Shown: in pieces, positions 1-51,903 of the stretch
Position numbering within the stretch: the stretch's first letter is position 1
How the letters are laid out: every line of letters begins with the position of its first letter
Source of the DNA: Anaerolineales bacterium
GTDB taxonomy: Bacteria > Chloroflexota > Anaerolineae > Anaerolineales > DRMV01
DNA: 51,903 nucleotides
NCBI GenBank assembly: GCA_027053355.1
Contig: JALUDX010000059.1
Span: 1 to 51,903, forward strand
Reading direction: 5' to 3'
Translations under genes and position numbers: made by a program
The notes under the pieces: generated by a model
The model's input: the letters and a program-made list of their open reading frames with translations, nothing else
What the model was told of the DNA's origin: nothing
Database searches by the model: none

Positions 1-1150
1 GGTTGACCGGCACTTTAGAAGGCTCAGGCAGGTCTAAGCCGTAATCCACGGTGGGCATGAATGCCTTGCCGGAAGCCGCGAAGGGGCCGCCTTCGCCGTA
101 GCGGCAGAGGCCCATGTCTTCGTAGGTTTGGATTTCGGAACTGGTGTAGGCGTCGTGGAGTTCCACGAAGTCAATTTCTTCAATGGGGTTGGTGATGCCG
201 GCGCGCTCGTAAGCCTGTTTGGAAGCCATGCGGCCCGCGCGGAAGGAGTGCACGCCGGGGTAGCGGAAGCCCCTATCCCAAAGTTCTTTGTAATAAGCCC
301 GCGAGTCGGCATCCATTTCGTTGGGCAGGGCATTGTAGCGGTAAAAGTCTTCGTAGGACTGATGGGGGCGGTCGGCCATGCGCATGGCGTCGGTGCCGCG
401 GCCAATGGCAGCCACTTTGACCTTGGGCAGGCTTTTACCCGCGGCCTTCTCCAGCTTCGCCAGCCCCTCTTCGCTGGCCAAAAGCACCACCGCCGCGCCG
501 TCGCTCATCACACAAATATCCAAGCGAGTGAGCGGCCAGGCCACTATGGGCGCGTTGCGGACGTCTTGAATGGTCAACCGGCGGCGCTTTTGCGAATAGG
601 GGTTGTAGTAGGCGTTCATGTGGTTCTTCACCGAGACGTGCGCCAGTTGCTCCACGGTGGTGCCAAATTCCTTCATGTGGCGGGTCACCATCATGGCGTA
701 ATAGCCGGAATAGAAGCCACCCACAGGGTAATCAAAACTGGTGTCGGAAGCCAGCGCGATGAACTCGTTGCCCTTCCAGGTATTGACGTGCGACATGGTC
801 TCGAAGCCCATCGCCAGCGCCACATCCATATCGCCGGAAGCCACGGCCTTGTAGGCTTCCTGGAAACACAGACCGCCGGTCGCGCCGCCGCCTTCCACGC
901 GATGCGAGGGTTTGGGCAGCAGGCCGAGGTAATCCTGCACCATGATGCCGGCCATCAGTTGGCGGGCGAAGTGGTCGGAAAAATACGAGACAACCGACCC
1001 ATCCACAATTTCGTAGAACTTGGGGTGCTCAATGCCGATGTCGTTGAGCATATAATCGTAGGCTTCTTTGACCAGCGCGGGGAAAGTCTTGTCGGGGCGC
1101 GCTTTAGTAAATTTGCTCACCCCCCCGGCCACTGCGTACACGGTTCTCAT
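1..1150 (-). CDS. Thiolase-family acetyl-CoA acetyltransferase (3' end runs off the window)
   Basis: Manual reverse-strand translation from ATG at 1150: MRTVYAVAGGVSKFTKARPDKTFPALVKEAYDYMLNDIGIEHPKFYEIVDGSVVSYFSDHFARQLMAG...HRVEGGGATGGLCFQEAYKAVASGDMDVALAMGFETMSHV. Open at window edge, so absent from the ORF track. Confidence 0.85.
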   Translation of the reverse strand, partial: MRTVYAVAGGVSKFTKARPDKTFPALVKEAYDYMLNDIGIEHPKFYEIVDGSVVSYFSDHFARQLMAGIMVQDYLGLLPKPSHRVEGGGATGGLCFQEAYKAVASGDMDVALAMGFETMSHVNTWKGNEFIALASDTSFDYPVGGFYSGYYAMMVTRHMKEFGTTVEQLAHVSVKNHMNAYYNPYSQKRRRLTIQDVRNAPIVAWPLTRLDICVMSDGAAVVLLASEEGLAKLEKAAGKSLPKVKVAAIGRGTDAMRMADRPHQSYEDFYRYNALPNEMDADSRAYYKELWDRGFRYPGVHSFRAGRMASKQAYERAGITNPIEEIDFVELHDAYTSSEIQTYEDMGLCRYGEGGPFAASGKAFMPTVDYGLDLPEPSKVPVN

Positions 1151-1450
1151 GAACAACCTCCTTGGAACAAAAGTTCGGAGCGGCGAAAGGCAACCGCCGC
1201 GCCGTGATGGTCGTGCTTCCATTGTATAACAACTTTAGCCAACACAGGGGGAGCAAGGACGGTAACTTTCAGGGCGGGCAGACAGAAAGGGGAAGCGGGA
1301 TGCGTGAGGCGGGGCGCCTCCCTTGCTTGACGCCCTTAGCGCCACTTTGCGTCCAAAAATCAGCATCTATCCGCCATCATCCGCGTTCATCCGTGGGCTG
1401 TTTTCCAAAGACTGAACAGTTACTGTTGCGGGGGGATGGGGGAATTCCCC

Positions 1451-3202
1451 TCACATGTTCAACGCCACCAAATTCTCGCTTTGCAGCGCCCAGAGGTGGC
1501 TGTAAAGGCCGCCGCGGGCCAGCAGGTCGGCGTGGATGCCGCGCTCGGCCACTTCCCCCTTGTAGAGCACCACGATTTCGTCCATCGCTTCCAGCCCCAC
1601 CAGGCTGTGCGTGACCCACAACACGCTGCGGCCGCGAGTGGTTTCCAGCAGGGTGTCCACCAACGCCCGCTCGGTAATCGCGTCCAGGTTGGCGGTCGGC
1701 TCATCAAGGAGCAAAATCGGCGCGTCGCGCAGCAGGGCACGGGCTAAGGCCAGGCGCTGGCGCTGCCCGCCGCTGAGTTGCAAGCCCTGGCCGCCCAAGT
1801 CGGTGTCGTAGCCCTGGGGCAGGGTGCGCAGCCAGTCGGCGAGGCGCACGGCTTCCATCACCGCGTCTAAGCGGGCTTCGTCCGCCTCGGGCGCGGCCAG
1901 GAGCAGGTTTTCCCGCAGGGTGCCGCTGAAAATGAAGGGCTTTTGCCGCACCACCGCGAAGCGGCTGCGGGCTTCGTCGGGTAGCAGTGCCCGCAGGTCG
2001 CGGCCGCCCAAGGTGATGCGCCCTTCGTTGTATTCCCAAAAGCGCAGCAGCAGGGCGATGAGGGTGGATTTCCCCGCGCCGCTGGGGCCCACCACCGCCA
2101 CCCGCTTGCCTTCGGGCAGGTCGAGGGAAACCTGCCGCAGCGCGGGCGGCTCGTCGGGGGCGTAGCGGAAGGTGAGGGCTTCCACCCGCAGGTCGTTGTC
2201 CGCGGGCAGCGCCGCGGGTTGGGCAGGCGGCTTCACGGCGGGCTCGGCGTCCACCAGTTCGAAGAGGCGGCGGGCGGCGGCGAGGTTACTTTCCAGGAAG
2301 GCGGCCGCGGTGGGCAGGCCAAAGGCGGCCTCGTAACCGCTGAGGGCGACCAGCACCAACGCCACCCAGGTCACGCCGCCCAGCGCGCCCGCCCGCACCA
2401 ACGGCACGCCCAGCAGCAGCACGCCCAACATCCCCAGGCCGGAGAACAAAATCTGCAGCGCCTGCTCCGCGCCTTCCAGCGAGGCCATTTGGGCCTGCGC
2501 GGTGAGGATTTCCTCGCCTAAACGCAGGGCCAGGCGGCGCTGAGCCTCGGCGTAGTTGTAAGCCAGGGCGTCGGCCAGCCCCTGCACATGGTCGACCAGC
2601 GCGGCGTTGAGGGCGGCCCGGCGGGAAACCAGCGCCTGCCCGGCGCGGCGGGCGCGCAGCCGAGCCCACACGGGCACCGCTACCGCGGCCAGCAGGAAGA
2701 AAACCAGCCACGCCAACCCCAAGCGGGGGGCAAAGGCCGCCAAGAAGCCGGTCAGCAGCACCGCGGTGAGGGTGGCGACCCACGGCGGCGCGAGCACCCG
2801 CACGAAGAAGTTTTCCAGGGTGCGGATGTCGGCGATGATGCGCGCCAGCAGGTCGCCGCTGCGGTAACGCTGCAGGCGGGCCGGCGCGAGGGGTTCCAGC
2901 GCGGCGTAGAACCACACCCGCAGGCGGGTGAGCACCCGAAAGGTGGTGTCGTGGGAAACCAGCCGCTCGCCATAGCGGAACGCACCGCGGGCGATGCCGA
3001 AGAAGCGCACGCCCACGATGGCCACGTTCAGGTCGCCAATGGGCGGATGCAGCGCGGCCTTGGCAATGATCCACGCGCCGGTGCCTAACAAGCCCACGCT
3101 GCTCAACACCGTGGCCGTGCCCAACAGCACCGCGGCGAGCACCATCTTCCAGAAGGGTGTCACCATGCGCAGCAGGCGGCGGAAGACAGCCCAGTTGGTC
3201 AT
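1451..3202 (-). CDS. cydC: ABC transporter ATP-binding/permease, CydC-like
   Basis: MTNWAVFRRLLRMVTPFWKMVLAAVLLG...; Walker A GPSGAGKST, LSGGQRQRLALARALL, LLLDEPTANLD. Start trimmed from ORF 1451..3721 because upstream sequence overlaps plsY. Confidence 0.85.
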   Translation of the reverse strand: MTNWAVFRRLLRMVTPFWKMVLAAVLLGTATVLSSVGLLGTGAWIIAKAALHPPIGDLNVAIVGVRFFGIARGAFRYGERLVSHDTTFRVLTRLRVWFYAALEPLAPARLQRYRSGDLLARIIADIRTLENFFVRVLAPPWVATLTAVLLTGFLAAFAPRLGLAWLVFFLLAAVAVPVWARLRARRAGQALVSRRAALNAALVDHVQGLADALAYNYAEAQRRLALRLGEEILTAQAQMASLEGAEQALQILFSGLGMLGVLLLGVPLVRAGALGGVTWVALVLVALSGYEAAFGLPTAAAFLESNLAAARRLFELVDAEPAVKPPAQPAALPADNDLRVEALTFRYAPDEPPALRQVSLDLPEGKRVAVVGPSGAGKSTLIALLLRFWEYNEGRITLGGRDLRALLPDEARSRFAVVRQKPFIFSGTLRENLLLAAPEADEARLDAVMEAVRLADWLRTLPQGYDTDLGGQGLQLSGGQRQRLALARALLRDAPILLLDEPTANLDAITERALVDTLLETTRGRSVLWVTHSLVGLEAMDEIVVLYKGEVAERGIHADLLARGGLYSHLWALQSENLVALNM

Positions 3203-3798
3203 GCGCGCCTCTCCTCGCGGTCGAGCCACAATTCGCGGTACTGCCGCTGCCAATCCTGAGCAAAGCGGAAGACCAGGAAGGGCGCGACCCCGGCCACCAC
3301 GGCCAGGGGCGCGCCGGTCAGCCCCAAGGCCAAGAAGAGCGCCCAGCCAGTGGCTGCGGCCAGGGCGTTGGCCCGGGCGGTGTGGCGCAGCGTGAGCACC
3401 CAGGCAATCAGCCAGCCTACGGCCAGCAGCGCGCCTACGGGGGAAACCGCCAGCAGCGCGCCGAACGTGGTGGCGTTCCCCATGCCGCCGCGGAAATCGG
3501 CGAACACCGGCCAGATGTGCCCGACCACCGCGGCGGCCGCGGTCAGCGCGAGCACCCACGCGCCCGCGCCGGCTTCCTGCGCCAACGCCACCGCGACATA
3601 GCCCTTGAGCGCGTCGAGCGTTAGCACCGCCGCGCCCCAGCCCCAGCCCAGGTGGCGCATGGTGTTGGTCGCGCCCGCGTGCCCCGAACCGCCATGGCGG
3701 ACGTCGATGCCCGCCACGCAACGGGGCAGCCAGACGGCAAAGGCCAGCGAACCCAGCAGATAGCCCACCACGGGGAAAATCCAGTGCCAGAGGGTCAT
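3199..3798 (-). CDS. plsY: Glycerol-3-phosphate acyltransferase PlsY
   Basis: MTLWHWIFPVVGYLLGSLAFAVWLPRCVAGIDVRHGGSGHAGATNTMRHLGWGWGAAVLTLDALKGYVAV; PlsY motifs GSGHAGATN and LDALKG. Confidence 0.9.
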   Translation of the reverse strand: MTLWHWIFPVVGYLLGSLAFAVWLPRCVAGIDVRHGGSGHAGATNTMRHLGWGWGAAVLTLDALKGYVAVALAQEAGAGAWVLALTAAAAVVGHIWPVFADFRGGMGNATTFGALLAVSPVGALLAVGWLIAWVLTLRHTARANALAAATGWALFLALGLTGAPLAVVAGVAPFLVFRFAQDWQRQYRELWLDREERRA

Positions 3799-5525
3799 GC
3801 CGCTGCCTCCCGCGCCTGCAGCAGCCGCCGGAACAGGCCTTCCTGCGCGGCTAAGGCGTCGGGCGCGCCGACCTGCACGAGGCGCCCGTTTTCCAGCACC
3901 GCCACTTTGTCGGCATGGGTGACGGTTTGCAGCCGGTGGGCGATGATGAGGGCGGTGCGCCGCGCCAGCAGGGCTTGCAGGCCCTCTTGAATGGCGGCTT
4001 CGTGTTCGGGGTCGAGGCTGGCGGTGGGCTCGTCGAGGATGAGGAAGGGCGCGTTCTTCAGCAGCGCCCGCGCGAGGGCAATGCGTTGCGCCTGCCCGCC
4101 GCTCAGCCGCGCACCCTGCTCGCCCACCACGGTTTCGTAGCCTTCGGGCAGGGCACGGATGAACGCATCGGCGCGGGCGATTTTCGCCGCCCGCACCACT
4201 TCTTCACGGGAGGCGTCGGGGCGGGCCAGGCGGATGTTGGCTTCCACCGTGGTGTTGAACAAATAGGGCTGCTGGGGCACCCACGCCACGCTCTGCCGCC
4301 ACACCGCGGGCGGAATTTCGGCAAGGCGGTGTTCGCCGGCCCAGATTTCGCCGCGCTGGGGCACGATGAAGCGCAGCAGCAGCCCCGCGAGGGTGCTCTT
4401 GCCCGCGCCGCTGGGGCCGACCAAGGCCACCTGCGTGCCTTCTTCCAGGGTGAGGGAAACATCCTGCAGCGCGGGCGCGCTGGCATCGGGATAGGTGAAG
4501 GTAACGCGTTCCAGCCGCAGGGGGAAGGGATGCGCCACCGCGCGCCCGCGGCCCGTGCCCGCGGGCACCTGGGGCGGCTGTTCCAGCACCGCGAAGATGC
4601 GCTCGGCCGCGGCCACGCCGCCCATGCCCGCGTGGAAGCGCGCCCCCAATTGCCGCAGCGGGAAGTAGAATTCCGGCGTCAGCAGCAGCACGAAAAATGC
4701 CTGCTCAAAGGCCAGCCGGCCGTAAAGCAGCCGCAAGCCGATGCCCACGCTGACCACCGCGGTACTCAGGGTGCCCACCCATTCCAGCACCAGCGCGGAA
4801 ATGAAGGCAATGCGCAGCACTTCCAAGGTGGTTGCGCGGAAGCGGTCGCTGACTTCCTCCACCCGGCGGATGTATTCACGGCTGCGCCCCAAAATTTTCA
4901 GCGCGGTCAGCCCTTGCAGCGCGTCGAGCAGGAAGGCGCTCATCCGCTCCAGTTGCTGCCACTGCTTTTTGGTCAGGCTCTCGGCAATGCTGCCGATCAG
5001 GTTCATGAACAGGGGGATGAGGGGGGCGGTGAACAGCAAAATCAGCCCGGAAATCCAATCTCGGGGGAAGACCAGCACCAGCACCAGCAAAGGCACGGCC
5101 GCGGCCAGCACCACCTGGGGCAGGTAGTGGCGGAAGTAGGTTTCCAGTTCTTCCAGGCCCTCGGTGAGGGTGTTGGTGAGTTCGCCGGTGCGCTCGCCAT
5201 GGGTGTAGAGCGGGCCTAACGCCTCTAAGTGCGTGAGCAGGCGGGCGCGCAGGGTGCGCTTGACCGCCGCGGCCACCCGGAAGGCGCTCACTTCCGCCCC
5301 CCAGGCGGCGAGGGCGCGGGCGAGGAGCACGGCGACAAAGGCCACGGCCGCGCCGCGGATGGTCGCCAGGTCGCCGCCTTGCAGGAACACAGCATCGACC
5401 ATGGCGGCGGCCAGCGCGGCCTGGGCGACGATGAGCAGGCCGCCCAACACCCCCAGCGCCACGGTCACGATAAAGGCGCCGCGGGGGCCGCGGAGCAGGG
5501 CTAAAAGTCGTCGGTCGAGGTTCAT
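3795..5525 (-). CDS. cydD: ABC transporter ATP-binding/permease, CydD-like
   Basis: 576 aa, N-terminal TM domain with LETYFRHYLPQVVLAAAVPL, PLFMNLIGSIAESLTKKQWQQLERMSAFLLDALQGLTALKILGRS (CydD-like), Walker A, LSGGQAQRIALARALL. Confidence 0.88.
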   Translation of the reverse strand: MNLDRRLLALLRGPRGAFIVTVALGVLGGLLIVAQAALAAAMVDAVFLQGGDLATIRGAAVAFVAVLLARALAAWGAEVSAFRVAAAVKRTLRARLLTHLEALGPLYTHGERTGELTNTLTEGLEELETYFRHYLPQVVLAAAVPLLVLVLVFPRDWISGLILLFTAPLIPLFMNLIGSIAESLTKKQWQQLERMSAFLLDALQGLTALKILGRSREYIRRVEEVSDRFRATTLEVLRIAFISALVLEWVGTLSTAVVSVGIGLRLLYGRLAFEQAFFVLLLTPEFYFPLRQLGARFHAGMGGVAAAERIFAVLEQPPQVPAGTGRGRAVAHPFPLRLERVTFTYPDASAPALQDVSLTLEEGTQVALVGPSGAGKSTLAGLLLRFIVPQRGEIWAGEHRLAEIPPAVWRQSVAWVPQQPYLFNTTVEANIRLARPDASREEVVRAAKIARADAFIRALPEGYETVVGEQGARLSGGQAQRIALARALLKNAPFLILDEPTASLDPEHEAAIQEGLQALLARRTALIIAHRLQTVTHADKVAVLENGRLVQVGAPDALAAQEGLFRRLLQAREAAA

Positions 5526-5718
5526 AAGGCGTGGTCAGGGGGAAAGGGGCTTGCCCGCAGGCCGGGCTGCTGGCCCGAAACAAGGGGGCGTCTGCTGGCA
5601 GGCTAATTATACCGGCAGCAGCCTTTTCTGTGGGAGGCAGGCTGCAGTAGAAGTCGATCGGCCTTTCCCCAGAACGCGGTGAGGCCGCGAGGCGGGCGAT
5701 ATAATTGTCACTGCAAGT

Positions 5719-6618
5719 TTGCGCCGGAGGTGCGCCATAAGCAAGGCGAACAAGGTTTGCGCTTTTCGCTGGCCGCTGTGGGGGTGGGCTGGCCTGGCGC
5801 TGGTGGGCGTTTTTTGGCCGGTCAACTGGTTTTGGCCAGGGCTGCGCACCCATTGGGCTTTTTTCCCTTTATGGCTGGGCTACGCGCTCACGGTGGACGC
5901 GCTGACCTATTGCCGTCAGGGCGCATCGCTGGCCTCTCGCTCGCCGTGGCGGTACGCGGCGCTGTTCGTGCTTTCCGCGCCTGGGTGGTGGCTTTTCGAG
6001 GCGCTCGACACCCGCACGCAAAACTGGTATTACGTCGGGCGTTCGTTTTTCAGTGATACCCAATACGCGCTGTGGGCCAGCCTGAGTTTTTCGACGGTGA
6101 TGCCCGCGGTGTTCGGCACAGCCCAGTGGGTGCGCACCTGGCCGTGGTTTCGTCGCCCGCACCGCGGCCCGCGAATCCGCCCCTCTCGCGGCTTGCTGCT
6201 CGCCTTTTTCGGCAGCGGCTGGGCCATGCTGGCATTGTTGTGGGCGTGGCCGCGCTATGGCTTCCCCTTTTTATGGCTGGCGTTGTATTTCATTTTGGAG
6301 CCGCTGAACGCCTGGTTGAAGTTCCCCACCCTCTTGCGCTGGACCAAAGAGGGCAACTGGCAGCCGATCTACACCCTGTGGGCCGCGGTGTGGCTCACCG
6401 CGTTTTTCTGGGAGATGTGGAATTTCTTTTCTTACCCCAAGTGGGTGTATCACGTGCCTTTTGTGGATTGTTGCCACGTTTTCGAGATGCCGCTGTTGGG
6501 CTATGGCGGCTATTTGCCCTTTGCCCTGGAACTTTTCGCGCTGTATCACCTGCTGGCCGGGCTGTTGCGCCTCGACCGGGGGGAGTATCTGGCGCCGGCG
6601 TTGGTTTCGGAGGAGTGA
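5719..6618 (+). CDS. Uncharacterised polytopic membrane protein (TTG start)
   Basis: 299 aa, multiple hydrophobic segments, conserved-looking C-terminal FWEMWNFFSYPKWVYHVPFVDCCHVFEMPLLGYGGYLPFALELFALYHLL; promoter-like TATAAT at 5700. Confidence 0.7.
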   Translation: MRRRCAISKANKVCAFRWPLWGWAGLALVGVFWPVNWFWPGLRTHWAFFPLWLGYALTVDALTYCRQGASLASRSPWRYAALFVLSAPGWWLFEALDTRTQNWYYVGRSFFSDTQYALWASLSFSTVMPAVFGTAQWVRTWPWFRRPHRGPRIRPSRGLLLAFFGSGWAMLALLWAWPRYGFPFLWLALYFILEPLNAWLKFPTLLRWTKEGNWQPIYTLWAAVWLTAFFWEMWNFFSYPKWVYHVPFVDCCHVFEMPLLGYGGYLPFALELFALYHLLAGLLRLDRGEYLAPALVSEE

Positions 6619-6631
6619 CCCGCGCCGGTGG

Positions 6632-7043
6632 AACTGTTCAGCCTTGGAGGAAACCACAGATTACGCAGATTACGCAGATTTCGCAGAGAGACATCCACAG
6701 AGATTTCATGGGTTGGCACAGATGGGGTAAAAAAACACCCCAAAGCGCCACGTTTCCCTTCGTTTCTTGGCGCCCTTTGGGGTCGTCTTGGCGACCTGGT
6801 ATGATTGGCGTTACCATCCACCGATTGACACAGATTTACACCGATTGGGTGAAAAACACAGAAGACACAGAAAACCCGCAGAAAACACAGAAATTTTCTC
6901 TCTGCGTCTTTGGGCGAGGCATCGCCTCGCCCCTACGCTGCGTCTTTGCGTTCCTCTTTGGCGACCTCGGCGTCCTCTTGGCGCCCTTGGCGACTCAAAA
7001 ATCCGTGCTATCCGCGGTCTCTTCCCTCGTGGCTGAACGGTTA
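6632..7043. repeat. Dispersed composite intergenic repeat with imperfect terminal inverted repeats
   Basis: Left end AACTGTTCAGCCTTGG (6632), right end CGTGGCTGAACGGTTA (7028-7043). Internal modules: CACAGATTACGCAGATTACGCAGATT, CTTGGCGACCTCGGCGTCCTCTTGGCGCCCTTGGCGAC, ATCCGTGCTATCCGCGG. Confidence 0.7.
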
Positions 7044-7052
7044 AGCCCCGGT

Positions 7053-8402
7053 TTACAGGTGCACCTGATGGCTCATGTAGAATTTGAGCACCTGGCGGTA
7101 GACTTCTTCCGCCCGGCGCAGAGTGCTTTCATCCGCGCCTTGTTGCTGCAACTGGGCAGCCAGCGCGGCCATTTGTTGCACCAGCCCTTCGTTCACCAGG
7201 GAACGATTTTCCTCCAGCAATTTTTGGCGGGCTTCGGCGTCGGGCGCTTCGAGCAGCGATTGCAAGAGCGCCAGTTCCGGCGGCGGGGCAAACATTTTTT
7301 CCAAGGTTTCTATCACCTGGCTGATGCGCGCCCCCCGCTCCAGGTCGCCCTTTTGCCGGGCTTGCTGCAGGGCTTCTTCCAGCAGATGGAGGAAGACGTT
7401 GTCCAGGTAAGGCGCGGCTTCTTGGAGGGCTTGTTCGGTGTTTTCGGCGGCGATGACTTTTTCGATGATTTCCCGCCGCGCCTGGAGTTCCTGTTCCAGC
7501 ACGTCGTCGACTTCTTTCATGTGCTGAAGCAGGCGCTCGCGCAGGGCTTGCAGGCGTTGTTTTTCTTCTGCCGGGGCATTCTCGATGCGGTCGCTGAGGG
7601 CTTGGAAGAAGTGGTAATCTAACACGGGGCGCAGGGCGCTGGTCAGCGCCTGCAGGCGGGTGTCGTCTTCGCTGGCCTCAATGAATGCGTCGACCACTTG
7701 GGCCAACGAAGGGCGCGGCCCCAGGTTTTGGATGGTTTCATCGACAAAGCGCAGGGCCGCTTCGCTTTGCTTGATCTTTTGTCCTAAGGGGGTGTGTTCC
7801 AGCGCGGCGTTGTACACTTGGCGCAGCGCGGCCGCGGAGGCCTGGTCGCCGCCCATGATGGCGGCTTCGAGCAGCCGCGTCAACAGCGAGAAGAAGGTTT
7901 CGTCGGCTAGGTCTCCTTCTTGCTGCAACAGGGTTTTGCGCCCTTCGTCGTCGGTGGTCATCAGCCGCTCGATCAGGCGGATGCGGTCTTCCTGCGCTTG
8001 CAGCATTTCTTTGGTGATGCCGTCGGCTTCCAAGATGCGCTCGATCAGGGTTTGGAAGGTGAGCATGGTCTCTGGCTGCAGCAGGTAGGCTTTGCGCTTC
8101 TCGGCCGGCAGGCGGTTGATGATTTGGTTGAGCAGGCGGCCCAAGGTGCGCTCTTGCTCGTCGCGGCTGCGCCCCAGTTGGGGCGGGTAGTAGGTGAGCA
8201 GGAGTTCCTTTTCCGGGTCGTGGTAGACCAAAGGGGCTTCTGCCCGCCCCTGGTAGCCGCAATAGGGGCATTGGATGAGGTTGAACGCGCCCGAAAGCAG
8301 GGTTTGCTTGGCCGCAGGGTCTTCGTAAAGGTCGAAAACCTGACGAATTTCTGCCGGAATGGGTTGCCCGCACTGGGGGCAAGGAATTTGTGTTTGGGGC
8401 AT
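7053..8402 (-). CDS. CpXC domain protein (zinc-ribbon N-terminus, long helical C-terminus)
   Basis: MPQTQIPCPQCGQPIPAEIRQVFDLYEDPAAKQTLLSGAFNLIQCPYCGYQGRAEAPLVYHDPEKELLLTYYPP; CPxC...CPYC followed by a Glu/Gln-rich helical region. Confidence 0.8.
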   Translation of the reverse strand: MPQTQIPCPQCGQPIPAEIRQVFDLYEDPAAKQTLLSGAFNLIQCPYCGYQGRAEAPLVYHDPEKELLLTYYPPQLGRSRDEQERTLGRLLNQIINRLPAEKRKAYLLQPETMLTFQTLIERILEADGITKEMLQAQEDRIRLIERLMTTDDEGRKTLLQQEGDLADETFFSLLTRLLEAAIMGGDQASAAALRQVYNAALEHTPLGQKIKQSEAALRFVDETIQNLGPRPSLAQVVDAFIEASEDDTRLQALTSALRPVLDYHFFQALSDRIENAPAEEKQRLQALRERLLQHMKEVDDVLEQELQARREIIEKVIAAENTEQALQEAAPYLDNVFLHLLEEALQQARQKGDLERGARISQVIETLEKMFAPPPELALLQSLLEAPDAEARQKLLEENRSLVNEGLVQQMAALAAQLQQQGADESTLRRAEEVYRQVLKFYMSHQVHL

Positions 8403-8451
8403 GGTTTCTCTCTTCGTCGGGGATGGGAGAGGGGAAGGCAGGGCAATTGTA

Positions 8452-9462
8452 TCACTTCTCGGCGGGGCGCGGCAGGCGGGCCAAAGCGCGGAGGGCCAGG
8501 GGGCCCAGCAGAAAGGGTATCCAAAACGTGATGCCCCGATAAGCCAAGGTGAGCACCACCGCGGCGCTAAGCCGGACGTTCAGCGAGTTGAGCGCCACAG
8601 TCATCACCCCTTCCACAATGCCGATGCCCGAAGGGGTGGGGGAAATGATGAGGAACAGGTAGGCAATGGCAAAGCCGGCGACCACGGTGCCCACGGAGCA
8701 GGGCACGCGAAAAGCCAAAAACAGCACCCATAGCACGATGACTTGCAGCGCCTTGCTGAGGCTACCCAAAAAAATCGGCCAGAGCATGGCATGAGGTCGT
8801 TGACGGATGGCTTGCAGTCCTTCTCCTGCATCCAGGCCAAACAGGCGAGCGTTGTGTTCGGAGAGGTAAGGCCGACGCAGAAAAGGGCGCAGCGCGCGGT
8901 TGATGCTCCGGGTGAGCGCGACCAACACCCGGCTGAGCAGCGGGCCCGAGTGGGTGCCTAAGTAGAGCATGACGCCCAGCCCCAAGGCCAGCAGAGCCAT
9001 TAGCACCGAGGCTGTGACGTCGGCCGTGGTGAGGTGGTTGCGTCGTACCAACACTACGAGCCCCAAGGCCAACACGCCCAAAAAGCCTACATATTCGAAA
9101 AACATGTAGATGACCCCGGCTACCGTGGCTCGGCTGGTGGGGTAGCCCTGGTGTCGGGCTTCGGCAATGTAAACGCTCAGCCCGCTCAGCCCCCCGCTGG
9201 GCACCACCACGCTGAAGAAATTGGCCCCTACCACCATCAAACTTAAACGCAATAGGCTTTCTTTCAGCCCCAAGGCGCGGTAGATGACCTTGAGGTGCAG
9301 CCCTGCGTTGAAAAACCATAAGCCTTGCACGACCAGTGCCAGCAGCAGGTAGCGGATATCGCCCTGTCTGAGGGTGGCGATGATGGCGTGCATTTCGGCC
9401 AGGCGGCCCAAAACAAAAGCAATGCCCAGCAAAAGCGCCACCGCGAAAAGGAATTTGCGCAT
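8452..9462 (-). CDS. Lysylphosphatidylglycerol synthase TM-region-like flippase family protein
   Basis: MRKFLFAVALLLGIAFVLGRLAEMHAII...FFSVVVPSGGLSGLSVYIAEARHQGYPTSRATVAGVIY...IISPTPSGIGIVEGVM. Start trimmed from ORF 8452..9966. Confidence 0.8.
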   Translation of the reverse strand: MRKFLFAVALLLGIAFVLGRLAEMHAIIATLRQGDIRYLLLALVVQGLWFFNAGLHLKVIYRALGLKESLLRLSLMVVGANFFSVVVPSGGLSGLSVYIAEARHQGYPTSRATVAGVIYMFFEYVGFLGVLALGLVVLVRRNHLTTADVTASVLMALLALGLGVMLYLGTHSGPLLSRVLVALTRSINRALRPFLRRPYLSEHNARLFGLDAGEGLQAIRQRPHAMLWPIFLGSLSKALQVIVLWVLFLAFRVPCSVGTVVAGFAIAYLFLIISPTPSGIGIVEGVMTVALNSLNVRLSAAVVLTLAYRGITFWIPFLLGPLALRALARLPRPAEK

Positions 9463-9507
9463 GGGCGCATTATACCGAAAAACACCCCACCGCGCCCGCG
9501 GGGGAGT

Positions 9508-9538
9508 AAAAAAAGCCCCGCGCTGAGCGGCGCGGGGC
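9508..9538 (-). terminator. Rho-independent terminator for the acyl-CoA ligase
   Basis: Plus strand aaaaaaa-GCCCCGCGC-tgagcg-GCGCGGGGC: 9-bp perfect stem followed by T7 on the minus strand. Confidence 0.85.
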
Positions 9539-9563
9539 AGAGGACAGTGGGCTGTGGGTGACG

Positions 9564-11279
9564 CTACGAGCCCTCGGTGGTGTTTTGGGTGGCCTCCAGG
9601 TGCTGGCGCACCAACTCGCGGCGCAGGATCTTCCCCACCGTGGTTTTGGGCAGTTCGGTGCGGAACTCCACATGGGTGGGCACTTTGAACTTGGCCAGGC
9701 GCTCGCGGCACCAGGCTTTGATTTCCTCTTCGGTGAGGGTTTCGCCGGGCTTGGGCACCACCCAGGCTTTGACCGTTTCGCCCCGGTAAGGGTCGGGGAT
9801 GCCGGCGACGGCCACTTCCAGCACTTTGGGGTGCGCGCTGATTACCTCTTCCACTTCGCGCGGCCAAACCTGGTAGCCGCCGGGCTTGATCAGTTCTTTT
9901 TTGCGATCTACGATGTGAAAATAGCCGTCTTCGTCCATGTAGGCGATGTCGCCGGTGTAGAGCCAAATCAGGCCGTCGTCGCGGCGGCGCAGCACGTTGG
10001 CCGTTTCGGTGGGCATGTTGTGGTAGCCTTTCATCACCTGGGGGCCGTGGATGATGAGTTCGCCTACTTCACCGGGAGGCAATTCGGTCACCCCATCGTC
10101 CAGGCTGACGATTTTGGCGTCCACATCGGGCATCGGCAGGCCGATGGAGCCGGTGCGGTTTTCGCCGAGCACCGGGTTGCAGTGGGTGGCGGTGGGGGCT
10201 TCTGAAAGGCCGTAGCCCTCGAACACCTTGCCGCCGGTGAGCGCCTCGAATTTCTCTTTGGTCTCCCGCATCAGGGGCGCGGAGCCCGAAATGCACACCT
10301 TGATGCTGCTGAGGTCGTATTTCCCGGCCAGTACGTCGGGGTAGTTGTTGATCGCGTTGTACAGGGTGGGCACCCCGGGGAAGATGGTAGCATGGTATTT
10401 CTGGATGTTGTGGAGCAGGTCTTTCAGGTTGCGCGGGTCGGGCACCAGCACCAACGTGCCGCCCGAGGCAATGCCAAAGAGCATCCCCGAGACCATGCCG
10501 TATACGTGGAACAGCGGGATGGCCAAAAGCACCACCTCGTTGCCCGCTTCCAAATTGGGTACCCAGTTTTTGATTTGCAGCGTGTTGGCCACCAGGTTGC
10601 GGTGCAGTGCGACCGCGCCCTTCGAAAGCCCCGTGGTGCCGCCGGTGTATTGCAGCAAAGCCACGTCCTCGGGGCCGACGCTCACCGCGGGCCGGTCTTC
10701 TGGCGTGTGGCGGGCGATGAGGTCCTGCATCCACACGTCGCCATCGCGCAGGGTGACTCGAAAGCCGCCTTTCTTCTCTTTGGTCAGCGTAAAGAGAAAG
10801 CGCAGCAGCGGTGGTAGGGCTTCTTTGATGTTGGTCACCACCAGGCGCTTTAGGCCGGTTTGGGGTTGCACGGCTTTGATGCGTTCGTAGTAGTTGCTCA
10901 TCACCACCATGTGCGAAATGCCCGCATCGTTGAGTTGGTGTTCTATCTCGCGCGGGCTGTAGAGGGGGTTGGTGGCGACCACCACCCCGCCGATTTTCAA
11001 AATCGCAAAATAGGCGATGACGAATTGCGGCGTGTTGGGCATAAACAGCCCGACCCGGTCGCCCTTCTGAATACCCAGTTCGGCCAGCCCCGCAGCCAGG
11101 CGGTCGACCATCTGGTCGAGTTGCTGATAAGTCAGGCTCGCCCCCTTGAACACTGTGGCCGGTTTGTCGGGATATTTGCGCGCCGCCTCTTCTAAAAAGT
11201 AGAAAAGCGGCACCGGCGGGTATTCAATGTGAAAAGGTACCCCCGTGTCGTAATGTTTGAACCAGGGACGGTTTTCCAT
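9564..11279 (-). CDS. Long-chain fatty acid--CoA ligase (AMP-binding)
   Basis: MENRPWFKHYDTGVPFHIEYPPVPLFYFLEEAARKYPDKPATVFKG...LLQYTGGTTGLSKGAVALHRNL...EGYGLSEAPTATHCNP...YTGDIAYMDEDGYFHIVDRKKELIKPGGYQVWPREVE. Confidence 0.93.
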   Translation of the reverse strand: MENRPWFKHYDTGVPFHIEYPPVPLFYFLEEAARKYPDKPATVFKGASLTYQQLDQMVDRLAAGLAELGIQKGDRVGLFMPNTPQFVIAYFAILKIGGVVVATNPLYSPREIEHQLNDAGISHMVVMSNYYERIKAVQPQTGLKRLVVTNIKEALPPLLRFLFTLTKEKKGGFRVTLRDGDVWMQDLIARHTPEDRPAVSVGPEDVALLQYTGGTTGLSKGAVALHRNLVANTLQIKNWVPNLEAGNEVVLLAIPLFHVYGMVSGMLFGIASGGTLVLVPDPRNLKDLLHNIQKYHATIFPGVPTLYNAINNYPDVLAGKYDLSSIKVCISGSAPLMRETKEKFEALTGGKVFEGYGLSEAPTATHCNPVLGENRTGSIGLPMPDVDAKIVSLDDGVTELPPGEVGELIIHGPQVMKGYHNMPTETANVLRRRDDGLIWLYTGDIAYMDEDGYFHIVDRKKELIKPGGYQVWPREVEEVISAHPKVLEVAVAGIPDPYRGETVKAWVVPKPGETLTEEEIKAWCRERLAKFKVPTHVEFRTELPKTTVGKILRRELVRQHLEATQNTTEGS

Positions 11280-11352
11280 AGACTCTCCTCCATTGGGTCT
11301 TTGGGCAGGGGCGTGCCGCGACCCGCCCTTTTCGACACATCCATCCATGGCA

Positions 11353-11381
11353 AGTATAGAACGGGAGGAATAAAAAGTCAA
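11353..11381 (-). promoter_or_regulatory. Sigma70-like promoter for the acyl-CoA ligase
   Basis: Minus strand TTGACT-17 nt-TATACT. Confidence 0.65.
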
Positions 11382-11761
11382 ACCTCCAGCGTTCTCTCAA
11401 CAAGAAAATTTTCTAAAAGCAAATAGCCTCCCTGCAACTCAAAAAGTTATGGGGAGAGCCTGGCGAGCCATTAGGCGTCTTGACGTGTGCGACGCCTGGG
11501 CAAAGAAATGGTGCGCGTTAAAACCTTGGGCTGTGGAAAACGGGAAAAAACTGAAGCGTAGCGGAGGTTTTCCCTTCATAAGTCCTTACAGCAATAGCCC
11601 TGATCTTGGAGGAGAATACCGGCCTCAAATCGCTTCTGATTCCGCCAGACACACTATTTCCTTTCCTTTTCCCCAGTCACATTATCATTTGGCGGATCTC
11701 TCGCTTCGGTCACATTTTCGTTTGACTGGCCTGAGGGACGTGCGGGACAAACAGCAGTAGA

Positions 11762-12901
11762 TCATCTTCCCCCTCTGGGTGTTACCCTTGCAGCCCATGC
11801 CTGGCTTAGCCCTACGAGGAGAGGGCGGTCTTGATTATACCCCGTTGTCTGGGCTTCGACCCGTCGAAATTCGGCTAAAAACTGTGCTGCCAGGAGGGGG
11901 TCTTCCACAATGAGCAGGTTTTCGTCGTTGCGGGTTTCCGCGCTGCGGGTGAAGTTGTACGAGCCAAAAATCACGAAACGGTCATCCACCACCAACACCT
12001 TGTGGTGCATGGCGTAAGGGTTGCCGTCCAGGCGCACATCCAAGCCCGCACGGCGCAGATAGGCGTATTGATTGCCTTGGCTTTGTTCGGCCTGGCGGCG
12101 GTCGAACACCCCTTCCACCACCACGCCCCGTTGCGCCTGCGCGACCAGCAGGCGGGCCAGGTCTCGGTCGGTGAAATTGAACACCATCAACACGATGTGC
12201 TTCTTGGCGCCCCGCACCACCGGCAAGACATGGCGCAAGGGGTGGTCTTCGGGCGCGAAATACACTTCCAGGGGGATGCCGTCCACCGAGAGGCGGGGGA
12301 AGGGGGTGTTTGCCGGGGAATCCGCGCCAAAGCGATGGGCAACGGCCATTTCTTCGAATTCGGCGGTGTAATCTTGCGCCAGTCGGGGCGAGGTGATGGC
12401 GACCAGGTCGTTATCGTTGCGGTACGCGCCGTTGAGGGTGAAATTCATGGAACCCGTCCACACCTGATAACGGTCGATCACCACGAATTTGTCGTGCATC
12501 AGCGCCTTGCGCCCGTCGCCCACCACCGGAATGCCCGCGGCCTGCAATGCACGGAACTCCGACCGATCTAGATGGTCGCTTTCGGCCACGATGCGCACCT
12601 GCACCCCGCGGCGCTGGGCGCGCAACAGCGCGTCGCGAATGCTCCAGAGGTTCAAATCGTATAGCGCGGCATCTACCGACACGCGGGCGCGGTCGATGGC
12701 CTGAGCCACGGCCGCGTCGGGGCCGCCGCGCAGGTTGTGCGCCGCGGTGCGCGGGTGGGTGAAATACACCTGAAAGGGCGAACTTTCCGTAGATGTCGCG
12801 GTCGGGGGTCCGGCAACGGGCGTCGCGGCCGGCCAGGCGCAGCCCGCCAGCAAGGCGAGGAAGAGCAAAACCAAACCAGCGTAGCGAACGTTCAAGGGCA
12901 C
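11762..12901 (-). CDS. Phospholipase D-like lipoprotein with two HKD motifs (GTG start)
   Basis: Lipobox LLAGCAW, then ALMHDKFVVIDRYQVWTGSMNFT and AMHHKVLVVDDRFVIFGSYNFT. Start trimmed from ORF 11762..13699. Confidence 0.87.
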   Translation of the reverse strand: MPLNVRYAGLVLLFLALLAGCAWPAATPVAGPPTATSTESSPFQVYFTHPRTAAHNLRGGPDAAVAQAIDRARVSVDAALYDLNLWSIRDALLRAQRRGVQVRIVAESDHLDRSEFRALQAAGIPVVGDGRKALMHDKFVVIDRYQVWTGSMNFTLNGAYRNDNDLVAITSPRLAQDYTAEFEEMAVAHRFGADSPANTPFPRLSVDGIPLEVYFAPEDHPLRHVLPVVRGAKKHIVLMVFNFTDRDLARLLVAQAQRGVVVEGVFDRRQAEQSQGNQYAYLRRAGLDVRLDGNPYAMHHKVLVVDDRFVIFGSYNFTRSAETRNDENLLIVEDPLLAAQFLAEFRRVEAQTTGYNQDRPLLVGLSQAWAARVTPRGGR

Positions 12902-12954
12902 ACCTGAGGGAAATGGCCTCTGCCGAGCGCCGAGGGGGCAGGGGGGCAGGCGTC

Positions 12955-14223
12955 TTATTTTACCCGCACCCCTCGCCAGCGCCCAAGGCGCAAAAGCGGC
13001 CGCAGCGAAGCTATCTGGGGCTTGGGAGGCGCGCCGCGCGTCGTGGTGGACGTGGTGGGCGCGGCAGTCGCGGACACGGGCTGCCGGCTGCCGACGTCGT
13101 AAAGGACGTTTTTGGCCGCGCCCGGCGTAGGCCAACAGGGGTAGGTCAGGGGCGCCCAACCCCAGCGGGGGCGGCACCACGAAAGGTTCCACGACGTGGC
13201 ATTGCGGTAGCGCATCTGATCCACCACACGGCCGTCGGGGGTAAACAGGCGCACCATGTCGCCCCGGTCGGCCAGGCGCAGGTGGGTCTGGGCGGCAAAG
13301 AACACCACCACGTGCCCCGGCAGCAGGCCGGTTTCGGGAATTTCGAAGGGCGGCGAGCCTCCGGGGCCGTCGTCCAAGAGCCAGTTGTCCAGATTGACCG
13401 CGCCGGGGCCCAGGTTGAGGATTTCGATGAACTCGTCGCCGCTGTTGGCCTCGCCGTCGTGGTTCCAGTCGTAGCGCGGGTGGGGGAGCACTTCGCCAAT
13501 GACCACTCGACCGGGCAAGGGTTTGGGCGTCGGCGAGGGGCCGGAGGTCGGCGTGGGCGTTGGCGTGAGCGTGGGGGTCGGCGAAGGGGTCGGCGTGGGC
13601 GTGGTCAAGTTCACCGAGTTGGCGAACTTCGCGGTGCCCCGCAGCGGGTTGCCCGCGGCATCGTGGCCGTGGGTCACCGCGGCGTTGTTGGTGCCCCACG
13701 CACCAACGCCATCGGGCGCCAAGCCAATCCGTTCCATGGTAGCCCGCTGTGCCGCATCCCCGGCCGGCCAGCCGCCGCCCTCGTGGTTGGCTGTATCCAC
13801 CACTTCACCCTGGGGGCCGTAGAGGGTCAGCGCCTCACCGCCGTTGTTCAGCGCGCCGGTGTAGATTTGGTCGGCCGGAATATCCGACACCGTGCTATCG
13901 TCGGTGCGTTCCAACAAGAAAAAGCCGTGCCCCGCGATGCTCCCCTGCAGGGCGATGTCGGGGCTGCCGTCGGCCGCGGCCAGGCGCCAGCCCGTCAGGT
14001 CTACCGCTTCCGCCTGGGGGTTGTACAGTTCAATCCACTCGTCGTTGGCGCTGGCTGCTGTGCCCGCCCAGGCCACCTCGCTGATGAGCACCCGCCGCGG
14101 CGGCACCGCGGGGGCGCGGGCCAGCACCTGCCAGGGGCGCAAAAGGAACCACCCCAAGAGCAGCACCGCCACGCTGCTCCACCAAACGCCGCGCCTCCAT
14201 TCCCCGACGCGCCAATTTTTCAC
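12955..14223 (-). CDS. Secreted protein with two lamin-tail-like (LTD) domains and a Pro/Thr linker
   Basis: Signal/TM N-terminus; RVLISEVAWAGTAASANDEWIELYNPQAEAVDLTGWRLAAADG and RVVIGEVLPHPRYDWNHDGEANSGDEFIEILNLGPGAVNLDNWLLDDG; linker TPTPTPSPTPTLTPTPTPTSGPSPTPKP. Confidence 0.87.
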   Translation of the reverse strand: MKNWRVGEWRRGVWWSSVAVLLLGWFLLRPWQVLARAPAVPPRRVLISEVAWAGTAASANDEWIELYNPQAEAVDLTGWRLAAADGSPDIALQGSIAGHGFFLLERTDDSTVSDIPADQIYTGALNNGGEALTLYGPQGEVVDTANHEGGGWPAGDAAQRATMERIGLAPDGVGAWGTNNAAVTHGHDAAGNPLRGTAKFANSVNLTTPTPTPSPTPTLTPTPTPTSGPSPTPKPLPGRVVIGEVLPHPRYDWNHDGEANSGDEFIEILNLGPGAVNLDNWLLDDGPGGSPPFEIPETGLLPGHVVVFFAAQTHLRLADRGDMVRLFTPDGRVVDQMRYRNATSWNLSWCRPRWGWAPLTYPCWPTPGAAKNVLYDVGSRQPVSATAAPTTSTTTRGAPPKPQIASLRPLLRLGRWRGVRVK

Positions 14224-14256
14224 CTCGGCACCAGACGAATGGAGTAAAGAAGCCTA

Positions 14257-14583
14257 TCAAAAGGCCGAAGGCTCGTCCCCGTCCGCTTCTACTTCTTCGG
14301 CTGTCCCTTCGGCCTCAGCCTCGCTGCACTGCGTCACCGTAAAACGGATGGCTGTGCGCTCCTTCCCTTCGATTTCCACTTCGGCAAATTCGGGGGTGAA
14401 GACCACCCGATACCCATCGGCAGCCAGGTAACTGCGGGCTAAAATTAGGGCTTTGACCGCCTGGTTGACCGCGCCGGCGCCGATGGCCTGCACCACAGCG
14501 TGTTGATGTTCGCGGAAGACGCCAGCAATGGCGCCTGCCGTGGCCGGGGGACGGGATTTTCCGGAAACTTTGATGACTTCCAT
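14257..14583 (-). CDS. SpoVS-family (stage V sporulation protein S-like) protein
   Basis: MEVIKVSGKSRPPATAGAIAGVFREHQHAVVQAIGAGAVNQAVKALILARSYLAADGYRVVFTPEFAEVEIEGKERTAIRF. Confidence 0.85.
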   Translation of the reverse strand: MEVIKVSGKSRPPATAGAIAGVFREHQHAVVQAIGAGAVNQAVKALILARSYLAADGYRVVFTPEFAEVEIEGKERTAIRFTVTQCSEAEAEGTAEEVEADGDEPSAF

Positions 14584-14661
14584 GGTCGCCTCTCCTTGCG
14601 CCTTGTCGTGTGGTGCGGTCGGCTGCTGCGGGGCTACACCGCGAAGGCTGCCCTCCCTTCT

Positions 14662-14689
14662 ATTGTAGAAGATTTTGGGAGAAAATCAA
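14662..14689 (-). promoter_or_regulatory. Promoter-like element upstream of the SpoVS gene
   Basis: Minus strand TTGATT-16 nt-TACAAT. Confidence 0.45.
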
Positions 14690-15483
14690 GGGGGTTCGTG
14701 ATACACGGCCAGCAGGGTACGGCCATGACCCTGCTGCAGGCAGGCGACCAGGTTTTCAGCCCAGGGGCTGGGCTGCGAGGGCAACAAGGCCAACACGGGC
14801 GCTTGCCAGGAAGGGGGCAAGCCGTCGGCCAGCGCGATCTGCTGGACGTCTTTGCTCGCGGTGGCGTCGTAGCGTAGCCAGGCCGCAGGCACAAAGCCCA
14901 ACGCGGCCTGGTCGTGCCGCAGGACCTGCAACATGGCCGTGGGGGAGGGCGCCCACGCCGCGTCCCCGCGCAGCCGCGCCTCGCCCAACCAGGCGCGCAG
15001 GCGGCGCTGCCCCCCGCTGCCCGGCGCGGGTAGCCACAAAGCCAGCGGCACCTCGCCAGGCCAGGTGGTCGTCTGCCCCAAGACTATGCGCCGCACGGCC
15101 GTGGTGGTCAGACGGTGAGGTCGGCCTGAGGCGGCGACCACAGCCAACCGCTCCTGCCCGATGGGGTAAGCCTGCCACGCGCCGGAGGAGGGCGGCAGCC
15201 CCCACCAGAAAGCCAGATCCACCTGCGAGGGCAAGGCGTCTTGCAAGCCCACAAGGAAAGCCGGGGCAATGCCCTCGGCCTGCGCGCAGGCACGCAGCGC
15301 AGGCCGCAGGGGCAACAAATCTTCCGGCAGGTAGAGCACCACCAACGGCGCTCGCGTGGGCAACGAAGGCAGCGTGGGGGTGGGGGTGCTTGGCCGCGGC
15401 GTGGGCGTTGGGCTCGCACTGCCCACGCAGCCGCTCACCATACCCCAAAAAAACACTGTCGCCAACCACAATCTGACACGCAT
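14686..15483 (-). CDS. Substrate-binding-like lipoprotein (PBP/PstS-like)
   Basis: MRVRLWLATVFFWGMVSGCVGSASPTPTPRPSTPTPTLP lipobox and PT linker; RIVLGQTTTWPGEVPLALWLPAPGSGGQRRLRAWLG resembles the PstS-like PBP fold. Confidence 0.65.
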   Translation of the reverse strand: MRVRLWLATVFFWGMVSGCVGSASPTPTPRPSTPTPTLPSLPTRAPLVVLYLPEDLLPLRPALRACAQAEGIAPAFLVGLQDALPSQVDLAFWWGLPPSSGAWQAYPIGQERLAVVAASGRPHRLTTTAVRRIVLGQTTTWPGEVPLALWLPAPGSGGQRRLRAWLGEARLRGDAAWAPSPTAMLQVLRHDQAALGFVPAAWLRYDATASKDVQQIALADGLPPSWQAPVLALLPSQPSPWAENLVACLQQGHGRTLLAVYHEPP

Positions 15484-15562
15484 ACCGTCACTATAACACA
15501 AATCAGAGCGGTGTTACAATAGCCCTCTCAGCCTTGGCGACATTTTTTGCCAGGAGGTTCCG

Positions 15563-17290
15563 ATGGACAAACCCTCGGCTTTTCGTTTGCTCGACACGCC
15601 CACGGCCGAAGTGGCCGTTTACCTGCCCGATGGCCGCGGCATCGTAGGGCCGCGCGGCGCGGCGGTAGCCGACTTCCTCCAGCCCATCGCCGAGACCCTG
15701 CCTGCCCCCCTGATGGGCGCAGTGGTCAACGGCGACCTGCGGGAACTCACCTTCCCCATCCAACTGGAAGCCCAAGTCCGCCCCGTCACTTTGCGCGATT
15801 CGGATGGCATCCGCATTTACCGCCGTTCGTTGGTGTTTTTACTGGAAGTGGCGTTCTCTGACCTCTTCCCCCAGGGGCGGCTGATCGTGGATCACTCGGT
15901 GGTCTCCGGCGGCTATTTTTGCCGGGCGCGGCCCGCGCTCGACCAAGCGGCGCTGCGCCGCCTGGAAGCCCACATGCGGGAACTGGTGCAGCAAAACCTG
16001 CCCATCGTGCGCGCGGAACTGCCCCTGGACGAGGCCATCGCTTATTTCCAGACGCACGGCCACACCGACAAAGTGCGCCTGCTGCGCCATCGGGCGAAAG
16101 ATTACCTCACCGTGTACCGCTTAGGCGACTATCTGGACTACCACCACGGCTACATGGTGCCGGCCACGGGCTATCTGCGCTGGTTTGCGTTGGCCCCTGC
16201 GGAAGGCGGGTTTATCTTGCGCTTCCCCCAGCGGGAGCACCCGACCACCTTGCCGCCCTTGGGCAAGCCCTCCAAACTGCTGGCCACGTTCCGCCAATAC
16301 GGCGATTGGCTGCGCCGCTTGGGCATCAACAACGTGGGCTCCCTCAACGATGCGGTGGAAAGCGGGCGCATCCGCGAGGTGGTTTTGGTCTCCGAAGCCC
16401 TGCACGAGCAACGCATTGCCGAGATTGCGGCCAAAATTGCCGCCCAGCGAGAAGCCATGCGGGTGGTGCTCATCGCGGGGCCTTCTTCTTCGGGCAAGAC
16501 CACCTTCTCTAAACGCCTGACCGTGCAACTGCTCACCCAGGGGCTTTCCCCCTTCCCCCTGGAATTGGACAACTATTTCGTCGACCGGAAGCACACGCCC
16601 CGCGACGCGCAGGGGAATTACGACTTCGAGCACATCGACGCGCTGGACCGTGACCGCCTGGCTGAAGACGTCCACCGTCTGTTGCGAGGCGAAGCGGTGC
16701 AACTGCCGCGCTACAACTTCAAAACCGGCCACCGCGAGCCCGGCGAGGTGGTGCAACTCGCACCCGGCCAACTCATCATCATGGAAGGCATCCACGGACT
16801 GAACCCGCGGCTGCTGCCTGGCATCCCCCGCGAGCAGACGTTCCGCATCTACGTGTCGGCGCTCACCCAACTCAATTTGGACTGCCACAACCGGGTTTCC
16901 ACCACCGACACCCGGTTGCTGCGGCGCATTGTGCGCGACGCGCGCGATCGGGGGTACAGCGCGCAAGAGACCATCGACCGTTGGGAGGCCGTGCGCCGGG
17001 GCGAAAAGCGGTGGATTTTCCCCTTTCAGGAAGAGGCCGACGTGATGTTCAACTCAGCCTTAGTCTACGAACTGGCCGTCCTCAAAACTTACGCGGTACC
17101 GCTGCTGTTGCAAGTGCCCCACCACACCCCCGCGCACATCGAAGCCAAGCGGCTGCTCTCTTTGCTGGAATGGTTTGTGCCGGTAGAAGCACGGCTGGTG
17201 CCCGACGATTCGTTGTTGCGCGAATTCATCGGCGGCTCCATCCTCAGCGCCTTTTTGCTGTGGCACAATGACCTTTCGTCTGGCCAATAG
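15563..17290 (+). CDS. Nucleoside (uridine) kinase with N-terminal ThrRS-like TGS/SAD module
   Basis: N-term VAVYLPDGRGIVGPRGAAVADFLQPI; kinase GPSSSGKTTFSKRL, LELDNYFVDRKHTPRDAQGNYDFEHIDALDRDRL, IIMEGIHGLNPRL. Confidence 0.88.
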   Translation: MDKPSAFRLLDTPTAEVAVYLPDGRGIVGPRGAAVADFLQPIAETLPAPLMGAVVNGDLRELTFPIQLEAQVRPVTLRDSDGIRIYRRSLVFLLEVAFSDLFPQGRLIVDHSVVSGGYFCRARPALDQAALRRLEAHMRELVQQNLPIVRAELPLDEAIAYFQTHGHTDKVRLLRHRAKDYLTVYRLGDYLDYHHGYMVPATGYLRWFALAPAEGGFILRFPQREHPTTLPPLGKPSKLLATFRQYGDWLRRLGINNVGSLNDAVESGRIREVVLVSEALHEQRIAEIAAKIAAQREAMRVVLIAGPSSSGKTTFSKRLTVQLLTQGLSPFPLELDNYFVDRKHTPRDAQGNYDFEHIDALDRDRLAEDVHRLLRGEAVQLPRYNFKTGHREPGEVVQLAPGQLIIMEGIHGLNPRLLPGIPREQTFRIYVSALTQLNLDCHNRVSTTDTRLLRRIVRDARDRGYSAQETIDRWEAVRRGEKRWIFPFQEEADVMFNSALVYELAVLKTYAVPLLLQVPHHTPAHIEAKRLLSLLEWFVPVEARLVPDDSLLREFIGGSILSAFLLWHNDLSSGQ

Positions 17291-17295
17291 GGCGG

Positions 17296-17487
17296 GTAAC
17301 CGTTCAACCGCGGGGAAGAGAAACCGCAGATTACGCCGGTTTCACAGATGAGCACAGATTGGGCGAAAAACACTAAAAAGCCCTCTCTCTCGCCCTCACT
17401 TCTTGGCGGTCTTGGCGTCATCTTGGCGACCTTGGCGACCTAAAAATCAGTGCTATCCGTGGTCTATTCCCTTGGGTGAATAGTTAC
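17296..17487. repeat. Dispersed composite intergenic repeat, TIR-bounded copy
   Basis: Left GTAACCGTTCAACCGCGGGGAA, right TTCCCTTGGGTGAATAGTTAC; internal CCGCAGATTACGCCGGTTTCACAGATGAGCACAGATT and CTTGGCGGTCTTGGCGTCATCTTGGCGACCTTGGCGACC. Confidence 0.7.
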
Positions 17488-17597
17488 GCATTCTGAACCG
17501 GTTGTGCTCAGGGGCTATAATAAAAACAGGAGCAGATTGCGCGCTTCCTCGACACGGTACGCGTTGTGCATCAGCCGACACTTTCAGGAGGAACACC

Positions 17598-18713
17598 ATG
17601 TCCACCGTTTTGGCTGACTTGCTCGACAGCATGACCGTAGAAGGCCAATTGTACGAGAAAATGGAAGGGGGACGGGTGCGCTGCCTGGCTTGCGGCCACC
17701 GTTGTGTCATCAACCCGGGCCGGCGGGGGGTGTGCAAAGTCCGCTTCAACCGGGAGGGCAAACTGATGGCACCCTGGGGGTATGTGGCCGGTTTGCAGGC
17801 CGACCCCATCGAGAAAAAGCCCTTTTATCACTTCCTGCCCGGCAGCGACGCGCTCACCTTTGGCATGTTGGGGTGCGATATGCACTGCCCCTTTTGCCAA
17901 AACTGGCTCACTTCGCAGGCGTTGCGCGACCCTGCCGCGGAGGCCGCGGGGCACTTCATCCGTAAGATCTCGCCGCAGCAATTGGTTCAGGCCGCGCGCC
18001 AAACCCGCGCCGCGACCATCGCTTCCTCTTACAACGAGCCGCTCATCACCATCGAGTGGGCGGTGGAGATCTTCCGCTTGGCCAAAGCCCAGGGTTTCAA
18101 AACCGTGTTCGTCTCCAACGGCCACGCCACCCCCGAAGCCCTGGCTTACCTGCGCCCCTATTTGGACGGCTATAAAATCGACCTCAAAACCATGGATGCC
18201 AAAGCCTACCGCCGCTTGGGGGGCAATTTGCAACGGGTGTTAGACACCATCGCCATGGCGCACGAGCAGGGGTTTTGGGTGGAAGTGGTCACCCTGGTCA
18301 TCCCCGGTTATAACGATAGCCCCGAAATGCTGCTGGACGCGGCGCGTTACATCGCCTCGGTTTCGCCCGACATCCCCTGGCATGTGACCGCGTTTCACCC
18401 CGATTACCAGATGACCGAACCGCCGCCCACGTCGGTGCGCACGTTGTTGCAGGCGGCAGAAATCGGGCAAGAAGCCGGGCTGCACTTCGTTTACGCGGGG
18501 AACTTACCGGGCTATGTTGCCGATTACGAAAACACCTATTGCCCCCATTGCGGCGCGCTGCTCATCAAACGCCAGGGCTACAGGTTGCAGGAGTATCACC
18601 TCACCGGGGAAGGGACGTGCCCGCGCTGCGGCGCGCAGATCCCCGGGGTGTGGCCGAAAGACCCGCAGCAGGTGCGCTTAGGCGGGTATGGACGCCCGCG
18701 CGTGGTGTGGTGA
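17598..18713 (+). CDS. amrS: AmmeMemoRadiSam system radical SAM enzyme
   Basis: CLACGHRCVINPGRRGVCKVRFNREGKLMAPWGYVAGLQADPIEKKPFYHFLPGSDALTFGMLGCDMHCPFCQNWLTSQ; RBS AGGAGG at 17587. Confidence 0.9.
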   Translation: MSTVLADLLDSMTVEGQLYEKMEGGRVRCLACGHRCVINPGRRGVCKVRFNREGKLMAPWGYVAGLQADPIEKKPFYHFLPGSDALTFGMLGCDMHCPFCQNWLTSQALRDPAAEAAGHFIRKISPQQLVQAARQTRAATIASSYNEPLITIEWAVEIFRLAKAQGFKTVFVSNGHATPEALAYLRPYLDGYKIDLKTMDAKAYRRLGGNLQRVLDTIAMAHEQGFWVEVVTLVIPGYNDSPEMLLDAARYIASVSPDIPWHVTAFHPDYQMTEPPPTSVRTLLQAAEIGQEAGLHFVYAGNLPGYVADYENTYCPHCGALLIKRQGYRLQEYHLTGEGTCPRCGAQIPGVWPKDPQQVRLGGYGRPRVVW

Positions 18714-18782
18714 GCAGCCCGCGCCCTTGGTTGTGCCGGGCTGCTGTGCCCCTACGCCTCCTCAGACCCTGAAAACGCCTCG

Positions 18783-18813
18783 AGGAGGGGCGAGACGACG
18801 CCTCGCCCCTCCT
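18783..18813. terminator. 12-bp perfect stem between convergent genes (REP-like or bidirectional terminator)
   Basis: AGGAGGGGCGAG-acgacgc-CTCGCCCCTCCT between amrS and the aminotransferase. Confidence 0.5.
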
Positions 18814-18834
18814 TTGCGCCTCTTTGCGGGCAGG

Positions 18835-19923
18835 CTATCCTTCGGTCGGGATCTCGCGGCTCTGCAGGAGTTCGTCGAGGGCGGCCAGCAGGGTTTCGAT
18901 ATCGTGCATTTGCAACTCGCCCATGTGCGCAATGCGGAAGGCTTTGCCCTTGAGCGGGCCATAGCCGTTGGCGATGCGCATATCGCGGGGCCGCAGATAA
19001 TCGTTGATTTCCGCCGCGCCGATGCCGTGGGCGTTGAAAATCGCGGTGACCGTTTTCGAGCGATACCCTTCTGCGGCCAGCAGGTCGAAGCCCCGGGCCG
19101 TCGCCCACGCGCGCACCCGCTTGGCCATGGCTTCGTGGCGGGCAAAGCGGTTCTCCAGCCCTTCGGCCAAGATGCGATCCAACTGATAATCCAGCGCGTA
19201 GACCAGCGAGACCGCGGGGGTGGCGGGGGTAGAGTCTTTCAAGCGGTGCTTTTCCAAACGCAAGAAATCGAAATACCACCCCCGGAAGGGCACGGTTTTG
19301 GCCTTCTCCATCGCCCGGTCGGAGACCGCACCCAAGGCCAGGCCCGGCGGCAACGCCAAGCACTTTTGCGAAGAAGTGAGCACCATATCCAGCCCCCAGG
19401 CGTCCATCTCTAACTTCGCGCCGCCCAAGGACGAAACCGCGTCCACGCAGATCAGCGTGTTGGGGCTGACTGCGCGCACTGCCGCGGCGATTGCCTGGAT
19501 GGGGTTTTCCAGCCCCACCGAGGTTTCGTTGTGCACCACGGTGATGATTTCGTAGGCTTCTTGCTGCAGCGCCTGGGCCACGGCTTCGGGGGTGATCGGC
19601 TGCCCCCATGGCGCCTCCAGGCGGGTGACCTTTTTGCCGTTGGTTTCGGCCACCTCAGCCCATCGTTTGCCAAAAGCGCCGTTCACGCAGGCCAACACCT
19701 TTTCCTTTGCCAGATTGCGCACCGCGGCCTCTTGCAGGCCGGTGCCCGAAGAAGCGGTGATGAACACCCGGTGCTGGGTATAGAACAACTGGCGGGCTTT
19801 GGCCTCAGCCCGGTGAAAGATATCTTCGAACTCTGGGCTGCGATGCGGCAAAATCGGCCGCGCCTGGGCTTGCAACACATCTTCGGCCACATCCACAGGG
19901 CCGGGGACAAACATCGGAGACAT
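18835..19923 (-). CDS. Class V aminotransferase (alanine-glyoxylate / serine-pyruvate type)
   Basis: MSPMFVPGPVDVAEDVLQAQARPILPHRSPEFEDIF...VHNETSVGLENPI...CVDAVSSLGGAKLEMDAWGLDMVLTSSQKCLALPPGLAL. Confidence 0.9.
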   Translation of the reverse strand: MSPMFVPGPVDVAEDVLQAQARPILPHRSPEFEDIFHRAEAKARQLFYTQHRVFITASSGTGLQEAAVRNLAKEKVLACVNGAFGKRWAEVAETNGKKVTRLEAPWGQPITPEAVAQALQQEAYEIITVVHNETSVGLENPIQAIAAAVRAVSPNTLICVDAVSSLGGAKLEMDAWGLDMVLTSSQKCLALPPGLALGAVSDRAMEKAKTVPFRGWYFDFLRLEKHRLKDSTPATPAVSLVYALDYQLDRILAEGLENRFARHEAMAKRVRAWATARGFDLLAAEGYRSKTVTAIFNAHGIGAAEINDYLRPRDMRIANGYGPLKGKAFRIAHMGELQMHDIETLLAALDELLQSREIPTEG

Positions 19924-19968
19924 GATGACCTCCAAAAGGGGAGAGAGATTGGGTGGGTGTTAATTGTA

Positions 19969-20244
19969 ACATTCAAGCCGCCGTTCACCCTCAAGAGACA
20001 CTGCGGAACTGCGGATGACGTAGACAGAAAACCACAGAAGCCACAGAGAAGGCACCGAGAACACAGAAGGCGGGAGGGGTTGGGGTAGTAAATGGCGCTT
20101 GGTTACTTGGTGCTTGGTTACTCAGGCGCCTCACCCGGTGCCCTCGGCGCCCTAAAATCCGCGTCCATCCACCAACATCCGCGTTCATCCGTGGGCTGTT
20201 TCCCAAAGGCTGAACAGTTACACATTCAAGTCGCCGTTCACCCT
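19969..20244. repeat. Dispersed composite repeat flanked by 23-bp near-perfect direct repeats
   Basis: ACATTCAAGCCGCCGTTCACCCT at 19969-19991 and ACATTCAAGTCGCCGTTCACCCT at 20222-20244 (1 mismatch); between them CCACAGAAGCCACAGAG, GCTTGGTTACTTGGTGCTTGGTTAC, ATCCGCGTTCATCCGTGGGCTGTTTCCCAAAGGCTGAACAGTTAC. Confidence 0.7.
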
Positions 20245-20399
20245 TGGGAAAATGGCTGCGAATGCCGCGAGAACGCATTGCGCGTTGAGGGAACGCCGAG
20301 AAAGCAAAAGCGCAGGGCGAGGCGTGCCCCGCCTTGCGCTTTACAACTTTTTGTGTTTTCCCGTTTGTGTATTTCCCCTTGCTGAGGCGAATAGATAGT

Positions 20400-21257
20400 T
20401 CAGGCGGCCAAATCAAGCGGCAAATCACTGATGTCGCGCAGGCGCTGCCCCGAAATCATGGTTTCCAGCAAGCCTTGGGCTGTCTCATCCCCTGCTGCTG
20501 CAACCGCCTGCTGCAGTTCGGGCAGAGCGACGTGATACACACAATCCAGGTCGCCTGTGCCCAACGCAAGGGAAGCCAGCCTGCCGGGATGCGGCTCGGC
20601 AGTGACAACCACAATGTGCGGTGTATGCCCTTTCCGGTTGCGGATGAGGTTCAGCCCTTCCGTGCGCACGTTTTGCGAACGGTCGCTGCGGATAGTCCAC
20701 TTGCAGGAAATGCTGGCGTGCAAGAGCGGCACGTGGTTGTTCACACGACGCAATGGTGAAAGGCCGGCGATAACGCGCCCTTCAACGAGATTCTCTCCCC
20801 GATTGATCGCTTTATCAGGAAGCGGCTCACGCGCCACAATGATGTCGGGGGCAATGAGGTAATCCCCCAATGCCGCCCGCAGCGCCGGATGCGCGTGTAA
20901 CGCCTCAGTCAGGTCGGCCAAATGGCGGTATTGGGCGAAATCCTGAATGTGCGCATTGAGGTAAAAACGCCAATCGCCGGGGCGAAGGTGTTGCAGCAAG
21001 CCAAAGGCTTTCTCAAGGTAACGGCGGGTAGCGGCCTCAAAGGATTTCCCCACCTGTTGCGGTTTACGTTCCTTGTGCGGCAAGCGACAACCGGCAACCT
21101 CGGCGATTTGTTCCCACATCAAGCGCGCCACTTCACGGCTGGTTTTGTTGCTCTTGTCGGCATTGTTGGGATAGCCCGCCGAGGAAAGCCAAACCACCTC
21201 ATCGCAAAGCGCACGGTGATAACGCCGCCGCAGGTTTTGCCACACCGTGAGCGTCAC
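20400..21257 (-). CDS. Type II restriction endonuclease, NgoMIV-like (predicted GCCGGC specificity; GTG start)
   Basis: GKSFEAATRRYLEKAFGLLQHLRPGDW, YLIAPDIIVAREPLPDKAINRGE, PLLHASISCKWTIRSDRSQNVRTEGLNLIRNRKGHTPHIVVVTAEPHPGRLASLALGTGDLDCVYHVAL...RLRDISDLPLDLAA; PD...K(x13)E catalytic pattern intact. Confidence 0.9.
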   Translation of the reverse strand: MTLTVWQNLRRRYHRALCDEVVWLSSAGYPNNADKSNKTSREVARLMWEQIAEVAGCRLPHKERKPQQVGKSFEAATRRYLEKAFGLLQHLRPGDWRFYLNAHIQDFAQYRHLADLTEALHAHPALRAALGDYLIAPDIIVAREPLPDKAINRGENLVEGRVIAGLSPLRRVNNHVPLLHASISCKWTIRSDRSQNVRTEGLNLIRNRKGHTPHIVVVTAEPHPGRLASLALGTGDLDCVYHVALPELQQAVAAAGDETAQGLLETMISGQRLRDISDLPLDLAA

Positions 21258-22591
21258 GACGCATCTCCCTCTTTGAGAAAGCCGAGGACGTACTCCGAGT
21301 GCATCCGCTTTTCGATGGCTGAGCCAATGCCGCCGCGCCGCGTCGGCATCATCCGGCGGTCGCGGTCCAACTGACGCTCGCCAATGCCCACACAGCGCAG
21401 CCCTACCTGCTCGCCAATGGCAGCCAAACTTTGGGGCACCCGGGCCGGCACGCCGCGCATCGTGCTCTCGCCCACGACCAACACGGCAACGCCTTCGGGC
21501 ACAAGCACCCGGCGCATTTCGTTCAGTACCCGGCGCATTTCAGAGAAATACCGGTGAAGCACTTTGCCCTTTCTGGCATCCACCGCGGCGACTTCACCCA
21601 CAGCCTGCATGGCTGCAGGCGGCAGGGCTTCCATTTCAAAGCCCTGCAACGCCTCGCCGCCGATGTATTCCTTCCGCAAAGCGCCCAATGCCCGAATGCT
21701 ATAGCCCCACCAAATCAGCGAAAACTTGTGCGCCCGCATGTAGTCAATGGCGTTGGCAGCATAGGGCGGCGATGTCACAATGAGGTGGACGCTGTTCGCA
21801 TTAAAGGGAAGGCGCTGGGCATCGGCCTCGCTCAACCAGGGGAACACCGACGGGCGGGGCGGCATCTGAGCCAACAGGCGTAAAGCCCGCCGTGCTTTTG
21901 CACGGAAGGCTTCCACTGCCGAGCGGGGTGCTTTTTCCACTTTATGGGGGCGGGTGTGGGAAAGGTCGCGTGCCTGAGCAACACTCCCCGATTTGGCAAT
22001 GATGGTGCTGGAAAACACCACCCGCAAGAAAGGCTGCACGGCAGGCGGGCTTTCCTCAATGGCCGCGCTCAAAGCAAGCAATTCCTGCTGGGTTTGGGGC
22101 AAAAACCAGTAATCGGCAAAGGCACGGGTGGGGTCGTCCAGGCGGGCTTCCCGCAAAACGGCAAGGGATCGAGGATTTTCCAGCATTTGCCGGGCGCAGG
22201 TGAGCACGGCATGGAAAGCCGATTCAAGCAATGCGGGGGCAGGCGGGGTGGCTTTGGCCGCCACTAACCGCAGTGCCAAGGGGTCAATGTCGGTGCCCAA
22301 CGCCACACGCCCCAGCCGGTGGGCTTCCAAAATCGTGGTGCCGGAACCCATCATGGGGTCAAGCACACGGTCGCCGGGCTCGGTCAGGTGGCGGATGAAA
22401 AGCCGTGGTAACGCCGGCGGAAATTTTGCTGGGAAGGGATGGAGCGCGTGCAGCGGGTCTTCCCCCTTTTGGCCGTGGAAGTTCAGGTCGCCTTCCAGTA
22501 GCAAGCGGAGTTTAGCCGCCTGCGAAGGGGCGGCCACCACTTCGGGGCGCAGTTGAGGTTGAGGCAAGGTGTATTCCAGCGGCAGTTGCAT
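21254..22591 (-). CDS. Site-specific DNA methyltransferase, amino (N4/N6) type
   Basis: HPFPAKFPPALPRLFIRHLTEPGDRVLDPMMGSGTTILEAHRLGRVALGTDIDPLA (motif I), LIVTSPPYAANAIDYMRAHKFSLIWWG (motif IV). GTGA overlap with the endonuclease. Confidence 0.9.
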   Translation of the reverse strand: MQLPLEYTLPQPQLRPEVVAAPSQAAKLRLLLEGDLNFHGQKGEDPLHALHPFPAKFPPALPRLFIRHLTEPGDRVLDPMMGSGTTILEAHRLGRVALGTDIDPLALRLVAAKATPPAPALLESAFHAVLTCARQMLENPRSLAVLREARLDDPTRAFADYWFLPQTQQELLALSAAIEESPPAVQPFLRVVFSSTIIAKSGSVAQARDLSHTRPHKVEKAPRSAVEAFRAKARRALRLLAQMPPRPSVFPWLSEADAQRLPFNANSVHLIVTSPPYAANAIDYMRAHKFSLIWWGYSIRALGALRKEYIGGEALQGFEMEALPPAAMQAVGEVAAVDARKGKVLHRYFSEMRRVLNEMRRVLVPEGVAVLVVGESTMRGVPARVPQSLAAIGEQVGLRCVGIGERQLDRDRRMMPTRRGGIGSAIEKRMHSEYVLGFLKEGDAS

Positions 22592-22606
22592 AACCTCATT
22601 ATACCG

Positions 22607-24208
22607 CTACAACCCCTTCACCAAATACACCTCCCCCCGGGTGAAGCCCCGTTCCAGGTAATACTGCCGGGTGCCCACCGCGGCAATCACGGCCAAGCGG
22701 CGGAAGCCCGCGGCCCGGGCGATGCGGTCGGCTTCTGCCAGCAGGCGGGTGCCCAGGCCGATGTGCTGGGCCGCACCCTCTTGCGCCGCGCCCACGGGCA
22801 GCGATTGGCCGTACACATGCACTTCGCGGATGATGGCCGCGCCCGCCAGGTCGGCCATGCCCACATCGGGCGCTTCGGCGCGGGGCAGTGAAAGCCGCAA
22901 AAAGCCTGCCAGGCGGTCGTCTGGGGTGACGAATTGCAGGAAGTGCTCTTCCGCGTGGGCTGCGGCGTAGGTGAAATCTTCCAGCCGCAGCAGGTCGGGG
23001 CGCACGGGCTGGCCCCGCACCTCGCGGCAGCGGATGCAGCGGCAGCGGGTGCCGCGCCGCGCCATTTCGGCCAGCACGTCCTGCCGCAAACTGGTGCGCT
23101 TGTTGCCCGCCACCACGTGGGTCGAGGGGATGTCGCGAATCACCCGGTTGATGCGGCAATAGGGCGGCACCGTGGCCTTGACGTCGGCCAGCAGACCGAT
23201 CAGTTCCTCGGTGGTATAGGGGGTGTAGCCGCCCTGCTTCCAGATTTCGTAGAGTGCGGTATTGGGCAGCAATTGGGTGGGGTAAATTTTCAGTTCGTCG
23301 GGGCACAAGCCCTGCCATAGGCGGGCGAAATCGGCGCGGTCGCTCTGGGGCGTGGCGCCCAGCAGGTTGGGCATCCAGTGCGCCACGATTTTGAAGCCCG
23401 CCGCCCGCAGCAGCGCCGCGGCGCGCAGGTTGTCTGCCACCGTGTGGCCGCGCTTGTTGAGGGCCAAAATGCGGTCGTCCATGCTCTGGAAGCCCACCTG
23501 CACCTTGGTCACGCCCAGTTCGCGCAGCCGGCGCAGGGAAGCGGGCGACACGTGGTCGGGCCGGGTTTCCACCACCAGCCCCACATTGCGGTGGCGGGCG
23601 GTTTCGTTGTGGCGCTGGGCGGCTTCCAGGGTTGGGGCGCGGCATTCGCCCTCCTGCTGCCACGCGGCGGGGCAGTCGTCCGCGTTGAGGGCGTCGAACA
23701 GACGGCGGATGAACCACGTCTGGTAATCCTTGGGGTAAGCCGTCCACGTGCCGCCCAACACCAGCAACTCGATTTTGTCGGTGGGGTGGCCGACGGCTTC
23801 CAGCGCGGCCAGGCGGGCGCTCACCTGGGCGTAGGGGTCGAAGGCGTGCATCAGCGCCCGCTGCGCGCCGGGCTCGTCGGGCAGGTAACTCTTGGGCATC
23901 CGCACGTCGTCGGGGCAGAAAATGCACTCGCCGGGGCAGGGGTAGGGCTTAGTGAGCACCGTAACCACCGTCACGCCCGAAAGCGAGCGCACCGGCTTCA
24001 GGCGGATGCGCGCCAGCAGGTTTGGGTCGGCTTCCCAGACGCCGCTTTCCACCAACCGGCGGTAGGCCGCCACCAAGGCGCTCTTGCTCAGCAGCCCATG
24101 CGGCAGCGGGTGGCGCTTGATGGCCGTCATCACGTCCAGGCCGTCGCGGATGGCTTCCAGCGCGGCCACGGCCTGGGCAAAGGTTTCGGGGGGGAGGGGG
24201 TTCGTCAT
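22607..24208 (-). CDS. elp3: Elp3-family tRNA uridine carboxymethyl-type radical SAM/GNAT enzyme
   Basis: KPYPCPGECIFCPDDVRMPKSYLPDEPGAQRALMHAFDPYAQ...ELLVLGGTWTAYPKDYQTWFIRRLFDALN...VETRPDHV; C-terminal GNAT GLGTRLLAEADRIARAAGFRRLAVIAAVGTRQYYLERGF. Confidence 0.92.
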   Translation of the reverse strand: MTNPLPPETFAQAVAALEAIRDGLDVMTAIKRHPLPHGLLSKSALVAAYRRLVESGVWEADPNLLARIRLKPVRSLSGVTVVTVLTKPYPCPGECIFCPDDVRMPKSYLPDEPGAQRALMHAFDPYAQVSARLAALEAVGHPTDKIELLVLGGTWTAYPKDYQTWFIRRLFDALNADDCPAAWQQEGECRAPTLEAAQRHNETARHRNVGLVVETRPDHVSPASLRRLRELGVTKVQVGFQSMDDRILALNKRGHTVADNLRAAALLRAAGFKIVAHWMPNLLGATPQSDRADFARLWQGLCPDELKIYPTQLLPNTALYEIWKQGGYTPYTTEELIGLLADVKATVPPYCRINRVIRDIPSTHVVAGNKRTSLRQDVLAEMARRGTRCRCIRCREVRGQPVRPDLLRLEDFTYAAAHAEEHFLQFVTPDDRLAGFLRLSLPRAEAPDVGMADLAGAAIIREVHVYGQSLPVGAAQEGAAQHIGLGTRLLAEADRIARAAGFRRLAVIAAVGTRQYYLERGFTRGEVYLVKGL

Positions 24209-24514
24209 CGTCTCATCCGTGCGCAGCACCTGGTGGCTTGGCCGCGGCTCAGTCCTGGCCGTCGAAGCGTGCTGCCCCTGTATTCTACTTGACTTTTGCC
24301 GCTCGCGCGGTCGGTAGGGGAAATTCCCCTCAGCGGGCCATGACCATCGTGCGCCCGCGGCAGCAGGGGCCCTCAAATCCTTCCCCGGTGGGAGGCCAAC
24401 CGTCCTGTGGGACGATGTTTTTCGCGCCCGGGTGAGGCACAATCAAAGCAGCGTAGCCGCGCGTGGGGCAGTGCCCCAACCCGGCTTCACGGCATCCCCT
24501 TACAGGAGGTTGGT

Positions 24515-25246
24515 ATGGACACACCCGCGCTTCGTTTGACCGATTTGACCAAACGCTTTGGCGCTGTTTTGGCGCTGGATCATCTCCATCTGGAAGTGCG
24601 CCGTGGGGAATGTTTGGGCTTCCTCGGCCCCAACGGGGCAGGCAAGACCACCACCATCGGCTTGATTTTGGGGCTGTTGCACCCCACGGCTGGCCGGGTG
24701 GAGGTTTTCGGCCGGCCGGTCACCCCGCGTCAGCAGGCCGCGCTGCGACAAGTAGGCGCGCTGACCGCGGCGCCGGGCTTTTACCCCTACCTTTCGGGCC
24801 GCGACAACCTGCGCCTGCTGGCTCGCCTTTACCCAGAAGTGGACGACCGGCGGGTGGAAGAGGTGCTCGCCGAGATGGGGCTCACTCAGGCGGCGGGGCG
24901 CAAGGTCAAGGGGTATTCCACCGGCATGAAGCAGCGCCTGGGGCTGGCCGCCGCCCTGCTGCACCGGCCTGCCCTGTTGGTGCTGGATGAGCCGACCAAT
25001 GGCCTCGACCCGGTGGGCATGGCCGAAATGCGCGAGCGCCTGCGCAACCTGAAGGCGCACGGTTACACCATCTTCCTCAGCAGCCATTTGCTTCACGAAG
25101 TGGAGCAGGTCTGCGACCGGGTAGGCATTTTGCATCACGGTCGCTTGCTGGCCGTAGGCCAGGTGGCTGATTTGCTGCGCGGCAAGCGTGATCTGGAAGA
25201 GGTTTTTCTGGAAACCGTAGGTCAACCCGATGGAGGTCGAAAATGA
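24515..25246 (+). CDS. ABC transporter ATP-binding protein
   Basis: GFLGPNGAGKTTTIGLILGLLHPTAG, YSTGMKQRLGLAAALL, LLVLDEPTNGLDP; RBS AGGAGG. Confidence 0.95.
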   Translation: MDTPALRLTDLTKRFGAVLALDHLHLEVRRGECLGFLGPNGAGKTTTIGLILGLLHPTAGRVEVFGRPVTPRQQAALRQVGALTAAPGFYPYLSGRDNLRLLARLYPEVDDRRVEEVLAEMGLTQAAGRKVKGYSTGMKQRLGLAAALLHRPALLVLDEPTNGLDPVGMAEMRERLRNLKAHGYTIFLSSHLLHEVEQVCDRVGILHHGRLLAVGQVADLLRGKRDLEEVFLETVGQPDGGRK

Positions 25247-26118
25247 ACGCCCGTTTTGCTTCTCTGGTGCTTATTGAAGCGCGCAAACTGCGCGGTCGTC
25301 TGCTGCTTTGGGGGTCGTTGGCCGTGTTGGCGCTGCTGGTGGGTGTTTTGCACTTCATGCTCATCGTCACCCTGCAACACCCCTCCCCGCAGGTCCCCGC
25401 TGAAGCTGTGGCGGCCATCAAGAGCATGTTGCGCTGGCCGGCGGCTTTGGAAAACGCGCTCACCTTTGCCGACGGCGGCGGCCTGGGCGGGCTGATCATG
25501 GTCGTGCTGGCCGGCGCGTTCGTGGCGCAAGAAATCACCTGGCACACTGCGCCTTTGTGGTTGAGCCGCGCGGTGGGGCGGGGCGCGCTATTGCTGGCCA
25601 AGTTCGTGGTGTTGGCCGCGGCTGGGTGGCTGGTGGTGCTGGCCGCCTTGTGGGCCGGGGGCACAGTGACCGGCGCGTATGGGTTGCTGGCGTACCACCA
25701 TTTGCCCTGGGGGCAGGTGGACTGGCCGCGCTTGCTCTTGCACACCCTCGCGGTGGCTTATTCGCTCTTCCCCTATGTGGCGCTGGCGATGCTGGTGGCA
25801 GTGGTCAGCCGCTCTACCGTGGTGACCTTGGGCGTTAGCGTAGGCTTCAACCTGCTGATTGAAAACCTGCTGATCCAAGTGTTGCAAATGGTCTCTGCTG
25901 GGGGCGCAACGATCAGCAGTTATCTGCCGGCCATGTTGGGCCGGGCTATCACCTCGTCGTTTACCACCGCTCAGGCCCACGTCGAAGTAGGGCATGCCAA
26001 TCTCCCCGGACTGCACCTGCTTTCGCCCACGGCCGCGGCCCTACTCATCGCGGTCTACACGGGCCTGCTTTTGGCCGCGGCCGCGTTCGCCTTCTACAAA
26101 CAGGATGTGACGGTCTGA
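25243..26118 (+). CDS. ABC transporter permease (ABC-2 type)
   Basis: 4-bp overlap with the ATPase gene; multiple TM segments MNARFASLVLIEARKLRGRLLLWGSLAVLALLVGVLHFMLIV... Confidence 0.85.
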   Translation: MNARFASLVLIEARKLRGRLLLWGSLAVLALLVGVLHFMLIVTLQHPSPQVPAEAVAAIKSMLRWPAALENALTFADGGGLGGLIMVVLAGAFVAQEITWHTAPLWLSRAVGRGALLLAKFVVLAAAGWLVVLAALWAGGTVTGAYGLLAYHHLPWGQVDWPRLLLHTLAVAYSLFPYVALAMLVAVVSRSTVVTLGVSVGFNLLIENLLIQVLQMVSAGGATISSYLPAMLGRAITSSFTTAQAHVEVGHANLPGLHLLSPTAAALLIAVYTGLLLAAAAFAFYKQDVTV

Positions 26119-26229
26119 AATGGCCACCCACCCCGCGGCATAGGGTACAATGTTGAAAACAGCCGTCTATTCAGCCACAAGGAAATCGACCACGGAGGAC
26201 ACGGACAACCACAGATACGCACGGCTTTT

Positions 26230-26278
26230 CAAGTCGCCAAGAGAGGCAACCAAGCAACCAAGTAACCAGGTCACCAAG
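26230..26278. repeat. Dispersed repeat (CAACCAAG module) in the 5' leader of the histidine kinase
   Basis: CAAGTCGCCAAGAGAGGCAACCAAGCAACCAAGTAACCAGGTCACCAAG, ending 17 nt before the ATG; extends upstream with CAGCCACAAGGAAATCGACCACGGAGGACACGGACAACCACAG. Confidence 0.7.
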
Positions 26279-26295
26279 CCCCCCAGGACACCCCC

Positions 26296-27807
26296 ATGCC
26301 CTTGCCCACGCCCAACTTCCGCCGCCTGCAGTGGAAACTCACCCTTTCGTACACCTTAGTGACCACCGCGGCCATCTTGCTCATCGAACTGGCCGCCCTG
26401 GTTTTTGCCGCCATACTCATGCAGCGAGCGCCTCTGCTACCCACGCTGATCGTCTCTTCCCTCAAAAGCGGCGCTTCACCGCTGGCCGACGCCTTGGCCG
26501 CCCAGCCCCCCGACCAGCAGAGAGCCGAGCGATGGCTGGCCGAGTTCGTGCGCTACGGCACCCTGACCACCAACCACGGCAGCCTGAAAATGCACATCGA
26601 CCCCGCGAGCATCACCCAGGCCGTGGTGGTCGACGCCCAAGCGCACGTGGTGGCCGCCTACCCACCGGCCGCGTGCGGGGCCAGCCTGGCCGCGTGCCTG
26701 CCTGCGGAAGGGGAGCACCTGCTGGCGCGCGCCCTGGCCGGAGAAAGCACCCCCGACCGCCTGGCCGAGCAAACCGAGCACGGCTTCCTCATGGCCGTGC
26801 CCATCACCCAGCCCACCAGCGGCAAAGTGGTAGGCGCCTTGTTTTTGCGGGTGACCCTGCCCTTCACCTGGGCGCAGGCGCCCAAAGTGTTCCTGCTGCC
26901 GGTGGCGCGCAGCGCGTTGGTCATTCTGCTCATCGCGGCCGTCATCGGCACCGTGTTTGGCTTCCTCACCGCCCGCAGCCTCACCCACCGGCTCAAGCGG
27001 CTGGCCACAGCCGCAGACGCATGGAGCCAGGGCGACTTCAGCGTGTTGGCCCGCGACACTTCCCAAGACGAAATCGGCGACCTAGCCCGGCGCCTCAACC
27101 AAATGGCCTCCCAACTGGAAAACCTGCTCCACACCCGGCAAGAACTGGCCGCGGTCGAAGAACGCAACCGCCTGGCGCGCGAACTGCACGACGCGGTCAA
27201 ACAACAGGTCTTCGCCGCGGGGATGCAAATCGCGGCCGCACGGCGTCATCTCCCCGCGCACCCTGAGCAGGCCCAGCAGGCCCTGGCGCAAGCGCAGCGC
27301 CTCACCCAACTAGCCCAGCAGGAACTCACCGCGCTGATCCGGGAACTGCGGCCTGCCGCGTTGAAAGACCAGGGGCTGGCCGCCGCGCTGCGCGACGCCC
27401 TCCACCGCTGGCAAGAACAGACCGGCATCCAGGCCACCCTGCACCTGCAGGGCGAGCGCCGCCTTCCCTTGGCCGTGGAGCAGACCCTCTTCCGCATTGC
27501 TCAAGAGGCGTTGAGCAACGCGGCCAAACACAGCCAGAGCACCCACGTCACCCTGCGGGTGGTCTGGGCCGCCGACCACGTGACACTCATCGTGGAAGAC
27601 AACGGCCAGGGCTTCGACCCCGCGCGCGCCCGCGGGCGCGGGCTGGGGCTTTCGAGCATGGCCGAACGCGCGGCCGAACTGGGCGGCCACGTGCACATCC
27701 ACAGCGCGCCCGGCCAGGGCACCCGCATCGAAGCCCGCCTTCCCCTTCCCCCGCCTGCAGGGGCCAAAAGCCACCCTGAGCCAGGGGATCGTTCGGCCTT
27801 GGGGTAG
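26296..27807 (+). CDS. Sensor histidine kinase, NarL/HisKA_3 type with HAMP
   Basis: RLARELHDAVKQQVFAAGMQIAAARRHL; LFRIAQEALSNAAKHSQSTHVTLRV; VEDNGQGFDPARARGRGLGLSSMAERAAELGG. Confidence 0.93.
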   Translation: MPLPTPNFRRLQWKLTLSYTLVTTAAILLIELAALVFAAILMQRAPLLPTLIVSSLKSGASPLADALAAQPPDQQRAERWLAEFVRYGTLTTNHGSLKMHIDPASITQAVVVDAQAHVVAAYPPAACGASLAACLPAEGEHLLARALAGESTPDRLAEQTEHGFLMAVPITQPTSGKVVGALFLRVTLPFTWAQAPKVFLLPVARSALVILLIAAVIGTVFGFLTARSLTHRLKRLATAADAWSQGDFSVLARDTSQDEIGDLARRLNQMASQLENLLHTRQELAAVEERNRLARELHDAVKQQVFAAGMQIAAARRHLPAHPEQAQQALAQAQRLTQLAQQELTALIRELRPAALKDQGLAAALRDALHRWQEQTGIQATLHLQGERRLPLAVEQTLFRIAQEALSNAAKHSQSTHVTLRVVWAADHVTLIVEDNGQGFDPARARGRGLGLSSMAERAAELGGHVHIHSAPGQGTRIEARLPLPPPAGAKSHPEPGDRSALG

Positions 27808-27931
27808 GCCGCGGATGAACGCGGGGACGAATGCAAATTACGAGTTGCGAATTAGGCCGTAGATTTTGGAGATGCCAAGGTCGCCAAGAGAGGCAACTAA
27901 GCAACCAGGTAACCAAGTCACCACTGTCCTT
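27781..27931. repeat. Dispersed repeat copy in the 5' leader of the response regulator
   Basis: GGGGATCGTTCGGCCTTGGGGTAGGCCGCGGATGAACGCGGGGACGAATG...CAAGGTCGCCAAGAGAGGCAACTAAGCAACCAGGTAACCAAGTCACC. Confidence 0.7.
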
Positions 27932-27955
27932 TCTCCCCTCTCTCGGAGGAACCCC

Positions 27956-28624
27956 ATGCCCCTCGAACAGACCATCACCGTGCTGTTGGTGGACGACCAC
28001 GCCGTGGTGCGCCAGGGGGTGCGCGCCTTTCTGGAGACCCAACCCGACATCCACATCGTGGCCGAGGCCGAAAGCGGCGAACGCGCGGTGCGAGAGGCCA
28101 TCCGTTACGCCCCAGATGTGGTGTTGATGGACCTGGTGATGCCCGGAATGGATGGCGTGGCGGCCACGCGCGAGGTCAAACGGGTCAGCCCCCGCAGCCA
28201 GGTGATTGTGCTGACCTCTTACCACGACGACGAGCACATCTTCCCGGCCATTCGGGCGGGCGCGCTCTCGTACCTGCTGAAAGACGTGGCCCCCGAAGAA
28301 CTGGCCCAGGCCGTGCGCATGGCGGCCCGCGGGGAAGCCATGCTGCACCCGCGGGTGGCCGCGCGCCTGATGGCCGAACTGCAAGCCGCGCGGCACGGCC
28401 CCGAACCCCCGTCCGCATTCGCCGACCTGACCGAGCGCGAGTTGGAAGTGCTGCGCCTGATTGCCGAAGGGCTGAGCAACGCGGCCATCGCCGAGCGGCT
28501 GGTCATCGGCGAGCGCACGGTCAAAAGCCACGTCAGCAACATTTTGAGCAAACTGCACCTGGCCGACCGCACCCAAGCCGCGGTGTATGCCTGGCGGCAA
28601 GGGCTGATGAAAGATACCCCCTGA
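27956..28624 (+). CDS. LuxR/NarL-family response regulator
   Basis: ITVLLVDDHAVVRQGVRAFLE...PDVVLMDLVMPGMDGVAATRE; HTH LTERELEVLRLIAEGLSNAAIAERLVIGERTVKSHVSNILSKL; RBS CGGAGGA. Confidence 0.95.
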   Translation: MPLEQTITVLLVDDHAVVRQGVRAFLETQPDIHIVAEAESGERAVREAIRYAPDVVLMDLVMPGMDGVAATREVKRVSPRSQVIVLTSYHDDEHIFPAIRAGALSYLLKDVAPEELAQAVRMAARGEAMLHPRVAARLMAELQAARHGPEPPSAFADLTERELEVLRLIAEGLSNAAIAERLVIGERTVKSHVSNILSKLHLADRTQAAVYAWRQGLMKDTP

Positions 28625-28627
28625 AGG

Positions 28628-29584
28628 TCACCCCCCGCGACGCCGCGCGGGGCGCGTAAACTTGACCTCGCCCCGCCGAATTTGGAAATAGTCGAAATCC
28701 CGCGCGACCACGGTTTTAGGGAAGACCGCGCGCGCCTCCTGCAGCACGTCTTGTTCCCGATAACGCCGTGAAAGGTGGGTGAGGATCAACTGGCCTACCC
28801 CGGCCTCGGCGGCCAAAGTAGCCGCCTGGCGGGCGGTCAGGTGTGCGAACTGGCGGGCCAGGTCGGCTTCCTCTTCCAGATAAGTGGCTTCCACGACCAG
28901 CGCATCCGCACCGCGGCACACGTCCACCAACTCGGCCGTGCGCCCCACGTCGCCGATGTGCACATACCGCACCCCGCGCCGCGGGGGGCCTAACACGTCG
29001 TCGGGACGAATCACCCGCCCATCGGGCAGGGTGACCGTTTGCCCGGCCACCAACTCGCGACGCCACGGCCCTGCAGGCACCCCCAAGGCTTCAGCCTTTT
29101 CGGGCAAAAAAGGGCGGCGGCTTTTTTCTTCGAACACATAACCGTAACAGTCTGGGCCCCGATGCCACACCGGGAAGGCCTGCACCGTGAAATCTTCGGC
29201 CTCGAAGAGCACCCCTGGCTTCACCTCCCGCAGCACCAAATCCATCGCCGGGCGGTGGTCGCCCAACACCACATCGAACAGCAGGGTGCGGATGCGCGCC
29301 AAAGCCCACGCACCGGCATAAATTTCCAGGCGTTCGATGGCCTCCCAACGCATGAAGGTGGAAAGCAGCCCGGCCAGCCCCAAAATGTGGTCTAAATGGC
29401 CGTGGGTGATCAACACGCGGTTCAGGCGCTTGAAGCCCACCCCGGCGCGCAAAATTTGCCGTTGAGTACCCTCGCCGCAGTCCAGCAAAAATCGGTGTTC
29501 GTTGTGTTGGATGACGTGGGCCGAAAGCCCACGTTGCACCGACGGGGCAGAGGCCGAAGTTCCCAAAAAAGTAAGTTCGAACAT
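28628..29584 (-). CDS. rnz: Ribonuclease Z
   Basis: [77 protein letters not shown]. Confidence 0.92.
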
Positions 29585-29594
29585 GGTGTGCTCC

Positions 29595-30605
29595 TCAAGC
29601 GCGGGGCGCGTCGGCTTCGATTTGCTCGATTTCAGCCGGTTTGACGCCTTCTCGCGCCAGGTAGTAAGCCCCCAGCAGGGTGATGGGCAACCAAAGCGCG
29701 ACGTGCAACACAAGGGTGTAACCCGCGGCCAGGCTCTTTTCGACCCCATAGGCGGTAAGCACAGCAATGCCGGGGGTGTCGAACGTGCCCACGTAGCCGG
29801 GCGCGGAGGGTAGGGTGGTGGCCAGGTTGACCACGCCGTTCATCAGCATGAGGGCAAAAAAACTCACCCGGAAGGGGAAGGCGTGCATCACGAACCAGTA
29901 CTTGCCGGTTTCCAGCAGCCAGATGAGCACCGAGGTGAGGAAGATCATCAGCGCCTCGCGCGGGGAACGCAGCGCCTCCAACCCGGTGAGGAATTTGAGC
30001 CCCACGGCCAGCACGGGGTCGCGAAAGCGTTGCGGCAGCAGACCGACGCTTTTCCGCAGCACTTTTTCAGCCCGCTGGGGGAACATGGCCGCCAGCAGGA
30101 ACACGGCCAGCGCGCCCACAAAGGCCACCGCGCCGCCAATGGCCAAATGCTGAATGCTGCCCACAAAGCCGGAATGCGCGGTCAGGCGGGTGAGTTCGGG
30201 CAAATTGAGGAAGACAAAAGCCAGCATCACCACGCCGTCGTAAATGCGCTCGATGAGGATGGTGCTCAGCGAAGCCGAAACCGGCACGCCCTCGTGGCGT
30301 TTGAGCAGCACCGCGCGCAGCAACTCACCGGCGCGGGCGGGGTAGATGTTGTTGCCCATGTAGCCGATGGCCACCAGCCGAAACATCCGCGGCACGGGCA
30401 CGACCTTGAGGGGGCGGATGAGGTAGTGCCAGCGCCAGGCGCGCACCCCCACCCCCACGAAGTACACCGCGATGCCCGGCACCAGCCACCAGTAATTCGC
30501 GTGGCGCAGCGCCTGCCAAAACTCGGGCAAATGCAACCCTTGCAGCGCCAGATAAAGGAAAACCGTGCTGATGGCAATGCCCAGCAGGAAATGCCATCGT
30601 TTCAT
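29595..30605 (-). CDS. Lysylphosphatidylglycerol synthase TM-region-like flippase family protein (second paralogue)
   Basis: [29 protein letters not shown]...[48 protein letters not shown]. Confidence 0.85.
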
Positions 30606-30608
30606 GCT

Positions 30609-32996
30609 TCACCGTCCGCACTTTTGCACCTGCTCGGCCAGGCGGGGCAGGAACGCGGGGGCTAAAACCGCGCCGCCGGGCAGGCGCTCGGGGGTCAGAA
30701 CCCACTGATTATACACCGACCGAAAGGTCGCTACTTGAGCAGGCACGGGCTCGCCCGGGGTGAGCCACAGGGTTTGACGCCGGAGCACGGCTAAAGCCTC
30801 GCGAGCCTCTTGGCATTGGCCGTGGGCCAGCGCCCACAGGGCATCTAAGGCCAACCGCCGCGGCTTGGCTTCGCGGTTGGGAATAGCCAGGAGGAAACGC
30901 CGCCACCCCGCGGCCTGGGGCACGTTGCCGCGGCGGAGGGCAACGGCGGCCAGGCCGGTGAAAGCCGAGGCTTGTCCCTGGTGAGCAGCCTCCCAAAACA
31001 GCCTTTCAGCCAGGGAGAGGTCGCCGCGGTCGTAGGCTGCCCACGCGGCCTGCTCAGGCTGGCTACGCCAGGCCGCCACGGACGCGGCTTCGCTTTGCTG
31101 CGCGGCCGCTCGCGGGGGCGTGGGGGTTGCGAAGAAAACGGTGTCGACCAACGAAGGGTCGAGATGCAACGCGGTGCGATACGCCTCCGCGGCCGCGCGG
31201 TGGTGGCCCTGCTGCTCCTCCAGCCAACCCAGGTCGGCGTACAGGGGCGCCGCGTAGGGTGCGGCTTGCACGGCTTGCTGCAGGGCGCGCCGCGCGGCTT
31301 CGGGTTGGCCTTGCGCCCACAGCAGCACCCCCAGGTTCCGCCACAGGGTGGCGTGCCAGGGCTCCAGAGCCAGCCCCTGGCGGTAGGCTGCGATGGCGCG
31401 GTCTAACGCGGGGCCGCGGGCGTAAGTTTCCCCTGCCGCGGCGGCTTCCCGGGCCTGCCAGGCGTAGGCATAGGCCGCCTGAAAACGATAGACAGCCACG
31501 GTGGGCTCGTAGCGGGCGGCATCTTCGGCGGCCTGCGCGGCTACGGGCCAGCGGCCTTGCAGGCCCAGGGTGACGCTGCGCGCCGCGGCTTGGCGCGCGG
31601 GCATGAGAAACACCCCACCAGCCGTCAGCAAAGCAGCCCAAGCCACCCACCACGCCGACGCGCCCCAACGCAGGCGCCGCGCACCTTCCTCCGCCCCGGC
31701 GCGACTTTCGCCGCGCCGCACCGCAGCCAACATCAATCCGCCCACCGCGAAGAACACCAGCCAAAAGGACGGCCAACGGCCGGGCAAGGGCGCGTCTACC
31801 AGGCTGTGCACGCCCCACGCCAAAAAGACCGCCAGGCCGGTCTGGCCCTGGAGCGGCAGGCCACGCCATTGCCGCAAGGGGCGGGCCAGCGCGGCGCCCC
31901 CAAAAACCAACGCGGCCAGGCCGATCGTTCCCCCCTCGGCTGCCACTTGCAACAGCGTGTTGTGCGCGTGGCTCAACTCGGGGAAAGGCGGCGTCACCCG
32001 CCATCGATGCAGCCAGAGGGCAAAGTTTGCCGGGCCCAAGCCCAACCAGCCGTGTTGCCGCCAGGCAGCCCAGGCCGCACGCCAGAGCAGCAAGCGGGCG
32101 TTGGGTTGCCAGGCGGGGTGAAAAGTGGGAGATCCGGCCATGCGGCCGTACAACGCCCAACCTGCCAATCCCAGCAAGAACGCGCCGTAAACCGCCCATA
32201 GCCAGCAGGCAAAACAAGTCGGCCGCGGCCTCCAGCCGGTGCGCCAGGCATGATAGAGCATCCAGGCCGTGGCCGCAGTGAGGAAGGCCAGCCAACCCCC
32301 GCGCGAGACCGTCAGTACCTCGATCAGCAACAGCCCGGCCAGGTAGAACTGCCACAGCCACCGCGGCCAAGGCCGTCGGCTTTGCCAAACCCTTGCCCAG
32401 GCCAAAAAAATGGGCACCGGCAGAAAAAAAGCCAGTAGGTTGGGGTTGGGCCAGGCGGGCGTTTGCACCCGCAGCGGGGCGGGCGGCAAAATGCCACCCT
32501 GCCTCGACGCCAGCCAGGCCAGATACCAGCGGCCGGCGAGCACCAGCGCCTGCCCCAACGCGATGCCGCCGGTGAGCAGCAGGCCGTCTTCCACCCAGCG
32601 GGGCCGGTGCTCGGCCAGCGCGGTGATGCCCGCGGCCACGCCCAACGGCAGCACGTAGCCCCACAGCACCGCCCGCAGGCTGACCGGGGGGCGCTCGCCC
32701 GCGAAGGCGGCGGCCAACCCGGCCACGGGCACCACCACAGCCCAGGCCCAGGTCGCAGCATCCCAGCGGGGCCAGGTGCGCCCCTGGCCTACCACTGCCG
32801 CCAATACCCCCAACCCCAAGAGCAGGCCAAGGGCTGCGACGCGGTACGGGCTGCTGAGCGCCGTCGCCGCGCTTGGCACGGCCCACAACACCAAGGGGAA
32901 AGTCACCACCACCAACGCGTGGTACAAATGCTCGCGGTTGGTGAGCCATGCCCGCCATGAAGCGAGCCGCGGCGAGGGGGTAGCCCGTTCAGCCAT
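30609..32996 (-). CDS. O-antigen ligase-like polymerase with C-terminal TPR repeats
   Basis: Multi-TM; VSRGGWLAFL, GLGPANFALWLHRW...PFPELSHAHNTLLQVAAEGGTIGL (Wzy_C-like); TPR-like DRAIAAYRQGLALEPWHATLWRNLGVLLWAQGQPEAARRALQQAVQAAP. Confidence 0.82.
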   Translation of the reverse strand: MAERATPSPRLASWRAWLTNREHLYHALVVVTFPLVLWAVPSAATALSSPYRVAALGLLLGLGVLAAVVGQGRTWPRWDAATWAWAVVVPVAGLAAAFAGERPPVSLRAVLWGYVLPLGVAAGITALAEHRPRWVEDGLLLTGGIALGQALVLAGRWYLAWLASRQGGILPPAPLRVQTPAWPNPNLLAFFLPVPIFLAWARVWQSRRPWPRWLWQFYLAGLLLIEVLTVSRGGWLAFLTAATAWMLYHAWRTGWRPRPTCFACWLWAVYGAFLLGLAGWALYGRMAGSPTFHPAWQPNARLLLWRAAWAAWRQHGWLGLGPANFALWLHRWRVTPPFPELSHAHNTLLQVAAEGGTIGLAALVFGGAALARPLRQWRGLPLQGQTGLAVFLAWGVHSLVDAPLPGRWPSFWLVFFAVGGLMLAAVRRGESRAGAEEGARRLRWGASAWWVAWAALLTAGGVFLMPARQAAARSVTLGLQGRWPVAAQAAEDAARYEPTVAVYRFQAAYAYAWQAREAAAAGETYARGPALDRAIAAYRQGLALEPWHATLWRNLGVLLWAQGQPEAARRALQQAVQAAPYAAPLYADLGWLEEQQGHHRAAAEAYRTALHLDPSLVDTVFFATPTPPRAAAQQSEAASVAAWRSQPEQAAWAAYDRGDLSLAERLFWEAAHQGQASAFTGLAAVALRRGNVPQAAGWRRFLLAIPNREAKPRRLALDALWALAHGQCQEAREALAVLRRQTLWLTPGEPVPAQVATFRSVYNQWVLTPERLPGGAVLAPAFLPRLAEQVQKCGR

Positions 32997-34131
32997 ACGA
33001 AAACACTTCGGCTTGCGCTAACGTCGCGGCCAGCAGCGCAGGAACGTCCAGCAGGCGCTCCATTTCTTCCACCCGCGCCAAATGGGCACGGGTGGCCGGT
33101 TTGCGCGCCAGCAGCGCACAGCCATCCCGATAAGGCTGTTTTGCTAGGTCGTAAAAGCCCAATTGCTCCCCCAGATCGATGATCTCTTGCTTGGGCCAGG
33201 CCAGCAAGGGGCGGAAAATGGGGAAACCCGCCAGCGCCTGGTTGACCGCGAGCAAATTCTCCATGGTCTGCGAAGCCACCTGCCCCAGGCTGTCGCCGGT
33301 GAACAGAGCGGCCGCGTGCCACTGCCGGGCAATTTCGGCTGCCGCGCGGGCCATGAAGCGCCGAAAAGTCACGACCCGATAAGGCTGAAACCGCCGCGGC
33401 AAGTCCTGCGCCTGCTGATGATACAGCCGATAAGGCAGGTAATACACCTGCAGGCCGGGGATGTAGCGCCCCAGGCGCTGGGCCAGTTGCCCCACTTTTT
33501 GCTGGTGAGCCTCTGCCGCGTGCTCGAAGACGTGGAAGTGCACCAGCCGCACCCGGGCGCCGCGCCGCGCCATCAGGTAAGTCGCGATCACCGAGTCGAT
33601 GCCGCCGGAGTACAACCCCACCAGTTTGCCGCTACTGCCCACAGGGAAGCCCTGGGGGCCCGGGTGGCGGCGGGCAAAGACAAACACCGTGCCCGGCGCG
33701 ACTTCCACGAACACCTCGACGTCGGGCGCATCCAGGTCGACCCGCATTCCCGTGGCCTGAGCCACGGCCGCGCCCACCTGACGGCCGATTTCCGGCGAAT
33801 TGTAGGGGAAGGTTTTGTCTGCCCGCCGGGCGCGAATCGCGAACGTACGGCCTGGCGCAGCCTGGCGTTGGGCTTCTTCCACCGCGGCAGCCACCATCGC
33901 CGGCATCTCAGGCGGGAGCACCCGCACTTCCGCCCACCACGCCACGCCAAACACATCGCTGAAATTTTCGGCTTGGGGGCTTTGAGCCACCAGCCGCCCC
34001 ATCAGATGCTCCACCGAGGTGACCGCGGGGTGCTGACGCCGAATGTTGCGGCGCAACTGGTTGATGAAATCCCGCCGATTTTGCCCCTTGAGACCGATTT
34101 CGCTGCTGTAATGCAACAGAAAAGTGGGCAC
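32989..34131 (-). CDS. thiI: tRNA 4-thiouridine synthase ThiI, without rhodanese domain (GTG start)
   Basis: MPTFLLHYSSEIGLKGQNRRDFINQLRRNI; PP-loop GLYSGGIDSVIATYLMARRG; FTGDSLGQVASQTMENLLAVNQA. Confidence 0.92.
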   Translation of the reverse strand: MPTFLLHYSSEIGLKGQNRRDFINQLRRNIRRQHPAVTSVEHLMGRLVAQSPQAENFSDVFGVAWWAEVRVLPPEMPAMVAAAVEEAQRQAAPGRTFAIRARRADKTFPYNSPEIGRQVGAAVAQATGMRVDLDAPDVEVFVEVAPGTVFVFARRHPGPQGFPVGSSGKLVGLYSGGIDSVIATYLMARRGARVRLVHFHVFEHAAEAHQQKVGQLAQRLGRYIPGLQVYYLPYRLYHQQAQDLPRRFQPYRVVTFRRFMARAAAEIARQWHAAALFTGDSLGQVASQTMENLLAVNQALAGFPIFRPLLAWPKQEIIDLGEQLGFYDLAKQPYRDGCALLARKPATRAHLARVEEMERLLDVPALLAATLAQAEVFSYG

Positions 34132-34132
34132 T

Positions 34133-35110
34133 TTAGGCTCCTAAAGCGGCTAAAAGGAAATAAAACCCCGCCGCGACTAACCCGCTAATCGGGATGGTCA
34201 GCAGCCAGGCGTATACCATGTCGGAAGCGATTTGCCAGCGCACTTTGTTGATACGCTCAGCCGCACCCGACCCCATGAGCGAGGAGGTCATCACGTGGGT
34301 GGTGCTCACCGGGCCGCCCAACAACGACGCGCCCGCGATGACCAACGCGCTGCCCACTTGGGAACTAAAGCCGTGCACCGGTCGGATGCGAAATACCCGT
34401 GCCCCCAACGTTAGAATTAGCCGCCAGCCGCCCACCCCCGAGCCCAAGGCCAGCGCCGCGCCCGAAAGCACCACCACCCAAAAGGGTACCTCGAACGTTT
34501 TCAAATGCCCGCTGACCAGCAACGCTAAGGTCAACACCCCCATGCTCTTTTGTGAGTCGTTAGCGCCGTGGCTCATGGCCAAGCCGATGGCGGTGAACAA
34601 CTGGCCGCGGCGGAACACCTCTTGAATGCGTGGGGAGGTGTTACGAAAGGCAACAAAATTGAATTTGGTGATCAAATAGCCGGCCAAAAAACCCAAGAAG
34701 GGGGAAATGAATAGCGCCAGGAGCACGCTTTCCAAACCGGGTAACTTGACAACGCCCAGCCCACGGGCGACGATCGCCGCGCCCAGCAGTCCCCCCACCA
34801 GCGCGTGAGATGAAGACGAAGGGATGCCAAACCACCAGGTGATGATATCCCACACAATCGCGCCTGCCAGGGCTGCGGCTAGAATTGAGGGTGTGATGGC
34901 CTGCTCCTGGAGTAGGTCTGCGCCGATGGTCTTTGCCACGGCAGAGCCAAAGAGCAAAGGCCCTAAAAACTCGCCCACCGCTACCCAGAGCAGCGCGGTG
35001 CGAGGGCGTAGCGCCCGTGTAGAGATCAGCGGCGCGGCGATGTTAGCACTATCGTGAAACCCGTTGAGAAAACCGTACCCTAAACCTAACAATACCACAA
35101 GAATCAACAC
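34133..35110 (-). CDS. Inorganic phosphate transporter, PiT family
   Basis: GFLNGFHDSANIAAPLISTRAL...WWFGIPSSSSHALVGGLLGA...AMSHGANDSQKSMGVLTLAL...GGPVSTTHVMTSSLMGSG. Confidence 0.92.
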   Translation of the reverse strand: MLILVVLLGLGYGFLNGFHDSANIAAPLISTRALRPRTALLWVAVGEFLGPLLFGSAVAKTIGADLLQEQAITPSILAAALAGAIVWDIITWWFGIPSSSSHALVGGLLGAAIVARGLGVVKLPGLESVLLALFISPFLGFLAGYLITKFNFVAFRNTSPRIQEVFRRGQLFTAIGLAMSHGANDSQKSMGVLTLALLVSGHLKTFEVPFWVVVLSGAALALGSGVGGWRLILTLGARVFRIRPVHGFSSQVGSALVIAGASLLGGPVSTTHVMTSSLMGSGAAERINKVRWQIASDMVYAWLLTIPISGLVAAGFYFLLAALGA

Positions 35111-35205
35111 GTTGTTGCCTCCAGGGGACGGGGAAAGCAGGGGAAGTCGCAGAAGGGTTGTTTGGTGACTTGGTTACCTGGTTGCTGTGTTACGCCTGCC
35201 GTCGG

Positions 35206-35532
35206 TCAGATGACTAACGTCGCCATATCCAGACCGAACAAGGCCACCCGGTCGCCGTCTTGCAGTTTGACGCACAGATTCCAGTTGTGGCATTCCTCAC
35301 AATACTGCTGATACCCCAAATGCTCGGCCATTTTGTTGTGGGTGGTCAGCAGTTTGCCGTTGAGGAAGATAGTGTACAGTTCGTCGATGCCGATGCCTAC
35401 CCGGTTGAGCACGCTTTCCAGGGTTTCATCAGGCTCGATGGACACCTCAATGATGCCTTTGGTGCCCACTTCTCGTTGCGGGGGGTGCATTTTGCGCAAT
35501 TTGCCGTAAAGATTCAAGGTCACCTTTGCCAT
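35206..35532 (-). CDS. MoaD/ThiS-like beta-grasp protein lacking terminal GG
   Basis: MAKVTLNLYGKLRKMHPPQREVGTKGIIEVSIEPDETLESVLNRVGIGIDELYTIFLNGKLLTTHNKMAEHLGYQQYCEECHNWNLCVKLQDGDRVALFGLDMATLVI. Confidence 0.65.
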   Translation of the reverse strand: MAKVTLNLYGKLRKMHPPQREVGTKGIIEVSIEPDETLESVLNRVGIGIDELYTIFLNGKLLTTHNKMAEHLGYQQYCEECHNWNLCVKLQDGDRVALFGLDMATLVI

Positions 35533-35562
35533 CTCACAACTCCTTGCTGTCAGAGGGAACGT

Positions 35563-36057
35563 TTACCAGGCCCAGAGCCAAGCCCAGAGGGCGATCATCA
35601 CCAGCCCCAAGCCAAACCGAACCACAAAAGCCCAGCCGCAGCCCCAGAGATACCCCCGGGTAGCCTGCCAGGCCCTTTGCCAGTTTTTACGGCGCAGGTA
35701 TTCCGACGCTAAGAGCACTGCGGGAGCGGCCAGCAGCCCGCCCAAAGGGGGGAAGAAGTACGTGCCTGCCACCCCGCCCACCAACGCAGCCGCAATGCTC
35801 CACCACGACGCGCCGCCCTCGCGAGCACCGCGCGCCATCAACACATTGTCCACCGTCACGCCGGCCACCATGAGCACGGTCAACGCCACGAATACCCACG
35901 TGCCCGTGGGGCCAAAGCCGGCCACCAAGCCGTACCCCAACGCGGCTAGCCAGATCACCATGATGCCAGGGAAGATGGGCACCACCAGCCCGACCAGCCC
36001 TACCAACATTACGGCCAAGGTGGCCAAGCGCAGCGAAAGCCCCAACCACTGGTTCAT
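35563..36057 (-). CDS. DUF456-family membrane protein
   Basis: LVGLVGLVVPIFPGIMVIWLAALGYGLVAGFGPTGTWVFVALTVLMVAGVTVDNVL...GGVAGTYFFPPLGGLLAAPAVLLASEYLRR. Confidence 0.8.
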   Translation of the reverse strand: MNQWLGLSLRLATLAVMLVGLVGLVVPIFPGIMVIWLAALGYGLVAGFGPTGTWVFVALTVLMVAGVTVDNVLMARGAREGGASWWSIAAALVGGVAGTYFFPPLGGLLAAPAVLLASEYLRRKNWQRAWQATRGYLWGCGWAFVVRFGLGLVMIALWAWLWAW

Positions 36058-36857
36058 GGTGTAGTCTCCTTCAGTAGGCGTTCCAGGTCGTCCAGATCTA
36101 CCCGCGAGGTGAGATCCAGGCTCAGGGGGGTGACTGAAACTATCTTGGCCACCCGCACCGCGTAGACATCGCTGTGGGGGTCGAACGTTTCAGGTGGGTC
36201 GCCAGGAGCGTAGCCCATCGTGCCGGGCTGTCGCCAATCGGTGCGGGATGGTCTGGTGGGTCGATAATAACGCTTGCGTGCCAGGCGGGTGATGTGCCAG
36301 GCCGTCTCGGGGGTCGCCCGCCAAGGGACGTCGATTTTCAGCACGTACACATCCTCGGGCAACGGGGTGCGGAGCACTTTTTCGGCAAAAAGGCGGGTAA
36401 AGTGCGCGGCTGCCGAAAAATCGACCTCGCGGGAATACGAAAGGTGATAATCTTTGGGCGTTTCCAACGACACGGCCAGCGCGGGGAAGCCCAAGGCCGC
36501 GCCTTCCAAGGCCGCGCCTACCGTACCGGAAATGGTCACCCCGGTGGCCAAATTTTCGCCGTAATTGATGCCCGCGACGACCAGATCGGGCGGCTGCGAC
36601 ATCACTTCCAACACGCCGTGCTGCACGGCCTGCGCGGGCGTGCCGCCCACCGCGTAGACCTTCCACGGCTTGCCGTGAACCACGAGAGTCTCTTCGGTGA
36701 TCACCCCGTCAGAGGCCGGGGGAAGGCTGCGCCCCGCGCCGGAAGATTGTTCCCGCGGCGCGACCACAGTTACCCAACCCAGGGGGGAAAGGGCTTCCGC
36801 CGCGGCCCACAAGCCGGGGGAGCGGATGCCGTCGTCATTGGTCAGCAGAATGTGCAT
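36054..36857 (-). CDS. surE: 5'/3'-nucleotidase SurE
   Basis: MHILLTNDDGIRSPGLWAAAEALSPLGWVTVVAPREQSSGAGRSLP...GTPAQAVQHGVLEVMSQPPDLVVAGINYGENLATGVTISGTVGAALEGA. Confidence 0.95.
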   Translation of the reverse strand: MHILLTNDDGIRSPGLWAAAEALSPLGWVTVVAPREQSSGAGRSLPPASDGVITEETLVVHGKPWKVYAVGGTPAQAVQHGVLEVMSQPPDLVVAGINYGENLATGVTISGTVGAALEGAALGFPALAVSLETPKDYHLSYSREVDFSAAAHFTRLFAEKVLRTPLPEDVYVLKIDVPWRATPETAWHITRLARKRYYRPTRPSRTDWRQPGTMGYAPGDPPETFDPHSDVYAVRVAKIVSVTPLSLDLTSRVDLDDLERLLKETTP

Positions 36858-37974
36858 GGGACTTCCTTCGAGCCGTGATAGCGTTGGCGACGAAAGCCAG
36901 AAAATGGGCAAAGCCCCAAATCATTGCCATGGGCAGGCGGTGGGGTGCGAGGCGGTACCCCAACCAGGCCACAGCCCAGCGAAGGAGCAAGTAACGCCCT
37001 AAGGAGGAAAGCAACACCCGCCGCCGATAGTCGCGCAGGCGAAAATCGCGGCGGCGAAAGGCGGCGGCAATCGTTTGGGCTGCGACCTCGCCGTAAGCCA
37101 AGGCCGGGCCGATGCCCTCACCAAAGAGGGGGTCGGCACCCGCGGCGTCGCCGACCAGCAGCAGGCCGGGGCGAGCCAGCCGCTGAAAGGGGCTAAACAG
37201 GTGAATGGGGTGCCCCTGGGGCTTTTGGCTGTGGGGGAAGGCCGCGTGCAGCAGCGAGGGCAGGGGCGCCTTGGCCGCGCGGCGGGCGACACGGGCGTCG
37301 TACACGCCCTGGTTGCAAGCCGTGCTGCGGCCGTCATATAGCGGGAAGGTCCACAAATACCCCTGCAGGTGTTGCCGCACGGGGGTAAAGTCGAAAAAAG
37401 CGACGCGCTCGCGCACCAACCGGCCATCGGAAGGGGTGATGCTTTCTAGCACGCGGGCGGTGGCGTGATGACGGCGGGAAATCACCCAATTGCGCAGCGT
37501 GCCGCGTGAGCCGTCGGCGGCGACCACGACCTTGGCCTGATAGCGGCCGCGCGGGGTTTGTGCTTGCCAGCCTCCGGCCGCAGGGCTTAGCCGCAAGAGG
37601 GGCTCTTCTTCGTGCAGGCGCACCCCGCGCCGGCGGGCCTGTTCCGCCAAATACGCGTCGAACGCAGGCCGAGCGAACACGGTAAACACCCGGTTGGGGT
37701 TGGTAAGGGTGACGGTGTCGCCCTGGTAGGTAAAGTGCGTGGTGGGCACCGGTGTTTGGGGCAGCGGCAGGGGCCAGGGCAAGTTCAGGCGGCCCAACGC
37801 GCGGCGGGCAAAGCCGCTGATGCCGCCGCCGCAGAGTTTGGGCCGCGGGTGACGGGCTTTTTCCAGCACCACCACGCGTTCGGCCGCAAAACCGTGGTCG
37901 CCGACCAGGTGCATTGCGGTGCTCAGCCCCGCGGGCCCGCTGCCCACGATAAGCACGTCCACCTCAAGGGTCAT
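36835..37974 (-). CDS. Geranylgeranyl reductase-family FAD-dependent oxidoreductase
   Basis: MTLEVDVLIVGSGPAGLSTAMHLV...VLEKARHPRPKLCGGGISGFARRAL...RPGLLLVGDAAGADPLFGEGIGPALAYGEVAAQTI. Start trimmed from 38070, which invades a tRNA gene. Confidence 0.85.
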   Translation of the reverse strand: MTLEVDVLIVGSGPAGLSTAMHLVGDHGFAAERVVVLEKARHPRPKLCGGGISGFARRALGRLNLPWPLPLPQTPVPTTHFTYQGDTVTLTNPNRVFTVFARPAFDAYLAEQARRRGVRLHEEEPLLRLSPAAGGWQAQTPRGRYQAKVVVAADGSRGTLRNWVISRRHHATARVLESITPSDGRLVRERVAFFDFTPVRQHLQGYLWTFPLYDGRSTACNQGVYDARVARRAAKAPLPSLLHAAFPHSQKPQGHPIHLFSPFQRLARPGLLLVGDAAGADPLFGEGIGPALAYGEVAAQTIAAAFRRRDFRLRDYRRRVLLSSLGRYLLLRWAVAWLGYRLAPHRLPMAMIWGFAHFLAFVANAITARRKSHAHSADQ

Positions 37975-37984
37975 CGCGGCCTTC

Positions 37985-38019
37985 CATAAACGAACAGGAG
38001 CGGCGGGAAGCCGCTCCTG
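37985..38019 (-). terminator. Terminator-like hairpin downstream of tRNA-Arg
   Basis: CAGGAGCGGC-gggaa-GCCGCTCCTG perfect 10-bp stem, then TTCGTTTATGG on the minus strand. Confidence 0.5.
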
Positions 38020-38028
38020 CAAGAAGTG

Positions 38029-38101
38029 CGCCCTCGGCGTGATTCGAACACGCGACCCCTTGCTCCGCAAGCAAGTGCTCTCTCCACTGAGCTACGAGGG
38101 C
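38029..38101 (-). tRNA. tRNA-Arg (anticodon GCG)
   Basis: GCCCTCGTAGCTCAGTGGAGAGAGCACTTGCTTGCGGAGCAAGGGGTCGCGTGTTCGAATCACGCCGAGGGCG; full cloverleaf, 73 nt, A20 and C35 Arg identity positions, no encoded CCA. Confidence 0.93.
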
Positions 38102-38113
38102 GTAAGGCACAGG

Positions 38114-38205
38114 CGGGGAGGGCGGGATTCGAACCCGCGGTGGAGGTTTTAGCCCCCACAACCGCTTAGCAGGCGGCCCCGATCGTCCAACTCCGGCACC
38201 TCCCC
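38114..38205 (-). tRNA. tRNA-Ser (anticodon GCT)
   Basis: GGGGAGGTGCCGGAGTTGGACGATCGGGGCCGCCTGCTAAGCGGTTGTGGGGGCTAAAACCTCCACCGCGGGTTCGAATCCCGCCCTCCCCG; long variable arm. Confidence 0.93.
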
Positions 38206-38269
38206 GAATGATGTGGGTGCTGCTCGCCCCTGGGGAGGATGGGTACCCTGGGGGCTTCCCGCCCGTGGG

Positions 38270-38360
<91 letters not shown>

Positions 38361-38397
38361 CGGAGCGGAGAAATTTTACCACAACGGTCAACCGGAG

Positions 38398-38431
38398 GCA
38401 AGAAAACGAGAACCCGCGTGCGCGGGCCTCT
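38398..38431 (-). terminator. Terminator-like hairpin between tRNA-Gly and tRNA-Ser(TGA)
   Basis: Minus strand GAGAGGCCCGCGCACGCGGGTTCTCGTTTTCTTG: GC stem followed by a T-rich tract. Confidence 0.55.
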
Positions 38432-38434
38432 CTG

Positions 38435-38506
38435 AGCGGGCGACGGGATTCGAACCCGCGAATGGTAGCTTGGGAAGCTACTGCCTTACCACTTGGCGAC
38501 GCCCGC
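38435..38506 (-). tRNA. tRNA-Gly (anticodon CCC)
   Basis: GCGGGCGTCGCCAAGTGGTAAGGCAGTAGCTTCCCAAGCTACCATTCGCGGGTTCGAATCCCGTCGCCCGCT; cloverleaf with loop TTCCCAA. Confidence 0.94.
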
Positions 38507-38593
38507 AATCTGCGGCTAATTTTAGCCAGCCTCGCTTGTTTTGTCAATGAACCATCGGCGCACAAACCCCAACAACGCCACCAGGTAACCAGC

Positions 38594-39370
38594 CTACTTC
38601 CCCCCCGCTTTCGCTAATTCGTCGTCGATGATGCTTTGGAAAACGGAAAAAGGCTGCGCGCCAACCACCGGGATGCCGTTGATGAAAAAGGTAGGCGTCG
38701 AGCGCACGCCCAACTTTTGGGCATACTGCGCGTCGGCGACGATTTCGTCGCGGTATTTGTGGTCTTTCAGGCAGGCGTTGAATTTTTCCATATCCAGCCC
38801 CAGTTCTTGCGCGTAGGTTTGGTAAGCCTGGGTGCTGAGGCCGTGCTTTTGTTGGAAGAGTTTGTCGTGGTAATCCCAGTATTTCCCTTGTTCGCCGGCG
38901 CAATTGGCGGCCTCGGCAGCGGGCAGCGCCTGGGGGTGAAGGCTGGTCAAGGGGAAGTCGCGATAGACGATGCGCACTTTGTCGCCGTAGGTTTGGCGAA
39001 TCTGTTTTTCGACTTGCTCAGCCCAGCGGCGGCAGAAGGGGCACTGATAGTCGGAAAACTCGATGATGGTGACGGGCGCGTCTTTGGGTCCGATGGCGGG
39101 GTCGTCGTCGGCAGAGACCTGATAGCGCCGCGGCTGCTGGGTGGCGGCGGGGGTTTGTTTCCCCGCGGCGGGGCTGTTTTGGGCCGCGGGCGGTTGTTGG
39201 GCCTGCGGCTGGGCCTGGGGTTGCTGGGCCGCGGGCGCGGCTTTTTGGGCCTGCGCCCCCCACAGCAGGAACCCCGCCAAAAGCCCGGCGGCAAAAGCCA
39301 GCACGATGAAAATGTAGAAGGCGCTGATGATGAGCGGTTGGTGCTGTTTTTTGGGGAGTTTTTTAGCCAT
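38594..39370 (-). CDS. Membrane-anchored DsbA-family thioredoxin-fold protein
   Basis: N-terminal TM, Ala/Gln/Pro linker, APVTIIEFSDYQCPFCRRWAEQVEKQIRQTYGDKVRIVYRDFPL...GVRSTPTFFINGIPVVGAQPF. Confidence 0.92.
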   Translation of the reverse strand: MAKKLPKKQHQPLIISAFYIFIVLAFAAGLLAGFLLWGAQAQKAAPAAQQPQAQPQAQQPPAAQNSPAAGKQTPAATQQPRRYQVSADDDPAIGPKDAPVTIIEFSDYQCPFCRRWAEQVEKQIRQTYGDKVRIVYRDFPLTSLHPQALPAAEAANCAGEQGKYWDYHDKLFQQKHGLSTQAYQTYAQELGLDMEKFNACLKDHKYRDEIVADAQYAQKLGVRSTPTFFINGIPVVGAQPFSVFQSIIDDELAKAGGK

Positions 39371-39381
39371 GCGGGTTACTC

Positions 39382-39720
39382 TCAAGAAGCGTTTTTCGTC
39401 GCGGGGGCTTTGCTCTCGGCGGCTTTGGCCTTTTCGGCCTTGGTCGAGGGGGTCTCCGCCGCAGGAGTTTTGGCCGCCGCGGGCTCGGATGACGGGGCGC
39501 CTTCGGAAGTGGCCTTGCCGTTGCCGCCCGTCCCCGAAGGGGAGCGGTGGTCGGTGGCGTAGAAGCCCGACCCCTTGAACACGATGCCCACGGGTTTGTA
39601 CACGCGCCGCACCGCCTCGGCACCGCATTCTGGGCAGCGGGTAGGGGGCGGGTCGTTGAATCTGAGCCGTTGGTCAAAGGTAAAACCACAGGCTTCGCAG
39701 CGGTATGTGTAAACTGGCAT
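39382..39720 (-). CDS. FmdB-family zinc ribbon regulatory protein
   Basis: MPVYTYRCEACGFTFDQRLRFNDPPPTRCPECGAEAVRRVYKPVGIVFKGSGFYATDHR. Confidence 0.92.
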   Translation of the reverse strand: MPVYTYRCEACGFTFDQRLRFNDPPPTRCPECGAEAVRRVYKPVGIVFKGSGFYATDHRSPSGTGGNGKATSEGAPSSEPAAAKTPAAETPSTKAEKAKAAESKAPATKNAS

Positions 39721-39911
39721 CGCATCACCTCGCCCGGCAAAGATAGCCGCTCTTAGGGCGTGGGCAGCATTATAGCGCGCTCCGCCGCCCCTGGCAAGTG
39801 CGATTTGCGTGCCGCGTTCCTTATAGACCTGACCAATCTGGCCCAGCGTGTCACCCGCGGCCTCCACCCATGCCAGCAGAGGCGCAGCAGCACTGCGCCC
39901 CAAAACCGCTG

Positions 39912-39943
39912 GGGTAGGGCAAGGCATTGCCTTGTCCCTACCC
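39912..39943. repeat. REP-like palindrome
   Basis: GGGTAGGGCAAGGCATTGCCTTGTCCCTACCC (one-nt bulge). Confidence 0.6.
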
Positions 39944-39984
39944 TTACGCTCTATTTCCCGCCTCGCTCGATCTGATGGCCGCTT

Positions 39985-41352
39985 TTAGAAGTTGACCTCG
40001 GGTAGGTTGCGCAACGAACGCTGGATGGCCTCTTCAGGGTAGGCGTAGTCTTCCAATTCGCCCGCTAGGTAAGCCTCATAAGCGCTAAGGTCGAAATGGC
40101 CGTGGCCAGAGAAGTTGAACACGATAACCCGTTTCTCGCCGGCTTCTTTGGCCTTGAGCGCCTCGTCGATGGCGACCCTCACCGCGTGGGCGGTTTCCGG
40201 CGCGGGGATGATGCCCTGGGTGCGGGCGAAGAGCACCGCGGCCTCGAACACCGCGCGCTGATGCACGGCGACGGCCTCAATCACGCCCTGGTCGTACAGC
40301 GCGCACACCGTGGGCGCCATGCCGTGGTACCGCAGCCCGCCCGCGTGGATGGGCGCGGGCACGAAGTCGTGCCCCAAAGTGTGCATCTTGACGATGGGGG
40401 TGATTTTGCCCGTGTCGCCGTAGTCGTAGGCATACAGCCCTTTGGTAAGGGTGGGCGCAGCTGTGGGCTCCACGGCAATGACGCGGTAGTCCTTCTTTCC
40501 CTGCAATTTAGCCTGCAGGAAGGGGAAAGCAAAGCCGCCAAAATTGGAGCCGCCGCCGATGCAGCCGATGAGCACGTCGGGCGCTTCGCCGGCGAGTTCC
40601 ATCTGCTTCATGGTCTCCTGGCCGATGACGGTTTGGTGCAGCAGCACATGGTTGAGCACCGAGCCGAGGCTGTATTTTTTCTTACCGTTGGAAGTGAGCG
40701 CGGCCTCCACGGCCTCGGAAATAGCGATGCCCAGCGAGCCGGGGCTGTTGGGGTCTTCGGCCAAAATGCGGCGGCCGATTTCGGTGCGGTCGGTGGGGCT
40801 GGCGAACACCTGCGCGCCGTAGGTTTCCATCAAAATGCGGCGGTAGGGTTTTTGCTGATAAGAGACCTTGACCATGTACACTTCGACGTCGATGTCGAAG
40901 AAGTTGCCTGCCAGCGCCAGGGCCGAGCCCCACTGCCCCGCGCCGGTTTCGGTGGTCAGCGCGTGCACGCCCTCGGCCTTGTTGTAAAACGCCTGAGCCA
41001 CCGCGGTGTTGGGCTTGTGACTGCCCGAAGGCGAAACCCCTTCATATTTGAAGTAAATGTGCGCGGGCGTCTCCAACGCATGCTCCAGCCGGCGGGCGCG
41101 GATCAGCGGCGTAGGCCGCCACAGCCGATACACCTCCCGCACCGGCTCCGGGATTTCGATGTAGCGCTCGCTGCTCACCTCTTGAGCAATGACCGCCTGG
41201 GGGAAAATGGCCGCTAAGAAATCGGGCGTCACCGGCTCTTTGGTGACGGGGTGTAGCGGCGGCGGCAACGGCGTGGGCAAGTCGGCCGCGATGTTGTACC
41301 AAAACTTGGGCAGGTCGGCTTCGGAAAGCAAAAAACGATATTGGTCAGACAT
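39985..41352 (-). CDS. trpB: TrpB2-type tryptophan synthase beta-like protein
   Basis: [41 protein letters not shown]...[51 protein letters not shown]...[17 protein letters not shown]. Start trimmed from ORF 39985..41667, which would read through the T-box. Confidence 0.92.
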
Positions 41353-41390
41353 GGAACACCTCCAAAATGGTTGAGATTTGGGTAACCGTT

Positions 41391-41456
41391 CAGCCTTGGG
41401 AAAATAGGCCACGGATGAACGCGGATAATTACGGATCGCCGCGGATTTGAGAGCGT
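41391..41456. repeat. Dispersed repeat copy between T-box and trpB start
   Basis: GTAACCGTTCAGCCTTGGGAAAATAGGCCACGGATGAACGCGGATAATTACGGATCGCCGCGGATTTGAGAG. Confidence 0.75.
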
Positions 41457-41545
41457 CGTAGGGCGGGATGCCAATACAGCGCAGCCCAAGGGAGGCGAGA
41501 CAGTGTGCCGCCAACAAACGCGCGCAACGCAAAGCGCGCTTAACG

Positions 41546-41901
41546 CAAAACGCGCCCGTCCCGCTCAGGGACGAACGCGTCGAAGGCGTCCGCGGTGCCA
41601 CCCCGGTTAGGCTGGCCGCGGGTTTAAAACAAAAAAACCCGCCGTGAAGCGACGGGAAAATCCGCAAGCCACTGGCAAGCCAGCCTCACTCTTTTCGGGT
41701 ACGGCGCTGCTGCGCTTATACCCTTTGCCTCGATAACGGTGGCAACTCCGGCAAGGGCTACTGCCTGAGGGTTCGCCCTGCGGCTCCGAGGCCCATTCAG
41801 CGTCGGCGTGCGGGCCGGCTCTCACCTTCCCCGGCTCTCTGTGCCGTCGTTTCGGCGCTTACTCGTCCTCTTCATCGCCTTTGCGCGCTGTGCGGTTGTT
41901 G
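41546..41901 (-). promoter_or_regulatory. T-box riboswitch leader, Trp (UGG) specifier predicted, with intrinsic terminator
   Basis: Minus strand GGCGATGAAGAGGACGAGTA; AGAGAGCCGGGGAAGGTGAGAGCCGGC; CTGAATGGGCCTCGGAG (specifier TGG at 41793-41795); T-box GGGGTGGCACCGCGG (41590-41604); 13-bp terminator stem ACGCGTTCGTCCC-TGAGC-GGGACGGGCGCGT-TTT (41546-41580). Confidence 0.9.
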
Positions 41902-41907
41902 CGCCGA

Positions 41908-41936
41908 GTTATAAAGGATGCCGGGGGAATTGTCAA
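41908..41936 (-). promoter_or_regulatory. Sigma70 promoter of the T-box/trpB unit
   Basis: Minus strand TTGACA-17 nt-TATAAC. Confidence 0.8.
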
Positions 41937-42056
41937 GGTTTTTTGGAAAAAGCCACAAGGTAAACGCATCTAAGCTTGGTTGCCCGGTCATTCTCTTTTG
42001 CCCGCGGCACGCCTCGTCCTTACTTACCCAGACTGCTTTGAGGCGTAATGATGACG

Positions 42057-42174
42057 TAGGGGCACAGCGTTGCTGTGCTCAGCGCAGGCCATAGGGCGCA
42101 GCGCCGCTGCGCCCCTACAATCATGCGTATGGGCGTGATGTTTTCGTAGGGGCGAACGGCCGTTCGCCCCTACG
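42057..42174. repeat. Cluster of REP-like palindromes
   Basis: GTAGGGGCACAGCGTTGCTGTG; GGGCGCAGCGCCGCTGCGCCC; 30-nt perfect palindrome CGTAGGGGCGAACGGCCGTTCGCCCCTACG (42145-42174). Confidence 0.8.
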
Positions 42175-42341
42175 GGCACTGCTAAAGGCCGCGGCTGACA
42201 CCGTTTCCCCATTTAGACAAAAAGAGTAACTACCTACCCTGCGCCGAAAACGAGGTTGACAAGCAATATTCCAATAACTCTGCCATGCCATGAAACAACA
42301 TTACACCTTACTCGCCCTCACCACTCCCCCAGAGCCGCCTC

Positions 42342-42391
42342 CCTTCGACTTCGCTCAGGGCGGCCTTCGACTTCGCTCAGGGCGGCCTTCG
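42342..42391. repeat. Tandem direct repeat, 22-bp unit x2 plus partial
   Basis: CCTTCGACTTCGCTCAGGGCGG at 42342-42363 and 42364-42385, then CCTTCG. Confidence 0.9.
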
Positions 42392-42445
42392 CGTCGTCGT
42401 GGCGACCCTAACGAATAGCCCCGGGCTTCGTGGTAAACTTGCCCC

Positions 42446-43429
42446 ATGCGTCACTATCGTGCCACAGCAGAAGCCCACCCCAACATCGCGTTCATCAAAT
42501 ACTGGGGCAACCGCGATCACGCGCTGCGAATTCCCAGCAACGGCTCCATTTCCATGAACCTGGCCGGGCTGGTGACCCGCACCACCGTGGTCTTTCGACC
42601 TGATTTGCCCGCGGACCGGCTGATTTTGGCCGGGCAGCCGCGCACAGGCCAGGCTTTGGCGCGGGTCGTGCGGGTGTTGCAGCGCGTGCGGCAATGGTCG
42701 GCGTTGGCCTGGTATGCCGAAGTCCGCTCAGACAACAACTTCCCCACGGGCGCGGGCATTGCTTCTTCGGCCGCGGCCTTTGCCGCGCTGGCCACGGCTG
42801 CGGCTGCGGCCGCGGGGCTGTCCCTTTCCACCCAGGCGCTGAGCCGCCTGGCACGGCTGGGTTCCGGCTCGGCCAGCCGCTCGGTGCCCCCCGGCTTTGT
42901 GGAGTGGTTGGCCGGCAAAAGCGACGCGGCGTCTTACGCGGTGAGCATCGCACCGCCCGACCATTGGGCGCTGGCCGACTGTGTGACCATCGTCACCCAG
43001 GGGCACAAGGCCGTGGGCTCCAGCCAGGGGCACCGCCTGGCCGAAAGCAGCCCTTTTCAGGCCGAGCGGCTGGCCACCGCGCCCCAACGCCTGCAACTGT
43101 GCCGGGAAGCCATTTTGCAGCGCGATTTCGCGGCTTTGGCGCAGGTCGTCGAAGACGATTGCCATCTGATGCACGCGGTGATGCAAACTTCTTCTCCGCG
43201 GCTGTTGTATTGGGAACCGGCCACCCTCGCGGTGATGCACGCGGTGCGGCGCTGGCGTGAGGAAGAGGGGTTGCCTGTGGCCTACACCATCGACGCGGGG
43301 CCCAACGTGCATGTGCTTTGCCCTGCAGACCACGCCCCCGCGGTGCGCCAGCGGTTGGAGGCGCTGCGCGGGGTGCAGCAGGTGTTGGTGGCTCTGCCCG
43401 GTGGCGGTGCGCGGGTGGTAGAAGCCTAA
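42446..43429 (+). CDS. mvaD: Mevalonate (di)phosphate decarboxylase family
   Basis: ATAEAHPNIAFIKYWGNRDHALRIPSNGSISMNLAGL...SDNNFPTGAGIASSAAAFAALATA...LARLGSGSASRSVPPGFVEWLAGKS...AYTIDAGPNVHVL. Confidence 0.9.
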   Translation: MRHYRATAEAHPNIAFIKYWGNRDHALRIPSNGSISMNLAGLVTRTTVVFRPDLPADRLILAGQPRTGQALARVVRVLQRVRQWSALAWYAEVRSDNNFPTGAGIASSAAAFAALATAAAAAAGLSLSTQALSRLARLGSGSASRSVPPGFVEWLAGKSDAASYAVSIAPPDHWALADCVTIVTQGHKAVGSSQGHRLAESSPFQAERLATAPQRLQLCREAILQRDFAALAQVVEDDCHLMHAVMQTSSPRLLYWEPATLAVMHAVRRWREEEGLPVAYTIDAGPNVHVLCPADHAPAVRQRLEALRGVQQVLVALPGGGARVVEA

Positions 43430-43796
43430 AGCGCGGCGTAGCCGCTCCGTTTTGAGGAAATAGAACACGGATGGCAACTGCCTGTCTGTTGGGCTGGGGG
43501 CAGCGTTATAACCTTCGCTGCGTGGCGTGGGCAGAAGTCCACCTGCGTGGGTGTTTCCCTTTGCAGCCGTGGCTTTGGTCGTCGAGGGCTAACGGCAGCA
43601 GTCGAAACTGTGTTTGCCCTTCGCCAAACCCTCTCGCGGCAATTTCTGCCACCAGCCGGCAACGGATGCACGCCGCGCGACAATGAGTAGGTGTCAATTA
43701 TCACTTCCCGCCCCACGTATTGTTGCCTACAATAAAAAGTGCTGGCAAGACGCTGTTTGGCACCAGACAGACCCCAAGGCCAACAAGGAGGCTCAG

Positions 43797-44672
43797 ATGC
43801 AACCAGATCTCACCCAAGAACTGCTGGAACTCGTACGCTTGACCGCAACCAGCCTGCCCGCGGACGTGGAACAGACCATCGCCGCGGCGCGGGATAAAGA
43901 AGACGCAGGCTCGGTGGCGCGCAGCGTGTTGGACACCATCTTGCGGAACGTGCAGATGGCCCGCGAACATTCCACGCCCATCTGCCAAGACACGGGCACA
44001 CCCATTTTCTACGTCGATATTCCGGCTGGCTGGAGTATTCGCGAGTTCCGCCGCCAAATCGAAGCCGCGGTGGCCGAGGCAACCCGGCGGGTTTACCTGC
44101 GCCCCAACGCGGTCAACAGCCTGACCGGCAAGAACACGGGCAACAACCTGGGCGACGAATACTTCCCCACCGTGCATTTTCACGAAGTGGATGGCGATAC
44201 GGTCACCGTGCGCCTGATGCTCAAGGGCGGCGGGTCGGAAAACGTCTCCACCCAGTACAAACTGCCCGATACCCGCCTGCACGCCGGCCGCGACCTGGAA
44301 GGCGTGTACAAAGTGGTGATGGACGCAGTGTACCAGGCCCAGGGCAAAGGCTGCGCGCCCGGCTTCTTGGGCGTCGGCATTGGCGGCGACCGCGGCTCTT
44401 CCTTCTACGCGGCGAAAGAAGCCCTCTGGCGCACCCTCGACGAACCCAACCCCGACCCCGAACTGGACGCGTTGGAACGCCGCATCACCGAAGACGCCAA
44501 CAAATTAGGCATCGGCCCCATGGGGCTGGGCGGCAAGACCACCGTGATGGCCACCCGCATCAAAGCCATCCACCGCTTGCCCGCCTGCTACTTCGTTTCC
44601 ATTGCCTACATGTGCTGGGCGTATCGCCGCCACACCATGATCTATCGCAACGGCCAGGTGGAATATAAGTAA
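43797..44672 (+). CDS. Class I fumarate hydratase, alpha subunit
   Basis: MAREHSTPICQDTGTPIFYVDIP...YLRPNAVNSLTGKNTGNNLGDEYFPTVHFHE...LKGGGSENVSTQYKLPD...LGIGPMGLGGKTTVMATRIKAIHRLPACYFVSIAYMCWAYRR. Confidence 0.93.
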   Translation: MQPDLTQELLELVRLTATSLPADVEQTIAAARDKEDAGSVARSVLDTILRNVQMAREHSTPICQDTGTPIFYVDIPAGWSIREFRRQIEAAVAEATRRVYLRPNAVNSLTGKNTGNNLGDEYFPTVHFHEVDGDTVTVRLMLKGGGSENVSTQYKLPDTRLHAGRDLEGVYKVVMDAVYQAQGKGCAPGFLGVGIGGDRGSSFYAAKEALWRTLDEPNPDPELDALERRITEDANKLGIGPMGLGGKTTVMATRIKAIHRLPACYFVSIAYMCWAYRRHTMIYRNGQVEYK

Positions 44673-44703
44673 AGCCGCCGATTTCGAGAGGAGGAAGCAA
44701 ACC

Positions 44704-45324
44704 ATGCGCGAAATTACCATCCCCATCGACGACGAAACCATCCGCAGCCTGAAAGCGGGTGATACCGTAGCCCTGACGGGCGTGATGATGACCGGCCGCG
44801 ACGCGGTGCACAAATGGCTGATGGATACGTTCATCAACAAAACCCGCCAGCCCCAGGGCGACGACCTGGAGGTTTACGAAGCCATCAAGAAAATTTTAGA
44901 CCATGGCGTGCTCTACCACTGCGGGCCGGTGGTCTCTGGCATCGAAACGGGCGATTACAAATTCGTGGCCGCGGGGCCGACCACCAGCATCCGTGAAGAG
45001 CCCTACGAAGCCACGGTGATCAAACACTTCAACATCAAGGGCGTCATCGGCAAAGGCGGCATGGGCCCCAACACCCTCAAAGCCTGCCAAGAAACCCCCG
45101 CGGTCTATTTCCACGCGGTGGGCGGCGCGGCCTCGCTGATTGCCCAGAGCGTCCAGCGGGTGTTGGGCGTTTACAAACTGGAATTTGGGGTGCCCGAGGC
45201 CATGTGGGTCATTGAGGTCAAGGCCTTCCCCGTGATCGTGACCATGGACAGCCACGGCAACAGTTTGCACAAGAGCGTGCTCGAATCTTCGCAAGCGCGC
45301 TATCGGGAACTCATTGGCGCGTGA
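44704..45324 (+). CDS. Class I fumarate hydratase, beta subunit
   Basis: LTGVMMTGRDAVHKWL...LYHCGPVVSGIETGDYKFVAAGPTTSIREEPYEATVIKHFNIKGVIGKGGMGPNTLKACQETPAVYFHAVGGAASLIAQSV. Confidence 0.94.
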   Translation: MREITIPIDDETIRSLKAGDTVALTGVMMTGRDAVHKWLMDTFINKTRQPQGDDLEVYEAIKKILDHGVLYHCGPVVSGIETGDYKFVAAGPTTSIREEPYEATVIKHFNIKGVIGKGGMGPNTLKACQETPAVYFHAVGGAASLIAQSVQRVLGVYKLEFGVPEAMWVIEVKAFPVIVTMDSHGNSLHKSVLESSQARYRELIGA

Positions 45325-45352
45325 TACGCCTTGCCGGCTTTACCTTAACCTT

Positions 45353-45386
45353 CGCCGCGGACGCGCTGTGCGCCCGCGGCGTTTTT
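45353..45386 (+). terminator. Rho-independent terminator after the fumarase genes
   Basis: CGCCGCGG-ac-GCGC-tgt-GCGC-CCGCGGCG-TTTTT. Confidence 0.9.
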
Positions 45387-45461
45387 GCCTCGGTGCTATA
45401 ATTCCCTCTGCCTGTTTAAACCCCGCCCAGCGCAAGCCGTTTCCCTTTCCGGAGAAAGGCC

Positions 45462-46502
45462 ATGCCAGAAATGATGAAAGCCGTGCTCAAAGCCGCTCCT
45501 GGCCCAGGGTTGACCTTGGGCGAGCGGCCCGTGCCCACCATCGGACCCCACGATGTGCTGGTCAAGGTGCGGGCGGCCTCGATTTGCGGCACTGATTTGC
45601 ACATCTATCACTGGGACCCTTGGGCGGCAGACCGTCTGCATCCTCCTGTGATTACCGGCCACGAGGTTTGCGGCGATGTCGTCGCGGTGGGGCGTGAGGT
45701 CAACCGGGTGCGCGTGGGGGATTTCGTTTCCCTGGAATCGCACGTCATCTGCAACCACTGCCGCTTTTGCCTCACCGGCAACGGCCACCTCTGCGAAAAC
45801 ACCCAACTCATCGGTGTAGATCGGGACGGCGGTTTTGCGGACTACATTGCCATCCCCGCGCAAAACGCGTGGCCTAACCCGCCCGATTTGCCCCTTGAGG
45901 TCGCGGTGCTGATGGAAAACTTCGGCAACGCGGTGCACACCGCGTTTGCCGTGGATGTGCGCGCCAAAAAGGTCTTGATCACCGGCTGCGGCCCGGTGGG
46001 GCTGATGACCATCGCGGTGGTCAAAGCCATCGGCGCGCGTGCGGTCTTCGCCACCGACATCAGTGATTATCGCTTAGAGTTTGCCCACCGCCTGGGTGCA
46101 GACCACACTTTCAACGCCCGCACCCAGGCCGTGGTGGAAGAAATCATGGCCCTGACTCACGGCGAAGGGGTCGACGTGTGGCTGGAAATGTCAGGGGCCG
46201 AAAGCGCCATCGCGCAGGGCTTCGCCGCGCTCAAGCCGGGCGGTGAGGTCGCTGCTTTGGGGGTGGCCGGCCGCCCTATTCATTTAGATTGGGACCATCA
46301 TGTGGTGTTCAAGGGCGCGACCATCAAAGGCATCACTGGTCGCCGCCTGTGGGAAACCTGGTACCAGGCCCGGGGGCTGATTTTTTCGGGCGCGGTGGAT
46401 CTCAGCCAATTGGTGACCCACCGCTACCGGCTGGAAGACTTCAAGCAGGCCTTCGCAGTGATGGAATCCGGCGAATCGGGCAAGGTGATGCTGGTGCCAT
46501 GA
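45462..46502 (+). CDS. tdh: Zn-dependent L-threonine 3-dehydrogenase
   Basis: VRAASICGTDLHIYHWDPWAADRLHPPVITGHEVCGDVVAVG...ESHVICNHCRFCLTGNGHLCENTQLIGVDRDGGFADYIAIPAQNAWPNP; MT domain VLITGCGPVGLMTIAVVKAIGA. Confidence 0.92.
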   Translation: MPEMMKAVLKAAPGPGLTLGERPVPTIGPHDVLVKVRAASICGTDLHIYHWDPWAADRLHPPVITGHEVCGDVVAVGREVNRVRVGDFVSLESHVICNHCRFCLTGNGHLCENTQLIGVDRDGGFADYIAIPAQNAWPNPPDLPLEVAVLMENFGNAVHTAFAVDVRAKKVLITGCGPVGLMTIAVVKAIGARAVFATDISDYRLEFAHRLGADHTFNARTQAVVEEIMALTHGEGVDVWLEMSGAESAIAQGFAALKPGGEVAALGVAGRPIHLDWDHHVVFKGATIKGITGRRLWETWYQARGLIFSGAVDLSQLVTHRYRLEDFKQAFAVMESGESGKVMLVP

Positions 46503-47293
46503 AGAGGGCTTGGTGGCTGCTGGTGGTAGGGGCAGCGATGCTTGTGGGGAGCGGCTGTGTCGGGCTGGCAGGGGCTGGCCCGACGGCCGCGGTCGCGCCG
46601 CCGCCCACCGCGCGGCCCGCGCCTTCGCCCACGCCGACGCCCACGGTGGTGTGGTTCCCTCCCACCGCGACCTTCACGCCCCTGCCGCCCACGCCGGCGC
46701 CTTCCCCCACGCCCGACTTGGCCGCGGGGGCCGGGCCGCCTTTGCTTACCTCGCCCCTGAGCAGCGCGGCGGGCTGGGGCGCGCTCAACCCCGCTGCCGG
46801 GCGATTTGGCGTCGCCCAGGGCGTGCTCACCCTCACCGTGACCGCGGTGCGCGGTTCCTTGCTGGTGCTGCGCACCGACACCACGGCTTACAACGTCTAC
46901 CTGACCGTCGAAGCCGCGCCGCAAATCTGCCGCGACGACGACGCCTACGGCCTGGTGCTGCGGAGCACAGCCAACGCCAGCCGCTATTACCGCCTGGGGC
47001 TCACCTGCCGCGGCCAGGCCTTTGTGGAGGTGGTCAGCGGCGGGGTGCCGGTGCCCCGCGGCGAACCCCGCTTGGCCGGTGTGCCGGCCGGTGCGCCGGT
47101 GCGCGCACGGCTCAGCGTGCGCGCCCAAAAACGGCAACTGCTCTTCGCGGTCAACGGCCACACCCTCTTCACCATCCACGACGACCTGCCGCGGGCCGAC
47201 CATTTCGGCTTCTTTGCCCGCGCGGCAGGCGTAGATGGCATGTCGGTGGGCTTCCAATCGTTGGAAATTCGCTCCCTACCCCCCTCGCCCTGA
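46499..47293 (+). CDS. Lipoprotein with Pro/Thr linker and LamG-like beta-sandwich domain
   Basis: MKRAWWLLVVGAAMLVGSGCVG lipobox; PTARPAPSPTPTPTVVWFPPTATFTPLPPTPAPSPTPD; YGLVLRSTANASRYYRLGLTCRGQAFVEVV. ATGA overlap with tdh. Confidence 0.75.
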   Translation: MKRAWWLLVVGAAMLVGSGCVGLAGAGPTAAVAPPPTARPAPSPTPTPTVVWFPPTATFTPLPPTPAPSPTPDLAAGAGPPLLTSPLSSAAGWGALNPAAGRFGVAQGVLTLTVTAVRGSLLVLRTDTTAYNVYLTVEAAPQICRDDDAYGLVLRSTANASRYYRLGLTCRGQAFVEVVSGGVPVPRGEPRLAGVPAGAPVRARLSVRAQKRQLLFAVNGHTLFTIHDDLPRADHFGFFARAAGVDGMSVGFQSLEIRSLPPSP

Positions 47294-47302
47294 ACCGTTG
47301 CC

Positions 47303-49102
47303 ATGCTCTCACCCCTCTGGGTTACCCTGCTGATTGCCGTGTTGGCCACCGTGCTGCTGATTAGCGGCCGGGTGCGGGCTGATGTCGTCGGCCTGCTGGT
47401 GGCTTTGGCCCTGGTTTACAGCGGCGTGTTGCCGCTGCGTCAGGCGTTGGGTGGTTTTTCCAGCGATGTGGTGTTCGTGCTCATCGCGATCTTCATCCTC
47501 ACCAAGGGGTTGGAAACCAGCGGGGTCACGGCCTGGCTGGCCGAGCACCTGGCTGCCCTAGCCGGGGAAACTGAGGGGCGCCTGGTGGTGATGGTCATGC
47601 TGGCAGCCGCGGTGCTTTCGCTGTTCATGAACACCGTCGCGGCCGCGGCCGTGCTCTTGCCCCCGGTGTTGGCCGTCAGCCGCAGGCGAGAGGTAGCGCC
47701 TTCGCGGGTGCTGATTCCCATGGCCTACGGCACCCTGCTGGGCGGCACGGCCACCCTGCTGACCACGGCCAACCTGGTGACCAGCGCCTCGTTGGCCGCG
47801 CATGGCTACCGCGGCTATGGCCTGCTCGACTTTTTGCCCGTGGGGTTGAGCGTGACGTTGGCCGGTCTGCTCTACATGGTGTTCGTCGGGCGTCACTTGC
47901 TTCCCCGCTACCGCGACGACCATTCCCGCGGCGACCTTTCGTTTACCGATTTGTTGGATGCCTACGGCCTGCGCGAAGGGCTGCACGCGCTGGAGGTGCG
48001 CCCCCAGTCGCCGCTGAGGGAACAGTCAGCCCGACAGCCCGCGGCCTTGCAGGCCCACGATTTGACGCTGGTGGGGCTGCTTTCTCCGCGCGGGTTGCTT
48101 TTCGTGCACCAGATCGACCCCCAGCGCCGCTTGCGCGCCGGCGATGTGCTGCTGCTGGCGGGCAATATGAGCCCAGTAAAGCAGCAAAGTTTAGGGCTGA
48201 AGCCACAAAACCGCGAGGATATTTGCCAGGCGTTTCGCGAACAGGCCACGTTGGCCGAAATCGTCCTCAACCCGCGCGGCCACGCGGTGGGGCGCTCGCC
48301 CGAGGAATTGCGGCTGTTTGCCCGCTATGGCCTGCGGGTGTTAGCCATCTGGCGGGGTGGGCACATCGTGGGTTCCCGCCGGCCCGATCAGCCCTTGCAA
48401 GAGGGCGACGCGCTGCTGGTGCAAATTCCGCCCGAGGCCGTGCCGCGGCTGCGGCGTAACCCCGATTTCATCGTGTTAGAGACGTTCGGCAGCCTAAGTG
48501 AAGGGGGGCGCTGGGCGCGGGCCGGCGCGGTGCTTTTGTTGTTGCTGGCGCTGGTGCCCGCGGCGTTGGGCTGGGTGCCCTTGGTGCTCTCGACCCTGAG
48601 TGCGGCCACGCTGATGATGCTGAGCGGCATCGTGCCGCCCGAGCAGGCCTATGAGGCGGTATCCTGGCGGGCGATCTTTTTGATTGCCGGGATGATTCCT
48701 CTGGGGGTGGCCATGCGGCAGACCGGCGCGGCCGCGTTCCTGAGCCGCCAGGTGCTGCAGCCTTTGGCCCATGCGCCCGCGTGGGCTATTGCCGCCGCGT
48801 TTTTGCTGCTCACCGCACTGTTGGCGCAAATTACCAGCGGCCAGGTGGCTGCACTCATCTTGGCGCCTTTGGCCATCGCCGCGGCCGAACACTTCGGCCT
48901 CAACCCGCGCGGGCTGGGCATGGCCGTGGCGGTGGGCGCGTCTTTCGCTTTTTTGCTGCCCACCGGCCATCCGGTCAATTTGTTGGTGATGGGGCCGGGG
49001 GAATATCGCCCCAAGGATTATTTCAAAGTGGGGCTGCCGCTGCTGTTGGTGGTGGCGCCGGTAGCGGTGGCGGCGTTGCAAGCGTTTTGGCTGACGCCTT
49101 GA
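47303..49102 (+). CDS. SLC13/ArsB-like permease with two RCK_C/TrkA_C-like domains
   Basis: FILTKGLETSGVTAWLAEHL...FMNTVAAAAVLLPPVL...MAYGTLLGGTATLLTTANLVTS; soluble middle DLTLVGLLSPRGLLFVHQIDPQRRLRAGDVLLLAG and GRSPEELRLFARYGLRVLAIWRGG...LQEGDALLVQIPPE. Confidence 0.87.
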   Translation: MLSPLWVTLLIAVLATVLLISGRVRADVVGLLVALALVYSGVLPLRQALGGFSSDVVFVLIAIFILTKGLETSGVTAWLAEHLAALAGETEGRLVVMVMLAAAVLSLFMNTVAAAAVLLPPVLAVSRRREVAPSRVLIPMAYGTLLGGTATLLTTANLVTSASLAAHGYRGYGLLDFLPVGLSVTLAGLLYMVFVGRHLLPRYRDDHSRGDLSFTDLLDAYGLREGLHALEVRPQSPLREQSARQPAALQAHDLTLVGLLSPRGLLFVHQIDPQRRLRAGDVLLLAGNMSPVKQQSLGLKPQNREDICQAFREQATLAEIVLNPRGHAVGRSPEELRLFARYGLRVLAIWRGGHIVGSRRPDQPLQEGDALLVQIPPEAVPRLRRNPDFIVLETFGSLSEGGRWARAGAVLLLLLALVPAALGWVPLVLSTLSAATLMMLSGIVPPEQAYEAVSWRAIFLIAGMIPLGVAMRQTGAAAFLSRQVLQPLAHAPAWAIAAAFLLLTALLAQITSGQVAALILAPLAIAAAEHFGLNPRGLGMAVAVGASFAFLLPTGHPVNLLVMGPGEYRPKDYFKVGLPLLLVVAPVAVAALQAFWLTP

Positions 49103-49110
49103 CCGCTGCC

Positions 49111-49380
49111 GTAACTGTTCAGCCTTGGGAAAATAGCCCACGGACGAACGCGGGGATGATGGCGGATAGCCGCGGATTTTTGGGCACCGAGGGCACCAGG
49201 AGAAGCGCCTGAGTAACCAACCACCAAGCAACCAAGCAACCAAGCAACCAGGTAACCAGGCAACCAACCCCCATTTACCCCAATCCCTCAGTACCTCAAC
49301 CCCTCTCGCTTTCTGTGTTTTCAATGCCTTCTCTGTGTCTTCTGTGGTTTTCTGTCGGCGACATCTTGTTGAGCAGTTAC
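49111..49380. repeat. TIR-bounded copy of the dispersed composite repeat (270 bp)
   Basis: Left GTAACTGTTCAGCCTTGGGAAAATAGCCCACGGACGAACGCGGGG; right CTTGTTGAGCAGTTAC; internal AACCAACCACCAAGCAACCAAGCAACCAAGCAACCAGGTAACCAGGCAACC and CTCTGTGTCTTCTGTGG. Confidence 0.75.
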
Positions 49381-49985
49381 CCTCGGCCTAAGGCGCGCAG
49401 CAAGGTGAGCACCATGCGCGCGGTCGCGCCCCAGATGACTTCCCCCTGATAGGGTTGGAAAAAGACGGCCTGCACCGGCGGCAGGTGCGGCAAGACCACG
49501 CGCGGCCGGGTTTGCCGATGCGCGGGGTCGGCCAGCCAGGCCAAGGGCACGGTAAACACCCGCGCCACTTCGGCCGGTGAAGGGTTTAGGGCCAGGGGCT
49601 GGGGCAGCAGCGCGACCACCGGCGCCACCCAAAAATTGCTGGCGGTACGGTGGAGCGGCAGGCTGCCCAACACGGTAACCTGTTCTGCCGGCAGGCCCAG
49701 TTCCTCTTCTGTTTCGCGCAGCGCAGTGTGGACGAGGGAAGGGTCGTCGGGTTCGGCCTGCCCGCCGGGGAAAGACACTTCCCCGCTGTGGGGGTCGTGG
49801 TCGTTGACGGTGCGGCGGATGAACAGCAGGTGCCAGCCCTCGGGTTGAGGCAACAACGGCAGCAGCACCCCCGCGTGGCGCAGCCGGCCGGGCAGGTGCT
49901 CTTCGGGGTAAGGGTTCACCGCCTGAGGGGGAAAGGCCTCCAGGCGGCGGCGGATTTCTTCGGGTGTAAGTTGCGTTGGGTTCAT
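49377..49985 (-). CDS. NUDIX hydrolase (CoA pyrophosphatase-like)
   Basis: RLRHAGVLLPLLPQPEGWHLLFIRRTVNDHDPHSGEVSFPGGQAEPDDPSLVHTALRETEEELGLPAEQVTVLG (Nudix box). Confidence 0.93.
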   Translation of the reverse strand: MNPTQLTPEEIRRRLEAFPPQAVNPYPEEHLPGRLRHAGVLLPLLPQPEGWHLLFIRRTVNDHDPHSGEVSFPGGQAEPDDPSLVHTALRETEEELGLPAEQVTVLGSLPLHRTASNFWVAPVVALLPQPLALNPSPAEVARVFTVPLAWLADPAHRQTRPRVVLPHLPPVQAVFFQPYQGEVIWGATARMVLTLLRALGRG

Positions 49986-50821
49986 GGCTGAGACGAAGGG
50001 GGGACGGCAGTTTCCTGTTCCGCAGGTGGAGGCGCGGGCACCACTGGCCGGGCGAAAATCAGGTAGCCGGTGTGCGCGACCATGCGGTCGGTGGGGCGTA
50101 GCCGTTCGGGGACGGGTTTGTAGTAGCGGAGCAGCACTTCGCACACCTCGATGAACGCGAAGTGGTGCTCTTGCAGCGCGACCACCAGCCGGGAGACCTG
50201 GTTGGTGGTGGGTACCAGGCTGCCGAAAAAGCCGCCGGTTTTGAGCGCGGCCCGCGCCTGCGCGATGTAATCTTCGGGGTTGGGGACATCTAAAAACAGC
50301 GCGTCGACGTCGGTTTCGTCGAAGCCCAAGGCAATGTCGCGCAGTTTGAAGGTGACCCGGTCGTCGAGCCCGACCCGGCGGAGGTTTTTTCGAGCCAGGC
50401 GTTGCATTTCGCCGCGGCGCTCGTAAGAAATCACCCGCCCCTGGGGCCCCACGGCAAAGGCCAACGCGGTGGTCAGTGCGCCCGAGCCCGTGCCCGCCTC
50501 TAACACCGTCTGGCCGGGGCCGATGCTCAGCGAAACCAACACGAAACCGATGTCTTTGGGGAACATGATCTGCGTGTTGCGCCGGGTTTCTTTGAGTAGG
50601 TCGGCCAGCGAGGGGCGCAGCAGGTAAAACGACGCGCCCAAATGCGAATACACCTGGCTGCCCCACGGCAGGCCGATGAGGTCGTTGTGCTGGATGACGC
50701 CTTTGTGGGTGTGCAGCACGGCGTCTGGGGTCAGCCGCACCAAGAAAAAGCGGTGGCTGGTGCTCAGCAGTTGCACCAGATCGCCTGGCCGGGCATGGGT
50801 GTGGTAGAGAGGGAGGGTCAT
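49982..50821 (-). CDS. trmI: tRNA (adenine-N1)-methyltransferase, TrmI family
   Basis: KGVIQHNDLIGLPWGSQVYSHLGASFYLLRPSLADLLKETRRNTQIMFPKDIGFVLVSLSIGPGQTVLEAGTGSGALTTALAFAVGPQGRVISYERR. Confidence 0.92.
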   Translation of the reverse strand: MTLPLYHTHARPGDLVQLLSTSHRFFLVRLTPDAVLHTHKGVIQHNDLIGLPWGSQVYSHLGASFYLLRPSLADLLKETRRNTQIMFPKDIGFVLVSLSIGPGQTVLEAGTGSGALTTALAFAVGPQGRVISYERRGEMQRLARKNLRRVGLDDRVTFKLRDIALGFDETDVDALFLDVPNPEDYIAQARAALKTGGFFGSLVPTTNQVSRLVVALQEHHFAFIEVCEVLLRYYKPVPERLRPTDRMVAHTGYLIFARPVVPAPPPAEQETAVPPSSQP

Positions 50822-50827
50822 GGGAGG

Positions 50828-50965
50828 AGGGAGGATGGTTGGATGGTTACCTGGTTGGTTGGTTGGCTGGTTGGTTGGATGGTTGGATGGTTGGTTGCCT
50901 CGCTTGGCGGCCTCGGCGTTCCGAAATCCGCGGGCATCTGTGGCGCTTCGCGCCATCCGCGGCCG
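50828..50965. repeat. Dispersed repeat copy rich in GGTTGGTT
   Basis: GGAGGATGGTTGGATGGTTACCTGGTTGGTTGGTTGGCTGGTTGGTTGGATGGTTGGATGGTTGGTTGCCTCGCTTGGCGGCCTCGGCGTTCCGAAATCCGCGGGCATCTG. Confidence 0.75.
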
Positions 50966-50971
50966 ATTTTT

Positions 50972-51903
50972 CTACGGCTTTACGCTTTGTTCGATGTGGC
51001 GGAGGATTTCCGCTGCTTCCGCGGGAGCCGCGTAGTGCACGGTGCCGTCGCCGTCGATGTGCACCGGCACGTACTCGTAGCGGATGAGATGGCGACCCTG
51101 GAAGGTGAGCACAAGTATAGCACCTTGTTGGGTTTCTGGCGACCATGTTTGGTCGAATACGAAATTGCCCAGGCCGTAGAACACCGGCACCCCCTGGAGC
51201 ACGGTGTGCCCCTGCACCACGTGGGGGTGGTTGCCCACGATGACGTCCGCGCCGGCTTCGACCAACAGCCGCGCCGCCCGCCGCTGCAGATAGTTGGGCG
51301 CGAAGTCGTACTCAGGCCCCCAATGGGGCAGGGCAATGACCACGTCGGCCTGCTGATGCGCGGCGGCGATGGCCTGACGCGCGGTCGTGGGGGTGAGGGG
51401 CGCCGCGCCGGGGCGCTCTTTTGTGGCAAAGGAATGCGGCTCGATGGCGTTGAGGGAGACAAAAGCAAAGCGCACGCCGTGGAGGGTGACCACCAGGGGT
51501 TGCAGCGCGGCTTCCAGGTTTTCGCCACCGCCCACCGTCGGCAGCCCCGCCTGATGGATGGCTTGCAGGGTATCTAAGAAAGCCCGGTCGCCGCCGTTTT
51601 TGATGTGGTTGGTGCCGACGTTGACCGCGTCGAAGCCGGCCCAGGCCATGGTTTGGGCGTGCCGCGGGTCGCCCAGCAGCAAGTAGGTATGCACGCAGCC
51701 CGTGGGGGGGAAGCGGTCGGTCAGCGCGGTGTTGAGCAGCGCCATGGCGTAATCGGCCTGACGGATGCGGGGGGCTACTTCGGCGTAGATGCTGCGGTCT
51801 TCGCCGCGGCGGTCGGCTGCGGCGCGCACACAGCGCGCGGGCACGATGTTTCCCACGAAGAGCAGGGTGGTCAGTGCGGGCGTGGGGGTGGGCGACGGGG
51901 TGG
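50972..51903 (-). CDS. CapA-family metallophosphatase-like protein with PT linker (5' end runs off the window)
   Basis: PTPSPTPTPALTTLLFVGNIVPARCVRAAADRRGEDRSIYAEVAPRIRQADYAMALLN...VNVGTNHIKNGGDRAFLDT...VVIALPHWGPEYDFAPN...GADVIVGNHPHVVQGHTVLQGVPVFYGLGNFVFDQ. Confidence 0.88.
   Translation of the reverse strand, partial: TPSPTPTPALTTLLFVGNIVPARCVRAAADRRGEDRSIYAEVAPRIRQADYAMALLNTALTDRFPPTGCVHTYLLLGDPRHAQTMAWAGFDAVNVGTNHIKNGGDRAFLDTLQAIHQAGLPTVGGGENLEAALQPLVVTLHGVRFAFVSLNAIEPHSFATKERPGAAPLTPTTARQAIAAAHQQADVVIALPHWGPEYDFAPNYLQRRAARLLVEAGADVIVGNHPHVVQGHTVLQGVPVFYGLGNFVFDQTWSPETQQGAILVLTFQGRHLIRYEYVPVHIDGDGTVHYAAPAEAAEILRHIEQSVKP

What the first reader, a model, noticed from the sequence alone, without database searches (positions are those of the whole stretch)
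6632..7043. MITE-like modular dispersed repeat family with GTAACnGTTCAGCC inverted ends
Clearly related sequences recur at about 1311-1425, 6632-7043, 17296-17487, 19969-20244, 26230-26278, 27781-27931, 35149-35192, 41391-41456, 49111-49380 and 50828-50965. The best copies (6632-7043, 17296-17487, 49111-49380) begin with GTAACnGTTCAgCC(TTGGG) and end with its inverted complement. Interiors are built from quasi-periodic modules in variable number: CACAGATTACGCAGATT (9-nt period), CTTGGCGACCTTGGCGAC, ATCCGCGTTCATCCGTGG, AAGCAACCAAGCAACC / GGTTGGTT, and CACAGAAGACACAGAA. Terminal inverted repeats plus internal low-complexity modules look like a non-autonomous mobile element that expands by slippage. 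I know such words are common in environmental genomes but not of a described mechanism.
Basis: partly seen in the sequence, partly recalled or inferred. Interest (0 to 1): 0.72.

Follow-up and report, generated by a model that had tools for sequence, protein, structure and literature searches.

The report
IS66-type miniature transposons, modular interiors
The repeats are a real family of roughly two hundred tiny gene-less transposons whose ends and 8-base target duplications match the IS66 (ISBst12) insertion-sequence family; unusually, they are filled with short 9-base repeated words that also turn up, for unknown reasons, in bacteria of many unrelated phyla.

Summary
The inverted end GTAACNGTTCAGCC (up to 1 mismatch) occurs 399 times in the 2.45-Mb genome, against 3 for the reversed control. 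Of 84 paired ends, 25 are flanked by an exact 8-bp target duplication (chance 0.4); no other length is enriched. One nested copy gives a clean empty site: removing it plus one duplication restores a 184-bp element that aligns without a gap to another copy.

The ends match IS66-family elements of the ISBst12 group. Same-order genomes carry IS66 transposases inside nearly the same ends with 8-bp duplications, and the published, transposing ISDge4 has GTAACTGCTCAGCA. No such transposase was found in this assembly, so the family may be orphaned.

Module slippage is supported: copies 94-97% identical differ by 9-nt indels. In the window only four of the ten listed copies have both ends; the rest are one-ended, decayed or fragments.

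The odd part is the interior. CACAGATTACGCAGATTACGCAGA is found exactly in at least 100 stretches from many phyla (chance about 0.002), about half the time as an arm of a small palindrome. Why it is shared is unresolved. I rate this a new variant of a known kind.

The parts
6630..7044 (.). two-ended element, 415 bp (GGAACTGTTCAGCC / TTAACCGTTCAGCC)
   Evidence: ends; flanking 8-mers GCGCCGGT / GCCCCGGT, 7 of 8 identical
6622..6629 (.). left copy of the imperfect 8-bp target duplication, GCGCCGGT
7045..7052 (.). right copy of the imperfect 8-bp target duplication, GCCCCGGT
17296..17487 (+). A-type two-ended element, 192 bp
   Evidence: ends; 85% identical over its length to L059:3597-3793; no target duplication left
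19977..20221 (+). B-type element, right end perfect, left end decayed; flanked by ACATTCAA on both sides
49111..49380 (-). B-type two-ended element, 270 bp; flanking 8-mers 6 of 8 identical
41382..41534 (-). one-ended B/C-type copy (perfect GTAACCGTTCAGCC end at 41382-41395)
   Evidence: 84% identical to L062:4465-4671 over 41382-41527
1285..1423 (+). one-ended B-type copy (end at 1410-1423)
   Evidence: 96% identical to L051:4947-5149 over 1349-1423
26167..26279 (-). decayed copy, remnant of an end (CTATTCAGCCACAAGG)
27781..27931 (.). decayed copy, remnant of an end (GATCGTTCGGCCTTGGGG) plus modules
   Evidence: shares a 44-nt module block (93%) with 26233-26276; not recovered by BLAST at 1e-6
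35149..35192 (.). module fragment (GGTTACCTGGTTGCT), no ends
   Evidence: not recovered
50852..50972 (+). module fragment, no ends
   Evidence: 80% identical to part of L069:2772-2986

Best explanation
[quoted passage not shown] They were moved in trans by an IS66-family transposase of the ISBst12 (single-ORF) group, which recognises the roughly 14-bp ends GTAACNGTTCAGCC and whose insertion leaves 8-bp target duplications. The interiors show no coding content and consist largely of 9- and 10-nt words in tandem that gain and lose units by slippage or unequal recombination, so copies drift in length. The transposase is missing from the available assembly, so the family is probably orphaned, or its helper element was lost or not assembled. 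Shown: ends, duplications, one empty site, copy number, indels of one word. Inferred: the identity of the transposase, its action in trans, present inactivity.
For: 399 ends against 3 control; 25 of 84 pairs with exact 8-bp duplications against 0.44 by chance, no other length enriched; a nested copy whose removal with one GCGTGTTC restores a 184-bp element aligning without a gap to L039:10443-10626; copy number 143, 133, 63, 5, 0, 0 in six genomes of the genus; IS66 transposases inside GTAACCGTTCAGTT (L199, duplication CTCAATTT) and GTAACTACTCAGGC (L218, duplication CAAATTTC) ends and inside GTAACTGCTCAGCC/GC ends (L193) in same-order genomes; published ISDge4, ISBst12 group, ends GTAACTGCTCAGCA / GTGACTACTCAGCA with an 8-bp repeat (PMC12898284); 94-97% identical copies differing by 9-nt gaps.
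Against: No IS66 transposase in the own genome and no homologue of the L193 protein (without a positive control). The likeness to IS66 elements covers only about the first 12-14 bp. About half of the end pairs no longer have a recognisable duplication, which fits an old family.
Confidence: 0.88

Rival explanations
1. The same kind of MITE, but mobilised by a transposase of a family other than IS66.
For: No IS66 transposase is present in any of the copy-rich genomes; the shared end is short; other families with 8-bp duplications were not searched for in the own genome.
Against: Several independent IS66 elements, including a published one, share GTAACNNYTCAG ends and 8-bp duplications.
Confidence: 0.08
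2. REP-like palindromes spread by a RAYT (Y1, IS200/IS605-like) transposase, as the reader suggested looking for.
For: Intergenic palindromic repeats are found in many phyla, Chloroflexi among them (PMC3733652).
Against: 8-bp target duplications and elements of 150-300 bp with DDE-type ends; REPs are 20-40 bp (PMC3733652).
Confidence: 0.02
3. Not a transposon: low-complexity sequence that expanded by slippage at scattered places and only looks like a family.
For: The interiors are quasi-periodic and vary by whole words; several window copies lack ends; the AACC module can match by chance.
Against: Target duplications, empty site, constant ends, copy-number differences within the genus.
Confidence: 0.01

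Closest known systems
IS66 family, ISBst12 group, for example ISDge4 of Deinococcus geothermalis (PMC12898284)
   Same: End sequence (GTAACTGCTCAGCA against GTAACTGTTCAGCC) and 8-bp target duplication
   Different: ISDge4 is autonomous with a 449-aa transposase; these elements have no transposase and an unrelated interior
Bacterial MITEs, for example MITECca01 of Cardinium (169 copies, IS982-derived; PMC9769881)
   Same: Small, non-coding, high copy number, nested in other elements, mobilised in trans
   Different: MITECca01 is thought to come from a defective copy of a parental IS that is still present; here no parent was found and the interior is made of 9-nt words
GTAG/CGTC-tagged REP palindromes (PMC3733652)
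   Same: Dispersed small repeats known from several phyla including Chloroflexi
   Different: REPs are 20-40 bp, tagged by a tetranucleotide and linked to RAYT genes; these elements have long ends and 8-bp duplications

Membership tests
MITE | terminal inverted repeats | tested here: met
   399 ends against 3 control; facing pairs mostly 150-300 bp apart
MITE | target-site duplication of fixed length | tested here: met
   8 bp only: 25 exact of 84 against 0.44 by chance
MITE | small and without a transposase gene | tested here: met
   typical copies 150-300 bp; no longer end pair (520-6000 bp) with a duplication in 630 kb
MITE | mobility: occupied and empty sites | tested here: met
   nested copy with restored host element; G003 orthologue lacks the copy at L036:10751-10947, though not at base resolution
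IS66 family, ISBst12 group (as mobiliser) | GTAA-type ends of matching sequence | tested here: met
   L193, L198, L199, L218; ISDge4
IS66 family, ISBst12 group (as mobiliser) | 8-bp target duplication | tested here: met
IS66 family, ISBst12 group (as mobiliser) | IS66 transposase in the same genome | tested here: not met
   no PF03050 match in G000 and no homologue of the L193 protein; draft assembly, so absence is not proven. Hence the elements are described as mobilised by, not as members of, IS66
REP / RAYT | 20-40 bp palindromes without the target duplications of DDE transposons | tested here: not met
   150-300 bp with 8-bp duplications
REP / RAYT | RAYT gene in the genome | not tested
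   no search was run
Described RNA family | match to an Rfam model | tested here: not met
   only tRNAs and a T-box in the window

The most novel reading that the evidence does not exclude
The 9-nt words inside these MITEs belong to an undescribed repeat superfamily shared across bacterial phyla, often seen as arms of small palindromes (CCACAGATTACGCAGATTACGCAGATT...AATCTGCGTAATCTGTGG), which different transposon ends in different lineages have packaged and amplified; the words would have a function or a way of spreading of their own.
Probability: 0.3. Interest if true: 0.75.

Novelty: new variant of a known kind. Interest (0 to 1): 0.45.

Why it matters
It explains a conspicuous repeat class of this lineage and links it to a named transposase family with a testable prediction. 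It also shows that a 24-nt word shared by many phyla is here cargo inside a transposon, one concrete way such a word can be multiplied. That sharpens the question of why unrelated bacteria share it: horizontal spread, shared selection, or repeated packaging by different transposons.

Tried and rejected
IS66 transposase in the own genome: none. A long autonomous element with the same ends and an 8-bp duplication in 630 kb of own sequence: none. Base-level empty site in a same-genus genome: intergenic flanks too divergent at about 74% identity. Known RNA families over the copies: none. Target duplications at the palindromes of other phyla: no signal, nor at outer GTCACTG ends in genome G381 (5 elements). 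Phage carriage of the word: 2 stretches in the viral collection, so phages are not an obvious vehicle. Exact words in the literature: no paper held; MITEs in Anaerolinea: none held; IS66-type MITEs: none recognised among the titles and abstracts listed, full texts not read for this. A crude ORF-overlap test (19 of 57 elements against 85% ORF coverage) hints that genes are avoided, but is unreliable because the elements themselves contain ORFs.

Full report
What was checked. The window is contig 59 of a 2.45-Mb draft genome (215 contigs, 100% complete). Its taxon was not verified. The end pattern GTAACNGTTCAGCC with up to one mismatch occurs 202 + 197 times in the genome, against 2 + 1 for the pattern read backwards. 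In the window it occurs 9 times with up to two mismatches, against 0.98 in shuffles. I took about 580 kb more of the same genome as stretches chosen because they hold hits and worked on 630 kb in all, so densities there are not genome averages. "Roughly two hundred" elements is my inference from 399 ends.

It is a transposon. Pairs of facing ends lie mostly 150-300 bp apart. Of 84 pairs, 25 have identical 8-mers outside both ends and 42 have 8-mers with at most one mismatch; shuffled flanks give 0.44 and 0.82. No other length is enriched. The clearest proof is a nested copy: element L038:9663-9927 sits inside another between two copies of GCGTGTTC. Taking it out with one GCGTGTTC leaves a 184-bp element that aligns without a gap, end to end, to L039:10443-10626.

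Subfamilies and slippage. Fifty simple elements fall into two main groups. A-type (24 copies) begins like GTAACTGTTCAGCCTTGGCAAGGAGAAACCACAGATTACGCAGATTACGCAGA and ends like ATCCGTGGTCTATTTCCTTGTGGCTGAACAGTTAC. B/C-type (23 copies in two clusters) begins like GTAACTGTTCAGCCTCAAAGAGACACTGCGGATGACGCAGG or GTAACTGTTCAGCGCAAACAAAAGAG and ends like ATCCGCGTTCATCCGTGGGCTGTTTTCCAAAGGCTGAACAGTTAC. The closest A-type pairs, 94-97% identical, often differ by gaps of exactly 9 nt, one word; among pairs over 80% identical, gaps of 9 (211) and 10 (156) outnumber those of 8 (102) and 11 (68). The slippage idea is thus supported for the interior. One A-type copy folds end to end as single-stranded DNA better than shuffles (z -2.9); the B-type window copy does not (z +1.7).

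Which transposase. GTAA ends with 8-bp duplications suggested IS66. Among 151 genomes (own and relatives), 25 have IS66 transposases (PF03050). Several sit inside ends of nearly the same sequence: L199 GTAACCGTTCAGTT/GTAACCGTTCAGTA with duplication CTCAATTT; L218 GTAACTACTCAGGC on both sides with CAAATTTC; L193 GTAACTGCTCAGCC/GTAACTGCTCAGGC around one ORF of 489 aa; L198 GTAACTGCTCAGAC with 7 of 8 matching. An independent published case is ISDge4, assigned to the ISBst12 group, with ends GTGACTACTCAGCA and GTAACTGCTCAGCA and an 8-bp repeat, seen to transpose (PMC12898284). The own genome and the other carriers (G002, G003, G004) show no IS66 transposase, nor any homologue of the L193 protein (which had no positive control). 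The one IS66 in the genus (G001, L189) lacks these ends. Exact end counts in the six genomes of the genus are 143, 133, 63, 5, 0 and 0, so amplification or loss was lineage-specific. That the transposase acted in trans and is now gone is inference; draft assemblies often drop multicopy IS elements.

The window copies. Four have both ends (6630-7044, 17296-17487, 19977-20221, 49111-49380). 41382-41534 and 1285-1423 have one. 26167-26279, 27781-27931, 35149-35192 and 50852-50972 are remnants. The end of 49111-49380 supplies the TAA stop of the neighbouring minus-strand ORF, since the end G-TAA-C contains a stop codon.

The words. Chance expectation in 257 Gb on both strands is about 0.002 (my arithmetic). 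In 53 of 104 matches a reverse-complementary arm follows within 300 bp, so the word is commonly one arm of a small palindrome, usually preceded by ATC. Some genomes have amplified their own version: G381 has 45 copies of CTCANTTTTNTATCCACAGATT (up to two mismatches) against 0 control. In the window's genome, by contrast, 31 of 38 words (up to one mismatch) lie within 45 nt of the transposon end, and several of the other 7 keep the sequence normally found just inside that end. The word is not common everywhere: 6 of 250 other genomes of the phylum have a shorter 17-nt form, one copy each. No paper in the held library contains the six words searched. What the words do, and why so many phyla share them, is not explained by anything found here.

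Verdict. An ordinary mechanism, well supported, with an unusual interior: a MITE with IS66/ISBst12-type ends built from 9-nt words of which at least one is shared across phyla.

Noticed in passing
L039:11186-11426, L040:15001-15241, L052:11381-11621, L038:12579-12795 (own genome): A second MITE family, ends GTAAYTACCTACCC, about 217-241 bp, 8 of 15 end pairs with an exact 8-bp duplication (chance 0.64), so probably also IS66-type; copies are nested in the first family. In the copies inspected it carries CCTTCGACTTCGCTCAG, a word seen 60 times in 630 kb.
   Followed up: partly
L050:18167-18390 (own genome): A third possible insertion, ends GGATGGTTCA...TGAACCATCC, nested in a first-family copy; single case, no duplication seen.
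   Followed up: partly
G381 (genome of L108), loci L236-L265: In another bacterium the same 9-nt words sit inside a larger inverted repeat (GGCTCA-TTTT-TATCCACAGATT, with GTCACTG about 45 nt further out on both sides in some copies); no target duplication found.
   Followed up: partly
window 49377-49380: The TAA inside the element's end serves as stop codon of the minus-strand ORF 49377-50666; the insertion probably altered the gene's 3' end.
   Followed up: partly
window 41382-41884: A T-box leader (41564-41884, minus strand) lies just upstream of the one-ended copy at 41382-41534, so the copy appears to sit between the leader and the gene's start codon.
   Followed up: no
window 38029-38506: Cluster of four tRNA genes on the minus strand.
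   Followed up: no
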